Part shown: positions 1 through 64,000 of the stretch, piece after piece | Numbering within the stretch: position 1 is the first letter of the stretch | Layout of the letters: each line of letters opens with the position of its first letter | NCBI GenBank assembly: GCA_019429275.1 | Contig: JAHYJC010000015.1 | Span: 28,337-92,336 of the forward strand | Reading direction: 5' to 3' | Source: Lentimicrobium sp. | GTDB lineage: Bacteria > Bacteroidota > Bacteroidia > Bacteroidales > Lentimicrobiaceae | DNA length: 64,000 nucleotides | The notes under the pieces: generated by a model | The model's database searches: none | Told to the model about the DNA's origin: nothing | Seen by the model: only the letters and a program-made list of their open reading frames with translations | Translations under genes and position numbers: made by a program

Positions 1-915
1 TGAATCACTTGAGTTTTCAATAAGGGTGTTGTGAATGAAATGCGGGTTCGACCTTAAAAAGGCAACTGCACCTCCAAAAAAGTCACAGCTATTACGAAAA
101 AAGATATTATTTGCAACCGAATTAATAGGTTGTGAACGGATATAACCCAGTGCGCCTCCAAGTCCGCTTCTGTTTTCAGTAAAAAGATTATTGTGTACCA
201 GGGCATCTGAAAATTCGAAGGAAGCAGCACCTCCTATACCTGTTGATTGATTGTTGTGAAATATTGAATTTGTGATTTTTGGATTCGAATACCTGAAGCA
301 GATTGCTCCACCATAACCATAAGGGGGAGTAATTTCTCCACAAAAATTATTCTCAAACAAGCAGGAATCGATTATTACATTTGCTGATTCGCAAAATATG
401 GCTCCACCCCAAAGCCGGGCGTAGTTGTTGCGGAAGGTGCAATTCTGAATTCTTATTTTGCTTTGGTTTCTTATGTTAAACGCTCCACCATATTTATTAA
501 CAGAATCTCTCAACGCTTTTGTAAAGCTGATAAAACAATATTCGAACAAAGTTGAATCTGTGTTGGTGTTTGCTTCATTAAAATGGAAACCTTGCCAGCC
601 GCCTCTTTCATTTTGAAAATTGGCAAAGCCAGCTGTATCGGCAATGGTAAACGAAATTGGGTTATTCCTTTCACCTTTGGCCATAAGGTAGCCCTTAACT
701 TCAAAACCAAAGTGACCGGTTGAAATAATTTTTGATCCTGGAAGGAAAATCAGACTATCTGAAGCATTGATGATGACGTCTCCTGACAGGTAGATGGTAT
801 CAGCCTGTAGTGTCCCGTTTTGTTGTCCGCTGATGTAAACAGATTGCCCATAAATCGGTCCTATTGTGGCTAAAAGTAAGATTGTGGCTAATCGTTTAAT
901 TCGACTGCTAGGCAT
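1..915 (-). CDS. Partial right-handed beta-helix (pectate-lyase/polymorphic outer-membrane-like) surface protein, signal peptide at N-terminus; C-terminus beyond window
   Basis: Open minus-strand frame from ATG at 915 (MPSSRIKRLATILLLATIGPIYGQSVYISG...) to window edge; repeated 'GGAI/GGAA...N..F..N' beta-helix-type motifs. Confidence 0.75.
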   Translation of the reverse strand, partial: MPSSRIKRLATILLLATIGPIYGQSVYISGQQNGTLQADTIYLSGDVIINASDSLIFLPGSKIISTGHFGFEVKGYLMAKGERNNPISFTIADTAGFANFQNERGGWQGFHFNEANTNTDSTLFEYCFISFTKALRDSVNKYGGAFNIRNQSKIRIQNCTFRNNYARLWGGAIFCESANVIIDSCLFENNFCGEITPPYGYGGAICFRYSNPKITNSIFHNNQSTGIGGAASFEFSDALVHNNLFTENRSGLGGALGYIRSQPINSVANNIFFRNSCDFFGGAVAFLRSNPHFIHNTLIENSSDS

Positions 916-1454
916 GGTTTTCCTGATTTTCAAAAAATATGAGCAATTTACATAAATTAAGTCAGGTATCAGAAACCTTATACTTTTACCTGATAAAATG
1001 TTCTCAATTTATTACTCTTAAAATTTTGATAATTTCAAAATCATCTGTTTTTTAAAGATGATGCTTGCATTTTAACAATTTGTTAGATATTTTTGCTATA
1101 TTAACTGAAGGTTGAAGTAATTGGTTATTCAACTTTTGTAAAAATAATTTACAGATTTTAATTGTTAACTAATTGAAAATTTTGTTTTTATAGAATTTTT
1201 GCAACAGGGGGCTGTAAACTTTTCTTTAATTACTCTATTTTATTGATTAATCATTTTACAAAGATTGAATGGGTAAAGGCTTGTTAATCATTTGATTATT
1301 TTCTTTTTAATCATTTTTAAGCCGAAACCTTCATTTTAGTGACTTTTTTTGTTAGATCGATTTCAATTGATAGAGTTACTTTTCATAAGTTAAGTAATTA
1401 ATACCAAGAATAGACAGATTAATCTGTATTTAAAGAGTAAATTTTGCTGTTTTT

Positions 1455-2432
1455 ATGAAGTTTTCTACCCCCTTAATCCCATCTTCAAATACACAAAAAC
1501 AGACTGAATGTTTGGTGTGCCCAAGGCGTTGTGGCACTGAACGTTATAATGGGAAATTTGGTTACTGCAACACTTCTGATGATTTTGAGATAGCTTCCAT
1601 TTGCATTCATAAAGGTGAAGAGCCTGCTATTAGTGGAACTTCAGGGATTTGCAATATATTTTTTAAGGGGTGCAATATGAGTTGCATTTTCTGTCAGAAC
1701 AGTCAGATAAGCAGGAACTGCAAATCTTATCATTCAGATTTTTATACACTGGAACGTATCATTCATGAAGTGTGCAACCACCTTGATATGGGATGTAAAG
1801 CTGTTGGTTTTGTTACACCATCGCATATGATTCCGCAAATGCTTCAAATCATCATGGCATTGAAAGAAAAAGGTCGCAATCCTGTGTTTGTTTACAATAC
1901 AAATGCTTATGATGAGGTTGATGTTTTAAAACAACTGGAAGGAATTATTGATGTTTATCTTCCCGATTTGAAATATTCAGATAACAACCTTGCGAAAGAA
2001 CTTAGCCATACTCCTGATTACGTTGATGTTGCGCAAAAAGCCCTGAAAGAGATGTTTCGTCAGAAGGGAACGCCGCTTCACATCGATGAAAGCGGACAGG
2101 CAGTTTCAGGATTGATTATCAGGCATCTTGTACTTCCCGGTTACACGGATAACAGCAAACAAGTAATGAGGTTCATTGCTGAAGAGTTAAGCCCCAGGGT
2201 TCATGTTTCGCTTATGTCGCAATACCATCCAATGAGCGCAATTTCTGATCATCCAGATTTGAACAGGTATCTTTTTCCTGCTGAATACAATGAAATTATA
2301 AGTGAAATGGAGTTGCTTGGCATGGAAACCGGATGGGTGCAATCTTTGGAAAGCAGCAATACATTCCTGCCCGATTTCAATTTGAATGACCCTTTTGAAA
2401 ATGAAGTTATAAATTTAATGTTATCGACTTGA
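1455..2432 (+). CDS. Radical SAM protein, PflX/PflA-related (COG1313-like)
   Basis: CNMSCIFCQN (CxxxCxxC) motif, N-terminal Cys-rich CPRRCGTER segment. Confidence 0.85.
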   Translation: MKFSTPLIPSSNTQKQTECLVCPRRCGTERYNGKFGYCNTSDDFEIASICIHKGEEPAISGTSGICNIFFKGCNMSCIFCQNSQISRNCKSYHSDFYTLERIIHEVCNHLDMGCKAVGFVTPSHMIPQMLQIIMALKEKGRNPVFVYNTNAYDEVDVLKQLEGIIDVYLPDLKYSDNNLAKELSHTPDYVDVAQKALKEMFRQKGTPLHIDESGQAVSGLIIRHLVLPGYTDNSKQVMRFIAEELSPRVHVSLMSQYHPMSAISDHPDLNRYLFPAEYNEIISEMELLGMETGWVQSLESSNTFLPDFNLNDPFENEVINLMLST

Positions 2433-4369
2433 CTTTAAAAGGCATCTCCGGTTTTTTTAGAATACTTGCCATTCTCATGGTGCTGGGGCTTCTATGTTTT
2501 AAAAATCAGGCATTTTCTTCACCATCAAATTTAAAGGATAGTCTTATTTTTGAGTATGAGTCGGCACGGACAGATGAGATGAAGTTTGAAATACTAAAAA
2601 AACTTTCCAGAGTGTCTTTCCAACTTGGCGACTATCGTGCTGCCATCGATTATTTTAATCAGGAGTCTGAAATCTATCTGACCCGAAAGGATTCAGTTTC
2701 CTGGTCTAATGCTCAGTACAATCTGGGTATTATCTACAGTATCCTTCGCGATTTTGATAAAGCAATTAATCATAATTCTCTTGCTCTGATCTATTTTGAA
2801 AATAATAGGTTACTTCGGGAGGCTGGCAATACATACATAAACCTGGGCTACCTGAGCAATGAATTGCGGCGAACCGAAATAGCTATTGGCTATTACCTCA
2901 GGGCTGAGGAAATTTTCAATTCATTGAGCACCAATCAAAGTCTTGAAGCAAGTTACCTCAATCTTGGTGTTCTCAGCGATAAAAGTAAAGATTTGGGTCA
3001 CATGCAGGAAAGTGTTGAAAAATCCCGTGGTTTGTCTCAGAAATCTGACATCATGGCTTTGATCAACATTAAAACCGGCCTGGGAAAGATATATGCATTC
3101 TCAAATAATCTTATTCCTGCAGAAAAATACCTGATGGAAGCACTAAGCATGGCCAAAGAGGTGGGTGATAAAAGTTATGAATCTATCATTCGTGTTGGAT
3201 TGGGATCAGTATATCTGAAGAAAGGTAAAAATAAAGAAGCATTGGTCAGCCTAAATGTAGGACTGGATATTGCAAAGCAGACGAAGCAGAGCAGTACTAT
3301 ACTTGATGCTTATGCTGAATTGGCTCGTGTTTCAATGAAACTTGGAAAGTCTGCTCAGGCTTATCAATATCTAAACAGCTACATTCAATTGAAAGACAGC
3401 TTGTTTATTGAACAGTCCAAATTGCAGCAAATCCAGTCAAATCCACAGGAAGGGATTGCGATGAGAGAACTTCAGACCGAGAGGTTGCTCAGGCAGAATC
3501 TTGAACAGGTTCTTGAAATTGAAAGAAACACAAATTCGAAAATGGCATTGATAGGTTTTGCCCTCTTTGTATTGCTTCTTTTGGTTATCATCATCAGAAA
3601 ATATTATTCTAAAAACAAAACCTATGTCGATCTGGAAGAGAAGAACAGGTTAATTGAACTGCAAAAGGCTGAGTTGGAAAGTCTGATTACTACAAAGGAC
3701 AGGTTTTTATCCATCATTGCTCATGATCTTAAAAATCCGTTTACCTCTTTGCTTGGATTTGCAGATTTGGCTTCCAACGAGTTTGATGAAATAACTGACG
3801 CTGAAAAAAGATCATATCTGAATATTATCAGAATTTCAAGTCAGCAGATTTATTCTTTACTTGATAATCTATTAACCTGGTCACGGGCTCAGTCCGGACG
3901 AATTGACTTTAAGCCTGAGAAAGTAAGTCTGTCTGAGTTGGTTGAAAATTCAATTGATGTTGTCAGATCATCGGCTGAGAACAAACAAATTACACTTTAC
4001 AAAGATCTTACTAAGGAAGTCTTTGTAAATGCTGATAAAAATATGCTGTTTACCGTACTTCGTAATCTGCTTACCAATGCTGTGAAATTCACACCCAATG
4101 GTGGTTCGGTAACAGTAAGTTTTAATAATGTTGGAGATAAAGCCGAAATTTCTGTAACGGATACTGGCATTGGAATGAATGAAGATGAGTTATCTCGCCT
4201 ATTCAAACTGGACGGAAACCTTAAGAATCCGGGCACCAATAATGAGACCGGAACAGGGCTTGGACTTATTCTTTGTCAGGAATTTATGCATTTGCATAAG
4301 TCCAAGATCGTCGTAGAAAGTAATCCAGGCAAAGGCAGCAAGTTCAGTTTTTTATTAGATGTTCTGTAA
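2429..4369 (+). CDS. TPR-containing sensor histidine kinase
   Basis: N-terminal TPR repeats, TM segment, H-box (FLSIIAHDLKNPF), N/G boxes (NLLTNAVKFTP, DTGIGM, GTGLGL). Confidence 0.92.
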   Translation: MTLKGISGFFRILAILMVLGLLCFKNQAFSSPSNLKDSLIFEYESARTDEMKFEILKKLSRVSFQLGDYRAAIDYFNQESEIYLTRKDSVSWSNAQYNLGIIYSILRDFDKAINHNSLALIYFENNRLLREAGNTYINLGYLSNELRRTEIAIGYYLRAEEIFNSLSTNQSLEASYLNLGVLSDKSKDLGHMQESVEKSRGLSQKSDIMALINIKTGLGKIYAFSNNLIPAEKYLMEALSMAKEVGDKSYESIIRVGLGSVYLKKGKNKEALVSLNVGLDIAKQTKQSSTILDAYAELARVSMKLGKSAQAYQYLNSYIQLKDSLFIEQSKLQQIQSNPQEGIAMRELQTERLLRQNLEQVLEIERNTNSKMALIGFALFVLLLLVIIIRKYYSKNKTYVDLEEKNRLIELQKAELESLITTKDRFLSIIAHDLKNPFTSLLGFADLASNEFDEITDAEKRSYLNIIRISSQQIYSLLDNLLTWSRAQSGRIDFKPEKVSLSELVENSIDVVRSSAENKQITLYKDLTKEVFVNADKNMLFTVLRNLLTNAVKFTPNGGSVTVSFNNVGDKAEISVTDTGIGMNEDELSRLFKLDGNLKNPGTNNETGTGLGLILCQEFMHLHKSKIVVESNPGKGSKFSFLLDVL

Positions 4370-4388
4370 CACCCCTATAGAATTGTGA

Positions 4389-4429
4389 AAACAAACAGCC
4401 TGGTCGTTTTCAAAAGAACCAGGCTGTTT
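4389..4429. terminator. Bidirectional hairpin terminator between convergent genes
   Basis: AAACAGCCTGGTC...GAACCAGGCTGTTT inverted repeat. Confidence 0.75.
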
Positions 4430-4451
4430 CAATTCATGCGAGAATCTTAGA

Positions 4452-4832
4452 TTAAAAGGGTAAATCATTACCGGGATCATCCTTGGTATAATCGGATGAA
4501 GCAACATCAGGCAGAGATGCCGGTGCAGAAGAAGACATGCCACCTGATGCAGCCTCAATTTTCCAGGCCTCAAGATTGGTAAAATAGCTGACATTGCCGT
4601 CTTTTTCCCATTTGCGACCTCTGAGGTTGAACCAAACTTTAATATCTTGTCCCAACTGATTAACGTCGATCAGATTGCAGCGATCCTGTGTCAGCTGGAA
4701 TTTAAGAAATTCAGAGAAACTTGAATTGGGATTATCTCTGTATTCAATCACAAATTCACGTTTTTTAAATTTATCAGATACATTCTGAATTTCGAACTTT
4801 TCTACGAGTTTTCCTGTAATTTCAAAAGCCAT
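4452..4832 (-). CDS. DUF3127-like protein
   Basis: ORF; MAFEITGKLVEKFEIQNVSDKFKKREFVIEYRDN family pattern; acidic DDPGNDLPF tail. Confidence 0.75.
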   Translation of the reverse strand: MAFEITGKLVEKFEIQNVSDKFKKREFVIEYRDNPNSSFSEFLKFQLTQDRCNLIDVNQLGQDIKVWFNLRGRKWEKDGNVSYFTNLEAWKIEAASGGMSSSAPASLPDVASSDYTKDDPGNDLPF

Positions 4833-4848
4833 AACTTTAATTTATTGG

Positions 4849-5346
4849 TTAATAAGGGATTTTTTTTTCTGATTTTTTCCAGATTTCAAAAACTTCGAGA
4901 GCTTCATTGCGAAACATCTGTTGTGTAATTATTTTTCTATCAGTGAATTCAGCGCTGATTTCCTGATAAATGAAATTATCGTCAAATCCTGCTTGAGCAG
5001 CATCGTGCCGGCTGGCAGCGAAATATAATTTTGCCGGTCTTGCCCAGTAAATTGCCCCAAGGCACATGGGACAGGGTTCGCAGGATGCATATATTTCACA
5101 GTCATCAAGCTGAAAACTTCCGAGAACTTTACATGCTTCTCTGATTGCCACCACCTCTGCATGTGCAGTCGGATCATTATCGCTTGTAACATGGTTTGAG
5201 CCCCGGGCAATAATTTTTCCGTTTTTTACCACTACAGCACCAAAGGGTCCACCTTTTCCTGACTTGATATTTTCTTCAGCCAGTTTTATGGCTTCTGACA
5301 TAAAAATGTTCTGTTTTTCGTTCATTCCCTCAAAAGATTTGTCCAT
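4849..5346 (-). CDS. Nucleoside deaminase (guanine deaminase/CMP-dCMP deaminase family)
   Basis: HAEVVAIREAC and PCPMCLGAIYWA zinc-binding motifs. Confidence 0.88.
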   Translation of the reverse strand: MDKSFEGMNEKQNIFMSEAIKLAEENIKSGKGGPFGAVVVKNGKIIARGSNHVTSDNDPTAHAEVVAIREACKVLGSFQLDDCEIYASCEPCPMCLGAIYWARPAKLYFAASRHDAAQAGFDDNFIYQEISAEFTDRKIITQQMFRNEALEVFEIWKKSEKKIPY

Positions 5347-6083
5347 GAACCTTTCAATGTTTCTTGGCTTAATGCTTCTTGAAGCTTCAAAAGATATTGT
5401 TCTCTCGTTATTATGGTTGCTCCCAGGCTCATAAGGTGTGAGGTTTTCATCTGGGCATCTATAAAGAAAAATTTTTTCATTTCGAGAAGGTTACAAAGAT
5501 AGTGCAAAGCAACTTTCGATGCATCGGTTTTTCGATGAAACATCGATTCGCCAAAAAAAGCTTTACCAATTGAAACCCCATAGAGTCCACCAACCAAATT
5601 ATCTCCTTCCCAAACTTCTACTGAATGGGCATAACCTTCGGCATGTAGCGTTTTATAGGCTAAAATCATTTCCGGCACAATCCAGGTTCCATCACCAATT
5701 GACCTCTCTATTTGAGCACATGCCCTGATAACTGATTCAAAATCAGTATCAAAGCTTACTTTGAATCCACCATTTCTGATTCTCTGCCTGAGGGATTTTG
5801 TTCTCACCATGGCCGAAGGTTCAATGATGCACCTTTCGGGTGGGGAGTACCATAAGATGGGCGACCATTCATCATACCATGGGAATATGCCACTGCTATA
5901 TGCCTTTAATAAGCGAGCAACACTCAAACTTCCACCTGCGGCCAATAGGCCATTTGAACGTGCTTCGCTCAGTGGTGGAAATTCATCGTCGCCCCTGAGG
6001 TATTTTATCCTGTGGTTTGAATTGCCTATCAAAATGTTACTGTACCAGAAAAGAAATGATAAATGATGATTGTTAAAAAACAA
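5322..6083 (-). CDS. aat: Leucyl/phenylalanyl-tRNA--protein transferase
   Basis: GLLAAGGSLSVARLLKAYSSGIFPWY..PILWYSPPERCII, GGLYGVSIGKAFFGESMF. Confidence 0.93.
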   Translation of the reverse strand: MFFNNHHLSFLFWYSNILIGNSNHRIKYLRGDDEFPPLSEARSNGLLAAGGSLSVARLLKAYSSGIFPWYDEWSPILWYSPPERCIIEPSAMVRTKSLRQRIRNGGFKVSFDTDFESVIRACAQIERSIGDGTWIVPEMILAYKTLHAEGYAHSVEVWEGDNLVGGLYGVSIGKAFFGESMFHRKTDASKVALHYLCNLLEMKKFFFIDAQMKTSHLMSLGATIITREQYLLKLQEALSQETLKGSWTNLLRE

Positions 6084-6090
6084 AGATAAA

Positions 6091-6116
6091 AAAAACCGGC
6101 CGAAACAGGCCGGTTA
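6091..6116 (-). terminator. Rho-independent terminator downstream of serC
   Basis: AACCGGCC-TGTTTC-GGCCGGTT-TTTTTT on the minus strand. Confidence 0.8.
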
Positions 6117-6135
6117 TAAATTTTGAAAAGAGTAA

Positions 6136-7206
6136 TCAGGCATTTTCTTTTTCAAAGTCGCTCATGCACTCAACAAGAGCGTGAACACTTTCCTTTGGCA
6201 GTGCGTTGTAAGTAGAAGCCCTGAATCCACCGACAGAGCGGTGTCCTTTAATTCCTACCATTCCCCGGTTTTTGGCAAACTCCATGAATGCATCTTCTTT
6301 GTCTTTATACTGATCTTTCATTACAAAGCAGATATTCATCAGCGAGCGGCTGTCTTTTTCGGCAGTTCCAACAAACATTTTGCTGCTGTCGATGGCATTG
6401 TAAAGCAGATTGGCCTTTTCTATGTTCATTTTCTCAATGGCAGCAACTCCACCCAGTGATTTGATCCATTTTAGGGTCTCTTTTACTGTGAAAATTGGCA
6501 GGCAGGGAGGTGTGTTGAACATTGAACCTTCTTTAATGTGCGTGCGGTAATCCAACATGGTTGGTAGAGGCCTGTCAACTTTACCCAGCATGTCTTCACG
6601 GACAATTACAAAGGTTACACCGGCTGGACCAAGATTTTTCTGGGCACCACCATAAATCAGTGCATATTTAGAAACATCCATAGGACGGCTCAAAATATCA
6701 CTCGACATGTCGGCTACAAGTGGAACCTTGCAATCGTAATCAGTTCTGATTTCAGTTCCGTAAATAGTATTATTTGTTGTGATGTGGAAATAATCAGCAT
6801 CTTCAGGTACTGAATATCCTTTAGGAATAAAATTGAAATTCTTGTCGGCCGATGATGCAACAACAACTGTTTCGCCGAAAAATTTGGCTTCCTTGATGGC
6901 TTTTTTTGCCCATACCCCGGTCTCCAGGTATGCAACTTTTTTATTCATCATGTTTGAAGGTACCATGTGAAACTGAAGGCTGGCTCCACCTCCAAGGAAC
7001 AACACCTGATAGCCTTCAGGAATGTTGAGTAACTCTTTAAACAAAGCAATTGCCTCTTCAATAATTGCCTGAAAATCTTTACTGCGATGCGAAATTTCGA
7101 GGATCGACATACCAATTCCATTCAGGTCAAGAATTGCTTTTGCGGTATTCTCAATTGCTATCTGAGGCAGAATTGAGGGGCCGGCATTGAAATTGTGTTT
7201 TTTCAT
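6136..7206 (-). CDS. serC: Phosphoserine aminotransferase
   Basis: [35 protein letters not shown] motifs. Confidence 0.95.
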
Positions 7207-7500
7207 GATTATAATAATTTAGGTTTTTTGAATTATATATTATTTTCGTCTGAGTCCTGAAGAATCTTGATTTCCGAAACAAAGGTATTAAGTTTTGTTT
7301 ACCTCCGAAAGTTAATAAAAACTTTTATTTTTTCAAAGCAAATGACTAAATTTCAGCCACATGATTTTTTTTAAAAAAAATAGGCATAAATATTTCGGAA
7401 GAGTAAAAAAGTTGAAAGTCGTATCTTAAACTCAGAATTATCAGTTCAGTAAATTGAAAACTGAAAAATAATAAATTCCTTTACGGGATGAATTGATTAT

Positions 7501-8433
7501 TTATTGTGGAGGAAACAATTCGTATGATATCTGTTTCTTTGCTGGTTGTTTCCCCTTTACTTCGGGGTTGCGTGGAGAAATATCTTCCACAAAAGTCCAG
7601 AATTTATCAATAAAAATATAGGCATCATAAATATTGCCTGCCGAAACGTAAGCCCACCTTTGTCCTTCCAACGATTCATTCAGGGGAACCAATCGGTCAA
7701 GTACAATCATTTGGTCATCAATTTTTCGTTTTGACTTTCTGACATTTGAAAGTGTGATTTTTTGACGGTCATAGTTTTGTGTAAATGCTGAACCGGCCGA
7801 ATATTCATTAACAACCCGGTTGCGAACCCCGTTTTTTGTCTTGAAAACCGGAGCTCCAAATACAGGAACTCCTTCCTGGTCAAACGAAAGAGCTTCTATG
7901 GTTTTTCGATTCACCTCAGGATCAATGCCATGCCAGGCCAGTAGCGTGTATAAGTTTTCATGGCCTTCCTTACGCTCAATAATCCGGTAAATAAGGCCGC
8001 CGGGCCATTCCCCGTTTCTGAAAATCGTATTTTCGTCAAGAACCCTTATAGGGGACTGATTTTTCAAAGTAATAATTTTATTTTTACTCACATTAAAAAC
8101 GATCATAGAATAAAGATTAGTCCTATCGTTTTGCTGAATATTCCAATTAAAAATCCTTATTTTCCCGTCGGCTGAATTTAATTTTCCAATATTCAGCGAA
8201 TCAAATGGCCACATATTGGATTCGGGCAATGAGAGTGATTCTGCAAGCAGGGTGTTAAATTGCTTATTTAATTCCAATCTGACTGAATCGATTTTTGCTG
8301 AGCGTGTTGCGTTGAGCAGTTCAGCAAGATTTTTTTCAGCTGCCTGAAGAGAGTTGTTTTGCGCAAGAGAATTTAGTGAAGCCAGAAAACAGCAAAAAAG
8401 GAAAGAAAGAGTGAGATTTTTTCTGAAAGCCAT
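7501..8433 (-). CDS. Hypothetical secreted protein
   Basis: 310-aa ORF with signal peptide; no family recognised. Confidence 0.7.
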   Translation of the reverse strand: MAFRKNLTLSFLFCCFLASLNSLAQNNSLQAAEKNLAELLNATRSAKIDSVRLELNKQFNTLLAESLSLPESNMWPFDSLNIGKLNSADGKIRIFNWNIQQNDRTNLYSMIVFNVSKNKIITLKNQSPIRVLDENTIFRNGEWPGGLIYRIIERKEGHENLYTLLAWHGIDPEVNRKTIEALSFDQEGVPVFGAPVFKTKNGVRNRVVNEYSAGSAFTQNYDRQKITLSNVRKSKRKIDDQMIVLDRLVPLNESLEGQRWAYVSAGNIYDAYIFIDKFWTFVEDISPRNPEVKGKQPAKKQISYELFPPQ

Positions 8434-8507
8434 AATTATTTTGTTCTTAAAAAAATATTAACGTGTAAATATAGGCTTATTTTAATTTTGCATAAAAATT
8501 CTAAAGG

Positions 8508-9533
8508 ATGGAGACGCATGCATCAGATTCATTGGCTGCAAATTTACAATTGCTTTCGAAATGTTTTCATCAAATAAATACTGATGCTGAGCACGTTGTC
8601 ATCTGCAGTGAACTTATAAATCTTGCCGATAAAGTTTCAGTTTCGCATCCCTGGTTTACGATGAAGCAATTGCTTTTTGCCTTTATATCATTGGGAGATG
8701 CACTTGACAAAATTGAACCAAAATATTTGCCTTTCTTCGAAATCAGGAATCAGATTATTGTTTTCTGGTGCAGGCCGCTATCTCCACCCGAAGGTATTGA
8801 TTTATTGATTATTGCAATTTTAGCGGGCTTCAGATGTGTGATTAAATCAGAAGAATACAACAAGGAGTTCTACGAGGGCATAATTTATTTTATTGAATCA
8901 AAAATTCCTTATTTGTCAGGAAGAGCCATGTTTGGTTCACGGCCTGAAGTAAATGCCATAGCCTATGTTATTGTTGGTGAGCGACCCACAGAAAATCAAT
9001 TGAAATATTTTACCAGAAAGCCTGTTTTCAATGAAGTGATGCCGGAAATATCCAGAGTGGCTTTAATAACAGGTAAAGAAACTCCAGATCAAATTGACTT
9101 GCTGGCTAACGATCTATGCATTTATTTTGGCCGGTCGTTGTATAATGTGCGGGAATTGCTTGTGCCCGAAGGGTATGATTTTAAAGGATTGCTGAAGTCG
9201 CTGGAGAAATATCAGGAGCATGCCATGCATTCCAGGTACTTCAATCATTATGAATATTTTAAGTCGTCATTACTGGTTTCAGGTAAGACCTTTATCGACA
9301 ATGGATTTCTGCTTTTTTGCAAGGAAAATGGTAGCTCTCCTGCAACCGGAGTAATCCACTATAATGAATATAATATATCTGATGAGCGGGAAAAACTTTT
9401 GGCAGGCCGGCAGGTATTATTGGCAGAACCTGATGCGTTGAAAGGCGAAAAATCTTTTGGCAATATTTCCTTGGAGCCGTTCAGTCGCTCCTCAGAATTT
9501 TCTGAATTTTTAAGAAAGGCAGATCAGTTCTGA
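8508..9533 (+). CDS. LuxC-like acyl-CoA reductase/acyl transferase family protein
   Basis: VALITGKETPDQIDLLANDLCIYFGRSLYNVRELLVPEGYDF resembles the acyl-CoA reductase C-terminal region. Confidence 0.6.
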   Translation: METHASDSLAANLQLLSKCFHQINTDAEHVVICSELINLADKVSVSHPWFTMKQLLFAFISLGDALDKIEPKYLPFFEIRNQIIVFWCRPLSPPEGIDLLIIAILAGFRCVIKSEEYNKEFYEGIIYFIESKIPYLSGRAMFGSRPEVNAIAYVIVGERPTENQLKYFTRKPVFNEVMPEISRVALITGKETPDQIDLLANDLCIYFGRSLYNVRELLVPEGYDFKGLLKSLEKYQEHAMHSRYFNHYEYFKSSLLVSGKTFIDNGFLLFCKENGSSPATGVIHYNEYNISDEREKLLAGRQVLLAEPDALKGEKSFGNISLEPFSRSSEFSEFLRKADQF

Positions 9534-9655
9534 TTTCAGTTTCAGAGAATATTCTTACCAGCGATTTTTGAAAACGTAAGAAAATGTTTCACGGCGTAAA
9601 GGAATTATTGAGTTAAAAAATTGATAAAAAATTCAAAAAAATAAGTTGAACAATT

Positions 9656-9687
9656 TTTGGTGATTAAGAAAAATGTTTCTACTTTTG
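9656..9687 (+). promoter_or_regulatory. Bacteroidota-type promoter (TTTG-N20-TACTTTTG) of rpmE2
   Basis: Matches the TTTG / TAnnTTTG consensus with 20-bp spacer. Confidence 0.65.
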
Positions 9688-9781
9688 CAAACCCAAAAAT
9701 GCCGGGATAAAGCTTAACGGCTTTACAATAATTAAATCCGGTTGTTTTCTGAATCGGGAATTATTAATAACAATTGCACTC

Positions 9782-10051
9782 ATGAAAAAAGAAATTCATC
9801 CTAAGGATTACAGATTGGTTATTTTTAAAGATATGTCAAATGACTTTTCTTTTATCACAAAGTCAACTGTAGCCACAAAGGATACCGTTGTTTGGGAAGA
9901 CGGAAAAGAATATCCCCTGGTCAAACTTGAGATTTCCAATACTTCACATCCTTTTTACACAGGTAAAATCAAACTTATTGATACTGCCGGAAGGGTTGAT
10001 AAATTTAAGACTAAGTATCAGAAGCATTTTGAAAACAGGCCCAAAGCCTGA
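9782..10051 (+). CDS. rpmE2: Type B 50S ribosomal protein L31
   Basis: [30 protein letters not shown]...[21 protein letters not shown]. Confidence 0.96.
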
Positions 10052-10087
10052 AAGTTTTCAGCATAAACTTGTTGATAATATTTTTAT

Positions 10088-10114
10088 AGCCCTTTTAATC
10101 AAAGGGCTTTTTTA
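10088..10114 (+). terminator. Rho-independent terminator after rpmE2
   Basis: AGCCCTTT-TAATC-AAAGGGCT followed by T-run. Confidence 0.85.
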
Positions 10115-10162
10115 TTTAATTTTGTCAATTGGTTAATGAACAACAGCTTAAAGCAACATAAT

Positions 10163-11338
10163 ATGAATTACATCCTGTTTGATGAAGCCCGTCGGGAAAA
10201 TTTTTTACCACTTACTTTTATGCGTCCGGTTGCGGATATCCGTTTTGGAATACTGACAATCAGAGAAAAGTGGGAAAAATATCTCAATTGTAAGACCTCT
10301 ACACTTACCGACAACTACCTTGCCTCTAAGTTTCCATTGGTAAAAAAGGAGGAAAACACCATTATCAATGGTGCTATCTGTCCAAATCCTGATCTTATTA
10401 AAGAAATTAAGTCATTACGTTCAGGTCAGGCGCTGGTAATTGGAGATACAATCATTGCCATGTGTCTGAATGATCATGATTTTGAAAAGAAGACCGGTGA
10501 AATTGATGAAATTAATTCAAATACAGATTTTCTTGAGATAGTTAATATATGGGATATTTATGCAAAAAACAAAGAGGCAATAAACGCTGATTTTAAGTTG
10601 CTTACCAAAGGAAGAAAATCTCAGCCCATTCCTTCTCATTGTGTTGCCATTGCCCCTGAAAATATTTTCATTGAAGAAGGTGCTCAATTACTGGCCTCGA
10701 CTTTTAATGCAACAGAAGGACCAATATATATTGGTGAAAAAGCCATTGTTATGGAAGGTAGCAATATCAGAGGGCCTTTTGCTCTGTGTCATCATTCCTT
10801 CGTAAAAATGGGTGCCAAAATCTATGGAAGCACCACTGTTGGTCCTTATTCAAAGGTGGGTGGAGAAATTGCCAATTCAGTAATTTTTGGTTATACCAAT
10901 AAGGCTCACGATGGTTTCCTGGGTCATAGTGTACTGGCCGAATGGTGCAATCTGGGAGCTGATACAAACACCTCAAACCTCAAAAATACCTACGACCAGG
11001 TGAAAATCTGGAATTATCCCGTTGAATCATTTATTGATACCGGGCAACAATTTTGCGGACTCATTATGGGCGACCATTCAAAATGTGGCATCAATACCAT
11101 GTTTAATTGTGGTACCGTGGTTGGCGTCAGTTCAAATGTCTTTGGATCAGGGTATCAGCGGAACTTCATCTCCTCATTTAAATGGGGTGGTGTAAGCGGC
11201 TTTTCAACTTTCCTTCCGAAAAAAGCCATTGAAGTTGCCAAAGAAATGTACCGTAGAAGAAACATTGAACTCTCTGAAATTGATGCAAAGCTCATTGAGG
11301 ATGTTTACAACCTGACACATGGATACCGTCGCATGTAA
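10163..11338 (+). CDS. Putative sugar-nucleotidyltransferase / GlmU-like protein with left-handed beta-helix acyltransferase-like C-terminus
   Basis: N-term YILFDEARRENFLPLTFMRPVADIRFGILTI; C-term hexapeptide-like repeats; first in-frame ATG with a better start at 10163. Confidence 0.8.
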   Translation: MNYILFDEARRENFLPLTFMRPVADIRFGILTIREKWEKYLNCKTSTLTDNYLASKFPLVKKEENTIINGAICPNPDLIKEIKSLRSGQALVIGDTIIAMCLNDHDFEKKTGEIDEINSNTDFLEIVNIWDIYAKNKEAINADFKLLTKGRKSQPIPSHCVAIAPENIFIEEGAQLLASTFNATEGPIYIGEKAIVMEGSNIRGPFALCHHSFVKMGAKIYGSTTVGPYSKVGGEIANSVIFGYTNKAHDGFLGHSVLAEWCNLGADTNTSNLKNTYDQVKIWNYPVESFIDTGQQFCGLIMGDHSKCGINTMFNCGTVVGVSSNVFGSGYQRNFISSFKWGGVSGFSTFLPKKAIEVAKEMYRRRNIELSEIDAKLIEDVYNLTHGYRRM

Positions 11339-11361
11339 ACTTTTTAAATAATTTATTGTTT

Positions 11362-11393
11362 AACCGGTACTTTTAACAGTGCCGGTTTTTTTT
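11362..11393 (+). terminator. Rho-independent terminator
   Basis: AACCGGTAC...GTGCCGGTT followed by T8. Confidence 0.75.
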
Positions 11394-11479
11394 CAGGCAT
11401 GAATTTTGACAATATCGGATTGTCATTCAATTATGGAATAAACTGACAACTTGTACAAAACTTATAGATAATTACTGAT

Positions 11480-13924
11480 ATGACCAATGACGGATTTGGA
11501 TTTACAGATCTTATTGAAAACGAAACTGAATTTATACCTCTGCTATCGGCTGAGGATGAGGAGCAAATGAATGCCGAAGAAGTTCCGGAAATACTTCCGA
11601 TACTTCCATTGCGAAATACGGTGTTGTTTCCGGGCGTTGTAATTCCCATAACGGTTGGACGCGACAAGTCAATAAAACTGATTAAAGAATATTACAAAGG
11701 CTCAAGAATTATCGGAGCCGTTTCGCAAAAAGATATAGAAATAGAAGATCCTGGAATTCAGGATTTGAATGATGTTGGCACCATTGCATACATAATAAAA
11801 CTTTTACAAATGCCTGATGGCAGCACAACTGCCATCATTCAGGGTAAGAAGAGATTCAGAATAACGGAATTCCTGCAAGATGACCCTTATTTTGTGGCAA
11901 AGGTCGAGCAATTTGAAAGCTACCGCTTACTGACAAAAGATAAGAAATTCAATGCGCTCATATCATCGGTTAAAGATTTAGCCATTCAGATCATTAACCT
12001 GTCACCAAATTTGCCTTCTGATTCTGTTTTTGCAGTACGCAATATTGAGAGTCCGGTTTTCCTGGTAAACTTCATTTCTTCAAATCTGAACATTTCGGTT
12101 GATGAGAAGCAGAACCTGCTCTCAATTGACGATTTGGTTGAACGCGCCAGAACAGTGCTGGGTTTGCTAACCCGCGAACTTCAAATGATTGAACTCAAAA
12201 ACCAGATACAAAAAAAGGTAAAAATTGATCTCGACAAACAGCAAAGAGATTACCTGCTCAATCAGCAGTTAAAAACCATACAGGAAGAACTGGGCGATAA
12301 TACACATACACAGGATATTGCGGAATTAAGAAATAAAGCTAAAACCAAAAAGTGGCCTGCAAATGTGGATGAGGTTTTTGAAAAAGAACTTGTAAAACTT
12401 CAGCGCATGAATCCGGCTGCAATGGAATATTCCATGCAGTTGAACTATCTGGAAGTACTTATTGATTTGCCCTGGAATGAGTTTACCAAAGATAATTTTG
12501 ATCTTAAGCATGCCAGAAAAGTACTTGATCAGGATCATTTTGGGCTTGAAACCGTCAAAGAACGCATTCTTGAATATCTGGCAGTATTGAAACTAAAAGG
12601 TGATATGAAATCGCCAATTCTATGCCTTTTCGGACCTCCGGGCGTTGGTAAAACATCGCTGGGAAAATCAGTAGCCAGGGCTGTAGGAAGACAATACATC
12701 AGAATTTCACTTGGTGGTTTGCGCGATGAAGCCGAAATCAGGGGGCACCGGAAAACCTATATTGGAGCCATGCCTGGAAGGGTGTTGCAAAGCATCAAAA
12801 GAGCAAAAGCATCAAATCCGGTTTTTGTGCTCGATGAAATTGATAAGGTTATTGGTGCCAACGTAAATGGTGATCCTTCAGCAGCGTTACTCGAAGTTCT
12901 TGATCCTGAGCAGAACAATTCATTTTACGACAATTTTGTTGAGCTTGAATATGACCTTTCAAAGGTTATGTTTATCGCAACAGCCAATAATTTAAGTACA
13001 ATTCATCCTGCTTTGCGCGATAGGATGGAAATCATTGAAATCAACGGGTATTTGCTCGAAGAAAAACTTGAAATCGCCAAAAGACACCTACTGCCTAAAC
13101 AACTCTCAGAACATGGCATAAAGCCGGATCAACTGAAATTTAACAAAAAAATATTTGAAATAATTGTGGATGGCTATACCCGGGAATCAGGGGTTCGCGA
13201 TCTGGAAAAGAAGATTGCAAAAATCATCCGGCATCAGGCCCGATTTATTGCTGGTGATGAACCTTATAATATTGATGTTAATCAAGAGGATATCCGCAAA
13301 ATTCTGGGCCCGGTAAAATATCAAAAAGAACAGGACGATCAGACCCATGCACCCGGAGTAGTTACAGGCCTTGCCTGGACACCAGTGGGTGGGGAAATTC
13401 TTTTTGTTGAAACCAGCCTTAGTCGTGGTAAAGGTAACCTGACAATCACCGGCAACCTTGGTGATGTGATGAAAGAGTCTTCAACGCTCGCTTTTGAGTA
13501 TCTAAAAGCACATTCAACAGAATTTGGAATTAATACTCAAATATTTGAAAAATGGAATGTGCACATGCATGTTCCAGAAGGTGCTACCCCAAAGGATGGG
13601 CCTTCTGCAGGTATTACCATGTTGACTGCTCTGGCCTCTGCATATACCCAAAGAAATGTAAAGCCCCGTTTGGCCATGACCGGTGAGATTACCCTTAGGG
13701 GCAAAGTGTTGGCAGTGGGAGGTATCAAGGAAAAAATTCTTGCGGCCCGTCGATCAGGAATCAAAGAGATTATCCTTCCTGCTGATAATCGTAAGGATAT
13801 TGAAGAAATTAAACCATCTTATATTAAAGGCCTTAAGTTTCATTATGTTGAACTTATGAGTGAAGTTATTCATATTGCTCTTTCTGATAAGAAAGTTTCA
13901 AATCCATTGCAAATCACTTACTAA
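11480..13924 (+). CDS. lon: Endopeptidase La (Lon protease)
   Basis: Walker [16 protein letters not shown], Lon catalytic [12 protein letters not shown]-terminal LON domain. Confidence 0.97.
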
Positions 13925-13949
13925 TTTTCTTATCGCCATTAGAGTTATT

Positions 13950-14528
13950 ATGAAAAAAATACTGATCATCCTCGGACATCCGGTTCGCGATACTTTTTCA
14001 GCATTGTTGTATGAGAATTACCGAAAAGGCGCTGAAAGCTCAGGTGCTGAGGTAAAAGAGCTGATACTCAGAGACCTGAAATTTGAACTCAACTTTAGCG
14101 AAGGTTACAGGGGCAAACAGGAACTTGAACCTGATCTTGTCAGGGCGCAGGAACTTATTACCTGGGCAGAACACATAGTTTTAATTTACCCAAACTGGTG
14201 GTCAACATTTCCGGCTTTGCTCAAGGGTTTTATTGACCGTACATTTCTTCCGGGTTTTGCATTTAAATACCGCAAGGGGAGTTTGCTATGGGATAAATTG
14301 CTGACCGGAAGATCGGCAAGAATGATAATCACGATGGATACTCCTCCATGGTATTATTGGCTGGTTTACCGCCGTCCGGGTCACAATGCCATGAAACGGG
14401 GAATTCTTGAGTTCTGCGGAATCAGGCCTGTCAGGATAACAACCATTGGTGCACTGAAAACCTCATCAGAGAAGAAACGTTCTCAATGGTTATCTAAGGT
14501 TTATAAGCTTGGCCAAAAAATGATTTAG
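13950..14528 (+). CDS. NAD(P)H-dependent oxidoreductase (flavodoxin-like, NQO1/KefF type)
   Basis: MKKILIILGHPVRDTFSALL, IVLIYPNWWSTFPALLKGFIDRTFLPGFAF; start moved from ORF-track 13860 to 13950. Confidence 0.9.
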   Translation: MKKILIILGHPVRDTFSALLYENYRKGAESSGAEVKELILRDLKFELNFSEGYRGKQELEPDLVRAQELITWAEHIVLIYPNWWSTFPALLKGFIDRTFLPGFAFKYRKGSLLWDKLLTGRSARMIITMDTPPWYYWLVYRRPGHNAMKRGILEFCGIRPVRITTIGALKTSSEKKRSQWLSKVYKLGQKMI

Positions 14529-14577
14529 TTTTTTTGATCTGCCAGATTTTAGCCTATTCCTGTCACTGTTGATCAGA

Positions 14578-16587
14578 TTACTCAATGATAACCAGCTTCG
14601 TACCAACCGATTTTCCGGCATCTGTCTGTAAAGAAACCAAATAAGTACCTACCGCAAAATTTCTCGTATTGATTAGTTTATTGTGCCGTCCCTGAGAGAG
14701 TTGCTCATAAGTGTTTTTGAGAATTCTATTCCCTTTCATATCATAAATCACCAATGATACCGTAGCTTCTGTTTCCAGCCTGAATTTCAATTCAACCGAC
14801 TCTTTTGCAGGGTTGGGTTCAATGAGAATATGAATTTGAGGGGAAGTTTGAATGTATTCATTTGAAACAACTGTTGAGGACTGTTTGAGCAGAATGTTGT
14901 TATCGGGATCAAAAACCAGGGTTATTGGCCTCTTGTTAAACTCCAATGCAAAAAACTCATTATTTTCGTTGTTCATCAATCTTACCAGGGTGTCGGTGGC
15001 ATTTTCAAAGGTAATTCTGAGCTCCAGAGGCATCTTGAAGAATGGTGCATTTGTTTGTACCTGTGAAGTCAGGAAATTTACATTCCAGTTACCGTTGCCC
15101 ATATCTTTAAAACTGTAGGAATTATCATAAACCGGATGGTTTGGCTGAAGCAGCCACTGATCAAAAAACCAATGCAAATCCTGCCCGGTTACCTCACTTA
15201 CTTTATCTGTAAAATCACCAATTGTAGCAGTTTTGTAACGAAAATTGGAGGTGTCGGTGGCATACTCATAAATACTGTTAAAAAAAAGTGTGTCGCCTAC
15301 CAGGTAGCGGTACATATGAAGAACACAGGAGGCCTTCATATAGGTGATTGCATAATTAAAGAGCACTGAGTTTGAAGGAGGTGTGAATGCCCACTCAGGG
15401 TTTGAAATCGGCCACCCAGGGTTTTGACCCAGGTAATAGTTTGCATTGGAGATCAATTCATTTTTATATGCCTGTGGTCCGCTGACCTCGCCTACCCAAA
15501 GGGCGGCAGAAAAAGTGGCAAAACCTTCATTCAGCCATAAATCGGCCCAGGTGGCACAGGTAATCATATCACCAAACCACTGATGAGCAAACTCATGTGT
15601 TATTAAACTCGAATACCAGCAATTTGGGCACAGGCTGGTGAGGCTCTGGTTTTCCATTCCACCCCATTGAAACTGTGGACTGAGAGTAGCAAAACCATCT
15701 TTTTCAAATGGATGATCACCAAAGATCGAGTAAAAATAATTTGCCAGCGGAATAATCATTTGTTTCATCGAAGTCGGATTTTCACCCGGATTATAGTAAA
15801 ATCTGATTGGTAGTACTTCATCGCTACCGGGCTTTTGCCAGTTAACGATATCAAGATTATAGTTAACTCTTGATGAAATCACCATAATGTAAGTAGCAAC
15901 CGGATCACGGCTTATCCATGTGTACCAGGTTGTATCAGCGATTGTCAGCGAATCTGCCAGTCTTCCGTTTGAGCCCAGTTTGACATTGGAGGGAACCTTT
16001 GCACGGAGGCTGAGCGTTGCTTTATCAGAAGGGTGATCATAACAGGGAAACCATTTGCGTGCACCCTGGGGCTCACAATCGGTGAAGACAAAGCCATTAT
16101 CGGCATAAAATGCAAGGTCCGAAACATTCAGGTGGCTATATTCAATGCTAACATCCACAATACTGCCGGGTTGGTAAAGTTGATCCAGCTCGATTGTCAG
16201 TGTGTCCTGAATGTGGCTAAATGAAACTGCAGATAATCCAACACTGGAAATCTGAAGTGAAGAGTTTACTGCATTCAGTTTGATTTGCGATAAGGCTGTG
16301 TCTACCCTGAAAGTTACTGTTGAACTGGCTGTGAATGATTTGGGATAGGGCGATGAATAACAATGGTAAATATCAAGATCGAGTTCGTAATTCAGAACAT
16401 CAAAACTATGTTTGGGTGAATTTGGTGAACGGAATTCCGAAATGTTGATGTCGGGCCGCATTTGTTTACCATACGCACAGAATTCACTGCCGGTGAATTG
16501 CAAATCCTGCGCCTTCAATTGTGTGGTAATCAAAACCATCAGAAAAGCATACTTCAGTATTTTCATAATTTTGAATTTGGTTCCCAA
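14578..16587 (-). CDS. M1 family aminopeptidase with T9SS C-terminal sorting domain
   Basis: GGMENQSL, HEFAHQWFGD...NEGFA; C-terminal PNPAKESVELKF...GTYLVSLQTDAGKSVGTKLVIIE. Confidence 0.93.
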   Translation of the reverse strand: MGTKFKIMKILKYAFLMVLITTQLKAQDLQFTGSEFCAYGKQMRPDINISEFRSPNSPKHSFDVLNYELDLDIYHCYSSPYPKSFTASSTVTFRVDTALSQIKLNAVNSSLQISSVGLSAVSFSHIQDTLTIELDQLYQPGSIVDVSIEYSHLNVSDLAFYADNGFVFTDCEPQGARKWFPCYDHPSDKATLSLRAKVPSNVKLGSNGRLADSLTIADTTWYTWISRDPVATYIMVISSRVNYNLDIVNWQKPGSDEVLPIRFYYNPGENPTSMKQMIIPLANYFYSIFGDHPFEKDGFATLSPQFQWGGMENQSLTSLCPNCWYSSLITHEFAHQWFGDMITCATWADLWLNEGFATFSAALWVGEVSGPQAYKNELISNANYYLGQNPGWPISNPEWAFTPPSNSVLFNYAITYMKASCVLHMYRYLVGDTLFFNSIYEYATDTSNFRYKTATIGDFTDKVSEVTGQDLHWFFDQWLLQPNHPVYDNSYSFKDMGNGNWNVNFLTSQVQTNAPFFKMPLELRITFENATDTLVRLMNNENNEFFALEFNKRPITLVFDPDNNILLKQSSTVVSNEYIQTSPQIHILIEPNPAKESVELKFRLETEATVSLVIYDMKGNRILKNTYEQLSQGRHNKLINTRNFAVGTYLVSLQTDAGKSVGTKLVIIE

Positions 16588-16712
16588 AGTTAATGTTAAT
16601 TCATATAATAAACGGGTTTACCTCTGAACCAAAAAAATCTAATTATTTATTTTTCGTCTGAAACCCTCTTCTGAGCTTGTTTGTTAACTTTGCTTCCTAA
16701 TATAACTGAACC

Positions 16713-18359
16713 ATGAATCGTCATAACTGGCTCATAGTTTTGATTTTTATTTCACTTACCGGATGCGGAATAAAATCTGATCATGGCGATGGTAAAACTG
16801 TATTCAGGTACAATGAATCGGCAGGAATTACATCGCTCGATCCTGTTTTTGCACGAAATCAGGCAAATATCTGGGCAGTAAATCAATTGTTTAACGGATT
16901 GGTTCAACTCGACAGCAATATGAGCATACGTCCGTGTATTGCTGAAAAATGGAATATTTCGGAGGATGGTAAAACTTATACATTCAATTTAAGGCGTGAT
17001 GTTTTTTTTCATGATAATTCCTGTTTTGCTGAAGGTAAGGGTCGGGCAGTAAATGCCGGGGATTTCGAATACAGTCTTAAACGTCTTGTTGATCCTTCAA
17101 TAGCTTCGCCTGGTGCATGGGTTTTGGGCTATGTTGAGACTAAGGACGGAGTGCCTCTGATTGGGGCGAAGGCTGATTCCACGTTGGTTATTCACCTGAA
17201 AAAACCTTTTCCGCCATTTCTGGGAATGCTGGGAATGCAATATTGTTCAGTGTTGCCAAAGGAAGCTTTAGATAAATATGGTACCGATTTCAGAAATAAT
17301 CCGGTCGGAACAGGGCCGTTTCGTTTTGGAATGTGGAAAGAAGGGGTGAAGCTGGTTTTGCTGAAAAATGAAAATTATTTCGAATATGATCAGAACAACC
17401 GACTGCCATACCTTGATGCTGTATCTGTTTCATTTATCATTGACAAACAATCTGCTTTTCTTGAGTTTGTGAAAGGCAATCTTGACTTCATGTCGGGACT
17501 TGATGCCAGTTATAAGGATGAATTGCTTACTCCTTCAGGAAATCTTAATTCGAAGTATGAAAGTGTAATCAACATGAGCACTCAGCCATATCTGAACACT
17601 GAATACCTGGGTATACTGATGGATACTTCATCCTTACTGATGAAAGATAATCCCCTCCGGGATGTTCGTGTCAGAAAAGCCATCAATATGGGATTTGACC
17701 GGTCAAAAATGATTCGTTACCTCCGGAATGGCATTGGAGAGCCTGGTAATCAGGGAATCATCCCAAAAGGAATGCCGGGTTATGATGTGGATGCAAATTA
17801 CGGATATACATTTAATCCTGAGAAAGCGAAACAATTATTGAACGAAGCTGGATTTTCATCAGCTAAACCAATGCCGCCGATAACACTTTCGACCAATGCC
17901 TCCTATCTTGATTTATGTCAGTTTATTCAGAGTGAATTGACGAAACTGGGGATTGAAATAAAAATTGATGTAAGTCCACCTGCTACACTACGCGAAAATA
18001 TTGCCCAGTCGAGGATTCCATTTTTCAGGGGTTCATGGATTGCCGATTACCCTGATGCTGAGAATTACCTTTCATTGTTTTTTTCGGAAAATCATACGCC
18101 TGCTGGCCCCAATTATACAAAGTACAGCAGCGGCGATTTTGATCGCCTTTTTATGGAAACAAGTGCTATAATAAGTGATTCAATCAGGGTTGGGGCTTAC
18201 TCGAAACTCGATGGTATGATGATGGTCGATTCGCCCGTAATCATTCTGTTTTATGATCAGGTGCTGAGGTTTACGCGGAAAAATATTTCGGGCCTTGGCT
18301 CAAACCCAATGAATCTTCTGGTGCTTAAACAAGTAAAAAAAGAAAACGGAAATGACTGA
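16713..18359 (+). CDS. Peptide ABC transporter substrate-binding lipoprotein (SBP_bac_5)
   Basis: Lipobox LTGCG; SLDPVFARNQANIWAVNQLFNGLVQLD, NPVGTGPFRF. Confidence 0.92.
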   Translation: MNRHNWLIVLIFISLTGCGIKSDHGDGKTVFRYNESAGITSLDPVFARNQANIWAVNQLFNGLVQLDSNMSIRPCIAEKWNISEDGKTYTFNLRRDVFFHDNSCFAEGKGRAVNAGDFEYSLKRLVDPSIASPGAWVLGYVETKDGVPLIGAKADSTLVIHLKKPFPPFLGMLGMQYCSVLPKEALDKYGTDFRNNPVGTGPFRFGMWKEGVKLVLLKNENYFEYDQNNRLPYLDAVSVSFIIDKQSAFLEFVKGNLDFMSGLDASYKDELLTPSGNLNSKYESVINMSTQPYLNTEYLGILMDTSSLLMKDNPLRDVRVRKAINMGFDRSKMIRYLRNGIGEPGNQGIIPKGMPGYDVDANYGYTFNPEKAKQLLNEAGFSSAKPMPPITLSTNASYLDLCQFIQSELTKLGIEIKIDVSPPATLRENIAQSRIPFFRGSWIADYPDAENYLSLFFSENHTPAGPNYTKYSSGDFDRLFMETSAIISDSIRVGAYSKLDGMMMVDSPVIILFYDQVLRFTRKNISGLGSNPMNLLVLKQVKKENGND

Positions 18360-18864
18360 ATTTTCAAAAATAAAACAGACTGATTTACAAATAGATCCGG
18401 TAAGAAAGATTGGTTTTGAATGGATGCTGATTACAGCAGGAACCAAAGAAAAATGTAATACCATGACTGCAAGCTGGGGTGGAACAGGATTTTTATGGAA
18501 CAAACCGGTTGCTTTTATTTTTGTGAGGCCGCAGCGTTTTACCTTTCAGTTTCTGGAAGAAAATTCTCTGTTTACATGTAGTTTTTTCAGCAATGAATAC
18601 CGGAAAGCCCTTAATTTCTGTGGCGAGCATTCAGGAAGAGACGTAAATAAGTTTAAAGAAACCGGACTCAACATCATTGAAACCCCTGAAGGTGCCATAA
18701 CGTTTGAAGAATCTGAACTTTTTCTTGTTTGCCGGAAATTGTATTTTCAGGATATTAGACCTGAAGGATTCCTGGATGCTGCTTTATTAAAACATTATCC
18801 CGCTAAAGATTACCATCGCCTTTATATTGGTGAAATAATTTCAGCATCAAAGGCGAATAATTAA
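18352..18864 (+). CDS. Flavin reductase family protein
   Basis: FEWMLITAGTKEKCNTMTASWGG.GFLWNKPVAFIFVRPQRFTFQFLE. Confidence 0.85.
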   Translation: MTEFSKIKQTDLQIDPVRKIGFEWMLITAGTKEKCNTMTASWGGTGFLWNKPVAFIFVRPQRFTFQFLEENSLFTCSFFSNEYRKALNFCGEHSGRDVNKFKETGLNIIETPEGAITFEESELFLVCRKLYFQDIRPEGFLDAALLKHYPAKDYHRLYIGEIISASKANN

Positions 18865-18924
18865 AAAAAGTAAGGCAAAGCGATTAAAAGTTTTATATTT
18901 TTATGCCTTGCAAGACAGGGATTA

Positions 18925-19515
18925 TTGCAACGAAGTTATTCATACTATTTTAAATCTCATTTTTATTTGAAAATTATCGATTCCATTCGTGTTCGCCTTG
19001 GAAGATATTTTCTTCGTAAGCAAAGCATTCGCCTTCAAAGGAACAGGGCTGCCATGAATCTGAAACAGGCCAAAGAAATAGGCATCCTTTTCAGCATGCT
19101 TTCAGAAGAAGAATATGATACAGTGGGAAATTTTGCCATAGAACTACAACTGCAGGGTAAAAAAGTTCACGTTGTCGGATTTTGCAGAAGTAAACATGCA
19201 CCAGCCTATTATGCACCAAAACTGGCGTATGATCTGTTGCTTTACACAGATATTGATTTGTTTTTCAGGCCAAAGACAAGATTTTCGGAACAATTCATCG
19301 AACAGCCTTTTGACCTTCTTTTCGATTTGAGTAATCCGGTTGACTTTCCCCTGGTATACATGGCAGAGCTTTCTAAAGCAGGTTTTAAAATTGGTCGGGG
19401 CAAATCAGAAACTACCGGTCCTTACGATCTGCAGATTGAGAGCAATGAAGAGTTGTCAACCAAAGAACTTATCAACCAAATGGTGCATTACACAGGTTCT
19501 ATTAATTTTGTTTAA
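18925..19515 (+). CDS. Conserved Bacteroidota protein upstream of dapA (DUF6913-like)
   Basis: Full-length ORF directly upstream of dapA; family name from recollection only. Confidence 0.65.
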   Translation: MQRSYSYYFKSHFYLKIIDSIRVRLGRYFLRKQSIRLQRNRAAMNLKQAKEIGILFSMLSEEEYDTVGNFAIELQLQGKKVHVVGFCRSKHAPAYYAPKLAYDLLLYTDIDLFFRPKTRFSEQFIEQPFDLLFDLSNPVDFPLVYMAELSKAGFKIGRGKSETTGPYDLQIESNEELSTKELINQMVHYTGSINFV

Positions 19516-19541
19516 CCCAGGAATCAGGAAAAACCAAACAT

Positions 19542-20441
19542 ATGAGAAAAAAATTAACAGGTACAGGAGTCGCTTTGGTCACTCCGTTTCACAAGCAGGG
19601 AACCATAGATTTCGGATCTTTGGGAAAATTAACCGAACATACCATCTCCAATGGAGTGAACTACCTTGTGGTGCTTGGCACTACAGGAGAAGCGGTTACA
19701 CTATCAAAAGATGAAAAGTATGCGGTGGTTCAGTTTGTCAAGGATCAGGTAGCTGGCCGGGTTCCCATTGTCATGGGTTTGGGGGGATACAATACACAGG
19801 ATGTGGTTAACTTTTTGCAGGTTTCTGATCTTGAGGGTATTGATGCTATACTTTCGGTGACGCCTTATTATAACAAACCGTCACAAAGGGGTTTATATCT
19901 GCATTACAAACACATTTCAAGTGCAAGCCCGTTGCCAATCATCCTCTACAATGTACCGGGGCGCACAAGTATTAACCTTAAAGCTGAAACTACCCTTGAA
20001 CTTGCCAAAAATTTCGATAACATTATCGGAATTAAAGAAGCATCAGGAAACTTCTCCCAGATTATGGAAATCATCAGCAACAGACCTAAAGGATTCCTGG
20101 TTATTTCGGGAGATGATGCCCTTACCATGCCATTGATTGCAGCAGGAGCTGATGGTGTAATTTCGGTGGTTGCCAATGCCTATCCGGCAGCTTTCTCAAC
20201 GATGGTAAAAGTTGCTATTGATGGTGAGATGGATGAAGCCAGGAGGATGCATTACCAGCTGCTGCCATTCATTGAAGCGCTTTTTGCTGATGGAAGCCCG
20301 GGAGGGATTAAAGCAGCACTTGAACAGATGAAGATTGTACAGAACAACCTCAGGCTCCCTGTGGTTAAGGTAAATAAATCTGTTCAGAATCAGATCGCGC
20401 AATTAATCAATGAATTGAAAGATAAAGGGATTGAAGTATAA
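19542..20441 (+). CDS. dapA: 4-hydroxy-tetrahydrodipicolinate synthase
   Basis: GVALVTPF, GTTGEAVTLSKDE, YNVPGRTSINLKAET, IIGIKEASGN. Confidence 0.96.
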   Translation: MRKKLTGTGVALVTPFHKQGTIDFGSLGKLTEHTISNGVNYLVVLGTTGEAVTLSKDEKYAVVQFVKDQVAGRVPIVMGLGGYNTQDVVNFLQVSDLEGIDAILSVTPYYNKPSQRGLYLHYKHISSASPLPIILYNVPGRTSINLKAETTLELAKNFDNIIGIKEASGNFSQIMEIISNRPKGFLVISGDDALTMPLIAAGADGVISVVANAYPAAFSTMVKVAIDGEMDEARRMHYQLLPFIEALFADGSPGGIKAALEQMKIVQNNLRLPVVKVNKSVQNQIAQLINELKDKGIEV

Positions 20442-20471
20442 AACCCAATAAAGCAAGCCATAAATTTTATA

Positions 20472-22778
20472 ATGAAAAAAATTATTACTCTCTTACTCGC
20501 GCTATCTTCCACTGCTATTTTCGCGCAAAACCAGACCGGGTCCACCAGTACAGCGGAATTATTTAAAAATGATGGTGAAATCTATTTCAATCTTCCCGGA
20601 GCTGCCGGTTTTGCTGATGTACTGACAAAAATTATAAGTATCGACAAAATCTCAGGCGATACTGTTTATGCTTATGCCAGCCGCAAAGAATTTGAAAACC
20701 TCAGAAAACTGGGAAGCAGAAGCTTCAACCTGCTTCCTCATCCGGGAGATCTGATTGATCCGGCCATGTCATCCGATACCAGGGAAGTGCTCGACTGGAA
20801 TTATTATCCTACTTACCCTGTTTATGTGCAACTCATGGAACAATTTGCTGCCACCTATCCTGATATTTGTAAGTTATACAATATCGGCACTTTGCCAAGC
20901 GGACGTGAGTTATTGGTTGCCAGAATCTCGGATAATGTGGGCATTGAAGAGGATGAGCCGGAGTTTTTCTATACTTCAACCATGCATGGTGATGAAACAA
21001 CTGGTTATGTATTAATGTTGCATTTGATTGATTATCTACTTACTAATTATGGTCAGGATCCACGTGTCACGGCACTTGTAAATGAAATCGACATCTGGAT
21101 TAACCCCCTGGCAAACCCCGATGGTACCTACTACGGTGGCAACAACACTGTAAATGGAGCCAGAAGATACAATGCAAATTTTGTTGATCTGAACCGGAAT
21201 TATCCCGACCCGGCCGATGGCCCGCATCCCGATGGCAATCCCTGGCAACCCGAAACCCTGGCTTTTATGAATTTTGCTGAGCAAAGAAGTTTTGTGATGG
21301 GAGCCAATTTTCATGGTGGAGCCGAAGTTGTCAATTATCCCTGGGATACCTGGAGCCGGCTTGCTGCCGATAACCAGTGGTGGGTTATGGTCAGCCACGA
21401 ATATGCCGATACGGCTCAGGCATTCAGCCCTTCGGGTTATTTCAACGATTACAACAACGGAATTACCAACGGATACGCCTGGTACAGCATCAATGGCGGA
21501 CGACAGGATTATATGAACTATTTTCAACAGTGCAGAGAAGTTACCCTCGAAATTTCAGCCACAAAGCTGCCTCCTGCTTCGCAATTGCTCAACTTCTGGA
21601 ATTATAACTACCGTTCCTTGTTAAATTATATGGAACAGGTTACATACGGCGTGAGAGGAATTGTTACCGATACACTTACCGGCGAGCCTGTTAAAGCCCA
21701 GATTTCAATTTTCGGGCATGATATGGACAGCTCAATGGTCTTTACTTCGCTTCCTGTGGGTAATTATCACCGTTTGCTTAAAGCAGGATCTTACAATATT
21801 ACTTTTACTGCCGAAGGATACCTTCCCAAGGTAATTAATAATGTTATGGTTGGCGATAAATCCAGTGTTCGCCTCGATGTTAAATTGTGGAACGGGTCTC
21901 CGCTTGCGGCCTTCACATCTTCAACTACTACAGTACCTGTAGGGGGCGAAGTTGCATTTATTGATATCTCATTTGGTAATCCAACCTTCAGGCTGTGGAC
22001 TTTTGAAGGTGCTGATATTTCGACTTCAACCGAAGTAAATCCAACTGTAACTTACAATGAGCCAGGAATCTGGGATGTGAGCCTGTTTGTTGAAAACAGT
22101 TACGGTAGTAATCAACTGAATGAACCTGATTATATTACAGTTACTCCTGATTATTATATCGGAGTTGACGGTTCAACAACCTGTTTTGCAGGATTTTATG
22201 ATAGCCAGGGTCCGGACAAAAATTATAAGGACAATGAAAATCTGACAACCACCTTTTATGCAGCCGATGCCGAAAAGGTAATCAGGGTACATTTTATTGC
22301 CTTTGATGTTGAGCAAAGTGCTGATTGTGAAAAGGATGCACTTTTTGTTTATGATGGTCCTGATCCTACATATCCTCTGATCGGTCGTTTTTGCGGCAAT
22401 GAAATACCATCAGATATTTTTAGTTCAACCGAAGGTGGTGCAATTACATTCGTTTTTATTTCTGATGAAGCAAACAATTTTCCGGGCTGGATTGCTGAAT
22501 TGTCTTGCGATGATGGGGTAGGAGTGATCACACATTCGATGAGAAATAGGATAATAATATTTCCCAATCCCTCATCAGGTGATGGTTTCAAAATTGAATC
22601 AGATGAGATTATGCTATCAGTAGAAGTTTCAGATATGAGTGGAAGAGTTGTTTATAGTCAGATCATGCAACAGAAACAGCTGGAAGTGACTGCGTTGAAT
22701 GCAATTCCAGGAATCTATAATCTTAAAGTAACAACATTATCAGGCGTAACTTCACACAAACTGATAATGGTTAAATAA
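20472..22778 (+). CDS. M14 zinc carboxypeptidase with PKD-like, CUB-like and T9SS sorting domains
   Basis: STMHGDETTGYVL, NPDGTYYGGNN, FVDLNRNYPDP; CUB-like ADCEKDALFVYDGPDPTYPLIGRFCG; T9SS C-term. Confidence 0.93.
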   Translation: MKKIITLLLALSSTAIFAQNQTGSTSTAELFKNDGEIYFNLPGAAGFADVLTKIISIDKISGDTVYAYASRKEFENLRKLGSRSFNLLPHPGDLIDPAMSSDTREVLDWNYYPTYPVYVQLMEQFAATYPDICKLYNIGTLPSGRELLVARISDNVGIEEDEPEFFYTSTMHGDETTGYVLMLHLIDYLLTNYGQDPRVTALVNEIDIWINPLANPDGTYYGGNNTVNGARRYNANFVDLNRNYPDPADGPHPDGNPWQPETLAFMNFAEQRSFVMGANFHGGAEVVNYPWDTWSRLAADNQWWVMVSHEYADTAQAFSPSGYFNDYNNGITNGYAWYSINGGRQDYMNYFQQCREVTLEISATKLPPASQLLNFWNYNYRSLLNYMEQVTYGVRGIVTDTLTGEPVKAQISIFGHDMDSSMVFTSLPVGNYHRLLKAGSYNITFTAEGYLPKVINNVMVGDKSSVRLDVKLWNGSPLAAFTSSTTTVPVGGEVAFIDISFGNPTFRLWTFEGADISTSTEVNPTVTYNEPGIWDVSLFVENSYGSNQLNEPDYITVTPDYYIGVDGSTTCFAGFYDSQGPDKNYKDNENLTTTFYAADAEKVIRVHFIAFDVEQSADCEKDALFVYDGPDPTYPLIGRFCGNEIPSDIFSSTEGGAITFVFISDEANNFPGWIAELSCDDGVGVITHSMRNRIIIFPNPSSGDGFKIESDEIMLSVEVSDMSGRVVYSQIMQQKQLEVTALNAIPGIYNLKVTTLSGVTSHKLIMVK

Positions 22779-23582
22779 TCAGATATAAATCGGAGAAAGC
22801 AGGGCTATCCTGTATAATGAATAAACGATCAGAGCAATAGCCACAAGGCTGCCGTTTATTTTAATGGTTCGCGGGTTTTCGTCAAAGTAGAATACTGAAT
22901 AGCCGAAACTGCTTAACAGAACCATTAAAACAACAATGAGGGGCGTAAGTATCCTGATGATTTCATAAAGGTTTAAAGGCAACCTTAAGGCCAATATACA
23001 AAAAGATCCCAGGATAAATGGAAGAATTACCTGGGCAATCACAAACGAAAGCCTGTTCTCAACGGAAAGCAGTTTATAATAGATATTGGCGCTCAAAAGA
23101 AACATTCTGGCAACTGAATAGCCGGTAGCTGCAAGTAAAAAAAGCGAAATCAGGCTGATGATCAGTTTTGCTGTATCGGCCATATACATCCATAGCAAAA
23201 CATGGCCAAATCCTTCGCCCAGTAATGCTCCTGCATAAGCTGAACCAAGAACAATGCTAATGCAATGAACAAATCCCCATAGAAAAAACAGCTTAAGCGA
23301 TCCGACGTATTCATTGTATCGATACGCAAACACAATCATAACTATTGACAATATAAGAACTGCAACAGGGCCGGCGCTGAATATAATTTTGACAGAATCA
23401 AAATCCCATTCATAACGCGATATCATGAAAATAATCCTTGAGTAATCAACCTCAACGTGAAATTCGAAAAAACCTGCCGCAATAATTGTGGCAACCTGGT
23501 GAAATATGAAAACAAACAGATATGACAGGAGATAATATGCTGTTGAATTTATTGCAATACGAAGGTGATCTGTCATTTTCAT
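22779..23582 (-). CDS. Hypothetical multi-pass membrane protein
   Basis: 267-aa ORF with several hydrophobic segments. Confidence 0.7.
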   Translation of the reverse strand: MKMTDHLRIAINSTAYYLLSYLFVFIFHQVATIIAAGFFEFHVEVDYSRIIFMISRYEWDFDSVKIIFSAGPVAVLILSIVMIVFAYRYNEYVGSLKLFFLWGFVHCISIVLGSAYAGALLGEGFGHVLLWMYMADTAKLIISLISLFLLAATGYSVARMFLLSANIYYKLLSVENRLSFVIAQVILPFILGSFCILALRLPLNLYEIIRILTPLIVVLMVLLSSFGYSVFYFDENPRTIKINGSLVAIALIVYSLYRIALLSPIYI

Positions 23583-23734
23583 TGCAACAAATGTACAATC
23601 AAAGATATTATAATCGAAAAATTTCTTGCCCGGTTTTGCAATTAATCACTCCGGGCTTCTGAGGACTTTACAAAGGTTTCCTGTTTTTTACTAATTTTGC
23701 ACCTTCTTAAAAATAACAGTACAGCTCTTTAAAA

Positions 23735-26359
23735 ATGGAAATTCCCGCTAAATACAGCCCTTCAGGAATTGAAGAAAAATGGTACAAATACTGGCTCAAC
23801 AACAATTATTTCCGTTCTGTTCCCGATAACAGGGAGCCATACACCATTGTAATTCCACCGCCAAATGTTACCGGTGTTCTTCACATGGGGCACATGCTTA
23901 ATAATACCATTCAGGATGTATTGGTGAGGCGTGCAAGAATGCAGGGAAAAAATGCATGCTGGCTTCCTGGTACCGACCATGCATCAATTGCTACTGAAGC
24001 TAAAGTTGTTGCAAAATTAAAAGAGGAAGGAATTGAAAAGTCCTCGCTTACGCGCGAAGAATTTCTGGCTCATGCCTGGGAGTGGAAAGAGAAACACGGA
24101 GGAATCATTCTTGAACAGCTCAAAAAACTCGGAGCCTCCTGTGATTGGGAGCGGACAAAGTTTACCATGGATGAATCCATGTATGACTCTGTAATTGAGG
24201 TATTTATCGATCTTTATAACAAAGGTTTGATTTACCGGGGAGTTAGAATGGTAAACTGGGATCCCAGTGCGCTGACCGCTCTGAGCGATGAAGAAGTGGT
24301 TTATAAAGAAGTGAGTTCAAAGTTGTATTATATCCGCTATAAGGTTGAAGGAACTGCTGATGAATGGGTGACCATTGCCACCACCAGGCCCGAAACCATC
24401 CTGGGCGATACTGCTGTATGTTTCCATCCTGAAGACCAAAGATTCAGTCACCTCAGTGGAAAACGCGTGTTGGTTCCCCTGATTCATCGCTCCATTCCAA
24501 TGATTGAAGATGAGTATGTCGACCGGGAATTTGGTACAGGTTGCCTTAAAATTACTCCGGCTCATGACATCAATGACTATAACATCGGACTGAAACACAA
24601 CCTTGAATCTATTGATATTTTCAACGACAACGGTACCCTGAACGAAAAGGCCCTGTTGTATATTGGTCAGGATAGGTTTCTGGTGCGCGAAAAAATTGTT
24701 GATGATCTGAAAAACCACGGTCATATACTCAAAATAGATGATTACAAAAACAATGTAGGATTTTCGGAGCGTACCGATGCCGCAATAGAACCTAAACTAT
24801 CGGTGCAGTGGTTTTTGAAGATGGAAGAATTGGCCAAACCTGCATTGGCAAGTGTTATGAACGATGTGGTAAAATTCCATCCCGAAAAGTTCAAGAATAC
24901 CTACCGTCATTGGATGGAAAATGTGCGTGACTGGTGCATTAGCCGGCAGTTGTGGTGGGGACAACGGATTCCTGCCTATTATCTTCCAACCGGTGAGATA
25001 ATAGTTGCCAAGTCTGCCGAAGAGGCTTTGGTCAAAGCTAAGGTATTAACAGGCAATGCTGCATTGCTCTTAAAAGATCTTCGCCAGGACGAAGATGTAC
25101 TGGATACCTGGTTTTCATCATGGCTTTGGCCCATTTCTGTTTTCGATGGCATCAGAAACCCTGGAAACCCTGACATCAAATACTATTACCCGACCAACGA
25201 TCTGGTTACTGCGCCTGAAATTCTTTTCTTTTGGGTGGCGCGTATGATTATGGCCGGATATGAATACCAGCAGGAAATTCCTTTCAGGAATGTTTATCTT
25301 ACCGGTATAGTCCGCGATAAACTTGGACGTAAAATGTCGAAATCATTGGGTAATTCACCTGATCCTCTTGCACTTATTGAAAAATACGGGGCTGATGGTG
25401 TAAGGGTTGGAATGCTGCTGACCTCTCCGGCCGGAAACGACCTTCCGTTTGACGAGAGCCTTTGTGAACAAGGCAGAAATTTCAGCAATAAAATATGGAA
25501 TGCACTTCGTTTGGTAAAAGGCTGGACTGTTGACGAAAATCTTGCTCAACCCGCGCATGCTTCGGCTGCTGCACTTTGGTTTGAAGCCCGATTCAATGAG
25601 TCGCTGGCACAAATTGAAGATAATTTTAATAAATACAGATTGTCAGAAGCCCTTATGGCTTCCTATAAATTGGTGTGGGATGATTTCTGCTCATGGTACC
25701 TTGAGATTGTGAAACCTGCATTTCAGCAGCCGGTTGACAAAACCACCCTGGAAGCAACCATCGGTTTCTTTGGCAGACTTATGCAGATGCTGCATCCGTT
25801 TATGCCTTTCATTACCGAGGAAATCTGGCAGTTGCTTACAGAAAGGAAAGCCGGTGAATCCATTATGGTTAGTGCAATGCCGGTATCAGCTAAAGCTGAT
25901 TCAGAATTGCTTATGGCATTTGATCATGCCAGTGCTGCCATCATTGGAATCAGAAATGTAAGAAAAGAAAAGAACCTGCCCTTGAAAGATAAGGTAGAAC
26001 TGAAGGTCAGGGGTGAAAATCCGGCGAGCATACTTGATGAAATTGTGATTAAGCTCGGCAACCTTTCTGAAATAAAATATGTTGATGAAAAACCTTTAGC
26101 TTCGGCCGGGTTCATGATAAAATCCACCGAGTACTATATTCCGCTGGGCGATGCTGTTGACATTGAATCAGAACGTGAAAAACTGAAAAAGGAGCTTGAT
26201 TATATGCTCGGATTTCTTGAATCTGTCGATAAAAAGCTAAGAAATGAACGGTTTGTGGCCAATGCAAAGCCTGAAATTGTTGAAAATGAGCAAAGAAAGA
26301 GGTCAGATGCCTTATCAAAAATTGAACTTCTGAGAAATGCTATAAAAAGCCTCTCATAG
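23735..26359 (+). CDS. valS: Valyl-tRNA synthetase
   Basis: [21 protein letters not shown] (HIGH), [14 protein letters not shown] (KMSKS). Confidence 0.97.
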
Positions 26360-26532
26360 GTCAAATCAACTGTAAATCAATGTCTTAAATTGTTATTATT
26401 TCTATTAATTTTTATTAGCATCAAAATATTTTTTTGTGTCGGGTTAAGAAATTATAAAAAAAATTTTACAATCCGGGTTTTAATTAAATAATTACTTTAT
26501 ATTTGCGCTTATTTTTTAATATTACCAATAAC

Positions 26533-26724
26533 ATGAAAACAGGAAAAGTAAAATTCTTCAATGAATCAAAAGGTTACGGATTTATTCTCGATGACGAATC
26601 CGGAAAAGAGTACTTTGTTCACGCTACAGGTCTTATCGACCGTGTAAATGAGGGCGATTCAGTAACTTTTGAACTTCAGGAAGGCAAAAAGGGCTTAAAC
26701 GCCGTTAATGTTAAATTAGCCTAA
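26533..26724 (+). CDS. Cold-shock domain protein
   Basis: MKTGKVKFFNESKGYGFI, EYFVHATGL; start at 26533 rather than ORF-track 26503. Confidence 0.96.
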   Translation: MKTGKVKFFNESKGYGFILDDESGKEYFVHATGLIDRVNEGDSVTFELQEGKKGLNAVNVKLA

Positions 26725-26751
26725 CTATATAAGTTTGAGCTTTAATTTATT

Positions 26752-26785
26752 AGGCTGTCATGCAAACATGGCAGCCTTTTTTTTG
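26752..26785 (+). terminator. Rho-independent terminator after csp
   Basis: AGGCTGTCATG-CAAA-CATGGCAGCCT plus T8. Confidence 0.85.
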
Positions 26786-26977
26786 TTTTTTGAGACCTAA
26801 TTTATAATGATTTAAACAATCGTATATTTATAAATTGTTGAAATATAAGAAGATAAGATCATCAAATAAAAATATTGGCTATTAAGCTAATTTAGAAGCA
26901 TTCTAAAGACAAACATATATGTTAAATAGTACTTTTGTACCTGCCAAAAGGTAAAAAAGGGTCTACTTAAAGATACT

Positions 26978-27331
26978 ATGGTTAATTCGGGTTTCAGATA
27001 TCGGTGTGCTAAGGTTGCAATTCTTGCGACTGCTTTGCTGGTATTCTGGATATACCTTGGTTCTCTCATTAATTTTCACCAGCACCATATTTTTGGCAGA
27101 ACCTTAATTCCTAATGGTATTTTGTGCAAAAGGGAAGAAATGACTGAAATTTCTCCCGACCTGCCATCACTTGATTTTTTCCAGGCTCCTGCAATTTCAG
27201 TTGAAGAATGCCGGAATCTGCTGAATCCGGAATTTTCTGAAATTTTACATTCTGGTCTTTACTCTTCAACAATAAGCTATCTTGGCATTCCCGCCAACCA
27301 TGGGCTCCGGGCTCCGCCTGCCATTTCCTGA
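26978..27331 (+). CDS. Hypothetical small membrane/periplasmic protein upstream of hmuY-like gene
   Basis: 117-aa ORF with N-terminal hydrophobic segment and FHQHH motif; coding status uncertain. Confidence 0.4.
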   Translation: MVNSGFRYRCAKVAILATALLVFWIYLGSLINFHQHHIFGRTLIPNGILCKREEMTEISPDLPSLDFFQAPAISVEECRNLLNPEFSEILHSGLYSSTISYLGIPANHGLRAPPAIS

Positions 27332-27410
27332 TTCCTGCCTTTTCTTTTTCATTTCATTTTCCGTTGGCAATCCCATCCGGCGTTTATTTCATTATTTAAA
27401 AAACTTTTCG

Positions 27411-28646
27411 ATGAAAACTACTTTCACTCTATTTATTACTCTATTGGCATTCATTTCATTGGCAAGCAGAAATGCTGTCGCTCAAACAGAATATTCTGTT
27501 TCTATGGGCAATCAATACGCAAATGAGGTATTCTTTTCCCTCACCGATGGTGTGGTTAAAGTTTCTCCCCGAAATAGCTGGGATATAGCGTTTTATACCA
27601 ATGCATTCAGTGCCGGTATCATTACAAACGATGGCTCTGGTGTTGAACTGTACACCTATCCTAATGCAGCTGCCGATGGCTGGGCTGCTTTTGATACTAT
27701 TGGAATGACTTCCTGGAAAAAGCTTTATAACACCACAACTTCCTGGGAAGAAGGTGCTTTCAACAGGAATGCTACTGGTCATCCTGATTATGGTTGGGGT
27801 GTATACAGCATGACCTCACACGATGTGATAGGCGATTCGCTTTATCTTATCAAACCGGTTGACGGCATCTACAGAAAACTTCACATTGTCAGAAAAATTT
27901 CCACAGAGAACAAATTTATCATCAGGTATGCCAACCTGGATGGTTCAAACGATGTTACAGATACTCTTTCTGTAAATCCTTACAACGACAGGATTTTAAT
28001 GGCTTTTTCCTTCAATACAGGAATTGTAGACCGCGACCCTGTGGCAAGTAGCTGGGATATTGTCTTTACCCGTTACATGGCTATGGTGCAAAATACCCCA
28101 TATCCTGTAAACGGTGTGAAACATAAAGCAGGAAATACTGTTGCACAGGCTGATAATGTTGCTCCCGATTTCACCGATTACAGCAGCCTGGAATTTCTTG
28201 CTGATATTGATGTTATTGGCCATGATTGGAAAACCATCAACATGACAACCTTTCAATGGGAAATAGAAGATTCACTTGCATATTTTGTTCAAACAGAAGC
28301 AGGATCAGTTTACAAAGTTGTATTTGATGCATTCTCAGGATCAGGAACCGGCACAACTACATTGAATGTGAGAACCTTAGCAACTGCTTCTGCATCATTC
28401 AATCAGATAGAGGGTGTTAAAATCTATCCGAATCCTGCTACAGATTTTGTAAAGATTGAACTCGATAGCCCTTTAAATGGTGCTGCAGTTGTTTTAATGG
28501 ACCTGAGTGGAAGAATCATCAGCAAACAAAAACTTGATCGTTCACTTATGCATGAGTTCCATTTCCCTGAAGTTACCAAAGGTACATATCTGCTTCGCCT
28601 GACCGAGAGCAAAAACACATCAACCTATAAAGTTGTTATTTTCTAA
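27411..28646 (+). CDS. HmuY-family protein with T9SS C-terminal sorting domain
   Basis: Signal peptide at MKTTFTLFITLLAFISLAS; YANEVFFSLTDGVVKVSPRNSWDIAF; C-term YPNPATDFVKIEL. Confidence 0.85.
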   Translation: MKTTFTLFITLLAFISLASRNAVAQTEYSVSMGNQYANEVFFSLTDGVVKVSPRNSWDIAFYTNAFSAGIITNDGSGVELYTYPNAAADGWAAFDTIGMTSWKKLYNTTTSWEEGAFNRNATGHPDYGWGVYSMTSHDVIGDSLYLIKPVDGIYRKLHIVRKISTENKFIIRYANLDGSNDVTDTLSVNPYNDRILMAFSFNTGIVDRDPVASSWDIVFTRYMAMVQNTPYPVNGVKHKAGNTVAQADNVAPDFTDYSSLEFLADIDVIGHDWKTINMTTFQWEIEDSLAYFVQTEAGSVYKVVFDAFSGSGTGTTTLNVRTLATASASFNQIEGVKIYPNPATDFVKIELDSPLNGAAVVLMDLSGRIISKQKLDRSLMHEFHFPEVTKGTYLLRLTESKNTSTYKVVIF

Positions 28647-30862
28647 TGACAGGGAGAATACTGATATTATTTATATATTTCTGGTTACCTCTGATGTTAT
28701 TAGGGCAGGGAAATCCTGTGCGTGTTGTTGACAGCCGCACGGGAATGCCTGTTGCTTTTGCCCACGTAAAAGCTACTGAACCAGGATCAAAAGCGGCAAA
28801 ATTCTTTGTAACCGATCCGGATGGTTTTGTGAAGTTCACTGTTACAAAGCCAACCATTTTTCAGGTGACTTATGTTGGTTATCAGAGCTTTAATGATACA
28901 CTTTTGCCTGGTGAAGAAGCTGTGGTCAGCTTATTGCCTGAGGTATTCTCACTGGATGAAGTGGTGGTTACTGCCCAGTATAATCCGGGCAGTGCTGACC
29001 GTTCACTTTACAGGGTAAATGTGATCAACCAGTTGCAACTTCGGCGAAGTGCGGCCAATGATCTTACCGGCTTATTGCGCAACCAGATGAACATCAGGTT
29101 TTCGCAGGATGCTTCACTCGGAACAGGAATGAGTCTTCAGGGTTTATCGGGTGAGCACGTAAAAATATTGATGGACGGTGTTCCGGTTATCGGACGTTTG
29201 AACGGAAGTATTGACCTGAGCCAGATAAACTTACAGAATGCAAGGCAGGTTGAAATTATTGAAGGTCCGATGTCGGTAATCTATGGCAGCAATGCCCTGG
29301 CAGGTGTTGTAAATATCATTCCGCAGGACATTCCGGGAAATTCACTGACTGCCAATGCAGGAACCTACCTTGAGTCTGTTGGGATTATTAATTTTGACGG
29401 AGGTTTTAGCATAAGACGAGGCAAGAATGCTTTTGGTGTTCAGGCTGGTCGCAACTTCTTTGCAGGATATTCACCTGAAGAGGAAGGCCGCTCAAGCCTA
29501 TGGAAACCACGTCGCCAGGTGAATACTGACCTGAATCACAGCCTGTCTCTCAAAAAAATCATACTTAAAACCAAATTCAGTTATTTTGATGAATTGCTTC
29601 TGATTAAAGGAAATTTATTGCCTCCCTATTATGAAAGAGCATTCGACAATCACTTCGGCACCAATCGAATGACTGCCAAATCTGATATTTCAACAAAGGG
29701 CAGAAATCCTTTTACAGCCAGCAATTCGCTTTCGTATTACCAACGTATAAGAACCCTGTATTACAACAATCTGACTATTCCTGAGAAAACACCCACCGAA
29801 TATGATACCACAGGTTTTGGATCGTTTCTTTCGCGGGGAATGTACTCTTACAGAAGCGAATCGGGATTATTTGGTACTCAGTTTGGTTATGATGCAAATG
29901 CAGAATGGGCAACCGGTGATCGAATAGGAAATGAGAAACATGATATAGCCGATATTGCCGGGTTTGCCACATTTCAGTACCAGCCGGTGGAGTGGCTTTC
30001 CCTGCAACCGGGTTTCAGGTATGCCTACAATACCAGGTTCAACTCTCCTTTGATTTATGCATTGCATCTTAAAGCCGGCCCGCAAAAGGGAATGATGTTT
30101 CGTGCCTCCTATTCCAGCGGATACAGGGCCCCATCACTTAAAGAGTTGTACCTGTTTTTTGTGGATGTGAATCATGATATTACCGGCAACCCCGATCTTA
30201 AACCTGAAAACTCAAACCACATTCAACTTCAGGCAACGCACAGAATTGAGAAGGTTACCTATGCTACTGAAACTGAATTCCGTTTCTTCCTGAACAACAT
30301 TGAGGATCAGATAACCCTGGCAGAAACCGGCGGCGGGTCCTATACCTATTTTAATCTGGATCAGGCCCGCACCATGGGATATTCAGCAAGTATACGGTCA
30401 TCGCTTTATCCTTTATTCGATTTAAGGCTCGGATGGGGGAGAACCGGAAAGGCAAATAACCTGCCCGGAGATGAAAATATGAAACTTTACTGGTCTCCGG
30501 AACTCACCTCGGAAGTTACCTGCCGAATGGATGATATTGATTTACATATCACTGCCATTTATAAATTCACGGGTCAGACAGCCAGAATTATTATGCTTAG
30601 TGACGGGCAGATTGGCGAAGGTTTTATGGATTCGTACCACAATCTTGATCTGACACTTTTAAAAACTTTTATGCAGAAAAGGCTGGCTGTCAATGCAGGT
30701 GTTAAAAATCTGTTTGATGTCACAAACATAACGTCTGCAGGTGGTTCAGGTGGTGTTCATTCAGGAGGCGGAAGCAATGTACCTGTGGCATGGGGCAGAA
30801 CATTCTTTTTGAAACTTTCATTCAATATTTCAAAAAATGAAAAGGCAAATAAAGACAGCTAG
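28646..30862 (+). CDS. TonB-dependent receptor (HmuR/BtuB-like)
   Basis: CarboxypepD-like domain, plug (DLTGLLRNQMNIRFSQD...VKILMDGVPVIGRLNG), beta-barrel with YSSGYRAPSLKELY. Confidence 0.94.
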   Translation: MTGRILILFIYFWLPLMLLGQGNPVRVVDSRTGMPVAFAHVKATEPGSKAAKFFVTDPDGFVKFTVTKPTIFQVTYVGYQSFNDTLLPGEEAVVSLLPEVFSLDEVVVTAQYNPGSADRSLYRVNVINQLQLRRSAANDLTGLLRNQMNIRFSQDASLGTGMSLQGLSGEHVKILMDGVPVIGRLNGSIDLSQINLQNARQVEIIEGPMSVIYGSNALAGVVNIIPQDIPGNSLTANAGTYLESVGIINFDGGFSIRRGKNAFGVQAGRNFFAGYSPEEEGRSSLWKPRRQVNTDLNHSLSLKKIILKTKFSYFDELLLIKGNLLPPYYERAFDNHFGTNRMTAKSDISTKGRNPFTASNSLSYYQRIRTLYYNNLTIPEKTPTEYDTTGFGSFLSRGMYSYRSESGLFGTQFGYDANAEWATGDRIGNEKHDIADIAGFATFQYQPVEWLSLQPGFRYAYNTRFNSPLIYALHLKAGPQKGMMFRASYSSGYRAPSLKELYLFFVDVNHDITGNPDLKPENSNHIQLQATHRIEKVTYATETEFRFFLNNIEDQITLAETGGGSYTYFNLDQARTMGYSASIRSSLYPLFDLRLGWGRTGKANNLPGDENMKLYWSPELTSEVTCRMDDIDLHITAIYKFTGQTARIIMLSDGQIGEGFMDSYHNLDLTLLKTFMQKRLAVNAGVKNLFDVTNITSAGGSGGVHSGGGSNVPVAWGRTFFLKLSFNISKNEKANKDS

Positions 30863-31862
30863 TATTTTGCTGATATCTATCGTTACGCTTACTTCCTGCT
30901 TTAAGGAGGATGAAATTGTAGTTCCTCAGAAACCCGGCAATGTTGAAACTGTGGTCATTGAAATGCTTCCCGATTATACCATTCAATCATTTTTTAGTCT
31001 TTCTGAAGGAGATGTAAAAGCATCAAATCACCGCACAGACTGGGATATTGCAATGAGTACAAAGCCCGGCGATTTGACCCTTTGGCTGAACACTTCGATA
31101 TTCATGTATGCAGCACGCACAGGAATCAGCGATTTCAGCGTTCCGCTTTCAACCACCGGTTGGGATTGGAGATTCGATGCATCTACCGGCAATCCTGAAG
31201 GCAACGCCATAGGAAAATGGTGGAATGAAGATGCGAAAGGAATCAGTTCAAATGAAGAAGTCATATTGATTGACCGGGGTATTGACCCTGATGGCCTGCC
31301 ACTCGGATTTCTGAAAATACAGCCCCTGATCGACCCTGTTACGCAGGAAGTGAGCCTTCGAATCGCCAAGCCCGATGGATCGCAAGAGAAAATTTTCCAG
31401 GTTTCGGTTGACCCGTTGCGAAGATTTGTTACGGTTTCGTTTGAGAATGGGTACAACAACCCACAGATTGAACCTCAGGCTGAACAATGGGATTTGCTCT
31501 TTACCACATATACCACATTGCTTTTTACCGATGCAGGAGACCCCTATCCTTATCTTGTAAACGGAGTTTTGTTGAATGATACCCTGGTTCAGGCGGTTCT
31601 TGATACGGTTGTGCCTTTTGCTGAAATAGACCGTGAAAGGGCAGAAAGCCTCACACTTTCTTCGTCAGGGGATGTCATTGGTTATGACTGGAAAGAAATT
31701 AACGGCGATGTTACCTCAGGAAATATAACCTATACCGTAAGGTCGCACTGGAATTATATTATCCGCGATCGGAACGGATTGTATTATAAGCTAAGGTTTA
31801 TTGATTTTTACAACAACCTGGGGAAAAAAGGATATCCAACCTTTGAATTTCAGAGGTTATAA
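30837..31862 (+). CDS. HmuY-family lipoprotein
   Basis: Lipobox TLTSCF; FFSLSEGDVKASNHRTDWDIAMS. Confidence 0.87.
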   Translation: MKRQIKTASILLISIVTLTSCFKEDEIVVPQKPGNVETVVIEMLPDYTIQSFFSLSEGDVKASNHRTDWDIAMSTKPGDLTLWLNTSIFMYAARTGISDFSVPLSTTGWDWRFDASTGNPEGNAIGKWWNEDAKGISSNEEVILIDRGIDPDGLPLGFLKIQPLIDPVTQEVSLRIAKPDGSQEKIFQVSVDPLRRFVTVSFENGYNNPQIEPQAEQWDLLFTTYTTLLFTDAGDPYPYLVNGVLLNDTLVQAVLDTVVPFAEIDRERAESLTLSSSGDVIGYDWKEINGDVTSGNITYTVRSHWNYIIRDRNGLYYKLRFIDFYNNLGKKGYPTFEFQRL

Positions 31863-31885
31863 ATAAAAATAGTGTTTATGGTTAG

Positions 31886-31921
31886 TGTAGCCTGGTCAGT
31901 GGTGGCCGGGCTTTTTTGTTT
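31886..31921 (+). terminator. Rho-independent terminator after HmuY operon
   Basis: AGCCTGGTC..GGCCGGGCT followed by T-run. Confidence 0.65.
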
Positions 31922-31982
31922 TTAAGAAAACAGAAGCCAAGCCTGATGCCGGTATTTATTTCTTTAATTTTAAATCCCTGAT

Positions 31983-32876
31983 TTACAGTAGGAATCCTGC
32001 TGCAAGAGCCATATCTTTGCGCCCTTCTCTGAGCATGTTCCTGATTTCCAGATGCAGATTTTCAAGCTTTGCTTTATCGCTCAGGCCTTCATTATCAAGG
32101 ATATTTTTTATTGAAGGAAACAACCGGATTTTTTCAAGTTCATCAGCGTTTGGTCGATATTCGGACGAACCCAGTCTGCCGAGCTCGTTACCGGTAAGAA
32201 TGGTGCTGTTTCTCAAAGATAAGGGTAGTGCATCGATACCGATGGCTGGTTTTGTAAGGGGTTTTTCAACTTCAAACAGGGCATCACCATGCGCCCTAAC
32301 GTAAAAGTCGCCACCCATACGGCCAACCAGGTCAATTTTTCGGGTGTCAATAAGTCCTGCAGAGTTCATAACCTCTTGATTCACATGCACAAGCAAAACT
32401 TCGCAGATGATGAGGTTGGCTGCTCCACCGCCCTTTCCGGTTTCAACGATGTCGCGCACCCGGCATTCCCATTGCACCGGAGATTCCTTAACCCTGAAAG
32501 GTCTTACCTTTTCTGAAATCAACGGAGTAAATCCTGCTTTTTGAAACTCATCAACTCCCTTTGGAAATTCTGTGCTTGCCAAACTCATTTGCTCTACCAT
32601 GCTGTAAGTCACTGCGTTAATTACCACTTCGGAAACCTGCTTCAGATTCTCAAAAGTGTCTTTCGTTGTATTGTCGCGGCCCCGCCTCGAAGGACTGAAT
32701 ATGATGGTGCTGGGATTTACCCCGAATGCATTGAAAAAACTGAAAGGAGCCAGATTGGGCCTGCCTTCGGCATCTACTGTGCTGGCGAAGGCAATGGGCC
32801 GTGGTGCAATGGCACCCAGCATCAGCTTGTGAAGTTCGGAATGGGGGATTAAAGCCGAATCAAAGGTTTTATACAT
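31983..32876 (-). CDS. Flavin reductase family protein (FMN-binding split barrel)
   Basis: LMLGAIAPRPIAFASTVDAEGRPNLAPFSFFNAFG. Confidence 0.9.
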   Translation of the reverse strand: MYKTFDSALIPHSELHKLMLGAIAPRPIAFASTVDAEGRPNLAPFSFFNAFGVNPSTIIFSPSRRGRDNTTKDTFENLKQVSEVVINAVTYSMVEQMSLASTEFPKGVDEFQKAGFTPLISEKVRPFRVKESPVQWECRVRDIVETGKGGGAANLIICEVLLVHVNQEVMNSAGLIDTRKIDLVGRMGGDFYVRAHGDALFEVEKPLTKPAIGIDALPLSLRNSTILTGNELGRLGSSEYRPNADELEKIRLFPSIKNILDNEGLSDKAKLENLHLEIRNMLREGRKDMALAAGFLL

Positions 32877-32944
32877 AATTGGGTAATCTTATTATTTTCC
32901 AAAAATTAAATGAGCAACAAATTGAAAACCAAATGATCAAGGCT

Positions 32945-34210
32945 TCAGGGTTTAGCTGGTAAAATTTGGGTGATGCATTCTCCAAATCCGACCCTGATTC
33001 CGTCTTTTTCACTAAAACCACGCATGCTCAATGTGTCAAGGTCGTTGATGAATTTTCTTTCTGTTCCGTCTTTCAGAGTTATGGGTTTGGTGCCTCTCCA
33101 GGTAAGCTCAAGCATAGATCCATAGGAACCCGGGTCCGGGCCACTGATGGTTCCCGAAGCATAGAGATCACCGGTGTTGATGTTACAGCCGTTTATCGTG
33201 TGATGAGCCAGCTGCTGACAGATGTTCCAGTACATGTGCCTGAAATTGGAACGGCATACCACATTCTCATCGTTGTTTGATGTTTTGATAGCTACTTCCA
33301 GATTGATGTCAAAATTCCTCTTTCCTTCGGTTTTCAGATAGGGCAACACTTCCGGATCCTGCACCGGGCCCTCTGTCCGGAAAGGTTCCAGCGCTTCAAG
33401 AGTTACAATCCAGGGAGAAACTACTGAACCAAAATTCTTGGAAAGAAACGGGCCCAGGGGCACATATTCCCAGGATTGAATGTCCCTGGCTGACAAGTCG
33501 TTGAAAAGCAGGAATCCAAAAATATAATCTTCAGCATTTTCTGCTTTGACGCGATCTCCAAGTCCGGTGCTTTTTCCGACCACAAATGCCATTTCAAGCT
33601 CAAAATCAAGCATTTTACTGGGGCCAAATACTGGTATTTCTGCTCCTGCCGGCAGCGTCTGCCCCAGCGGACGGTGAATATTTGTTCCTGAAACCACAAT
33701 GGAGGAAGCACGCCCATGATATCCTACCGGCAAATGCCGCCAGTTGGGAAGGATGGCGTTTTTCGGGTCGCGGAACATCATGCCTACATTGGTGGCATGC
33801 TCAATGCTGGAGTAGAAATCGGTGTAATCCGTAACGTGCACAGGCATCACCATACGCACCTCTGTAAAAGGTTTTATGGCCGCACTGTGAATTGCAGCAA
33901 ACAGTTTTTTATCAACCTGTGCATCTCTGGCAAAAATCTCCTGAAGCCTTTTTCTGACTACTTTATGGGCCTGTTTACCTAAATTAATGAAATCGTTCAG
34001 CACTTGTTTATTGAAAACACTATTGAAATCAAAAGCAGAGTCGCTGAAGATGCCCAGTTTTTCCAGTATTTCAAGATCGATGACCTGATTGCCAATACGT
34101 GTAACAGCTGCAAATTTTCCCGGTATAACTTCTGCTACGCCAAAAGGCAGATTTTCGAGGGTAAAATCACTGTTTTCAGGAATTTCAATTCCTGATTGAA
34201 GTTTTGTCAT
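32945..34210 (-). CDS. Fumarylacetoacetase
   Basis: DYTDFYSSIEHATNVGMMFRDPKNAILPNWRHLPVGYHGRASS. Confidence 0.96.
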   Translation of the reverse strand: MTKLQSGIEIPENSDFTLENLPFGVAEVIPGKFAAVTRIGNQVIDLEILEKLGIFSDSAFDFNSVFNKQVLNDFINLGKQAHKVVRKRLQEIFARDAQVDKKLFAAIHSAAIKPFTEVRMVMPVHVTDYTDFYSSIEHATNVGMMFRDPKNAILPNWRHLPVGYHGRASSIVVSGTNIHRPLGQTLPAGAEIPVFGPSKMLDFELEMAFVVGKSTGLGDRVKAENAEDYIFGFLLFNDLSARDIQSWEYVPLGPFLSKNFGSVVSPWIVTLEALEPFRTEGPVQDPEVLPYLKTEGKRNFDINLEVAIKTSNNDENVVCRSNFRHMYWNICQQLAHHTINGCNINTGDLYASGTISGPDPGSYGSMLELTWRGTKPITLKDGTERKFINDLDTLSMRGFSEKDGIRVGFGECITQILPAKP

Positions 34211-34262
34211 AGTTTCAGTTATAATGTTTTAAAAGGGCAAATTGAATAATACAATTTCATAA

Positions 34263-35363
34263 TTATAAAGTCCCTCTTTTGCTTTGTTCAAGTTCAATGG
34301 CCTCGAATAATGCCTTAAAGTTGCCTTTGCCGAATGATTTGGCGCCTTTACGCTGAATGATTTCATAGAAAACTGTGGGGCGGTCTTCCACCGGTTTTGT
34401 AAAAATCTGCAGCAAATATCCTTCGTCATCTCTGTCAACAAGAATACCCAGCTCTTTCAGGGCCAGTATTTCTTCGTCGATTTTTCCAACTCGGTTAAGC
34501 ACAGTATCATAGTAAGTTCCGGGAACTGTGAGAAATTCAACCCCGCGGTTGCGCAAATCCTTTACTGTGTCTAAAATGTTGTCAGTGGCCATGGCAACAT
34601 GCTGTACACCGCTGCAGCCGTAGTAGTCGAGATACTCTTCAACCTGCGAGCGCTTCTTGCCTTCAGCCGGCTCATTGATCGGGAATTTTATTCTTCCGTT
34701 GTCGTTGGTCATCACCTTGCTCATCAAGGCAGTGTATTCTGTTGAAATGTCCTTATCGTCGAATGAGGCAAGCTGCGTGAATCCCATAACGGTGGCATAA
34801 AAATCAACCCATTTGTTCATTTCATTCCATCCCACATTGCCAACCATATGATCTACATATTTCAGACCGGTTTCTTTGGTTTTGTATTCAGGATTCCAGG
34901 CAACATATCCCGGAAGGAAAGGGCCTTTATAATTTTTTCGTTCCACAAAAACGTGTACGGTTTCTCCATAGGTATGTATTCCCGAAAGGACTGCTTCGCC
35001 ATGGCTATCTTTTTCAACGCGGGGTTCAAAATAAGAAATTGCTCCGCGCTTAATGGTTTCGAGCCACGATTTACGCGCATCATCTACCCAGAGGGCAACA
35101 ACCTTAACTCCGTCGCCATGTTTCATGGTATGAATTCCTGGCTCGTTATCGGGAAGCAGCGAAGAGGTGAAAACAAACCTGATTTTGTCCTGAGCCAGCA
35201 CATAAGAGGTGCGGTCTTTTAATCCGGTTTCAAGACCGGCATAAGCTAAGGGCTGAAAACCAAAGGCAGTCTGATAGTAAAAGGCAGCCTGCTTTGCATT
35301 GCCTACATAAAATTCTACATAATCGGTGCCGTTGATGGGCAGAAAATCATCTTTCAAAGTCAT
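34263..35363 (-). CDS. hppD: 4-hydroxyphenylpyruvate dioxygenase
   Basis: VDHMVGNV, GCSGVQHVAMATDNI, GYLLQIFTKPVEDRPTVFYEIIQRKGAKSFGKGNFKALFEAIE. Confidence 0.96.
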   Translation of the reverse strand: MTLKDDFLPINGTDYVEFYVGNAKQAAFYYQTAFGFQPLAYAGLETGLKDRTSYVLAQDKIRFVFTSSLLPDNEPGIHTMKHGDGVKVVALWVDDARKSWLETIKRGAISYFEPRVEKDSHGEAVLSGIHTYGETVHVFVERKNYKGPFLPGYVAWNPEYKTKETGLKYVDHMVGNVGWNEMNKWVDFYATVMGFTQLASFDDKDISTEYTALMSKVMTNDNGRIKFPINEPAEGKKRSQVEEYLDYYGCSGVQHVAMATDNILDTVKDLRNRGVEFLTVPGTYYDTVLNRVGKIDEEILALKELGILVDRDDEGYLLQIFTKPVEDRPTVFYEIIQRKGAKSFGKGNFKALFEAIELEQSKRGTL

Positions 35364-35412
35364 TGGAAAAAGTCTTTAAATATTTGATAATAAAAGTTTT
35401 GGTGTAAATAAA

Positions 35413-36573
35413 TTATTCCTCAAGCCAGGATTTATAATAGCCGGGATCTTCAATTTCCATGGCCTGCCTCGTAATCCACAATGGTTTGAATGTATCTACC
35501 ATAACAGCCAGTTCCCTGGTTTCTCTGGATCCCAGACTTTTCTCAACACTTCCCGGGTGTGGCCCATGAGGGATTCCTATCGGGTGAAGGGTAATCTGTC
35601 CGCGGTCAACATGCTTTCGGCTCATAAATTCACCGTCAACATAGTAAAGCACTTCATCAGAATCTACGTTGCTGTGATTGTAGGGGACTGGAATTGACAG
35701 TGGATGATAATCATATAAGCGGGGCACAAATGCACACATCACATAATTGTGGGCCTCAAAGGTCTGATGCACTGGCGGTGGCTGATGAATCCTTCCTGTA
35801 ATAGGCTCAAAATCATGAATTGACAAGGCGTAAGGATAGTGAAATCCGTCCCATCCGATCAAATCAAAAGGATGGCTGGCGTAATGATAGGGAAACAGTT
35901 GATCCTCTTTTTTGATCATGACAAGGAAATCGCCCTTTTCATCATGGGTATGCAGTTTTTCAGGTTTTCTGATGTCTCTTTCGCAGAAAGGGGCATGTTC
36001 CTCCAATTGCCCGAGTTTGTTTACATATCTTTTCGGAAACCTGATGGGTGAATAGGATTCAACCATAAACAAGCGATTGTCAGGCGTATCGAAATGAAGT
36101 TGGTAAATGATTCCGCGGGGAATGATCAGGTGGTCACCATAGCCAAAGCTCAGCTCTCCATACATGGTTTTTAGAATTCCCGATCCCTCGTGCACAAATA
36201 TCATTTCTGTGGCTTGTGAATTCTTAAAGAAATAGGTTTCCATCGATTTTCGGGGCGATGCCAGTATGATGCTGAGATCGTTGTTGACAAGGACTGGAAC
36301 CCGGCTTTTCAGATAATCGTCGGTTGGTTTGACTTCGAACCCCTGAAAACTCCTGTGTTGCATATTGTTCTGTACAGCAATTTCGGGTTTGATATCTGAA
36401 GGTGGATCAATCGACCTGACCCCGGTAGGAGGGTAGAGGTGGTAGGTTAGGGAATAGGCATCAGAAAAACCTTCGGTAGAAACCAGTTGTTCAGAATATA
36501 GTGTGCCATCGGGTTTCCGGAACTGTGTGTGGCGTTTGGGCGGAATTTGACCGAGTTTGTGATAATGGGGCAT
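35413..36573 (-). CDS. hmgA: Homogentisate 1,2-dioxygenase
   Basis: YLYPPTGVRSIDPP-like region, GDHLIIPRGIIYQLHFD, IHQPPPVHQTFEAHNYVMCAFVPRLYDYHP. Confidence 0.93.
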   Translation of the reverse strand: MPHYHKLGQIPPKRHTQFRKPDGTLYSEQLVSTEGFSDAYSLTYHLYPPTGVRSIDPPSDIKPEIAVQNNMQHRSFQGFEVKPTDDYLKSRVPVLVNNDLSIILASPRKSMETYFFKNSQATEMIFVHEGSGILKTMYGELSFGYGDHLIIPRGIIYQLHFDTPDNRLFMVESYSPIRFPKRYVNKLGQLEEHAPFCERDIRKPEKLHTHDEKGDFLVMIKKEDQLFPYHYASHPFDLIGWDGFHYPYALSIHDFEPITGRIHQPPPVHQTFEAHNYVMCAFVPRLYDYHPLSIPVPYNHSNVDSDEVLYYVDGEFMSRKHVDRGQITLHPIGIPHGPHPGSVEKSLGSRETRELAVMVDTFKPLWITRQAMEIEDPGYYKSWLEE

Positions 36574-36731
36574 TGTAGATTTTTATTGAAAATATATGTT
36601 GAAAAGTTTGATTCAATCGGTTGAATTCTTAACAAATTTGCCCTGTAAATGTTCAGCATCAGGACAATTCATGCCCTGATCATTCGCCCACAGTCAGGAC
36701 CTGAGAATTGTTAATAAAATTATAGTAAAAA

Positions 36732-39700
36732 TTATTTTTTCAGGATAATTTTTCTGATGGTTTCTCCTCCATCCTCAAACTTAATTTTTACAAAATATAC
36801 TGACTCAGAAAGGAATTTTAAATCAGCTTTTAGCTTTCTAACCGGTTGGTCCGAATGGATTTCCAGCAAAATGTTTCCAGTTAACCCGTTTATTATCAAT
36901 GATTTGATTCCTTTTCCAGGTGATTCTGATTCTATAAAGAGTTCTCCCGAAGTAGGATTCGGATAAAGCCTGAGTTTTGTGAAATCCTGATGGTCAACAC
37001 TCACCACCTGCTGGAATCGTGCAATAAATGTCCTGTTGCTGTTTACGATAAAAGAAATAACCGGATTATCAGAAAAGAAGTTTTCGTTTTCTAACCAATC
37101 TATGAATGTAAAATTTTGATTAGCTATTGCCTGAAGTTCTGCTGTTTCACCCTGATTATATATACCTGACCCTCTGGTGTATCCCCCTTCTTCAGGATAT
37201 GCGTAAGCGCTTACCTCAAAAAACTGAATAAAGTGAGCAACGAATTCACGGTTATTTGTAACAAGAAAAGAAATTTCAGGGTTGGTAGCAAACACATTTC
37301 CGTTTTCGGTCCAGTTTATAAAGTCGTATCCTGTTGTGGCTGCAGCCAGCAGATTTGCCGTTGCTCCATAGGCATAAACACCTGTTCCTGCCACACTCCC
37401 GCTGTTAGCCGGATTAACCGAAGCCGAAATGGTAAATTCCTGAAGTGCGAAATTCGCTGTCAGGTTTCGGTTTGCATTTACCGTAAAGGAGTAGATTGCC
37501 GATGTTGAAACTACATTTCCGTTTTCGGTCCAGTTTATAAAGTCGTATCCTGTTGTGGCTGCAGCCAGCAGATTTGCCGTTGCTCCAAAGGCATAAACAC
37601 CTGTGCCAGTTACACTTCCGCTATTGTCCGGATTTACCGAAGCCGAAATGGTAAATTCCTGAAGTGCGAAATTCGCTGTCAGGTTTCGGTTTGCATTTAC
37701 GGTAAAGGAGTAGTTTGCCGATGTTGAAACCACGTTTCCGTTTTCGGTCCAGTTAATAAAGTCGTATCCTGTTGTGGCTGCAGCCAGCAGATTTGCCGTT
37801 GCTCCATAGGCATAAACACCTGTTCCTGCCACACTCCCGCTGTTAGCCGGATTAACCGATGCCGAAATGGTAAATTCCTGAAGTGCGAAATTCGCTGTCA
37901 GGTTTCGGTTTGCATTTACCGTAAAGGAGTAGTTTGCCGATGTTGAAACTACATTTCCGTTTTCGGTCCAGTTTATAAAGTCGTATCCCGTTGAGGCAGT
38001 AGCCAGCAGATTTGCCGTTGCTCCGAAAGCATAAACGCCTGTTCCTGCCACACTTCCGCTGTTAGCCGGATTAACCGAAGCCGAGATGGTAAATTCCTGA
38101 AGTGCAAAATTCGCTGTCAGGTTCCGGTTTGCATTTACCATAAAGGAGTAGTTTGCCGATGTTGAAACCACGTTTCCGTTTTCGGTCCAGTTAATAAAGT
38201 CGTATCCCGTTGAGGCTGCAGCCAGTAGATTTGCCGTTGCTCCGAAAGCATAAACGCCTGTTCCTGACACACTTCCGCTGTTAGTCGGATTAACCGAAGC
38301 CGAAATGGTAAATTCCTGAAGTGCAAAATTCGCTGTCAGGTTCCGGTTTGCATTTACCATAAAGGAGTAGTTTGCCGATGTTGAAACCACGTTTCCGTTT
38401 TCGGTCCAGTTAATGAATGTATAGCCTGCGACGGGTGCTGCTGTAACCAAAATTTGAGCACCTGCAGGATAAGAGCCTCCACCGGTCGTAGTTCCTGCAT
38501 TTGAAGGGTTTGAAAATGTATTTATGGTGTATTCAGGAATAGCATTTGACAGTGAAACATCATCAATATACCAGTTATCAAACTGATAAAGATTCCCCTG
38601 AACGGTAAAGGCAACATAGGTTGTCGGAGAATTCAGATTTGATGTAATACTTGTATTCACAGTAGCTGGCCCGACAATAGAATTGGAGTTGGTGGGCAGC
38701 GACCAGGCTTCGTTGGTCCAGGCAACACCATTGGTGCTTGACTGAATTCTGAGGGTGGCTCCCGGACCATAATCGTCAAGCATGTGTTTGAAACTCAGGT
38801 TCAGTTGAATTATACCCGTTGTATTGATTGCAGGAGATACCAGCCTGTTGGTGCCGGGATTGACATTCTGATAAGTTAACATCATCTCACCGGCTGCACC
38901 ACCTGCATTGCTGGTTGGAGAGAAATTCCAGCTGGCAACTGTATTGGTTCCGGCTGTTTGTTGACTCCAGCAAGCCGGGAATTGTGTAAGAGTAAATGAT
39001 TCAGAAAAGGGTAATATAAATACTTCACACTGAGTTGCAGCACTTGCTGTTACTCCGTTTGAATAGGTATATGAATTGCCGATGGACCATACTTTGTAAT
39101 AATAGGTAGTCCCTGACTGAAGACCTGTATGCTCGAAGTTTTCTGCATTACCCGAATAAATAACTGTACCTCCGCCGTCAATTGTACTGCCTGGTGAATA
39201 TTGGGATCCATTTGCAGGTAATCCGAATGTATTGCTTGTGTTGAAAGCCAGCATAACATTGTTAAGTTCGGTATTTCTCGTCCAGTTGAGGTTTATCTGA
39301 GAAACTGAAACTGCTGTAGCTGTAAATCCGGAAGGATCGGCAACATTGCTGAATCCTACTGTAAAAGAAATGGTGCTTCCGGCTGAAGAAATGTCGTAAA
39401 TGTTTAATCCTCCCGGACTTCCGTTCTGCAAAAAAGAAGAAGGATTTGTGCCGTCATTGATGGTTGTTCGTCCTGTTTGCTGAGAGAAATGGGCATTTGA
39501 AGGACTTCCGTTGGTTGTAGTGGTACCGTTTGGTCTGTAAATGTAGACTTCATCGGGCGGACCAGAAGCATTCCCGTTATAATCCGGATCAATTCTGTAA
39601 ACCAGCAAACCAGTTCCAGGAATGGCTGACTCATAAGTTCCGGTTTTTTGTCTATATTCAACCATGAAGTATTCATCAGGCGAATAAGGAGAGGCGATTT

Positions 39701-40859
39701 TATAACAATTGTTGGTCGGAGTGGTGATCGGATTCAGGGTATAGGTGCCCGATGTTGTGATTTGCGGGATGCTGCTTATCCAGGTGTTACCGGTATATTT
39801 CCATTTCATGTATGTACCCATATGTCCTGAGCCGCCATCCATAAGATCCCATGCGCCTGCAGGACTTATATTTAAACCTCCGTCGTTGTAATGATAAAGA
39901 TCGGGTGCGCCCAGAGCATGAAACATTTCGTGGCATAGCGTATAAACATTTACCTGGGTTTCCGGTTGAAACGTGTAATCCCATACCTGTTTCCCGTTAA
40001 TGTAAACATCGTAGGTATAGAGAACCCAGCGATGTGCCCATAACAGGCTGGCCCAGGCTCCGTTACCTCCTCTTATGACAAAAGAAACATTATCAACGCG
40101 CCCGTCATTATCTCCGTCAATATTCAATCCTGCGGGTACAGGCGAATTAGCATTGATCCAGTTTATGGCATCACGCAAAAGTGCATGTTCGCGCAAACGA
40201 CGGGCATTATCTCCATTATATCCTCCCGGATTTGTTGTTGCATTATAAGGCTCAAAATAACTGCGCGGATGAGAATCGGTATAGGAAAGATTTGTAGTCA
40301 TCACACATTCAGGATAATGTGATGAATTCAGCGTGAGCATTTCGTAAGAAACTTCGTTGAAATATGATTTTACTGAACTACCTGTTTCCTGATTAAAGAG
40401 GTTATCATACGTTTGCCTTGTTTCAGTAAATTCAGTATCGTTCGAAAATTTAATGTAAATGACCAGATTATTCATAGTCCCTGAGTGCGGCGCACGACCA
40501 GACCGGTTATCGCTCACTTCAAGCGCTTTTTGCCGTAAAAAGTATTCTTCCCTGTTTATTTTTATCCATTTTTTCAGCCCTTTTTCTGCCGGATCAGCTG
40601 ATCCTACGCGAAAAATGGAGGGTACAATGTTGCCCTTGTCAGATATCGCATAATAAAAGTATCCATCTTCACCTTGAATGATGGTGAAGCCTTCAGCATC
40701 ATGCAACCAGTTGAAATATTCATCTCCCGAAACAAAGCAGTCTATGACCGCTCCATCAGGCTGGATTATCTGGTAAGGTTGATTCTGAAAATAGGCTGCA
40801 TTTGTCTGCAGGCCAGCCAGCATGATAGCTGCTATAATTATAAGTATGAATTTTCTCAT
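36732..40859 (-). CDS. Secreted M6-family metalloprotease with seven tandem InlB-B/Listeria-type repeat domains and T9SS sorting signal
   Basis: MFHALGAPDLYHY (HExxH-like), FNDGT, INWTENGNVVSTSANYSFxVNANRNLTANFALQ repeats, LRLYPNPTSGELFIES C-term; start at 40859 (MRKFILIIIAAIMLAG). Confidence 0.9.
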   Translation of the reverse strand: MRKFILIIIAAIMLAGLQTNAAYFQNQPYQIIQPDGAVIDCFVSGDEYFNWLHDAEGFTIIQGEDGYFYYAISDKGNIVPSIFRVGSADPAEKGLKKWIKINREEYFLRQKALEVSDNRSGRAPHSGTMNNLVIYIKFSNDTEFTETRQTYDNLFNQETGSSVKSYFNEVSYEMLTLNSSHYPECVMTTNLSYTDSHPRSYFEPYNATTNPGGYNGDNARRLREHALLRDAINWINANSPVPAGLNIDGDNDGRVDNVSFVIRGGNGAWASLLWAHRWVLYTYDVYINGKQVWDYTFQPETQVNVYTLCHEMFHALGAPDLYHYNDGGLNISPAGAWDLMDGGSGHMGTYMKWKYTGNTWISSIPQITTSGTYTLNPITTPTNNCYKIASPYSPDEYFMVEYRQKTGTYESAIPGTGLLVYRIDPDYNGNASGPPDEVYIYRPNGTTTTNGSPSNAHFSQQTGRTTINDGTNPSSFLQNGSPGGLNIYDISSAGSTISFTVGFSNVADPSGFTATAVSVSQINLNWTRNTELNNVMLAFNTSNTFGLPANGSQYSPGSTIDGGGTVIYSGNAENFEHTGLQSGTTYYYKVWSIGNSYTYSNGVTASAATQCEVFILPFSESFTLTQFPACWSQQTAGTNTVASWNFSPTSNAGGAAGEMMLTYQNVNPGTNRLVSPAINTTGIIQLNLSFKHMLDDYGPGATLRIQSSTNGVAWTNEAWSLPTNSNSIVGPATVNTSITSNLNSPTTYVAFTVQGNLYQFDNWYIDDVSLSNAIPEYTINTFSNPSNAGTTTGGGSYPAGAQILVTAAPVAGYTFINWTENGNVVSTSANYSFMVNANRNLTANFALQEFTISASVNPTNSGSVSGTGVYAFGATANLLAAASTGYDFINWTENGNVVSTSANYSFMVNANRNLTANFALQEFTISASVNPANSGSVAGTGVYAFGATANLLATASTGYDFINWTENGNVVSTSANYSFTVNANRNLTANFALQEFTISASVNPANSGSVAGTGVYAYGATANLLAAATTGYDFINWTENGNVVSTSANYSFTVNANRNLTANFALQEFTISASVNPDNSGSVTGTGVYAFGATANLLAAATTGYDFINWTENGNVVSTSAIYSFTVNANRNLTANFALQEFTISASVNPANSGSVAGTGVYAYGATANLLAAATTGYDFINWTENGNVFATNPEISFLVTNNREFVAHFIQFFEVSAYAYPEEGGYTRGSGIYNQGETAELQAIANQNFTFIDWLENENFFSDNPVISFIVNSNRTFIARFQQVVSVDHQDFTKLRLYPNPTSGELFIESESPGKGIKSLIINGLTGNILLEIHSDQPVRKLKADLKFLSESVYFVKIKFEDGGETIRKIILKK
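37214..38520 (-). repeat. 219-bp near-identical tandem repeats inside the M6 protease gene
   Basis: GGTAAATTCC landmark at 37431, 37650, 37869, 38088, 38307, exactly 219 bp apart. Confidence 0.95.
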
Positions 40860-41014
40860 GCGGAAAATCTGAATTAACCCGCCAGGGTTGAATGGGTTTC
40901 TGTTTTCTTTTAATACATTTTTGCAGAAAATGTAATAGTTAATTTCAGGATTTGAAAATAACAATCAGCTTCTGCATATCTTTAGTTTGCAATGATTAAT
41001 GATTAGATTCTGGT

Positions 41015-41902
41015 TCATTTCTCATTTTCTGCACTTTTCAGCAATGATCCCGCCTTGATATGTATGTCGCGCTGGGGGAACGGAATTTCGATATTGTTTT
41101 CCTTAAATTTCCTGAATATGGCATAATACAATTCGCTTTTCAGGATTTGAGGACGATCGAAATATTCTTCAGTCCAGACTAAAAGATTAAAATTCAGGCT
41201 GCTATCACCGTATGAATCAAACAGAACCTGAGGCTCAGGGGTTTTCAGCACACCAGGGTTATTGTCTGCCACTTCGGTAAGGAGCTTTCTGATGATTTCG
41301 GGGTCCTCATTATACGAAACACCGACAGGAAACCTAAGCCTTACGTTTTTATCGTTATGACTCCAGTTGATGACCCGCATATTTATGAAATCAGAGTTAG
41401 GGACAATGACTGCAATGTTATCGTTGGTTAAAACCGTGGTTGCACGGGCAGAAATATCCACAATATTGCCGGCAAGATCATCAAGCTCGATTCTGTCGCC
41501 AACCTTAATTGGTCTCTCAAACAAAATTATAATGCCGCTGATAAAATTATTGGTGATATTCTGCAATCCAAATCCAATACCTACGCCCAAAGCACCTATC
41601 AATAAGCCAATTGCACTCAGGTCAATTCCTGAAGTCTCAATAATTATGTACAATCCCAGAATCAATACAGCATACCTAATGATTGTTGCAATTGCCTGAC
41701 TGATACCAATGTCGATGCCATAGCGTGGAAAAACCCTCCTAACCAGGAAATGCTTGATTTTTGCTGAAATGTAAAAAACCAGGAAAAGAGAAATGAGGAG
41801 CAGTATCAGTGTTCTGGTGGTAAAGGGACTACTCCCCACCTGAAACAATTCAATATTCCAGTAAATTTTCAGCCATTCAAGTACTTTTTCGTAAGTATTC
41901 AT
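41015..41902 (-). CDS. Mechanosensitive ion channel, MscS family
   Basis: LIGALGVGIGFGLQNITNNFISGIIILFERPIKVGDRIEL. Confidence 0.95.
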   Translation of the reverse strand: MNTYEKVLEWLKIYWNIELFQVGSSPFTTRTLILLLISLFLVFYISAKIKHFLVRRVFPRYGIDIGISQAIATIIRYAVLILGLYIIIETSGIDLSAIGLLIGALGVGIGFGLQNITNNFISGIIILFERPIKVGDRIELDDLAGNIVDISARATTVLTNDNIAVIVPNSDFINMRVINWSHNDKNVRLRFPVGVSYNEDPEIIRKLLTEVADNNPGVLKTPEPQVLFDSYGDSSLNFNLLVWTEEYFDRPQILKSELYYAIFRKFKENNIEIPFPQRDIHIKAGSLLKSAENEK

Positions 41903-42172
41903 TTTTCTTTCAAAGGTTTATCTGATGTTTATCACAATTCTTTATCAGCAGGTGTTTGTCTGTGTGTGGGTGATGAGACAGATTCTGCTTTCCCAAAGAT
42001 ACAGAAAAATTCTTTTTGTGATTTACAGGCAGTTTTCACGGTTACCTGACAAATCATTGCAGGTTGAGAGGTAGTCGTAAATTCGTCAGGTATCAGCCTC
42101 ATCCGGGTTCACTGCTTCCGATTTGTGGCGCTAATGATTACATTTGCACATTAATTCTTAAAAATGTTCATT

Positions 42173-43228
42173 ATGCAACACGATAAAACAAAAGAAGAAA
42201 TAATTGCCTCTTTTGATCCCAATGCCGCAGCTACTGCCGGGCTCGGACTTTTTGGACTACCGTTTACTGCCGGACAATCAGATATCATTATCATTCCGGT
42301 ACCCTGGGAAGTTACTGTTAGTTTCGGAAACGGAACGGCTGAAGGACCCGAAGCCATCTCGGAAGCTTCCACTCAGATTGATCTGCATCATCACGATTAT
42401 CCCGAATTGTGGAAACATGGCATTTTTATGGATGAGTGCCCTGATGATCTGGTTTTGCTGGGGCGTAAAGTAAAAGAGTACGCAGGTGATATCATCAATG
42501 CCATTGAAGAAGGGGCTGTGATTGCTGATAACAATGTGCTTTCCGGAAAACTTGAACAGGTGAATGAGGCTTGTGCAAAAATGAATTTATGGGTGAAGGA
42601 AAGAGCGAGGTACTGGCAAAAACAGGGAAAAATGGTCGGACTTGTGGGCGGTGATCATAGCATTCCACTGGGATATATACAGTTACAGGGTGAGCAACAT
42701 CGTGATTTCGGAATTCTCCACATCGATGCGCATCTTGATCTGCGAATTGCTTACGAAGGATTCACCTGGTCTCACGCTTCCATTTTTTACAATGCCCTTG
42801 AAACTGTTCCCCAAATCAGCAGCATTGTGCAGATTGGCATAAGGGATTATTGCGAACAGGAGAAAAATTATACACGGCAACATAAAGGCAAAATTTCTGT
42901 TTTTTACGAACGCGAAAATAGAAAACGAATCTATTGCGGCGACAACTGGGACAGCATTTGCCAGGAAATGATCGACAGACTCCCCGGCAAGGTGCATATT
43001 TCGGTTGATATTGATGGACTTGATCCGAAACTCTGCCCGAATACCGGTACTCCCGTACCTGGTGGTCTTGAATTTGAAGAACTGATGTTTTTGCTGAATG
43101 CCTTGAAAGCCAGTGGTAAAGAGATCATTGGTTTCGATTTATGCGAGGTAGCTCCCGGTAACGATGGTTGGGATGGAAATGTTGGTGCCAGGGTACTTTA
43201 CCAGCTATGCGGAACCATGGCAAGGTAA
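42173..43228 (+). CDS. Agmatinase/arginase/formimidoylglutamase family protein
   Basis: GGDHSIPLG, HIDAHLDLR, SVDIDGLDP metal-binding motifs. Confidence 0.92.
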   Translation: MQHDKTKEEIIASFDPNAAATAGLGLFGLPFTAGQSDIIIIPVPWEVTVSFGNGTAEGPEAISEASTQIDLHHHDYPELWKHGIFMDECPDDLVLLGRKVKEYAGDIINAIEEGAVIADNNVLSGKLEQVNEACAKMNLWVKERARYWQKQGKMVGLVGGDHSIPLGYIQLQGEQHRDFGILHIDAHLDLRIAYEGFTWSHASIFYNALETVPQISSIVQIGIRDYCEQEKNYTRQHKGKISVFYERENRKRIYCGDNWDSICQEMIDRLPGKVHISVDIDGLDPKLCPNTGTPVPGGLEFEELMFLLNALKASGKEIIGFDLCEVAPGNDGWDGNVGARVLYQLCGTMAR

Positions 43229-43267
43229 ACGCAAGATCTGTTTAACAATTTTTAATAAAGTATTAAC

Positions 43268-43296
43268 AACGTCTTCTGAACCCGAAGGCGTTGTTT
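43268..43296 (+). terminator. Rho-independent terminator after agmatinase-family gene
   Basis: AACGTCTTC..GAAGGCGTTGTTTTTTG. Confidence 0.6.
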
Positions 43297-43316
43297 TTTG
43301 TTATAGTTGTCACACA

Positions 43317-43961
43317 ATGAAAACAATGAACTTAATATCAATCATAATGGTGCCGGCTCTGTTTTTTGCCTGCAATACCGGCAATGCCGGCAGTAAATCA
43401 GCTACAATGATGCAAAACAATACTATTTCGTTGGATACAGTGACTTTTGGCTCAGGATGCTTCTGGTGCACCGAAGCTATTTTCCAGCGCGTTCAGGGCG
43501 TAAAATCAGTGGTATCGGGATATTCAGGCGGAGCACGCCCCAACCCTACCTACGATCAGGTTTCTTCAGGATCTACCGGACATGCTGAAGTGATACAAAT
43601 TACCTTCGACCCACAGCAAATCAGTTTTGAAGCCCTGCTTGAGATCTTCTGGAAAACCCACGATCCAACCACACTCAACCGTCAGGGCGCCGATGTGGGA
43701 ACACAATACCGTTCAGTAATTTTCTGGCACAACGAAGCCCAGCGGCAATCGGCCGAAGCCATTAAAGCAGAACTCAATGCCAGCGGAGCCTGGAATAACC
43801 CGATTGTAACCGAAATCACCGAATTCAAGGCATTTTACAAGGCAGAAGCCTACCACCAGAATTACTTCAACAACAATAAGAATGCTCCCTATTGCAATTT
43901 TGTGATTGTACCCAAGCTGGAAAAATTCGAAAAAGTTTTTAAGGACAGGTTGGTGAAATAG
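43317..43961 (+). CDS. msrA: Peptide-methionine (S)-S-oxide reductase, lipoprotein form
   Basis: GSGCFWCTEAIFQRVQGVKSVVSGYSGG; lipobox FFACN. Confidence 0.96.
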   Translation: MKTMNLISIIMVPALFFACNTGNAGSKSATMMQNNTISLDTVTFGSGCFWCTEAIFQRVQGVKSVVSGYSGGARPNPTYDQVSSGSTGHAEVIQITFDPQQISFEALLEIFWKTHDPTTLNRQGADVGTQYRSVIFWHNEAQRQSAEAIKAELNASGAWNNPIVTEITEFKAFYKAEAYHQNYFNNNKNAPYCNFVIVPKLEKFEKVFKDRLVK

Positions 43962-44107
43962 GTTAGGCTGTGATCATCTGTCTAAGGGTTGTAATTCTAA
44001 AGAGTATTGATATTGGTAGGATTCCAGTTTCATCAGAATACCAGGCAGGAAAGGTAGAATTGGAATAATATTGATTAATAGGAAGATTATAATAGTTTTC
44101 ACGTTTC

Positions 44108-44771
44108 GCCCCTCTGGGGCTTGATGTTCTTCCGTGCATTACTTGGCTACCAACGCTGCGCCCCTCTGGGGCTTGATGTTCTTCCGTGCATTACTTGGCT
44201 ACCAACGCTGCGCCCCTCTGGGGCTTGATGTTCTTCCGTGCATTACTTGGCTACCAACGCTGCGCCCCTCTGGGGCTTGATTTTCTCCCGTCATGCATCA
44301 ACCTGCCAACGCTGCGCCCCGCTGGGGCTTGATGTTCTTCCGTGCATTACTTGGCTACCAATGCTGCGCCCCTCTGGGGCTTGATTTTCTCCCGTCATGC
44401 ATCAACCTGCCAACGCTGCGCCCCGCTGGGGCTTGATGTTCTTCCGTGCATTACTTGGCTACCAATGCTGCGCCCCTCTGGGACTTGATGTTCTTCCGTG
44501 CATTACTTGGCTACCAATGCTGCGCCCCTCTGGGACTTGATGTTCTTCCGTGCATTACTTGGCTACCAATGCTGCGCCCCTCTGGGGCTTGATGTTCTTC
44601 CGTGCATTACTTGGCTACCAATGCTGCGCCCCTCTGGGGCTTGATTTTCTCCCGTCATGCATCAACCTGCCAACGCTGCGCCCCTCTGGGGCTTGATGTT
44701 CTTCCGTGCATTACTTGGCTACCAATGCTGCGCCCCTCTGGGGCTTGATTTTCAAACATAGCATACTGTAC
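44108..44771. repeat. 52-bp-period tandem array: 13 copies of the GCCCC(T/G)CTGGGGC palindrome separated by 39-bp linkers of two classes (A and B)
   Basis: Palindromes start at 44108, 44160, 44212, 44264, 44316, 44368, 44420, 44472, 44524, 44576, 44628, 44680, 44732; linker order A A A B A B A A A A B A then degenerate. Confidence 0.97.
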
Positions 44772-44854
44772 CAATGTCGTGCCCTGTTTTTTTTGTTCCT
44801 GCTATTTCCCCTTTTTTCTCTTATCTAAGCCAGATAGTGCTTATCGAATGTTCA

Positions 44855-45120
44855 GCCCCAGAGGGGCGGAACGTTGGTAGTGTAGATAAAGCGGAGATTT
44901 TTTCAGCCCCAGCGGGGTGCAGCGTGAATTTCCAAGATGGATTATTGAAAACATTTCTTTTCAAATCAGTGTTCTTCCGTTTTATAAAATATCTTTTCTG
45001 AACTTATTAAAGCCCGACAAGACTAATCCAAATCATAGCCCCAGCGGGGCGAAACGTTGGCAGCAAATGATGAAAAGTAGATTTTTAAGAGCCCCAGAGG
45101 GGCGCAGCGTTAGATTCCAA
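44855..45120. repeat. Four dispersed inverted-orientation copies of the same palindrome (GCCCCAG(A/C)GGGG(C/T)G..CGTTGG)
   Basis: Copies at 44855, 44906, 45038, 45091; reverse complement of array core; two intervals are 51 and 53 bp. Confidence 0.9.
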
Positions 45121-45172
45121 CCTGTATGATTTTTAACATTGCGATTATGTTCCCGTTCCATAATAACACGCA

Positions 45173-45197
45173 ATAAAAAACCCGCTGAACGCGGGTT
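45173..45197 (-). terminator. Terminator of the leftward HTH operon
   Basis: Minus strand AACCCGC-GTTCA-GCGGGTT-TTTTATTG. Confidence 0.75.
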
Positions 45198-45346
45198 GAA
45201 AAATTCTGTGTGCGGATAAGGAGATTCCGCTAAATCATTTTTTAGATTTTTTATGTATTGATAATCAGTACTATATAAATCCATGTTTTTGTAACATTTT
45301 AGCAGTTAATAGAAATTTTGATTGAGTTTTTGATTGAGGCAAAAAT

Positions 45347-45607
45347 TTAGCTTTTATAGAACATTTGCCCTTTCCCCGTAAGCAAGTACTCCGGATTTGC
45401 ATCAAAAATTTTGCAGATGTAATAAAGTGCATCAATACTTATTGCTACATTCTCGTTTTTCTCCAAACGTAGCAGGTGCGGGTATCTGTATTTTATCTTT
45501 TCCGCAAACTCCGTTTTGGTTTTGATTTTCTTCCGAGCCTTAAGTTCGTACATAGTCAGCAGAAACCTATCCGTAACCTCCCTTTGAATATCGCTGACAT
45601 ATTTCAT
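45347..45607 (-). CDS. XRE/Cro-type HTH transcriptional regulator
   Basis: KIKTKTEFAEKIKYRYPHLLRLEKNENVAISIDALYYICKIFDANPEYLLTGKG. Confidence 0.8.
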   Translation of the reverse strand: MKYVSDIQREVTDRFLLTMYELKARKKIKTKTEFAEKIKYRYPHLLRLEKNENVAISIDALYYICKIFDANPEYLLTGKGQMFYKS

Positions 45608-45936
45608 TTGGACTGATTTTTTTCAATACTGTCCCGAAGCCTGATTATTTCCTTTAGGTAGACAATTTCAGTCTTGAGATAAGATACCTCCTTTTTCAAC
45701 TGATTTTCTTCCTGAACAGCCAATTTCTGTGGTTCGTCGCTTTCCCCCAACAAATAGGATGTAGACACTCCAAGGACGTTGGCCATTTTTTTTAGGTCGC
45801 TTAACCGGCAGTCGTTTCTTTTGAAAATTCCTCTTACTGCCACGTCCGACATATCGATTTTCTCACAAAATACCTTAAACATCATTCCAATTTCTTCAAG
45901 GCGTAGGCGTACTCTCGTTTCAATGGTTGTTATCAT
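45604..45936 (-). CDS. HTH regulator with C-terminal coiled coil (phage/ICE repressor type)
   Basis: DMSDVAVRGIFKRNDCRLSDLKKMANVLGVSTSYLLGESDE; overlaps next gene by ATGA. Confidence 0.75.
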   Translation of the reverse strand: MITTIETRVRLRLEEIGMMFKVFCEKIDMSDVAVRGIFKRNDCRLSDLKKMANVLGVSTSYLLGESDEPQKLAVQEENQLKKEVSYLKTEIVYLKEIIRLRDSIEKNQSK

Positions 45937-45962
45937 GGAATTAGTATTAGTTGGCGCAAAAA

Positions 45963-46006
45963 ATATTTTGTTTATAAGTAATAAATATTTGCATTAAACA
46001 AAATAT
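45963..46006. promoter_or_regulatory. Operator-like 12-bp dyad ATATTTTGTTTA / TAAACAAAATAT in divergent intergenic region
   Basis: Perfect 12-bp inverted repeat, arms 45963-45974 and 45995-46006. Confidence 0.6.
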
Positions 46007-46018
46007 AACTTATCTTTG
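45988..46018 (+). promoter_or_regulatory. Bacteroidota-type promoter TTTG-N19-TATCTTTG for rightward early operon
   Basis: Consensus match; overlaps the dyad. Confidence 0.65.
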
Positions 46019-46091
46019 CATTATCAAAACAAAACAAAAGTTATGTTTTGCGTTGCATAAGATAAACAAATATATGCTAAACTAAACTAAT

Positions 46092-46307
46092 ATGCAAGAA
46101 AAATTTTATTCGGCCGAAGAAGTTGTTCCTTACAGGCCTCCGTTAGTATCGCTGCTACTCTCTCTACAACCCGGACAGGCTGTGAATTTCCCGAAAGAAA
46201 GAAGGACTTCTGTCATGGCTACAATTACTCGACTTCACAAATCAGCTTGCAGATTTAGAACCGTAAAAATTTCAGAAACCCAGTTTGCGGTCATTCGTGA
46301 ACTCTAA
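46092..46307 (+). CDS. Hypothetical phage early protein
   Basis: First rightward ORF after divergent promoter. Confidence 0.55.
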   Translation: MQEKFYSAEEVVPYRPPLVSLLLSLQPGQAVNFPKERRTSVMATITRLHKSACRFRTVKISETQFAVIREL

Positions 46308-46317
46308 ATAGTCAAAC

Positions 46318-46497
46318 ATGAAAACCAAAACAACAGCAACAGGTATTTGGCTGACAGTTAGTTTACTCAGCCTATGCATTGGTTTCCCTGAAACCACACC
46401 TCTGATCAGGCAATTCGCATTCTATGGATTTGTCCTTTTGAATCTCTATGTAAGTGGTCGAATTTATACCAAACTACTCAATGAGCAGGATAGATAG
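46318..46497 (+). CDS. Small (59 aa) membrane protein
   Basis: Manual translation MKTKTTATGIWLTVSLLSLCIGFPETTPLIRQFAFYGFVLLNLYVSGRIYTKLLNEQDR; below ORF-track length cut-off. Confidence 0.5.
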   Translation: MKTKTTATGIWLTVSLLSLCIGFPETTPLIRQFAFYGFVLLNLYVSGRIYTKLLNEQDR

Positions 46498-46639
46498 CCT
46501 CGAAGAAACTTTGAGAACGGCATTGGCAGAAATTGAATTGCTCAGGATTGAGCACCAAAACCCATGCACCAAACCTAAAGTTACCACAAAAAGGCAGGAT
46601 AGAATCGAAAAGTATAAACTCAAACTTGCAAGGAGATGA
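46481..46639 (+). CDS. Hypothetical small protein
   Basis: MSRIDSLEETLRTALAEIELLRIEHQ; overlaps flanking ORFs in operon fashion. Confidence 0.5.
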   Translation: MSRIDSLEETLRTALAEIELLRIEHQNPCTKPKVTTKRQDRIEKYKLKLARR

Positions 46640-46899
46640 GCTACATCAATTTAATCTTAATCGAAGTCAATGGTTTTGAGTTCGAAGTGAAATATGAATA
46701 CACACCGGAAGAACCTGATACATGGTATACGCCCGGACACGGCCCAGAAGCCGAAATCATTGCTATTTACACCACGAAAGAAATCGACGGCAGAAAAACC
46801 AAAATTGATATCACGAAGGAGATTGAAGCAGTCAATGACTGTGAGGAATTTCTTGAAGAAATCATGAGGTACGAAGCCGAAGTTGAATATGAATATTAA
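46636..46899 (+). CDS. Hypothetical small phage protein
   Basis: ORF overlapping previous stop by ATGA. Confidence 0.55.
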   Translation: MSYINLILIEVNGFEFEVKYEYTPEEPDTWYTPGHGPEAEIIAIYTTKEIDGRKTKIDITKEIEAVNDCEEFLEEIMRYEAEVEYEY

Positions 46900-46916
46900 C
46901 CCTAAATCTCAAACCA

Positions 46917-47825
46917 ATGAGCGACAAAATGCAATTGACAGGTGCGATGCTGAATGCATTGAAACCTCTCGAACTGCCGGAGAACGAGGCAGTACAACAG
47001 AAATTCGTTTCGCTGTACAATTCCATTCATGGAACGGCACAGGGCGAAATGATTTACGCCAAAGAATGTTTCAACTTCAAAAGACTTGTTGCAGAAAACA
47101 AGTCTTTGCAGGAATGCACCCCTTTGAGCCTCTACGGAGTTTTTCTCGACACAGCCGTTAACGGCCTTAGTCTTGAAACAGGAACCAAGCCTCTTGCCTA
47201 TGTCGTACCGAGAAGGGCCAATATAGGAACGAAAGAACAGCCAAGGTGGGAGAAACGGGCTTACCTTGTTGTCAGCCCTTACGGAGAACTGGTAATGCGA
47301 ATGAGGGCAGGTCAGATCAGACACGCTGACAATCCGGTCATTGTTTACGAAGGAGACACTTTTGAACCTTTCCTTGACGACAATGGCTGCAAGAGGATTC
47401 ACTACAAGGCTTTAATTCCCCGCAAGTCGAACAATATCATAGGTGCCTTCATCAGGATTACCCGGCATGATGGTACGATTGATTTTGAATACCTCGTTTC
47501 TGAGGATATCCAACGCCTTAAAAATTACTCTGACAAGGCAAATTTCGGAAAGGTTAACCCTCTCTACACTTCTAATGCAGGACAGATTGACCCGGGCTTC
47601 CTTGCCGGAAAGATGATCAAACATGCCTTCCGCACTTATCCGAAAGTCAGGACTGCCGGAGTGTTGACCATTACTGAAGAAGTTTTGGAAAAGCAGGACA
47701 TCGATTACGGAGTTGAAATTCAAGATGCAGCGCAGATTGCCCCTGTAACCTCTGAAGAAGCCACGGCCGATGCCGAAGAAGTAACAATGATTGAGCCTGC
47801 ACAAGTCGAACATGATATTTTTTAA
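46917..47825 (+). CDS. recT: RecT-family single-strand annealing protein
   Basis: AQGEMIYAKECFNFKRLVAENKSLQ, QPRWEKRAYLVVSPYGELVMRMRAGQI, EYLVSEDIQR. Confidence 0.8.
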   Translation: MSDKMQLTGAMLNALKPLELPENEAVQQKFVSLYNSIHGTAQGEMIYAKECFNFKRLVAENKSLQECTPLSLYGVFLDTAVNGLSLETGTKPLAYVVPRRANIGTKEQPRWEKRAYLVVSPYGELVMRMRAGQIRHADNPVIVYEGDTFEPFLDDNGCKRIHYKALIPRKSNNIIGAFIRITRHDGTIDFEYLVSEDIQRLKNYSDKANFGKVNPLYTSNAGQIDPGFLAGKMIKHAFRTYPKVRTAGVLTITEEVLEKQDIDYGVEIQDAAQIAPVTSEEATADAEEVTMIEPAQVEHDIF

Positions 47826-47837
47826 TCCACAACAGCA

Positions 47838-49049
47838 ATGGAAACACAAGAATTGACCAAAACTGCAACCAATACAGCGGTTGCCATTCCTGCCAACTTG
47901 CAGGTTTTAATGCAAACAGCCCCCGAAATCCTTACAACAAATCGGACAAGGGTGCAGAGGGCAAATGATGCCGGACAAGCCCTGCTTGAAAAGATGAATG
48001 CCGGCATGAACGAAATTACCTACAATCAGGGAATGGAGTTTATCGCTAAAATTCGCAAGACTATCGCAGTCATGAATGAGAACCGGAAACCCATTACTCA
48101 GATCATTGGCGAAATAAGCAAACAGTTTACAAGCCTCGAAGCAGACTTGGATGTCAAAGGCAAGGGCACAATCCCTGCAAAGATTCAAGGCAAACTCGAT
48201 GAATTTGCAGCCGACCTTGCCCGGAAGAAAGCCGATGAAGAAAGGCTTGCAGCCCTCAGGATTGCAAAGGAGAAGGCAAGAATTGAAGTCAAGGCCGATG
48301 TCGAAATAAAGCTGAACGAATACTTCGCTAAATACCTGAAAGATTCGATTGACAGCCTGAACCGGTATTGGGCCGGTGTTACCCTCCAAACCTTTGATGA
48401 AGTAAGTACCGAAATCATGAATTTGGATATGAGCTTTGAAGAAAACGCTTTCGGCTTATTCACTTATTCCAATCAAAACATACACCTGATGCCAGGAGAA
48501 GTCCTCGAAATCAAAAAGGCTGCAATGGCAAGCAAGATCCCTGAGTTTCAAAAGAAATTCGTTGAACTGTATAATCACAGAAGGCAGGAGATCATTGACC
48601 TATTCAACTCCAAACACGCTGAACTCCTTGAAATCGAAAATGCCAACGCACAGGAGGCCGAAAGATTAAAGAAAATTGCTGAGGAAAGGGAAAGGGCAGC
48701 CGAAGCAGATGCCCTTCGCAAATCGCAGGAGTTGTTGCATAAAGCCAATGCCGAAGTCGAAGTGACCAAATCAACCGAAACAGTTAACTCCCTATTTTCG
48801 GAGAGTATGTCGGTTGCTGCTCCAGCAGTAAAAATCAAAGAGCAAATAGCAATCAATGTCAATGGCCCGGCAGGGTGGATGGCGCTGCTTGCTTTCTACT
48901 TTGAAAAGGAAGCAAAAGGATTGACACCTGAACAGCTCGAGAAGAAGTTTGGGTTTGCCCGAAAATTCGCTGAAAGCTATTTCGACAAGCATGGTGAAGA
49001 AATCAATTCTCCATTCCTTACTTATGTGAAAACTGCAAAGGCAAAATAA
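47838..49049 (+). CDS. Hypothetical coiled-coil phage protein between recT and the nuclease gene
   Basis: 403-aa ORF, charged coiled-coil composition, operon position. Confidence 0.65.
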   Translation: METQELTKTATNTAVAIPANLQVLMQTAPEILTTNRTRVQRANDAGQALLEKMNAGMNEITYNQGMEFIAKIRKTIAVMNENRKPITQIIGEISKQFTSLEADLDVKGKGTIPAKIQGKLDEFAADLARKKADEERLAALRIAKEKARIEVKADVEIKLNEYFAKYLKDSIDSLNRYWAGVTLQTFDEVSTEIMNLDMSFEENAFGLFTYSNQNIHLMPGEVLEIKKAAMASKIPEFQKKFVELYNHRRQEIIDLFNSKHAELLEIENANAQEAERLKKIAEERERAAEADALRKSQELLHKANAEVEVTKSTETVNSLFSESMSVAAPAVKIKEQIAINVNGPAGWMALLAFYFEKEAKGLTPEQLEKKFGFARKFAESYFDKHGEEINSPFLTYVKTAKAK

Positions 49050-49681
49050 TGGACAACTACTTCACCCGAAATGAAGTATCGAACTCAGACCTATCGGCAC
49101 TAAAAGACTACCTGTTGTGCGCTGATAGGTCTGATTTTGGTAAAGAAAATGCCTATCGATTCGGCTCCCTTATCGATGCGATGATAACCGAGCCACACCG
49201 GATAAACTATTATAAGTTGACTTGCGATGATGTTATTTACACCCTTGAGGAGTTTGAAACAGCAAAACAGATGAAGAAGGCTTTCATGGCGGACCCGGTT
49301 GCTTCGCAAATGCTAAAGTTATCCGAAACCCAGAAAGTCTTTATTGAACTTGCCAACCTTCATTATGGCAACCTCCCTTTTACGCTCCCTATGCGCTGCA
49401 AGTTTGATTTGTGGATGCCTTCCGCAAAGTTTGGAGGCGACCTGAAAAGCACTGCAGCAGCAACTCAGGCGCAGTTTGAGGACGCTGTCCGGCATTTTGA
49501 TTATGACCGGCAAAGGGCTGTTTACATGACTTTATCAGGAGCAGAGAAAGATGTGCTGATAGGCGTATCGAAGAAAAACTTTAAAGTTTTCAAAATATTC
49601 ATTGACCGGCAAAGTGAATTGTTTAAGTCCGGCATGGAGAAGTTTACAGAGCTTGCGTTCAAGTGGTGGACGCTGTTTTAA
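49049..49681 (+). CDS. PD-(D/E)XK nuclease, RecE/exonuclease VIII-like
   Basis: SDLSALKDYL..FRFGSLIDAMI; CKFDLWMP..GGDLKST; DYDRQRAVYMTLSGA. Confidence 0.75.
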   Translation: MDNYFTRNEVSNSDLSALKDYLLCADRSDFGKENAYRFGSLIDAMITEPHRINYYKLTCDDVIYTLEEFETAKQMKKAFMADPVASQMLKLSETQKVFIELANLHYGNLPFTLPMRCKFDLWMPSAKFGGDLKSTAAATQAQFEDAVRHFDYDRQRAVYMTLSGAEKDVLIGVSKKNFKVFKIFIDRQSELFKSGMEKFTELAFKWWTLF

Positions 49682-49704
49682 ACAACCCTTAATCCATTCC
49701 ACAA

Positions 49705-50598
49705 ATGGGACGAATTGAAAAGAATAATTGCGACTACTTTCCTCACTTGGTTACCATGCGTAACCACAGGAAAGTCAAGGCCTTGCGAAATAAATTCGGG
49801 CAGGTGCTTGGATATGCCTTTTGGTCGATGGTTCTGGAATACCTGACTGAGCAGGACGGAAACGAGTTTGAATATAGCGAGGACGAAATTGAAATGTTTG
49901 CAGCCGAACTTTCCATTGAGCCAGAAAAAGCAAAAGCCATGATTGAATACTGCCTTAATCGGGAACTCCTGTTTTTGAACAGCGAAAACTTCATCTATTC
50001 CAACAGCCTCAATGCCTACCTATCACCTGTCTATGACAAACGCATGAGGGCAAGGAAAGCAAGCGAAACGAGAGAAAGACGTGAGAACGGGCGTTTCTGT
50101 CACAGTAATTCCAACACTCCCGGTATTTCTGTGACAGAAAAACCACAAAGTAAAGTAAAGGAAAGTAAAGAAAAGGAAAGTAAAGTAGATGAAATAATTC
50201 CCGAAAAATCTGAACCTGAAATCTTAATCGTGGACGCTGAAGTTATCGAAGAATTACCGGCAAGTGAGAATCGAAACATCAAACCTAAAGGCAAAAAGAT
50301 ATTGTTTGCCGAATCAGTCCTGCTTTCGGAAGAAGAATACAGGAGCCTCGTTGCAACCAATGGAGAGCCAGGTGCAAAGCGAATTATTGAAATTCTTGAT
50401 AACTACAAAGGTTCATCTGGCAAGAAATACAAATCTGACTACAAGGCAATTTTAAGTTGGGTTATTGACCGCTATAACAAAGAGAACTATGGAAATCCAA
50501 AACAATACAGCAGCCTTGCAGGTAAGGCCCAAACAGCAGACAATCTTATTAACTCAATGTTCCGCAAAGAAGGACACAATGGAGCTGATGATTGCTGA
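49705..50598 (+). CDS. DUF4373 (Lin1244/Lin1753-like) phage replication-type protein
   Basis: NCDYFPHLVTMRNHRKVKALRNKFGQVLGYAFWSMVLEYLTEQDGNEFEYSEDEI. Confidence 0.75.
   Translation: MGRIEKNNCDYFPHLVTMRNHRKVKALRNKFGQVLGYAFWSMVLEYLTEQDGNEFEYSEDEIEMFAAELSIEPEKAKAMIEYCLNRELLFLNSENFIYSNSLNAYLSPVYDKRMRARKASETRERRENGRFCHSNSNTPGISVTEKPQSKVKESKEKESKVDEIIPEKSEPEILIVDAEVIEELPASENRNIKPKGKKILFAESVLLSEEEYRSLVATNGEPGAKRIIEILDNYKGSSGKKYKSDYKAILSWVIDRYNKENYGNPKQYSSLAGKAQTADNLINSMFRKEGHNGADDC
50094..50190. other. Origin-like element copy 1: palindrome pair (50094-50105 half-degenerate, 50126-50140 TTTCTGTGACAGAAA) plus AGTAAAG/GGAAAG repeats, inside DUF4373 gene
   Basis: TTTCTGTCACAG..TTTCTGTGACAGAAAAACCACAAAGTAAAGTAAAGGAAAGTAAAGAAAAGGAAAGTAAAG. 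Confidence 0.6.
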
Positions 50599-51211
50599 GA
50601 AGGGCTTGACCTTGGACGTTGCAATCAAATCAATGCACGTTGCAGAACTAACAAAACAACTTGGCGAAAAGGATATGCTGAAAGCAGTTACCGGAGCCAT
50701 TCTCGTGGCTGCAGAGTACTTCAATGTCAAGGGAGGTATCAATGAGTCACAGGCCGTTCAAACTGCTTCCCTATGGATTGAGCAGTACCCTCTGGAAACC
50801 TTTGAAGATTTGCTTCTATGCCTCAAAAATGCGAAGCTCGGCAAGTATGGCATCGTTTACAACCGGATTGACGGTCAGACAATCTTTGAATGGTTCAGGG
50901 CTTACCTCGATGAAAAGTATGAACGCTTCGAGCAAATGAAGAAGCAGGAGAAAATGGACGCAATGGCTGAATCTGAAGTGTTTATTGGCCTTGCTGCAAA
51001 GGTGCTTTCAAACAAACCCAAAGCAGAAGAATGTACAAGCCAGATAAGTCATGAATCACACCTCCAAAAATTTAAAGAGATGCTGGCTGACATGGGAAAG
51101 CATGAATTACTCGATGCAAAAAGGTATTACTTAAAGCAAAACTCACAAACCTTAAGCGGAGTTTTTCAGGACTATATCGACCTGATTAACGAAGCTATTC
51201 TATTGAAATAA
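50489..51211 (+). CDS. Hypothetical phage replication-module protein (DUF6633-like)
   Basis: Overlaps DUF4373 gene; DGQTIFEWFRAYLDEKYERFEQMK region. Confidence 0.6.
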   Translation: MEIQNNTAALQVRPKQQTILLTQCSAKKDTMELMIAEKGLTLDVAIKSMHVAELTKQLGEKDMLKAVTGAILVAAEYFNVKGGINESQAVQTASLWIEQYPLETFEDLLLCLKNAKLGKYGIVYNRIDGQTIFEWFRAYLDEKYERFEQMKKQEKMDAMAESEVFIGLAAKVLSNKPKAEECTSQISHESHLQKFKEMLADMGKHELLDAKRYYLKQNSQTLSGVFQDYIDLINEAILLK

Positions 51212-51223
51212 CAATCCTAAATC

Positions 51224-51475
51224 ATGTTAAAAGATTCCAAAGCAGTAAGCAAAATGAGACCCTGGCTGATTGAGCAACGGGAAAAACTTCTCGAAGCTGA
51301 AATGAGGCGAAAAAGCCTCTACCATAAGCTCGACAAAGTAAAAGGACTTGACGAGTACACAAATATTTGCTGTCAATTATCCACACTTGACTTGAAGATT
51401 GAGGCCATGAAAGCAAGATTGAAAGGAAATTGGGGAATGTCACAAACCGAATTCTTCAAACTTTCTGCAAAATAG
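51224..51475 (+). CDS. Hypothetical coiled-coil protein
   Basis: ORF in operon, tight spacing. Confidence 0.55.
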   Translation: MLKDSKAVSKMRPWLIEQREKLLEAEMRRKSLYHKLDKVKGLDEYTNICCQLSTLDLKIEAMKARLKGNWGMSQTEFFKLSAK

Positions 51476-51487
51476 GTGACAACAACA

Positions 51488-51670
51488 ATGGCAAAGAAGA
51501 AGAACAACCATACCCTGTTTCCTGATGAAACGGAAAAACCTAATTGCCCTGTCATTTGCCCGCAGTGCGGAATGCCTTTAGAAGTTGATTTAGAAATCTG
51601 CTGGATGTGTTGTGAGAAAATTACTGCACCCGAAAAAAATATCGCAAACAACTGTCCTACAAATGAATAA
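51488..51670 (+). CDS. Small zinc-ribbon-like protein
   Basis: CPVICPQCGMPLEVDLEICWMCCEK paired Cys motifs. Confidence 0.6.
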   Translation: MAKKKNNHTLFPDETEKPNCPVICPQCGMPLEVDLEICWMCCEKITAPEKNIANNCPTNE

Positions 51671-52073
51671 CAAACCAAACACCCCACGCAAGGCCAAAAT
51701 ATCGAAACCTACAAGGGATATTGGTTCGGAAAAATCAGACATGTTTGTTAAAATAGTCAAATCAGTGAATGGACTTGATGTAGTGAAGGAATACCGGTTC
51801 ACTCCCGAAAGAAGATGGAGGCTCGACTACGCCATTCCAACTCACATGATTGCCATTGAAGTTGAAGGTGGAGCTTTCACCAGTGGAAGGCACACCCGGG
51901 GAAAGGGATTTATCGCTGATATGGAGAAGTACAATGAACTTACCTGCCTTGGTTGGTCGCTTATCCGGGTAACACCCCAAAACCTACTCACATCAAAAAC
52001 ACTCGAAAACGTTCATAGATGTGCTGAAAACTATAATTTCTTAGTAAAAAATTACCATAGTGGTAGTTTTTGA
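51663..52073 (+). CDS. Putative VSR/DUF559-like endonuclease
   Basis: RRWRLDYAIPTHMIAIEVEGG..RHTRGKGFIADMEKYNELTCLGWSLIRVTPQ (D-ExE pattern). Confidence 0.7.
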   Translation: MNNKPNTPRKAKISKPTRDIGSEKSDMFVKIVKSVNGLDVVKEYRFTPERRWRLDYAIPTHMIAIEVEGGAFTSGRHTRGKGFIADMEKYNELTCLGWSLIRVTPQNLLTSKTLENVHRCAENYNFLVKNYHSGSF

Positions 52074-52109
52074 TGCAATGCATCGTATTTTTACACAAAA
52101 ATCATAACC

Positions 52110-52748
52110 ATGTCAGAAGAATTAAAAATCATCTACCGGCAGCTATCTGAACTGATTGAGCCTGATTACAACCCTCGCAAAATATCAGCAAAACAGAGGG
52201 AGGAAATTAAGAAGTCCCTGATGAATTTCGGTTTCGTGCAACCGCTTGTGGTCAATATGCACCCGGAAAGAGAAAACATTGTTATCGGTGGTAATCAGAG
52301 GAAGAAGATAGCCGAAGCAATGGGACACGAAACTGCACCCTGTATCGAAGTAAATCTTGACCTCGAAAAGGAGAAGGAGCTTAACCTTAGGCTGAACAAA
52401 AATCAGGCTGAATTTGATGTTGACCTGCTGAACGAATTCTTTGACCGGGAATTCCTTTTTGACATTGGATTTACTGAAAAGGAAGTCGGTAAACTCGAAA
52501 GTGAGTTTGACCAAAAATTCAATGCAATCACGAATGATGAAGCTGAAATGCCGATTGTTCCTAAGTTCAATGAGAAGTACAATTCCATTATCATTTTCTG
52601 CAACAATGAGTTGGACTTCAATTGGATTCGCAATGTCCTCAAACTTCAAAGGCACAAGGACTACAAAAATTCAAGAGTTGGCGAAGCACACGTTTTGACT
52701 GTTCAGAATTTTCAGGAGATTTGGGAGGAGGCCGTTAACCATGAATAA
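52110..52748 (+). CDS. ParB N-terminal (ParB/Srx)-domain protein
   Basis: LIEPDYNPRKISAKQREEIKKSLMNFGFVQPLVVNMHPERENIVIGGNQRKKIAEAMG. Confidence 0.85.
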   Translation: MSEELKIIYRQLSELIEPDYNPRKISAKQREEIKKSLMNFGFVQPLVVNMHPERENIVIGGNQRKKIAEAMGHETAPCIEVNLDLEKEKELNLRLNKNQAEFDVDLLNEFFDREFLFDIGFTEKEVGKLESEFDQKFNAITNDEAEMPIVPKFNEKYNSIIIFCNNELDFNWIRNVLKLQRHKDYKNSRVGEAHVLTVQNFQEIWEEAVNHE

Positions 52749-53484
52749 GATACCTGTTGTTTGTCCGAGCAAAGGCCGCTTCAACAATGTAAAAACCCTG
52801 CAATTTTTCCCTGACCTTGTCCTTGTCGTGCCACACTACGAAGTCGAACAATACAAGGAGAATTACCCTGATACCGAAGTAATCGGCACTCCAAAACACA
52901 TCAAAGGGATTACACCAACAAGGCAATGGATTATTGAGCAATGGGACGATGTCTTTATGATTGATGATGATGTTGAAGCAGTAAGAAGGAACTTTACCCT
53001 CCCGAATGAGGAGTACAATATTGAAGATTCTGTTACTGTCAGAGATATTCTTGAAACTACCGCAGGCATCGCTAAAGATATTGGCGCAAAGGTCTATTCC
53101 TTCGGCAAAGTCAAAAACCCTCTTGAGTACAACTCCTTCAAACCGATTGACCATGTTGGCTACATGAATGCTTCGTTTTGTGGATTCATGAAAGGGCATG
53201 GACTTAGTTACGACCTCTCAATGTCAGAAGGAGAAGATCATTACATATCCTGCCTGACGATTTACAAGCACCGGTATTGCCTTATCGACAACAGATACAC
53301 CTTTCAAACGCAAGGTAACTTCAAAGCATTGGGCGGTTGTAATGACTACCGAACCCGGGAAAGCATGATCAAGAACACCCTATACCTACGCAAGAAATTC
53401 GGAGAAGTTATCAAATTCAAAGAAGCAACCGCAATTAAGAAGAACGTCAATTTTGGCGAAAGGTCACTCATATTCCCGTACTGA
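52741..53484 (+). CDS. GT-A-fold glycosyltransferase resembling TET-associated (TAGT)/GREB1-like phage glycosyltransferases
   Basis: VVCPSKGRFNNV..ITPTRQWIIEQWDDVFMIDDDVEAV (PSKGR and DDD motifs). Confidence 0.65.
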   Translation: MNKIPVVCPSKGRFNNVKTLQFFPDLVLVVPHYEVEQYKENYPDTEVIGTPKHIKGITPTRQWIIEQWDDVFMIDDDVEAVRRNFTLPNEEYNIEDSVTVRDILETTAGIAKDIGAKVYSFGKVKNPLEYNSFKPIDHVGYMNASFCGFMKGHGLSYDLSMSEGEDHYISCLTIYKHRYCLIDNRYTFQTQGNFKALGGCNDYRTRESMIKNTLYLRKKFGEVIKFKEATAIKKNVNFGERSLIFPY

Positions 53485-54254
53485 TGAAAATTCTGATCTG
53501 CATACCTTCAAAAGGAAGGCCGTATGACCTCAAAACTACTGAATGGCTCGCTAAATGCTCCCTGCCTGAAAACTGCCATGTAAAAGTATTCGTTGAACCT
53601 CAGGAGAAACGGTATTACAACCTTTCCCTGCCAAAGAAAGATTGGCTGTTTACGCTCCCTGAAAATGACAGAGGGAAAGGATATGCCATGTTTATCGCTA
53701 CTCAATACGCCAAAGAAAACGGCTACGATTTGCAGTTTTTCATGGACGATGATATTAACGGATTCATTGATTTCAGGGCAAAGTCGGCTTTCAAGGTCGA
53801 TGTTTTTAACAACCTGCTCAGAGATATACCAACTGCCTTTGAGAATGATGAAAAACTCGGACTTGTCAGATTCCTTTCAGCCCGGGCCTTCTACTTCGTC
53901 AAAAACAAACAGCAGCAATTCGTGTACAAAAATCAGGGTGCCTGGGGTACGATGTTAGTCAGAACCAATCAAAACAAAATCTGCCCTGAGATTACTCACT
54001 ACGACGACACCGCTATTCAACTCTACCTATGGAGAGAAGGATTCCACGCCCTCACATACGGACTTGCAGGAGTTAATGTCGAAGTCTATACCAACAAAGG
54101 AGGTTACCAAATCCGGGACAGAAAAAAAGATGCCGAAGATGCTATTGAATTCCTGAAAAGGGATTTTCCAAAAGTATTCATGAAGTCAGCAACCCACACT
54201 CTCGGTTACGATATTGATATTGAAGCATACAAACCCAAAACAGAAAACCTGTAA
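53484..54254 (+). CDS. Second glycosyltransferase of the same apparent family
   Basis: ICIPSKGRPYDLKTTEWL..NGYDLQFFMDDDINGF; starts in TGATG overlap with upstream gene. Confidence 0.65.
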   Translation: MKILICIPSKGRPYDLKTTEWLAKCSLPENCHVKVFVEPQEKRYYNLSLPKKDWLFTLPENDRGKGYAMFIATQYAKENGYDLQFFMDDDINGFIDFRAKSAFKVDVFNNLLRDIPTAFENDEKLGLVRFLSARAFYFVKNKQQQFVYKNQGAWGTMLVRTNQNKICPEITHYDDTAIQLYLWREGFHALTYGLAGVNVEVYTNKGGYQIRDRKKDAEDAIEFLKRDFPKVFMKSATHTLGYDIDIEAYKPKTENL

Positions 54255-54916
54255 TGACCGTTGACGTTATCATTCCTGCAAACAGCAAAGACTATATGAG
54301 CCTTATTACTACTGCAGCCTCAATCAGAAGCCTCAGAAGTTCAAGTAGCAATATACAATTCAATGTTATTGTTGTCGAACAAAACAAACCCACTTCACAC
54401 CCTCTTGCCGACAAAGTGCTGAATTATGACTTCGACTTCAACTACAACAAAGTGCTTAACCTCGGATTGAAAAACAGTTCAGCCAAATACGCACTACTCT
54501 GCAACAATGATTTGATTTACCACACAGGTTTCTTTGAGGCCTTGCTGCAGGTATTCCGGACAGGCTACAAATCACTTTCCCCTACCAATCCACTCAGAAG
54601 CCTATACACCCACAAACCTATTGTCGAAGGCTACGGAGTTAATCATGACCTGATGGGTTGGTGCATCGCTGTTGAACGTGATATGATTGAACGTATTGGC
54701 TACTTTGACGAAGGAGTTTCCTTTTGGTACTCCGACAACCTGTATGCAGACCAACTCAAACACCATAACATCAAACACGCAAGAGTTACCAATTCATTTG
54801 TCTTTCACATCGGCTCAGGCTCGTCAAGCCTCAGAAATCTTACTCCTGAACAGAAGGCAGAATACACCACAAAACAAAAACTTATTTACGAAAATGCAAG
54901 GAAAAAGTATAAATAA
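54254..54916 (+). CDS. GT2-family glycosyltransferase
   Basis: VDVIIPANSKDYMSLITTAASIRSL, YALLCNNDLIYHTGFFEALL, GWCIAVERDMIERIGYFDE; TAATG overlap with upstream gene. Confidence 0.75.
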   Translation: MTVDVIIPANSKDYMSLITTAASIRSLRSSSSNIQFNVIVVEQNKPTSHPLADKVLNYDFDFNYNKVLNLGLKNSSAKYALLCNNDLIYHTGFFEALLQVFRTGYKSLSPTNPLRSLYTHKPIVEGYGVNHDLMGWCIAVERDMIERIGYFDEGVSFWYSDNLYADQLKHHNIKHARVTNSFVFHIGSGSSSLRNLTPEQKAEYTTKQKLIYENARKKYK

Positions 54917-54973
54917 ATTTGGATAACTCGCTATTTATTAATAAGTTAGCATGAACTTAAACAGCAACACAAA

Positions 54974-55615
54974 ATGAAACAACAAGTATTGACGATCAAT
55001 GGCTATGACCTTTTTGAATGTGTTTCAGCACTTCAAAAGGAAATTCGCAGGTGCAATGAAAAGGAAGCAATGTATTGGGCTGTTGAACTGTACAACTCCG
55101 GTTACGCTCCTTATGTTTGGAAACGGCTTGTCATAATTTCAACCGAAGATATTGGACTTGCTTATCCGATGGCTCCGGTTATAATCAATGCCCTGCAAGT
55201 TCAATTCGAAAAACTTTCTGAAAGACCTGATAAGAAGAAGCAATGCAGACTGCCATACGTTCAGGCAGTATTGTTTCTTACTAATGCTCCCAAAAGTAGA
55301 CACACCGATTGGGCTTTGAATTACCACTTCGACAGTCATTGGTTCGTTGATATGAATAAGAAGGAAATTCCTGATTATGCCATTGACATTCACACCCGGA
55401 AAGGAAAGGCAATGGGTAAAACAATCAACAACTTCTTTGAAGAAGGAAGTTACGTAGCCAATCATAAACTACTCAATAACGAGGAGTTCTATAAAAATGA
55501 ATGCAGAAGGCGTTGGAATAGCCAGGAATGGATTGCCGTTGCAAAACAGAGAAGTGCTGAATTTGAGAATCGAAATAACAATCCCTCTACACAAGGAGAC
55601 TTATTTTCAAGTTGA
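54974..55615 (+). CDS. Orphan RarA/MgsA C-terminal-domain-like protein (no AAA+ domain)
   Basis: YDLFECVSALQKEIRRCNEKEAMYWAVELYNSGYAPYVWKRLVIISTEDIGLAYPMAP..VLFLTNAPKS parallels RarA C-terminal region. Confidence 0.65.
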   Translation: MKQQVLTINGYDLFECVSALQKEIRRCNEKEAMYWAVELYNSGYAPYVWKRLVIISTEDIGLAYPMAPVIINALQVQFEKLSERPDKKKQCRLPYVQAVLFLTNAPKSRHTDWALNYHFDSHWFVDMNKKEIPDYAIDIHTRKGKAMGKTINNFFEEGSYVANHKLLNNEEFYKNECRRRWNSQEWIAVAKQRSAEFENRNNNPSTQGDLFSS

Positions 55616-55621
55616 CAAAAC

Positions 55622-56038
55622 ATGACAAAAGCAGTTAAAAAGGCTTCCGCAAGGAGGCCTTCAGTCAAAAGAAGACAACAGGCATTTTTGGAGGCCTACG
55701 ACAAATCTCTATCCAACGTATCTATGGCCTGCAAGGTTGTTGGTATCAGCCGCAATGCTTTTTACGAATGGTGCAAGAAGTACCCTAAATTCAACCAACA
55801 GATCATTGATTTTGATGAAAGCAATATTGATTTTGCCGAAACAATGTTGATGAAAAACATCAGGGAGCAGAAAGAAGCTTCAATCTTTTTCTACTTAAAG
55901 ACCAAAGCGAAGGCCAGAGGATACGTTGAACGGCAGGAGTTTGAGCACGGAGGCTCCGATGCTTTCATTGAAGCGATGAAAGTTGCAAGTAAACTCAGAA
56001 GGCAAATGGAAGGACAGCAAGCCGATGAATCAAATTGA
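55622..56038 (+). CDS. Terminase small-subunit-like protein
   Basis: HTH region SNVSMACKVVGISRNAFYEWCKKYPKFNQQI; directly upstream of TerL with overlapping ORF. Confidence 0.75.
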   Translation: MTKAVKKASARRPSVKRRQQAFLEAYDKSLSNVSMACKVVGISRNAFYEWCKKYPKFNQQIIDFDESNIDFAETMLMKNIREQKEASIFFYLKTKAKARGYVERQEFEHGGSDAFIEAMKVASKLRRQMEGQQADESN

Positions 56039-57548
56039 GTTTGCCGAAAACATTCTTTACTATCAGGAGGATTGGTGCAGGTTTGCCCGGGACATTCTCC
56101 GAATCAAGTTGGACCCGCAGCAAGAAGCTATCCTGAGAGGCGTACAGCATAACAAAATGGTAACTGTTCGTTCAGGTACTGCAAGAGGCAAGGACTTTGT
56201 CGCTGCTGCTGCTGCCTTATGTTTCCTATATCTTACACCTGACTTTGACGATGAAGGAGAGATGATTGCCTCTACCAAAATTGCCCTTACTGCTCCTACA
56301 GGCCGACAGATAAAAAATATCATGATGCCTGAAATAACCAAAATGTATAACAGGGCAAAATTCCTTCCCGGCAATCTGATGTCTGACGGGATCCGTTTTG
56401 ACTACTTCAAAGATTGGTTTCTTGTTGGTTTCAAAGCAAGTGATTCACCCGAAGCCTGGTCAGGATTTCACGCAGTAAACACGATGTTTGTCATTACTGA
56501 AGCTTCGGGTATTCCTGAAGTAATATATGAGGCAATCGAAGGTAACTTGCAGCAAAACAGCCGAATGTTGTTGGTATTCAATCCAAACACTACAACCGGT
56601 TATGCTGCTTCATCGCACAAATCCGCACGTTTCACGAAGTTTCGTTTAAGCTCCTTAGATGCTCCAAATGTACTTGCCAGAAAAACTATTTTTCCCGGGC
56701 AGGTCGATTATGAATGGATTTGCGACAAGGTAAACCAATGGTGCACTACCATTCAGGAGAGGGATTTTAACGAAGGAGAAGGCGACTTTCGCTTTCAGGT
56801 ACCCGAAAAGCCTGAACTGCTATACCGGCCAAATGACCTGTTCCGTATCAAGGTGCTTGGAATGTTTCCCAAAGTTTCAGAAGATGCTCTTATTCCTATC
56901 AATTGGGTTGAACTTGCCAATCAGCGGTGGATTGAAAAAACTGAATATCTTGACAGGGAGAATTTAGGCCCCAAATCTTTAGGCGTTGACGTTGCCGGAA
57001 TGGGAAGGGATTCAAGTGTACTCTGTCACAGGCACGGAAGCTATGTTTGGAAGTTTGACGTTCATTTTGCAGCAGGCAAGGCAGATCACATGGCCATATC
57101 AGGAATGGTAGCAAATGCCCTCAAAGTAGACCCGGAGAACAAGGCTTTCATCGATACTATTGGAGAGGGAGCAGGAGTTTATTCAAGGCTGATTGAACTT
57201 GGGTATGACAACGCTTTTTCCTGCAAATTCTCGTCAGGAGCGAAGGGACTGAATGACATTACCGGAGTGTACAAGTTTGCCAACCTCCGGGCATACCTTT
57301 TTTGGTGTGTAAGGGATTGGCTTAACCCTGCCAACAATAACGATGCTTGCCTACCATTAGACGACCAATTAATTGAAGAAGCAACCGCAATAAAATGGAA
57401 GTTTCAGTCCGATGGTTCAATCATCATTGAACCGAAGGAGGACATCAAAACCCGTTTAGGCCGGTCAATCGACAAGTTTGACGCACTTGCAAATACTTTT
57501 TATCCTGCAGGTAAAAAAACGGTTGACTTGTCAAAGATATTCTTTTAG
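56025..57548 (+). CDS. terL: Phage terminase large subunit
   Basis: MVTVRSGTARGKDFVAAAAALCFL (Walker A-like), VITEASGIPEVIYEAIEGNL, GVDVAGMGRDSSVLCHR nuclease region. Confidence 0.88.
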   Translation: MNQIEFAENILYYQEDWCRFARDILRIKLDPQQEAILRGVQHNKMVTVRSGTARGKDFVAAAAALCFLYLTPDFDDEGEMIASTKIALTAPTGRQIKNIMMPEITKMYNRAKFLPGNLMSDGIRFDYFKDWFLVGFKASDSPEAWSGFHAVNTMFVITEASGIPEVIYEAIEGNLQQNSRMLLVFNPNTTTGYAASSHKSARFTKFRLSSLDAPNVLARKTIFPGQVDYEWICDKVNQWCTTIQERDFNEGEGDFRFQVPEKPELLYRPNDLFRIKVLGMFPKVSEDALIPINWVELANQRWIEKTEYLDRENLGPKSLGVDVAGMGRDSSVLCHRHGSYVWKFDVHFAAGKADHMAISGMVANALKVDPENKAFIDTIGEGAGVYSRLIELGYDNAFSCKFSSGAKGLNDITGVYKFANLRAYLFWCVRDWLNPANNNDACLPLDDQLIEEATAIKWKFQSDGSIIIEPKEDIKTRLGRSIDKFDALANTFYPAGKKTVDLSKIFF

Positions 57549-57550
57549 TT

Positions 57551-58963
57551 TTGCCCCATGATGGTAATTTTATGAAACAGATTTCAGACATTTTAAACCA
57601 AAGTCCTGAGAACATTGTCAAGGCTATAAAAGCCTCCGAAAAGGAAGTTGACAGGAAAGAAATAAGTGCTCAATACGACCCTTCCATGCACGATGTTATG
57701 ATCTCTTACAAGAGAAAAAACAAAAGAGCGATGGACGGGAAAGGAGGTGTTAAGGAGGTCTCTGTTGCAAGGCTTTCCATTCCTTTTCAAAAGATCATTG
57801 TGAACCGGGCTGTTGCCTTCTTATTCACAAATCCTGTATCAATTACGCTTGCAGACCAAACGGCTGATGATACAGCTTTGACGATGATTCAATACCTTCT
57901 AAAGAAGAATAAAAGTAGCTCGTTAAACCGTGAAATTGCCAGGGCTTTGTTCAGTGAAACCGAAGTTGCAGAATATTGGTACCCTGTTGAAGATAAAGCC
58001 TTTTGGAAGAAAGCCAAACTTGAAAAGGTTGGAGATTACCGTTTACGTTGCCGGATATTCAGCCCTTCAAGAGGAGATACCCTCTATCCTGTTTTTGACG
58101 AGTTTGACGACATGGTTGCCTTTGGGAGAGGATACACCATAGTTGAAGGAGAGAAGAATGTAAAAACAGAATATCTTGACCTGTTTACGAATGATTTCAT
58201 CAAACGCTACAAAAAGGACAAGGAATTAGGTTGGATTGAAGAAATCAGCACTCCGAACATACTCAGCAAAATTCCGGTTGTTTACTATTCTCAGGAAGAA
58301 GCTGAATGGAGTGATGTTCAAAGCATGATTGACCGTTTAGAAACTTTGATCTCAAACTTTGCAGACACGAATGATTACTTTGGCAGTCCGATGGTGAAAG
58401 TGAAAGGAACCGTTACCGGTTTTGCTGAAAAGGGAGAGCAAGGCAAAGTGATTACCGTATCAGAGGGAGGCGATGCCGAATACCTGACATGGTCCAACGC
58501 TCCAGATACAATCAAGTTGGAGATTGACACCCTGCAAAACTTCATCTACTCAATGACACAAACCCCGGACATTTCGTTTAAAGCTGTTCAGGGTATTACA
58601 AACATATCAGGAATTGCATTGAAGTTGTTATTCCTTGACGCTTATCTGAAGGCTCAGAACAAGCTCGAAATCTTTGATGAAGCCATGACACGAAGGCTGT
58701 CAATCCTGAAATCTTACTGCTCCAAATTCAACGTAGCGAAGGAAACAATCATTCTCGATACAGAAATTGAGGCAGTTATCACACCTTACATTCCTGAAAA
58801 TCTTAAAGAGACAATTGAGATGCTTTCCGCTGCAACCGGAGGCAAACAAATACTCTCACAATCAAAGGCTGTTTCCATGACCGGCCTTGCTGATGATGCA
58901 GTTAAAGAAATGGAAGAAATTTCAAAAGAATTAGTCAATACCATAGGAGAAACTTTTGTATGA
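57551..58963 (+). CDS. Phage portal protein (SPP1 gp6-like)
   Basis: Position after TerL; IPFQKIIVNRAVAFLFTNPVSI, NDYFGSPMVKVKG, TPDISFKAVQGITNISGIALKLLFLDAYLKAQNK. Confidence 0.85.
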   Translation: MPHDGNFMKQISDILNQSPENIVKAIKASEKEVDRKEISAQYDPSMHDVMISYKRKNKRAMDGKGGVKEVSVARLSIPFQKIIVNRAVAFLFTNPVSITLADQTADDTALTMIQYLLKKNKSSSLNREIARALFSETEVAEYWYPVEDKAFWKKAKLEKVGDYRLRCRIFSPSRGDTLYPVFDEFDDMVAFGRGYTIVEGEKNVKTEYLDLFTNDFIKRYKKDKELGWIEEISTPNILSKIPVVYYSQEEAEWSDVQSMIDRLETLISNFADTNDYFGSPMVKVKGTVTGFAEKGEQGKVITVSEGGDAEYLTWSNAPDTIKLEIDTLQNFIYSMTQTPDISFKAVQGITNISGIALKLLFLDAYLKAQNKLEIFDEAMTRRLSILKSYCSKFNVAKETIILDTEIEAVITPYIPENLKETIEMLSAATGGKQILSQSKAVSMTGLADDAVKEMEEISKELVNTIGETFV

Positions 58964-59205
58964 TGAGCAATTTTCAAGAGTTTGATTGTCTTTTTCTCCA
59001 AAGGGACAATGAAATCAATAGTAATGCAGATTATGTAAGAGGGAAAATTTGTATTGACCTCAATAATGCCATTGCCTTCAATCGATTTACTGACGAACGC
59101 TATACCGTACTAAGAATGGTTGATGGCAATAGTTATATTGTTCGTTGTAGTTATGACGACATGATGGAAAGGGTTTTGAGTTATGTCGTAAGATTTGAAA
59201 ATTAA
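58960..59205 (+). CDS. Hypothetical small protein between portal and minor head
   Basis: 81-aa ORF, overlapping start/stops. Confidence 0.6.
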   Translation: MMSNFQEFDCLFLQRDNEINSNADYVRGKICIDLNNAIAFNRFTDERYTVLRMVDGNSYIVRCSYDDMMERVLSYVVRFEN

Positions 59206-60281
59206 TGCCTCCTGTTGACCCGTTTGATTTAAAGCATATACGCAATGTTGAAGCCTATTCAAAGCAGATAAACGAACTCTATGCCGATGCGATTGGTAAA
59301 ATTGCCCGGATAGGAGGCTCTGTTTCTATGGCTCCCGGTGCTGTATTCAATTACTCCAAACACCCTCAATTCAAGGCTCAGTTTGCTGCCATATTCAATG
59401 ACATGGCAGACAAGTTGGAAGCTGTTGTTATAAATGGCATATCCAAGCAATGGCTATTGGGTGACGAGAAAGCCATTGCACAGGCTATGAAAGCTTTGAA
59501 AGGCTCAATATCCATGAAGGCCTTTGAGAAAGTTTCGGCAAAGAATTTCGGGTCAACGTCAAAAGCTATGGAATCATTCCTTAGTCGGAAGAATGCCGGT
59601 TTAGGTCTATCTGACAGGGTTTGGAATTACACCAATCAGTTCAAGGGAGAAATGGAGTTAGCTCTTCAATTAGGCATTCAGAGTGGCCAAAGCTCAATTG
59701 ACCTTGCTCAATCCATGCAGAAGTATTTGCGTGAGCCTGATAAGCTATTTCGCAGGGTAGGAGATGAGTTTGGTCAACTTCACCTATCCAAAGCAGCAAA
59801 GAAGTACAGCCCTGGCAATGGCGTTTATCGGTCAAGCTATAAAAATGCACACAGGCTTGTCCGGACTGAAATAAACATGGCATACCGGAAGGCTGAAAAT
59901 GAACGCTATAAATCACTCCCTTTCGTTGTTGGTTATGAAGTCAGGCTTTCCAACGCACACCCTGCTTTTGATATTTGCGACGACCTCAAAGGGAAGTACC
60001 CGAAGGAGTTTAGTTTCTCCGGTTGGCACCCTCAATGCCTCTGCCATACTGTACCGGTAATGGCCTCCGAGGACGAATACGATACGATGGAGCAACAGAT
60101 TTTATCCGGACAGCCAATCACACCAATTGACAGTCAAAACAGCGTGAAAGAGCCTCCTGCGGGCTTTGTGAATTGGGTTGACAATAACAGGGAAAGGGCC
60201 ACCGGTTGGAAGTCGCAACCATACTTCATTAAAGATAACTTCAAGGGAGGCACATTGAAAGGTAAATTGTCTTTGGCCTGA
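59205..60281 (+). CDS. Phage minor head/head morphogenesis protein (Mu gpF/SPP1 gp7-like)
   Basis: AHRLVRTEINMAYRKAENERYKSLPFVVGYEVRLSNAHPAFDICDDLKGKYP..GWHPQCLCHTVPV. Confidence 0.8.
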   Translation: MPPVDPFDLKHIRNVEAYSKQINELYADAIGKIARIGGSVSMAPGAVFNYSKHPQFKAQFAAIFNDMADKLEAVVINGISKQWLLGDEKAIAQAMKALKGSISMKAFEKVSAKNFGSTSKAMESFLSRKNAGLGLSDRVWNYTNQFKGEMELALQLGIQSGQSSIDLAQSMQKYLREPDKLFRRVGDEFGQLHLSKAAKKYSPGNGVYRSSYKNAHRLVRTEINMAYRKAENERYKSLPFVVGYEVRLSNAHPAFDICDDLKGKYPKEFSFSGWHPQCLCHTVPVMASEDEYDTMEQQILSGQPITPIDSQNSVKEPPAGFVNWVDNNRERATGWKSQPYFIKDNFKGGTLKGKLSLA

Positions 60282-60306
60282 AGTTAAGCACTTCATTAAT
60301 CAGCGT

Positions 60307-60339
60307 AGGCTCAATCATTCATTTGGTTGGGCCTTTTTT
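60307..60339 (+). terminator. Rho-independent terminator ending the terminase-portal-head operon
   Basis: GGCTCAA..TTGGGCC followed by T6. Confidence 0.7.
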
Positions 60340-60431
60340 CTGTGACAGAAAAACCTACACAAATGGATTTCTGTCACAGAAATACCACAGAGTAGAGTAG
60401 AGTAAATAAGAGAAAAGAAAAGGAAAGTAAA
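60337..60431. other. Origin-like element copy 2: palindromes 60337-60351 (TTTCTGTGACAGAAA) and 60368-60382 (TTTCTGTCACAGAAA) plus AGTAGAG/GGAAAG repeats
   Basis: Same order and spacing as copy 1 at 50.1 kb; here intergenic. Confidence 0.6.
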
Positions 60432-60520
60432 TTATAAAGATTACTGTCAAAAATCACTATTTGTATTTCATATAAATAAGTTATAACAGAAGAAATATTA
60501 TGAAAATAACAGAATAAATA

Positions 60521-60552
60521 TTTGCATTAAACATAACATATATTTAAGTTTG
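60521..60552 (+). promoter_or_regulatory. Promoter TTTG-N20-TAAGTTTG for the second rightward operon
   Basis: Consensus match; contained 21-bp AATAAATATTTGCATTAAACA identical to 45980-46000. Confidence 0.65.
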
Positions 60553-60583
60553 TCAGGTCAAACAAACCTAAACACCAACAGCC

Positions 60584-61030
60584 ATGAGCAAGTCAGAAGA
60601 AATCAAAGCCCTGCAAGCAATTAAGAAAATTGCTGAAACAGAAGATAGTTATATCGGGCAGTTTTTTACACCTCAGATTATTGATATCATGATTTCAAAC
60701 ATCAATTCTGACTTTCCGATAGAAACCATTTCAGGAGTAATCCTGCAGGAATCTGTAACTCACATTCTTGAAAAGAAAGACGAGTTGATTGACGGACTGA
60801 AAACCCAAAATTCCATGCAAAAAGAAAGTTTTGATAGAGAATTCAAACACTACAAAGCCGGAGTTGAGAATTGGAAATCTGACCTCCTGAAAGACCTGAT
60901 TGAAGCAGGTCATATCAACCTTTCGGAAAAGCATTTCAGCAAGGTAGAAATTGTAACTCAAAAGCTCGTTCACTTTCCTGAAAGGCTGAACGTTGGCGAA
61001 AAGACTTTGATATTAACAGCAATCCAATAA
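60584..61030 (+). CDS. Hypothetical protein
   Basis: 148-aa ORF after promoter. Confidence 0.6.
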   Translation: MSKSEEIKALQAIKKIAETEDSYIGQFFTPQIIDIMISNINSDFPIETISGVILQESVTHILEKKDELIDGLKTQNSMQKESFDREFKHYKAGVENWKSDLLKDLIEAGHINLSEKHFSKVEIVTQKLVHFPERLNVGEKTLILTAIQ

Positions 61031-61079
61031 AAGTCAAACCGGAGCCGAAGCAATCCGGATCCACAAAACAACAGCAACC

Positions 61080-61292
61080 ATGAAAGAAGAAGATTTTTTA
61101 CAAGCAATCAAGTTAATTGCTCTCTATCACTCGACGGAGATTGAAATCAACCACGTACCTGAAAATGGTAAGGTAAAAATAGACAACCGGATAACAATTA
61201 AAAGATGTTGTGCAGGCCTCTTTTCCGAATTGGTAATCAAAGGGTATAGCCTCTATGTAAGTAACGAAGGATTAATCGTAAATAAATTCTAA
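61080..61292 (+). CDS. Hypothetical small protein
   Basis: ORF preceded by AACAACAGCAACCATG leader. Confidence 0.55.
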   Translation: MKEEDFLQAIKLIALYHSTEIEINHVPENGKVKIDNRITIKRCCAGLFSELVIKGYSLYVSNEGLIVNKF

Positions 61293-61295
61293 GCC

Positions 61296-61808
61296 ATGAA
61301 AACCACAATCAACAAGGACAAGAAAGAGACAGGTTCGTTTTTCAACCTGATAATGGGCAACAATAATTCCATTCCGGTAGTAGGGAAGGGAGCAACAGTC
61401 CTACTTTGGACGGACAGAGAAGCTTACGAAGTTACCGAAGTTGACGAAGCCAAAAAGACTTGCACCATTCAGAGATATGCACCTGAAAGAACCGACAGCC
61501 ACGGAATGTCAGACTGTCAGGGTTATAAGTACGAGAAACTTACAGATGAAGTAAAGCATTTGGTATACAGACAAAAAGCATGGAGGCAGATAATTCATTC
61601 TGTCACATATACAAAGGAGTTCATGGAGAAACACCCTGATACCTATTCATTTTCAAGAGTGCTTACACAAGAGCAGAAAGATGCTATCTACGCAGGAGAA
61701 GTTTACCCTAAAAATGTCGTGGAAGGCTTTACAAGGGAGAAAATAACCTATTCGAAAATCAACATCATTTTCGGAGTACTAAAAGAGTATTACGATTACA
61801 GCTTTTAA
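61296..61808 (+). CDS. Hypothetical protein
   Basis: 170-aa ORF; GKGATVLLWTDREAYEVTEVDEAKKTCTIQRYAPERTDSHGMSDCQGYKYE. Confidence 0.65.
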   Translation: MKTTINKDKKETGSFFNLIMGNNNSIPVVGKGATVLLWTDREAYEVTEVDEAKKTCTIQRYAPERTDSHGMSDCQGYKYEKLTDEVKHLVYRQKAWRQIIHSVTYTKEFMEKHPDTYSFSRVLTQEQKDAIYAGEVYPKNVVEGFTREKITYSKINIIFGVLKEYYDYSF

Positions 61809-61858
61809 TCTGTGGCCAGCCCGCAAAACATAGTAGTATAAATCAAAAAGGAAGTAAA

Positions 61859-62074
61859 ATGAAATCAACAATTTATCACGTCTTAGACAAGGAGACAAAC
61901 AAGCACCATTATTTCGGCAGTATCGTTGCCATATTCTCTTTTTTCTGTCAGTTTGATATTGGCACCACTCCCTCGAAGCTATATCGGTACGGGTTAGAAA
62001 ACAGGCCTTTTGAGAATGAATTTGTTACAATTCGGAAGGGAGAACTGCTCAGGAGCAGGCAGATGCCGAAGTGA
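61859..62074 (+). CDS. Hypothetical small protein
   Basis: 71-aa ORF; cysteine-poor, no family recognised. Confidence 0.5.
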   Translation: MKSTIYHVLDKETNKHHYFGSIVAIFSFFCQFDIGTTPSKLYRYGLENRPFENEFVTIRKGELLRSRQMPK

Positions 62075-62113
62075 AAAATAATTGCAAATATTTGAAAAAT
62101 AATTAGTTAAATA

Positions 62114-62145
62114 TTTGGAAATCAATTATTTACGATGTAAGTTTA
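62114..62145 (+). promoter_or_regulatory. Promoter TTTG-N20-TAAGTTTA followed by GGTCAAAC leader
   Basis: Same layout as 60521-60563. Confidence 0.5.
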
Positions 62146-62181
62146 TATGGTCAAACATTACTCACTTAAACAACAGCAGTC

Positions 62182-62454
62182 ATGAAAGAACAAGAAATTT
62201 ACGAAAAAGCAAAGCGACTTTTTACAGATTTTGAAAACGGAATTATCGACATAGATTTATTCCAAAGCTCCTTGACTGACTTGGCAAGGCACTTAAATTT
62301 CCTTACATCTTGTTATACAATCGACGATTTTGTTGCTGAATATATAAAGCCTCAGTTCGATGATTACCGGGATGATCCTAAGAGATACCGTTACCTGCTT
62401 TCAGTTTATTCAAGCGGCAGCCTTCTTACCCAATTTGAACCTTATCAAGAATAG
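62182..62454 (+). CDS. Hypothetical protein
   Basis: 90-aa ORF with AACAACAGCAGTCATG leader. Confidence 0.55.
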   Translation: MKEQEIYEKAKRLFTDFENGIIDIDLFQSSLTDLARHLNFLTSCYTIDDFVAEYIKPQFDDYRDDPKRYRYLLSVYSSGSLLTQFEPYQE

Positions 62455-62507
62455 TCAAACCAAACAGCCTCCCGGGAAACCGGGGGGCGTCTTAAACAAC
62501 AGCAACA

Positions 62508-62957
62508 ATGAAAAAGTACAAATCATCAATCAGCAGGTTCAGGATAGTATCCGAACCAACAACCTTCCCGAAGGCGCAAATCAAGTCAAGCAGAGATGCT
62601 GCTGACTTCATCAAAGACCTTTGGGAGGACGATATTGAAGTATCGGAGAGTTTCTACGCCTTGTTTCTTAATAGGGCCAACAATACTTCAGGCTATGCCA
62701 AACTAAGTAACGGAGGAATTAATGGAACAATCGTTGAACCATTATTTATCCTGAAGTATGCAGCAGACTTGCTTTCAAAGTCAGTCATTCTTTTTCACAA
62801 TCACCCCTCAGGGAGTCTTTCGCCAAGCGATGCTGACAAGAAATTAACTGACAAAGTAAATGCGATGTTAAAATTTGCAGATGTCACGGTTATTGACCAC
62901 GTAATCCTTGGTCTTGAAGATAGATATTTCAGCTTTGCCGATGAAGGGTTGATTTAG
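62508..62957 (+). CDS. RadC-like JAB/MPN-domain protein
   Basis: ILFHNHPSGSLSPSDADKKLTDKVNAMLKFADVTVIDHVILG. Confidence 0.9.
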   Translation: MKKYKSSISRFRIVSEPTTFPKAQIKSSRDAADFIKDLWEDDIEVSESFYALFLNRANNTSGYAKLSNGGINGTIVEPLFILKYAADLLSKSVILFHNHPSGSLSPSDADKKLTDKVNAMLKFADVTVIDHVILGLEDRYFSFADEGLI

Positions 62958-63033
62958 CCGGTTACAAGTCCGGATTGAATTGTGAGTAGCCCCGCCAGGC
63001 GGGGTGTAAACAAACCTTTAACAACAGCAACAA

Positions 63034-63392
63034 TGAGTGCAAAGGACAAAGTAATCGAAATCAGAAAGAAGCTTGCCTCACTGCCGGCAGAAGATCGGCA
63101 GGAATTTGTTTCCCGGGTAGGCAGCGTAGTAACAATCGAAGGAAGGGCGCTTTCATCTCACAATACGGAGCTTTGCGTTTTCCAATATCCCGAAGTTACT
63201 ATAGTCGGAGGCTTTCAGCAATGGAGGAAGGCAGGGCGTCAGGTTCGCAAAGGAGAGCATGGCCTGGCGATTTGGGTACCTGCCATCAGCAAACCAAAAG
63301 AAGGCGAACCCGAAGCAACCGAAACGGATCCGTATTTCTTCGGTGGGACTGTATTTGATATTACCCAAACAGAAGAACTCTTACATGAATAA
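63034..63392 (+). CDS. ArdC N-terminal-domain-like ssDNA-binding/antirestriction protein
   Basis: ALSSHNTELCVFQYPEVTIVGGFQQWRKAGRQVRKGEHGLAIWVP. Confidence 0.75.
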
Positions 63393-63405
63393 CTTTAGAA
63401 CTCTT

Positions 63406-63433
63406 GCCGGTTAGAGTAATAACCGGCTTTTTC
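63406..63433 (+). terminator. Terminator-like hairpin between ArdC-like gene and next ORF
   Basis: GCCGGTTA-GAGTAA-TAACCGGC-TTTTTC. Confidence 0.65.
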
Positions 63434-63435
63434 TT

Positions 63436-63633
63436 ATGAAAACAATGAAATATTCACTTTGGACATTGGAGCATGAAAGCATTTACACAGTCAGAGCATA
63501 CAAGTACAAAGACACGAACTCCACAAAGGAAGTTGACAAGTGGATTAATGCAAGATTTTACAATGTTGCTTCATTCTATCACCCGCAGGAAGAAATCAAT
63601 GCCGAATACTTGCAAACATTTGAAAGGGATTAA
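63436..63633 (+). CDS. Hypothetical small protein
   Basis: 65-aa ORF MKTMKYSLWTLEHESIYTVRAYKYKD. Confidence 0.5.
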   Translation: MKTMKYSLWTLEHESIYTVRAYKYKDTNSTKEVDKWINARFYNVASFYHPQEEINAEYLQTFERD

Positions 63634-63717
63634 TTGATTAACAAACCGAAATATTGAAGGATAAGAAATGAATGTCGAAGTATAAACTCACTTCACGTTT
63701 GAAGGAGAAGTTATTTT

Positions 63718-63754
63718 AAGTAGCAAGTTGCTGTCAGCAGATAATTTGCTACTT
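63718..63754. repeat. Nested inverted repeat AAGTAGCAA-(gttGCTGtCAGCagataat)-TTGCTACTT
   Basis: Perfect 9-bp outer arms and 4-bp inner arms. Confidence 0.8.
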
Positions 63755-63902
63755 TCAGTCAGAATAAAATGAAACACATCGCACAAAAAGAATACATTTG
63801 CAAACATTGGTAAGCAAACTGATGCTTAAGATTTCAAGAGAGTTGTTTCCAAGCCAATGGACCTTAGAAAATTATGTTATTTACTAATTTTATTTATAGA
63901 TA

Positions 63903-64000
63903 ATGAGTAAAGAAAATTCAATAGACCTGCTAAAGTTTTTCCTAAAGGAAATGTTCCAGTTCAATGCCAATGATCTTGACTTTGGAATTTACAGGATATA
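63903..64000 (+). CDS. N-terminus of a Mod-like (type III-like) site-specific DNA methyltransferase; truncated by window end
   Basis: MSKENSIDLLKFFLKEMFQFNANDLDFGIYRI..., the LDFGIYRI N-terminal signature recalled from Mod-like adenine methylases. Confidence 0.6.
   Translation, partial: MSKENSIDLLKFFLKEMFQFNANDLDFGIYRI

Follow-up and report, generated by a model that had tools for sequence, protein, structure and literature searches.

In origins of the lambda O type, the iterons bound by the initiator lie inside the initiator's own coding sequence. In-gene origins, with iterons in the initiator coding sequence, are also described for the RepA_N plasmids pSK1, pSK41 and pAD1 (PMC3155836). RepA_N iterons are semi-palindromic, and the initiators have a winged-helix N-terminal domain (PMC7145576). 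The Bacillus subtilis phage SPP1 has two origins; oriL is located inside gene 38, and oriR lies about 12 to 13 kb away (PMC6316719, PMC3485210). oriR is found with three morons (genes 8 to 10) between gp7 (MuF) and gp11 (scaffold) and is bracketed by transcription signals (PMC6316719). Initiator bound at oriR has been proposed to stall replication forks and trigger concatemer replication (PMC6316719, PMC3485210).

Here, we analyzed a paired-palindrome element in a Bacteroidota-type prophage. On the strength of its sequence and genomic setting, we consider it probable that this element is the replication-origin module of the prophage, with an SPP1-like oriL/oriR arrangement plus a third site.

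Copies of the element within a probable single prophage

An earlier note on the window (the whole 64,000-nucleotide stretch of DNA that was analyzed) described two copies of the element, with palindrome centers 32 and 31 bp apart. Both copies are real, and their coordinates and spacings were reproduced. Copy 1 comprises palindrome a (50094 to 50108, + strand; TTTCTGTCACAGTAA, with one mismatch) and palindrome b (50126 to 50140, + strand; TTTCTGTGACAGAAA), whose centers, at 50101 and 50133, are 32 bp apart. In copy 2, the palindromes are TTTCTGTGACAGAAA (60337 to 60351, + strand) and TTTCTGTCACAGAAA (60368 to 60382, + strand), centered 31 bp apart at 60344 and 60375. The total, however, is three. 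A DNA search with copy 1 across the assembly returned three places only, and the third (G000:C54:21271-21316) lies on another contig, beside the integrase of the same prophage; it had been missed because it is outside the window. Each copy spans about 100 bp in total and has the same layout: palindrome, 16 or 17 bp, palindrome, ACCACA(A/G)AGTA(A/G)AGTA, and a purine tract. The palindromic sites are 15 bp long with a TGTnACA core. Scattering of the motif over the genome, as for a host regulator site, had been named in the earlier note as evidence against an origin. The exact palindrome TTTCTGTSACAGAAA was instead limited to the prophage copies, with five occurrences in the 4.19-Mb genome (one in copy 1 and two each in copies 2 and 3).

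Pairwise alignments of the copies cover 97 to 104 bp at 77 to 82% identity (E values down to 9e-23), and the longest exact run in common is 19 bp. Conservation is concentrated in the palindromes: 27 of 28 arm columns are the same in all three copies, versus 41 of 67 columns elsewhere (Fisher p = 2e-4). The central palindrome base alternates between G and C, which is the expectation for a symmetric dimer site. Both palindromes of copy 1 are translated, but in different frames, as FCHS (within FCHSN) and SVTE; in copies 2 and 3, all frames are interrupted by stops.

The tract of copy 1 (50141 to 50197, + strand) begins with CCACAAAGTAAAGTAAAGG and encodes PQSKVKESKEKESK. It is less stable than 96.6% of prophage windows, and its purine fraction of 0.84 is reached by 0.08% of windows, making it a candidate DNA-unwinding element. 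The purine- and A+T-rich tract of copy 2 (60383 to 60436, + strand), which is non-coding, is less stable than 98.8% of prophage windows. Taken over the copies, the tracts are less stable than 96.6 to 98.9% of these windows and are among the most purine-biased stretches of the prophage. By predicted stability, they qualify as A+T-rich unwinding elements that would melt readily.

Copy 2 lies directly 3′ of a gene for a MuF, or SPP1 gp7-like, minor head protein (59205 to 60281, + strand; PHROG head morphogenesis, phrog_35295). This protein is 33% identical to a RAP44 protein annotated "SPP1 gp7 family." As the earlier note had described, copy 2 adjoins a terminator-like hairpin (60307 to 60334, + strand), whose T tract abuts the element; one such hairpin was found and one is expected by chance, so that the argument for a terminator is its position after the operon. 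The sequence preceding copy 3 also reads as a terminator-like hairpin. Accessory (moron) genes (61080 to 63392, + strand) separate copy 2 from the capsid genes, among them a RadC-like gene (62508 to 62957; Pfam RadC, E = 5e-32) and a gene with an ArdC N domain (62982 to 63392; ArdcN, E = 1.2e-6).

The window extends to the end of its contig. Contig C54 carries, in order, decoration, capsid, tail, lysis, and accessory genes, copy 3, and the integrase. A candidate left attachment site of 25 bp (45315 to 45339, + strand) is 96% identical to G000:C54:22536-22560, beside the integrase start. In IMG/VR, the two prophage parts are two virus records of one sample. Given these two records and the gene content of C54, the two contigs are most likely parts of a single prophage, about 41 kb long.

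Palindrome pairs and DUF4373 initiator genes

Copy 1 lies inside a DUF4373 gene, in agreement with the earlier note; more precisely, it occupies the linker codons of a replication initiator gene of the DUF4373/Lin1244 type (49705 to 50598, + strand). The product matches PF14297 with an E value of 1.2e-11 and 45.6 bits against a gathering score of 25, which places it in the Lin1244/DUF4373 family. Its PHROG matches are "replisome organizer" (E = 1.2e-29) and "replication initiation protein" (E = 4e-26). The Pfam scan gave PF14297 alone, with no RepA_N domain (PF06970), and tblastn of the initiator against named phages returned no match. An AlphaFold2 model built with 19 homologues predicts a folded region at about residues 12 to 129, a disordered linker at 130 to 203, and a helical C terminus at 209 to 287; the palindromes of copy 1 encode part of the linker. 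A structure search gave weak winged-helix matches only (best E = 0.1; 5kbj and 4pta among them), two of which are initiators of staphylococcal plasmids, and we treat a winged-helix initiator fold as a lead only. The gene after the initiator (50465 to 51211, + strand), which matches PHROG 35728 (unknown function; E = 1e-18) and, weakly, DUF6633, occupies a possible helicase-loader position.

We collected about 130 related initiator genes from viral contigs, of which 115 were retained after dereplication. Palindromes of the form TTTC-N5/8-GAAA are 22 times denser inside the approximately 130 genes than in their surroundings. They cluster in the linker codons with a modal spacing of exactly 32.0 bp, so that the reading frame is shifted between the two palindromes. 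A pair 31 to 33 bp apart was present in 13 of the 115 dereplicated genes versus 1 of 1,992 control stretches. Such pairs appeared in none of 2,300 codon shuffles and in 4 of 2,300 synonymous shuffles that preserved the protein. Because the pairs are out of frame and are lost in same-protein shuffles, the palindromes are DNA sites. On this sequence evidence, the initiator gene holds DNA-constrained repeats of the kind expected of an in-gene origin.

The palindrome cores vary by phage (CTGTnACAG, CTACnnGTAG, CCGnnnCGG), and the geometry is constant. In many aligned elements of the family, CCACAAAGTAAAGTAAAGG follows the second or third palindrome. Clear palindrome pairs occur in a minority of the family genes, and some of the genes have other repeats; one Bacteroidia contig has a dense TTTCTGTCACAGAAA array inside and outside a DUF4373 gene. 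The same type of palindrome was also seen in chromosomal arrays of Spirochaetaceae and Oscillospiraceae MAGs, which we set aside as unrelated.

We also scanned 2.9 million viral contigs for palindrome pairs without reference to any protein. The scan yielded 13 non-self contigs. In nine, the pair falls within a replication gene, eight times of the DUF4373 type and once with another HTH domain; the four contigs with non-coding pairs represent two independent phages. All 10 of the scan records tested, including three with non-coding pairs, carry a DUF4373 gene, even where the pair sits 16 or 35 kb from it. By comparison, DUF4373 was present in 3 of 11 long capsid-related phages (Fisher p = 8e-4, the effective number being slightly smaller since the 10 records include two near-identical phages).

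The palindromes are most likely binding sites of the DUF4373 initiator, to judge by this association. Initiator dimers would occupy the two palindromes on the same helical face, 31 to 32 bp corresponding to three helical turns. Bound initiator could then open the adjacent, easily melted purine-biased tract and, together with a loader, bring in the helicase. Under this model, copy 1 would be the in-gene origin, of the oriL type.

Extragenic copies in relatives and their possible roles

The closest relative, G325, has an initiator that is 56% identical and a MuF protein that is 67% identical to those of the prophage. Its initiator gene contains no such palindrome. Exact TTTCTGTnACAGAAA is found in the gap before the scaffold gene (29116) and beside the integrase (46084, between the lysis genes and the integrase), which are the places of copies 2 and 3. 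Conservation in related phages, named as a check in the earlier note, is borne out in this relative at both extragenic places. Of 20 TGTnACA cores in the 48 kb of G325, 11 fall in these two spots, 10 or 20 bp apart, a pattern that speaks against both a chance occurrence and a mere scar.

Other phages have comparable extragenic copies. G310 and G311 carry a non-coding double pair in the gap that separates a gene for MuF with an ADP-ribosyltransferase tail from the scaffold gene. In L014, two palindromes spaced 31 bp apart adjoin the integrase and are accompanied by the same tract; the palindrome recurs in the initiator gene of this phage. Porphyromonas phage005b repeats a 36-bp stretch of its DUF4373 gene immediately ahead of the scaffold gene. 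Because MuF proteins of the type seen in this prophage escape PF04233, we added a protein search to the survey of MuF loci. Sixteen other DUF4373 phages that have a MuF gene showed no copy after it, indicating that the extragenic copy is not general and is a feature of some lineages; none was found in 25 capsid-related loci either. Apart from its own genome, a DNA search with copy 3 among about 200 genomes of the order gave chance partial matches only.

The extragenic copies might alternatively be inert fragments of initiator-linker sequence that illegitimate or homologous recombination left behind at accessory-island borders. Copies 2 and 3 are both at island borders and still read as broken linker pieces (ISVTEIPQSRVE and KPQSKV, each ending in a stop), and the Porphyromonas copy likewise reads as a coding fragment. 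Decay of this kind is, however, at odds with palindrome arms that are perfectly kept while the rest has diverged by 25 to 30%, and with G325, where the motif occupies the same two places and the in-gene copy is missing. Moreover, the non-coding pairs of independent phages have more complete palindromes than the gene. We regard this explanation as unlikely. The earlier note proposed that recombination could move the 10.2-kb block between copies 1 and 2 as a cassette. That proposal was not supported, as at most 19 bases in a row are identical, there are three copies, and the extragenic positions are kept in a relative that lacks the in-gene copy.

Palindromic 15-mers would also suit a dimeric regulator, and copy 2 and the G325 sites lie upstream of genes, as might be expected if a transcription regulator of the phage or the host used them as operators (in a late-gene switch, for example). 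Yet copy 3 is flanked by the end of a gene and the convergent integrase, the genomic copies are confined to the prophage, and the sites fall inside initiator genes in many phages, tracking DUF4373. No copy lies near the repressor switch region (45.6 to 46.1 kb), and we rejected a phage operator at that switch. A host-wide regulator site was likewise rejected, as palindrome pairs were absent from 148 related genomes. Operators in place of replication sites thus seem quite improbable to us. A parS-like role is highly improbable: the sites are palindromic and present in several copies, and the prophage encodes a ParB-like protein (52110 to 52748), but a ParB_N domain alone was found there, lacking the DNA-binding HTH domain, and the sites fall within initiator genes and follow the initiator in their distribution. 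The earlier note had offered initiator sites, ParB sites, or an origin. Comparative evidence speaks strongly for its initiator and origin readings: the in-gene pairs across the family, the DUF4373 gene in all 10 scan records tested, and the conserved extragenic positions in a relative. Its ParB reading is unsupported.

Within the preferred reading of an origin module, copy 2, between the MuF and the moron and capsid genes, would be a second site of the oriR type, and copy 3, by the integrase, a third. Copies 2 and 3 may serve as origins, fork barriers, or titration sites. By analogy with SPP1, they could act as late origins, or as initiator-bound barriers that stall the fork and turn circle replication into concatemer replication; we put forward an SPP1-like switch of this kind only tentatively. 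A broader and somewhat doubtful idea is that the DUF4373 origin module moves: from its seat in the initiator gene, it could be copied to fixed extragenic stations (the MuF-scaffold gap and the integrase end), which might outlast the in-gene copy. On this view, Bacillota (SPP1) and Bacteroidota-type phages would share the MuF-scaffold gap as the place of a second origin or a fork barrier occupied by the initiator, a general switch from replication to packaging.

Comparison with known origins

In the literature collection searched, no paper links DUF4373 with replication, and it appears that origins have yet to be described for phages whose initiators are of the DUF4373 type. For a large family of phage initiators, the element supplies a defined site and geometry that can be tested, and it shows that the coding sequence of many phages conceals a DNA signal. 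The SPP1 oriL/oriR layout recurs here in independent cases, so that the proposal of an initiator-bound second origin as concatemer trigger becomes testable in other phages.

Measured against published descriptions of SPP1, the layout suggests that the prophage could work in a similar manner. In both, one origin (putative in the prophage) lies in the initiator gene and a second in non-coding DNA, with the same gene order; here, the two are 10.2 kb apart. In both, the second site lies with moron genes between MuF and the scaffold or capsid genes, as for copy 2 and likewise in G325 and G310/G311. Both combine repeats with an A+T-rich unwinding element, the tract here being predicted from stability. 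The two systems differ in that published accounts of SPP1 give its sites as direct repeats to which gp38 (G38P) binds, whereas the prophage has palindrome pairs 31 to 32 bp apart and a DUF4373 initiator with a "replisome organizer" PHROG match. The prophage also has a third copy by the integrase, whereas SPP1 is lytic. Copy 1 resembles lambda O-type and RepA_N origins in that its repeats lie inside the initiator coding sequence. In contrast to those systems, this phage has extragenic copies, and its initiator is not recognized by the RepA_N family model. The 32-bp geometry of the palindrome pair is, as far as we have seen, specific to the DUF4373 family.

Sequence repeats at the moron operon and the prophage edge

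The 51-bp stretch at window 60490-60540, which lies upstream of the first gene past copy 2 of the origin-like element, was 80% identical to that at 45958-46007, located between the prophage repressor genes. Because of this identity, the operon of accessory (moron) genes between copy 2 and the capsid genes may have a promoter or operator in common with the lysogeny switch. Immediately to the left of the prophage, we observed a tandem repeat with a 52-bp period (window about 44118-44703), within which GGCTTGATGTTCTT reappears at multiples of 52 bp.

Palindromes and repeats in other genomes

The DUF4373 initiator genes of four other records (L036, L114, L139 and L171) carry, in codons of the N-terminal domain (gene positions about 167-215), an extra palindrome that lies upstream of the one in the linker by about 213 bp. 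Two non-coding palindrome pairs, also 213 bp apart, were found in the DUF4373 phage G310 (L220:10164-10423). In Porphyromonas phage005b, the 11-bp direct repeat CTGACAAACGA forms an array (L227:30300-30427) adjoining the 36-bp copy of initiator-gene sequence that precedes the scaffold gene.

TTTCYGTnACRGAAA palindromes also occur in chromosomal arrays of a Spirochaetaceae MAG (L098-L100, L104) and the Oscillospiraceae MAG SIG630 (L103, L108), with no tie to DUF4373 in either. In SIG630, a helicase-loader-like gene precedes one of the arrays, and a second array is situated upstream of a gene resembling hrcA.

MuF head proteins

The MuF head protein of phage G310 (L220:5773-8319) comprises 848 aa and has an ADP-ribosyltransferase-like C-terminal domain. 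In contrast, the MuF protein encoded in the window (59205-60281) is a short form without this tail.

Follow-up and report, generated by a model that had tools for sequence, protein, structure and literature searches.

A ParB-linked TAGT glycosyltransferase cassette ahead of the terminase genes of a Lentimicrobium prophage, a candidate DNA-glycosylation module

Described TAGT systems and the make-up of the Lentimicrobium cassette

The closest described counterparts of this locus are the TAGT enzymes of phages T2 and T6 (beta-glucosyl-HMC-alpha-glucosyltransferases, PF20691). According to PMC13216743, with which PMC13390438 agrees, the T6 TAGT glucosylates cytosine that is already glucosylated, and its model in PMC13216743 is a GT-A fold nearest to a GT2-family structure. 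T6 also has a dCMP hydroxymethylase and an alpha-glucosyltransferase, and a ParB partner is not described there. Solitary TAGTs, accompanied by neither an alpha- nor a beta-glucosyltransferase, were reported from 288 of 753 phage genomes (PMC13216743), and the available portions of that paper describe for them neither a ParB partner nor a position near the terminase genes. Comparable arrangements are found in phage TET/JBP-TAGT clusters, in ParB-DNA methyltransferase fusions of the phrog_498 type, and in an Escherichia coli prophage pair annotated as ynaK (ParB/Srx) and as a GREB1-related or hypothetical protein.

The cassette studied here lies on the plus strand of a 64,000-nucleotide stretch of a Lentimicrobium sp. 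contig (JAHYJC010000015.1), referred to as the window. It begins with a ParB-like protein of 212 aa (52110–52748; PF02195 1.1e-6, 29 bits against a cut-off of 26.3; phrog_620 3.2e-33; phrog_498 1.8e-29, the last match covering the N-terminal ParB part of that DNA methyltransferase family). This is followed by GT1, a TAGT glycosyltransferase of 247 aa (52741–53484; PF20691 4.3e-19; phrog_842 3.4e-28), GT2, a second, divergent TAGT of 256 aa (53484–54254; PF20691 4.9e-10; phrog_842 6e-17), and GT3, a GT2-family-like glycosyltransferase of 220 aa (54254–54916; phrog_22332 2.2e-20; PF00535 0.011, below the cut-off). A first-pass annotation had placed the four ORFs in overlapping start/stop register, and both the coordinates and the junctions were verified in the sequence: ParB and GT1 overlap by 8 nt, with the GT1 ATG at 52741, 5 nt ahead of the ParB TAA at 52746–52748, and the next junctions are TGATG (GT1/GT2, 53482–53486) and TAATG (GT2/GT3, 54252–54256). 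Contrary to that annotation, the cassette does not directly abut terS; the ORF of an MgsA_C-domain protein (213 aa; 54974–55615; PF12002 1.9e-12) stands between GT3 and the terminase small subunit gene, terS (55622–56038; phrog_4044 4.9e-8). The terminase large subunit gene, terL (55983–57548; phrog_2 2.9e-32), and the portal protein gene (57551–58963; PF05133 5.2e-48) follow on the same strand. Compared with T6, the cassette is without base-preparing enzymes and couples two TAGTs and a GT2-like enzyme to ParB. An ORF just 5′ of ParB (51612–52073) matches phrog_503 (2e-33, function unknown) and, weakly and below the cut-off, an MTES_1575 nuclease domain (0.0016).

Both GT1 (69.7 bits) and GT2 (40.1 bits) score above the curated gathering cut-off of 27.5 bits for PF20691, and their matches to phrog_842, the beta-glucosyl-HMC-alpha-glucosyltransferase family, agree with this assignment to TAGT, the family of the T2 and T6 enzymes. 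The PSKGR and DDD motifs noticed earlier are indeed found in both proteins, DDD being residues 75–77 of GT1, and this triplet together with a later D and a GG is near-invariant across 24–27 homologues (alignments A5 and A7). Of the earlier grouping of all three enzymes as related glycosyltransferases, TAGT membership is borne out for GT1 and GT2, but one common type for all three is not supported: a Pfam profile search gave no PF20691 match for GT3, which lacks the DDD motif and reaches 16.1 bits against PF00535 (cut-off 23.3). On these scores, GT3 is classed as a distant GT2-family-like enzyme and not a TAGT. The predicted structure of GT1 (pLDDT 87.5) has a GT-A fold, as in T2 and T6, and its PDB fold neighbors are TarP and other GT-A enzymes, protein and teichoic-acid glycosyltransferases among them; this is consistent with the T6 TAGT model in PMC13216743. 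Among viral proteins, the folds that match GT1 best belong to TAGTs, those of Ralstonia phiRSL1 and Klebsiella PKO111 among them. Searches of PDB sequences with the TAGT profiles and with GT3 gave no matches. The ParB model is good to about residue 120, and Foldseek matched it to Noc, ParB-CDP and sulfiredoxin (ParB/Srx fold). The extra C-terminal region of ParB, once suggested to be an enzyme, comprises about 55 residues with a low-confidence alpha/beta model, and its small size and model argue against a hidden enzyme. No ParA-like gene was noticed adjoining ParB, and a Pfam scan of the cassette proteins gave no match to the Mom/GNAT-phage-like family (PF22559).

The element is read as a prophage because RecT-like, exonuclease VIII-like and replication-initiation-like genes lie 5′ of the cassette, and two minus-strand genes at 45.3–45.9 kb are phage-repressor-like. 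Because the contig stops at window base 64000, most of the late genes of the prophage are outside the view. The only TAGTs in the whole assembly are GT1 and GT2.

Conservation of the cassette and of its ParB-TAGT core

The complete order ParB-TAGT-TAGT-GT3-MgsA_C-TerS-TerL was found again in two viral contigs (L087 and L088). The four cassette genes of the window each share 68–73% identity with those of L088, with pN of 0.17–0.22 and pS of 0.77–0.94; these pS values are saturated, and only the direction of the difference, pN below pS, counts. The comparison indicates that the four genes evolve under purifying selection, which together with the recurrent order argues that they are not chance ORFs. 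Shorter versions also exist, with two TAGTs and MgsA_C without GT3 (L034, L178, L203 and L204) or with one TAGT and MgsA_C (L176, L181, L187 and L189). The MgsA_C protein is a recurrent neighbor of ParB-TAGT in phages of Bacteroidota, and its ORF is kept at the same position in L034, L035, L037, L088, L176, L178, L181, L187, L189 and L204.

A survey of phage records, viral contigs and genomes yielded 143 distinct TAGT ORFs, each of at least 200 aa. A ParB-like ORF on the same strand overlaps the TAGT or lies at most 60 nt upstream in 125 of the 143 (64 clusters at 70% identity), a share that is not a census, since relatives of the query alignments are over-represented among the ORFs sampled. 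The 18 unpaired ORFs include 10 that are the second copy of a tandem pair and one at a contig end. Where the sequence continued for 3.5 kb or more past the pair, a recognized TerS and/or TerL was found within 3.5 kb downstream at 73 of 90 paired loci. The pair is carried by phages of Bacteroidota, Firmicutes, Proteobacteria and Archaea, including Lactobacillus phi jlb1 and c5, Haloarcula HHTV-2, Streptococcus Javan291, and Escherichia and Porphyromonas prophages; a paper on HHTV-2 leaves its TAGT and ParB unmentioned. Apart from one deletion product described below, no ParB-TAGT gene fusion was seen among the surveyed loci. In one contig, the TAGT directly after ParB (L077:6498-7898) has an N-terminal extension that reads by eye as a P-loop (GPSCSGKST) kinase-like domain, making a nucleotide- or DNA-kinase fused to a glycosyltransferase possible.

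At 68 loci with ParB, TAGT and TerL, ParB and TAGT tree distances were correlated (rho 0.56; none of 299 permutations as high), whereas TAGT and TerL distances were not (rho 0.06; 60 of 299 permutations reached this value). By this measure, ParB and TAGT co-vary in descent and TAGT and TerL do not, although the neighborhood and co-descent of ParB and TAGT may partly reflect physical linkage. The terminase as a dedicated glycosyltransferase substrate is disfavored by the absence of TAGT-TerL co-descent.

Other occupants of the position before the terminase genes

The window ParB matches 152 phage records, 91 of them Streptococcus phages, and most of the matches listed fall in genes whose annotation is an adenine-specific or other DNA methyltransferase. 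In Streptococcus Javan122, a ParB-methyltransferase fusion and a C5 methyltransferase precede terS/terL, and ParB-TAGT takes the position of these methyltransferases in Javan291. The fusions thus share with the window a homologous ParB N domain and the same slot before terS/terL, but in them the methyltransferase is fused to ParB, whereas the window has separate glycosyltransferases. Javan535 has a related TerL and neither ParB-TAGT nor the methyltransferase fusion.

Among 35 viral contigs with a TerL of the window lineage, about 10 have ParB-TAGT, and 13 have a protein of 677–695 aa adjoining or near ParB. Two of these 13 proteins were profile-scanned, that of L180 giving amidoligase and GNAT-phage-like domains and that of L177 a phage amidoligase family, and the remaining ones are homologous by phmmer. 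A further protein, in L183, combines DAM-like and GNAT-phage-like domains alongside ParB. As judged from these profile matches, Mom-like GNAT proteins with ParB hold the same slot in relatives. The protein at L180:2823-4907 and its 12 homologs are long amidoligase/GNAT-phage-like-related proteins upstream of TerS. Alanine-dehydrogenase-like, octopine-dehydrogenase-like and ATP-grasp genes were also observed in the ParB-linked slot of related phages (L177:4360-5574 and L186:3496-5951).

The order ParB-TAGT-Tet_JBP-TerS-TerL occurs in four contigs (L006-L009), which have in common with the window cassette the ParB-TAGT overlap and the place before terS/terL; in the window, the TET/JBP gene is replaced by the second TAGT, GT3 and MgsA_C. 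A longer cluster (L037:5907-13069) encodes a UDP-galactopyranose mutase, a GNAT protein, ParB, a PylC-like ATP-grasp protein, a TAGT and an ornithine/DAP-type PLP decarboxylase, followed by MgsA_C and TerS. ATP-grasp and decarboxylase proteins similar to these flank a TAGT in L193, and by its gene content the L037 cluster, like the similar one of L193, suggests a base hypermodification pathway of several steps. Judged by these gene neighborhoods, ParB is the partner shared by several DNA-base-modifying chemistries in a single slot, and it is mainly for this reason that DNA is named below as the target.

Proposed function, competing readings and dispensability

We consider it probable that the cassette is a ParB-guided prophage DNA-glycosylation module with an anti-restriction role, in which GT1 would add the first sugar and GT2 and GT3 would extend it. 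DNA is the likeliest target because in relatives the slot is occupied by ParB-TAGT-TET, by fusions of ParB to adenine methyltransferases, or by ParB together with Mom-like GNAT proteins. The first-pass annotation had suggested glycosylation of phage DNA or another target; the slot evidence bears this out as far as a ParB-linked phage DNA-modification cassette is concerned, and from there we infer the glycosylated DNA itself. In the proposed mechanism, the ParB-like protein would be the DNA-engaging, targeting subunit and would work with GT1, encoded in overlap with it. With a nucleotide-sugar of the host as donor, GT1 would place the first sugar on a base of the replicated phage DNA. In the presumed order of addition, GT2 and GT3 would then extend or diversify this sugar, just as glucosylated hmC receives a second glucose from the T6 TAGT. 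The modified DNA would be packaged by the adjacent terminase and may resist host restriction.

The absence of TET, hydroxymethylase and C5-methyltransferase genes from the cassette was borne out by profile searches, but its characterization as unusual was not, as the neighborhoods of homologs make such absence the rule for ParB-TAGT pairs. Only four related contigs gave a Tet_JBP match: L006 and L009, which served as positive controls, and L007 and L008, by a home-made profile. Tet_JBP was absent from an 18.7-kb viral contig with a window-type cassette, from 8 named phage records and from 30 larger viral contigs, although such viral contigs may be incomplete; the host assembly gave no match either, in a search in which the control genomes also gave none. 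No hydroxymethylase of the thymidylate-synthase fold was found in 11 related records, and the host assembly has one ordinary thymidylate synthase, on another contig. Of 38 records, 2 have a C5 methyltransferase (PF00145); one is Javan122, where the ParB-methyltransferase fusion replaces TAGT, which leaves a single case among 37 TAGT-bearing or window-type records. These counts weigh against a hydroxymethylated acceptor base prepared by an oxygenase or hydroxymethylase encoded elsewhere (by the host, by a helper phage or by the prophage beyond the contig end), while the ParB-TAGT-TET order of L006-L009 in the same place, and the end of the window contig inside the prophage, speak for it. This remains a minority reading in our judgment, and it is a form of DNA glycosylation and not an alternative to it. 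The acceptor is possibly a canonical base. Held just as tentatively is the idea that ParB and TAGT are a self-sufficient system placing a sugar directly on such a base with no prior hydroxymethylation, for example on the exocyclic amine of adenine, guanine or cytosine, by analogy with Mom and the N6/N4 methyltransferases; if so, such a system would occur across tailed viruses of bacteria and archaea, and many E. coli prophages would have it. The pathways from which TAGT enzymes are known begin by making a hydroxymethyl base, whereas the commonest arrangement here is a ParB partner with no such enzyme, and glycosylated DNA would imply either new acceptor chemistry or the use of host-made marks.

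GREB1-type relatives of TAGT glycosylate protein, and with the cassette in the packaging module, no enzyme making a hydroxyl acceptor, and protein and teichoic-acid glycosyltransferases among the PDB fold neighbors of GT1, the substrate might instead be a protein of the phage or of the host (capsid, portal, terminase or the ParB protein). We regard this as unlikely, since TAGT descent is uncorrelated with TerL, phages of archaea and of Gram-positive and Gram-negative bacteria have the cassette next to terminases that are unrelated, DNA methyltransferases and Mom-like genes can take its slot, and the nearest viral fold neighbors of GT1 include a DNA-glucosylating TAGT. Many prophage glycosyltransferases change surface polysaccharide, and GT3 is GT2-like, so alteration of the lysogen surface (serotype conversion or superinfection exclusion) was also considered; it is very improbable given that GT1 and GT2 are TAGTs, that no flippase or membrane partner was seen beside the genes, and that the pairing with ParB and the place before terS/terL are fixed.

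Returning to DNA glycosylation, the window holds a credible candidate cassette for it, which enlarges on a ParB-TAGT pair that is itself widespread. The E. coli prophage pair has the same ParB-TAGT-terS-terL order, with a single TAGT of the canonical long type and without GT2, GT3 and MgsA_C. At least 80% of this pair is matched in 887 of 5426 complete E. coli genomes (about 16%), and intact pairs are fewer than 887 because some ynaK copies are marked incomplete. The Rac prophage of K-12 keeps only a truncated ParB, YnaK (L209:2501-2764, W3110 Rac prophage), which over 86 residues shares 97.7% identity with the ParB of phage vB_EcoS-683R6. In Lactobacillus phage Ld25A (L051:3-512), an in-frame deletion joins the ParB N-terminus to the last 46 TAGT residues, which argues that the pair is accessory. 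With Javan535 lacking the cassette and the truncated K-12 ParB, this indicates that the cassette is optional. With copies in common E. coli prophages, a truncated one in Rac and a dairy phage that carries a natural deletion, the question can be tested directly.

Elsewhere in the prophage, an ORF at 62982–63392 matches phrog_7245, "anti-restriction protein" (1.8e-5), and adjoins a phage DNA-repair-like ORF (62508–62957). In the host part of the window, a minus-strand ORF of 1410 aa (36732–40964) has, by eye, a metalloprotease-like N-terminus and long near-identical repeats (NRNLTANFALQEFTISASVNP...).
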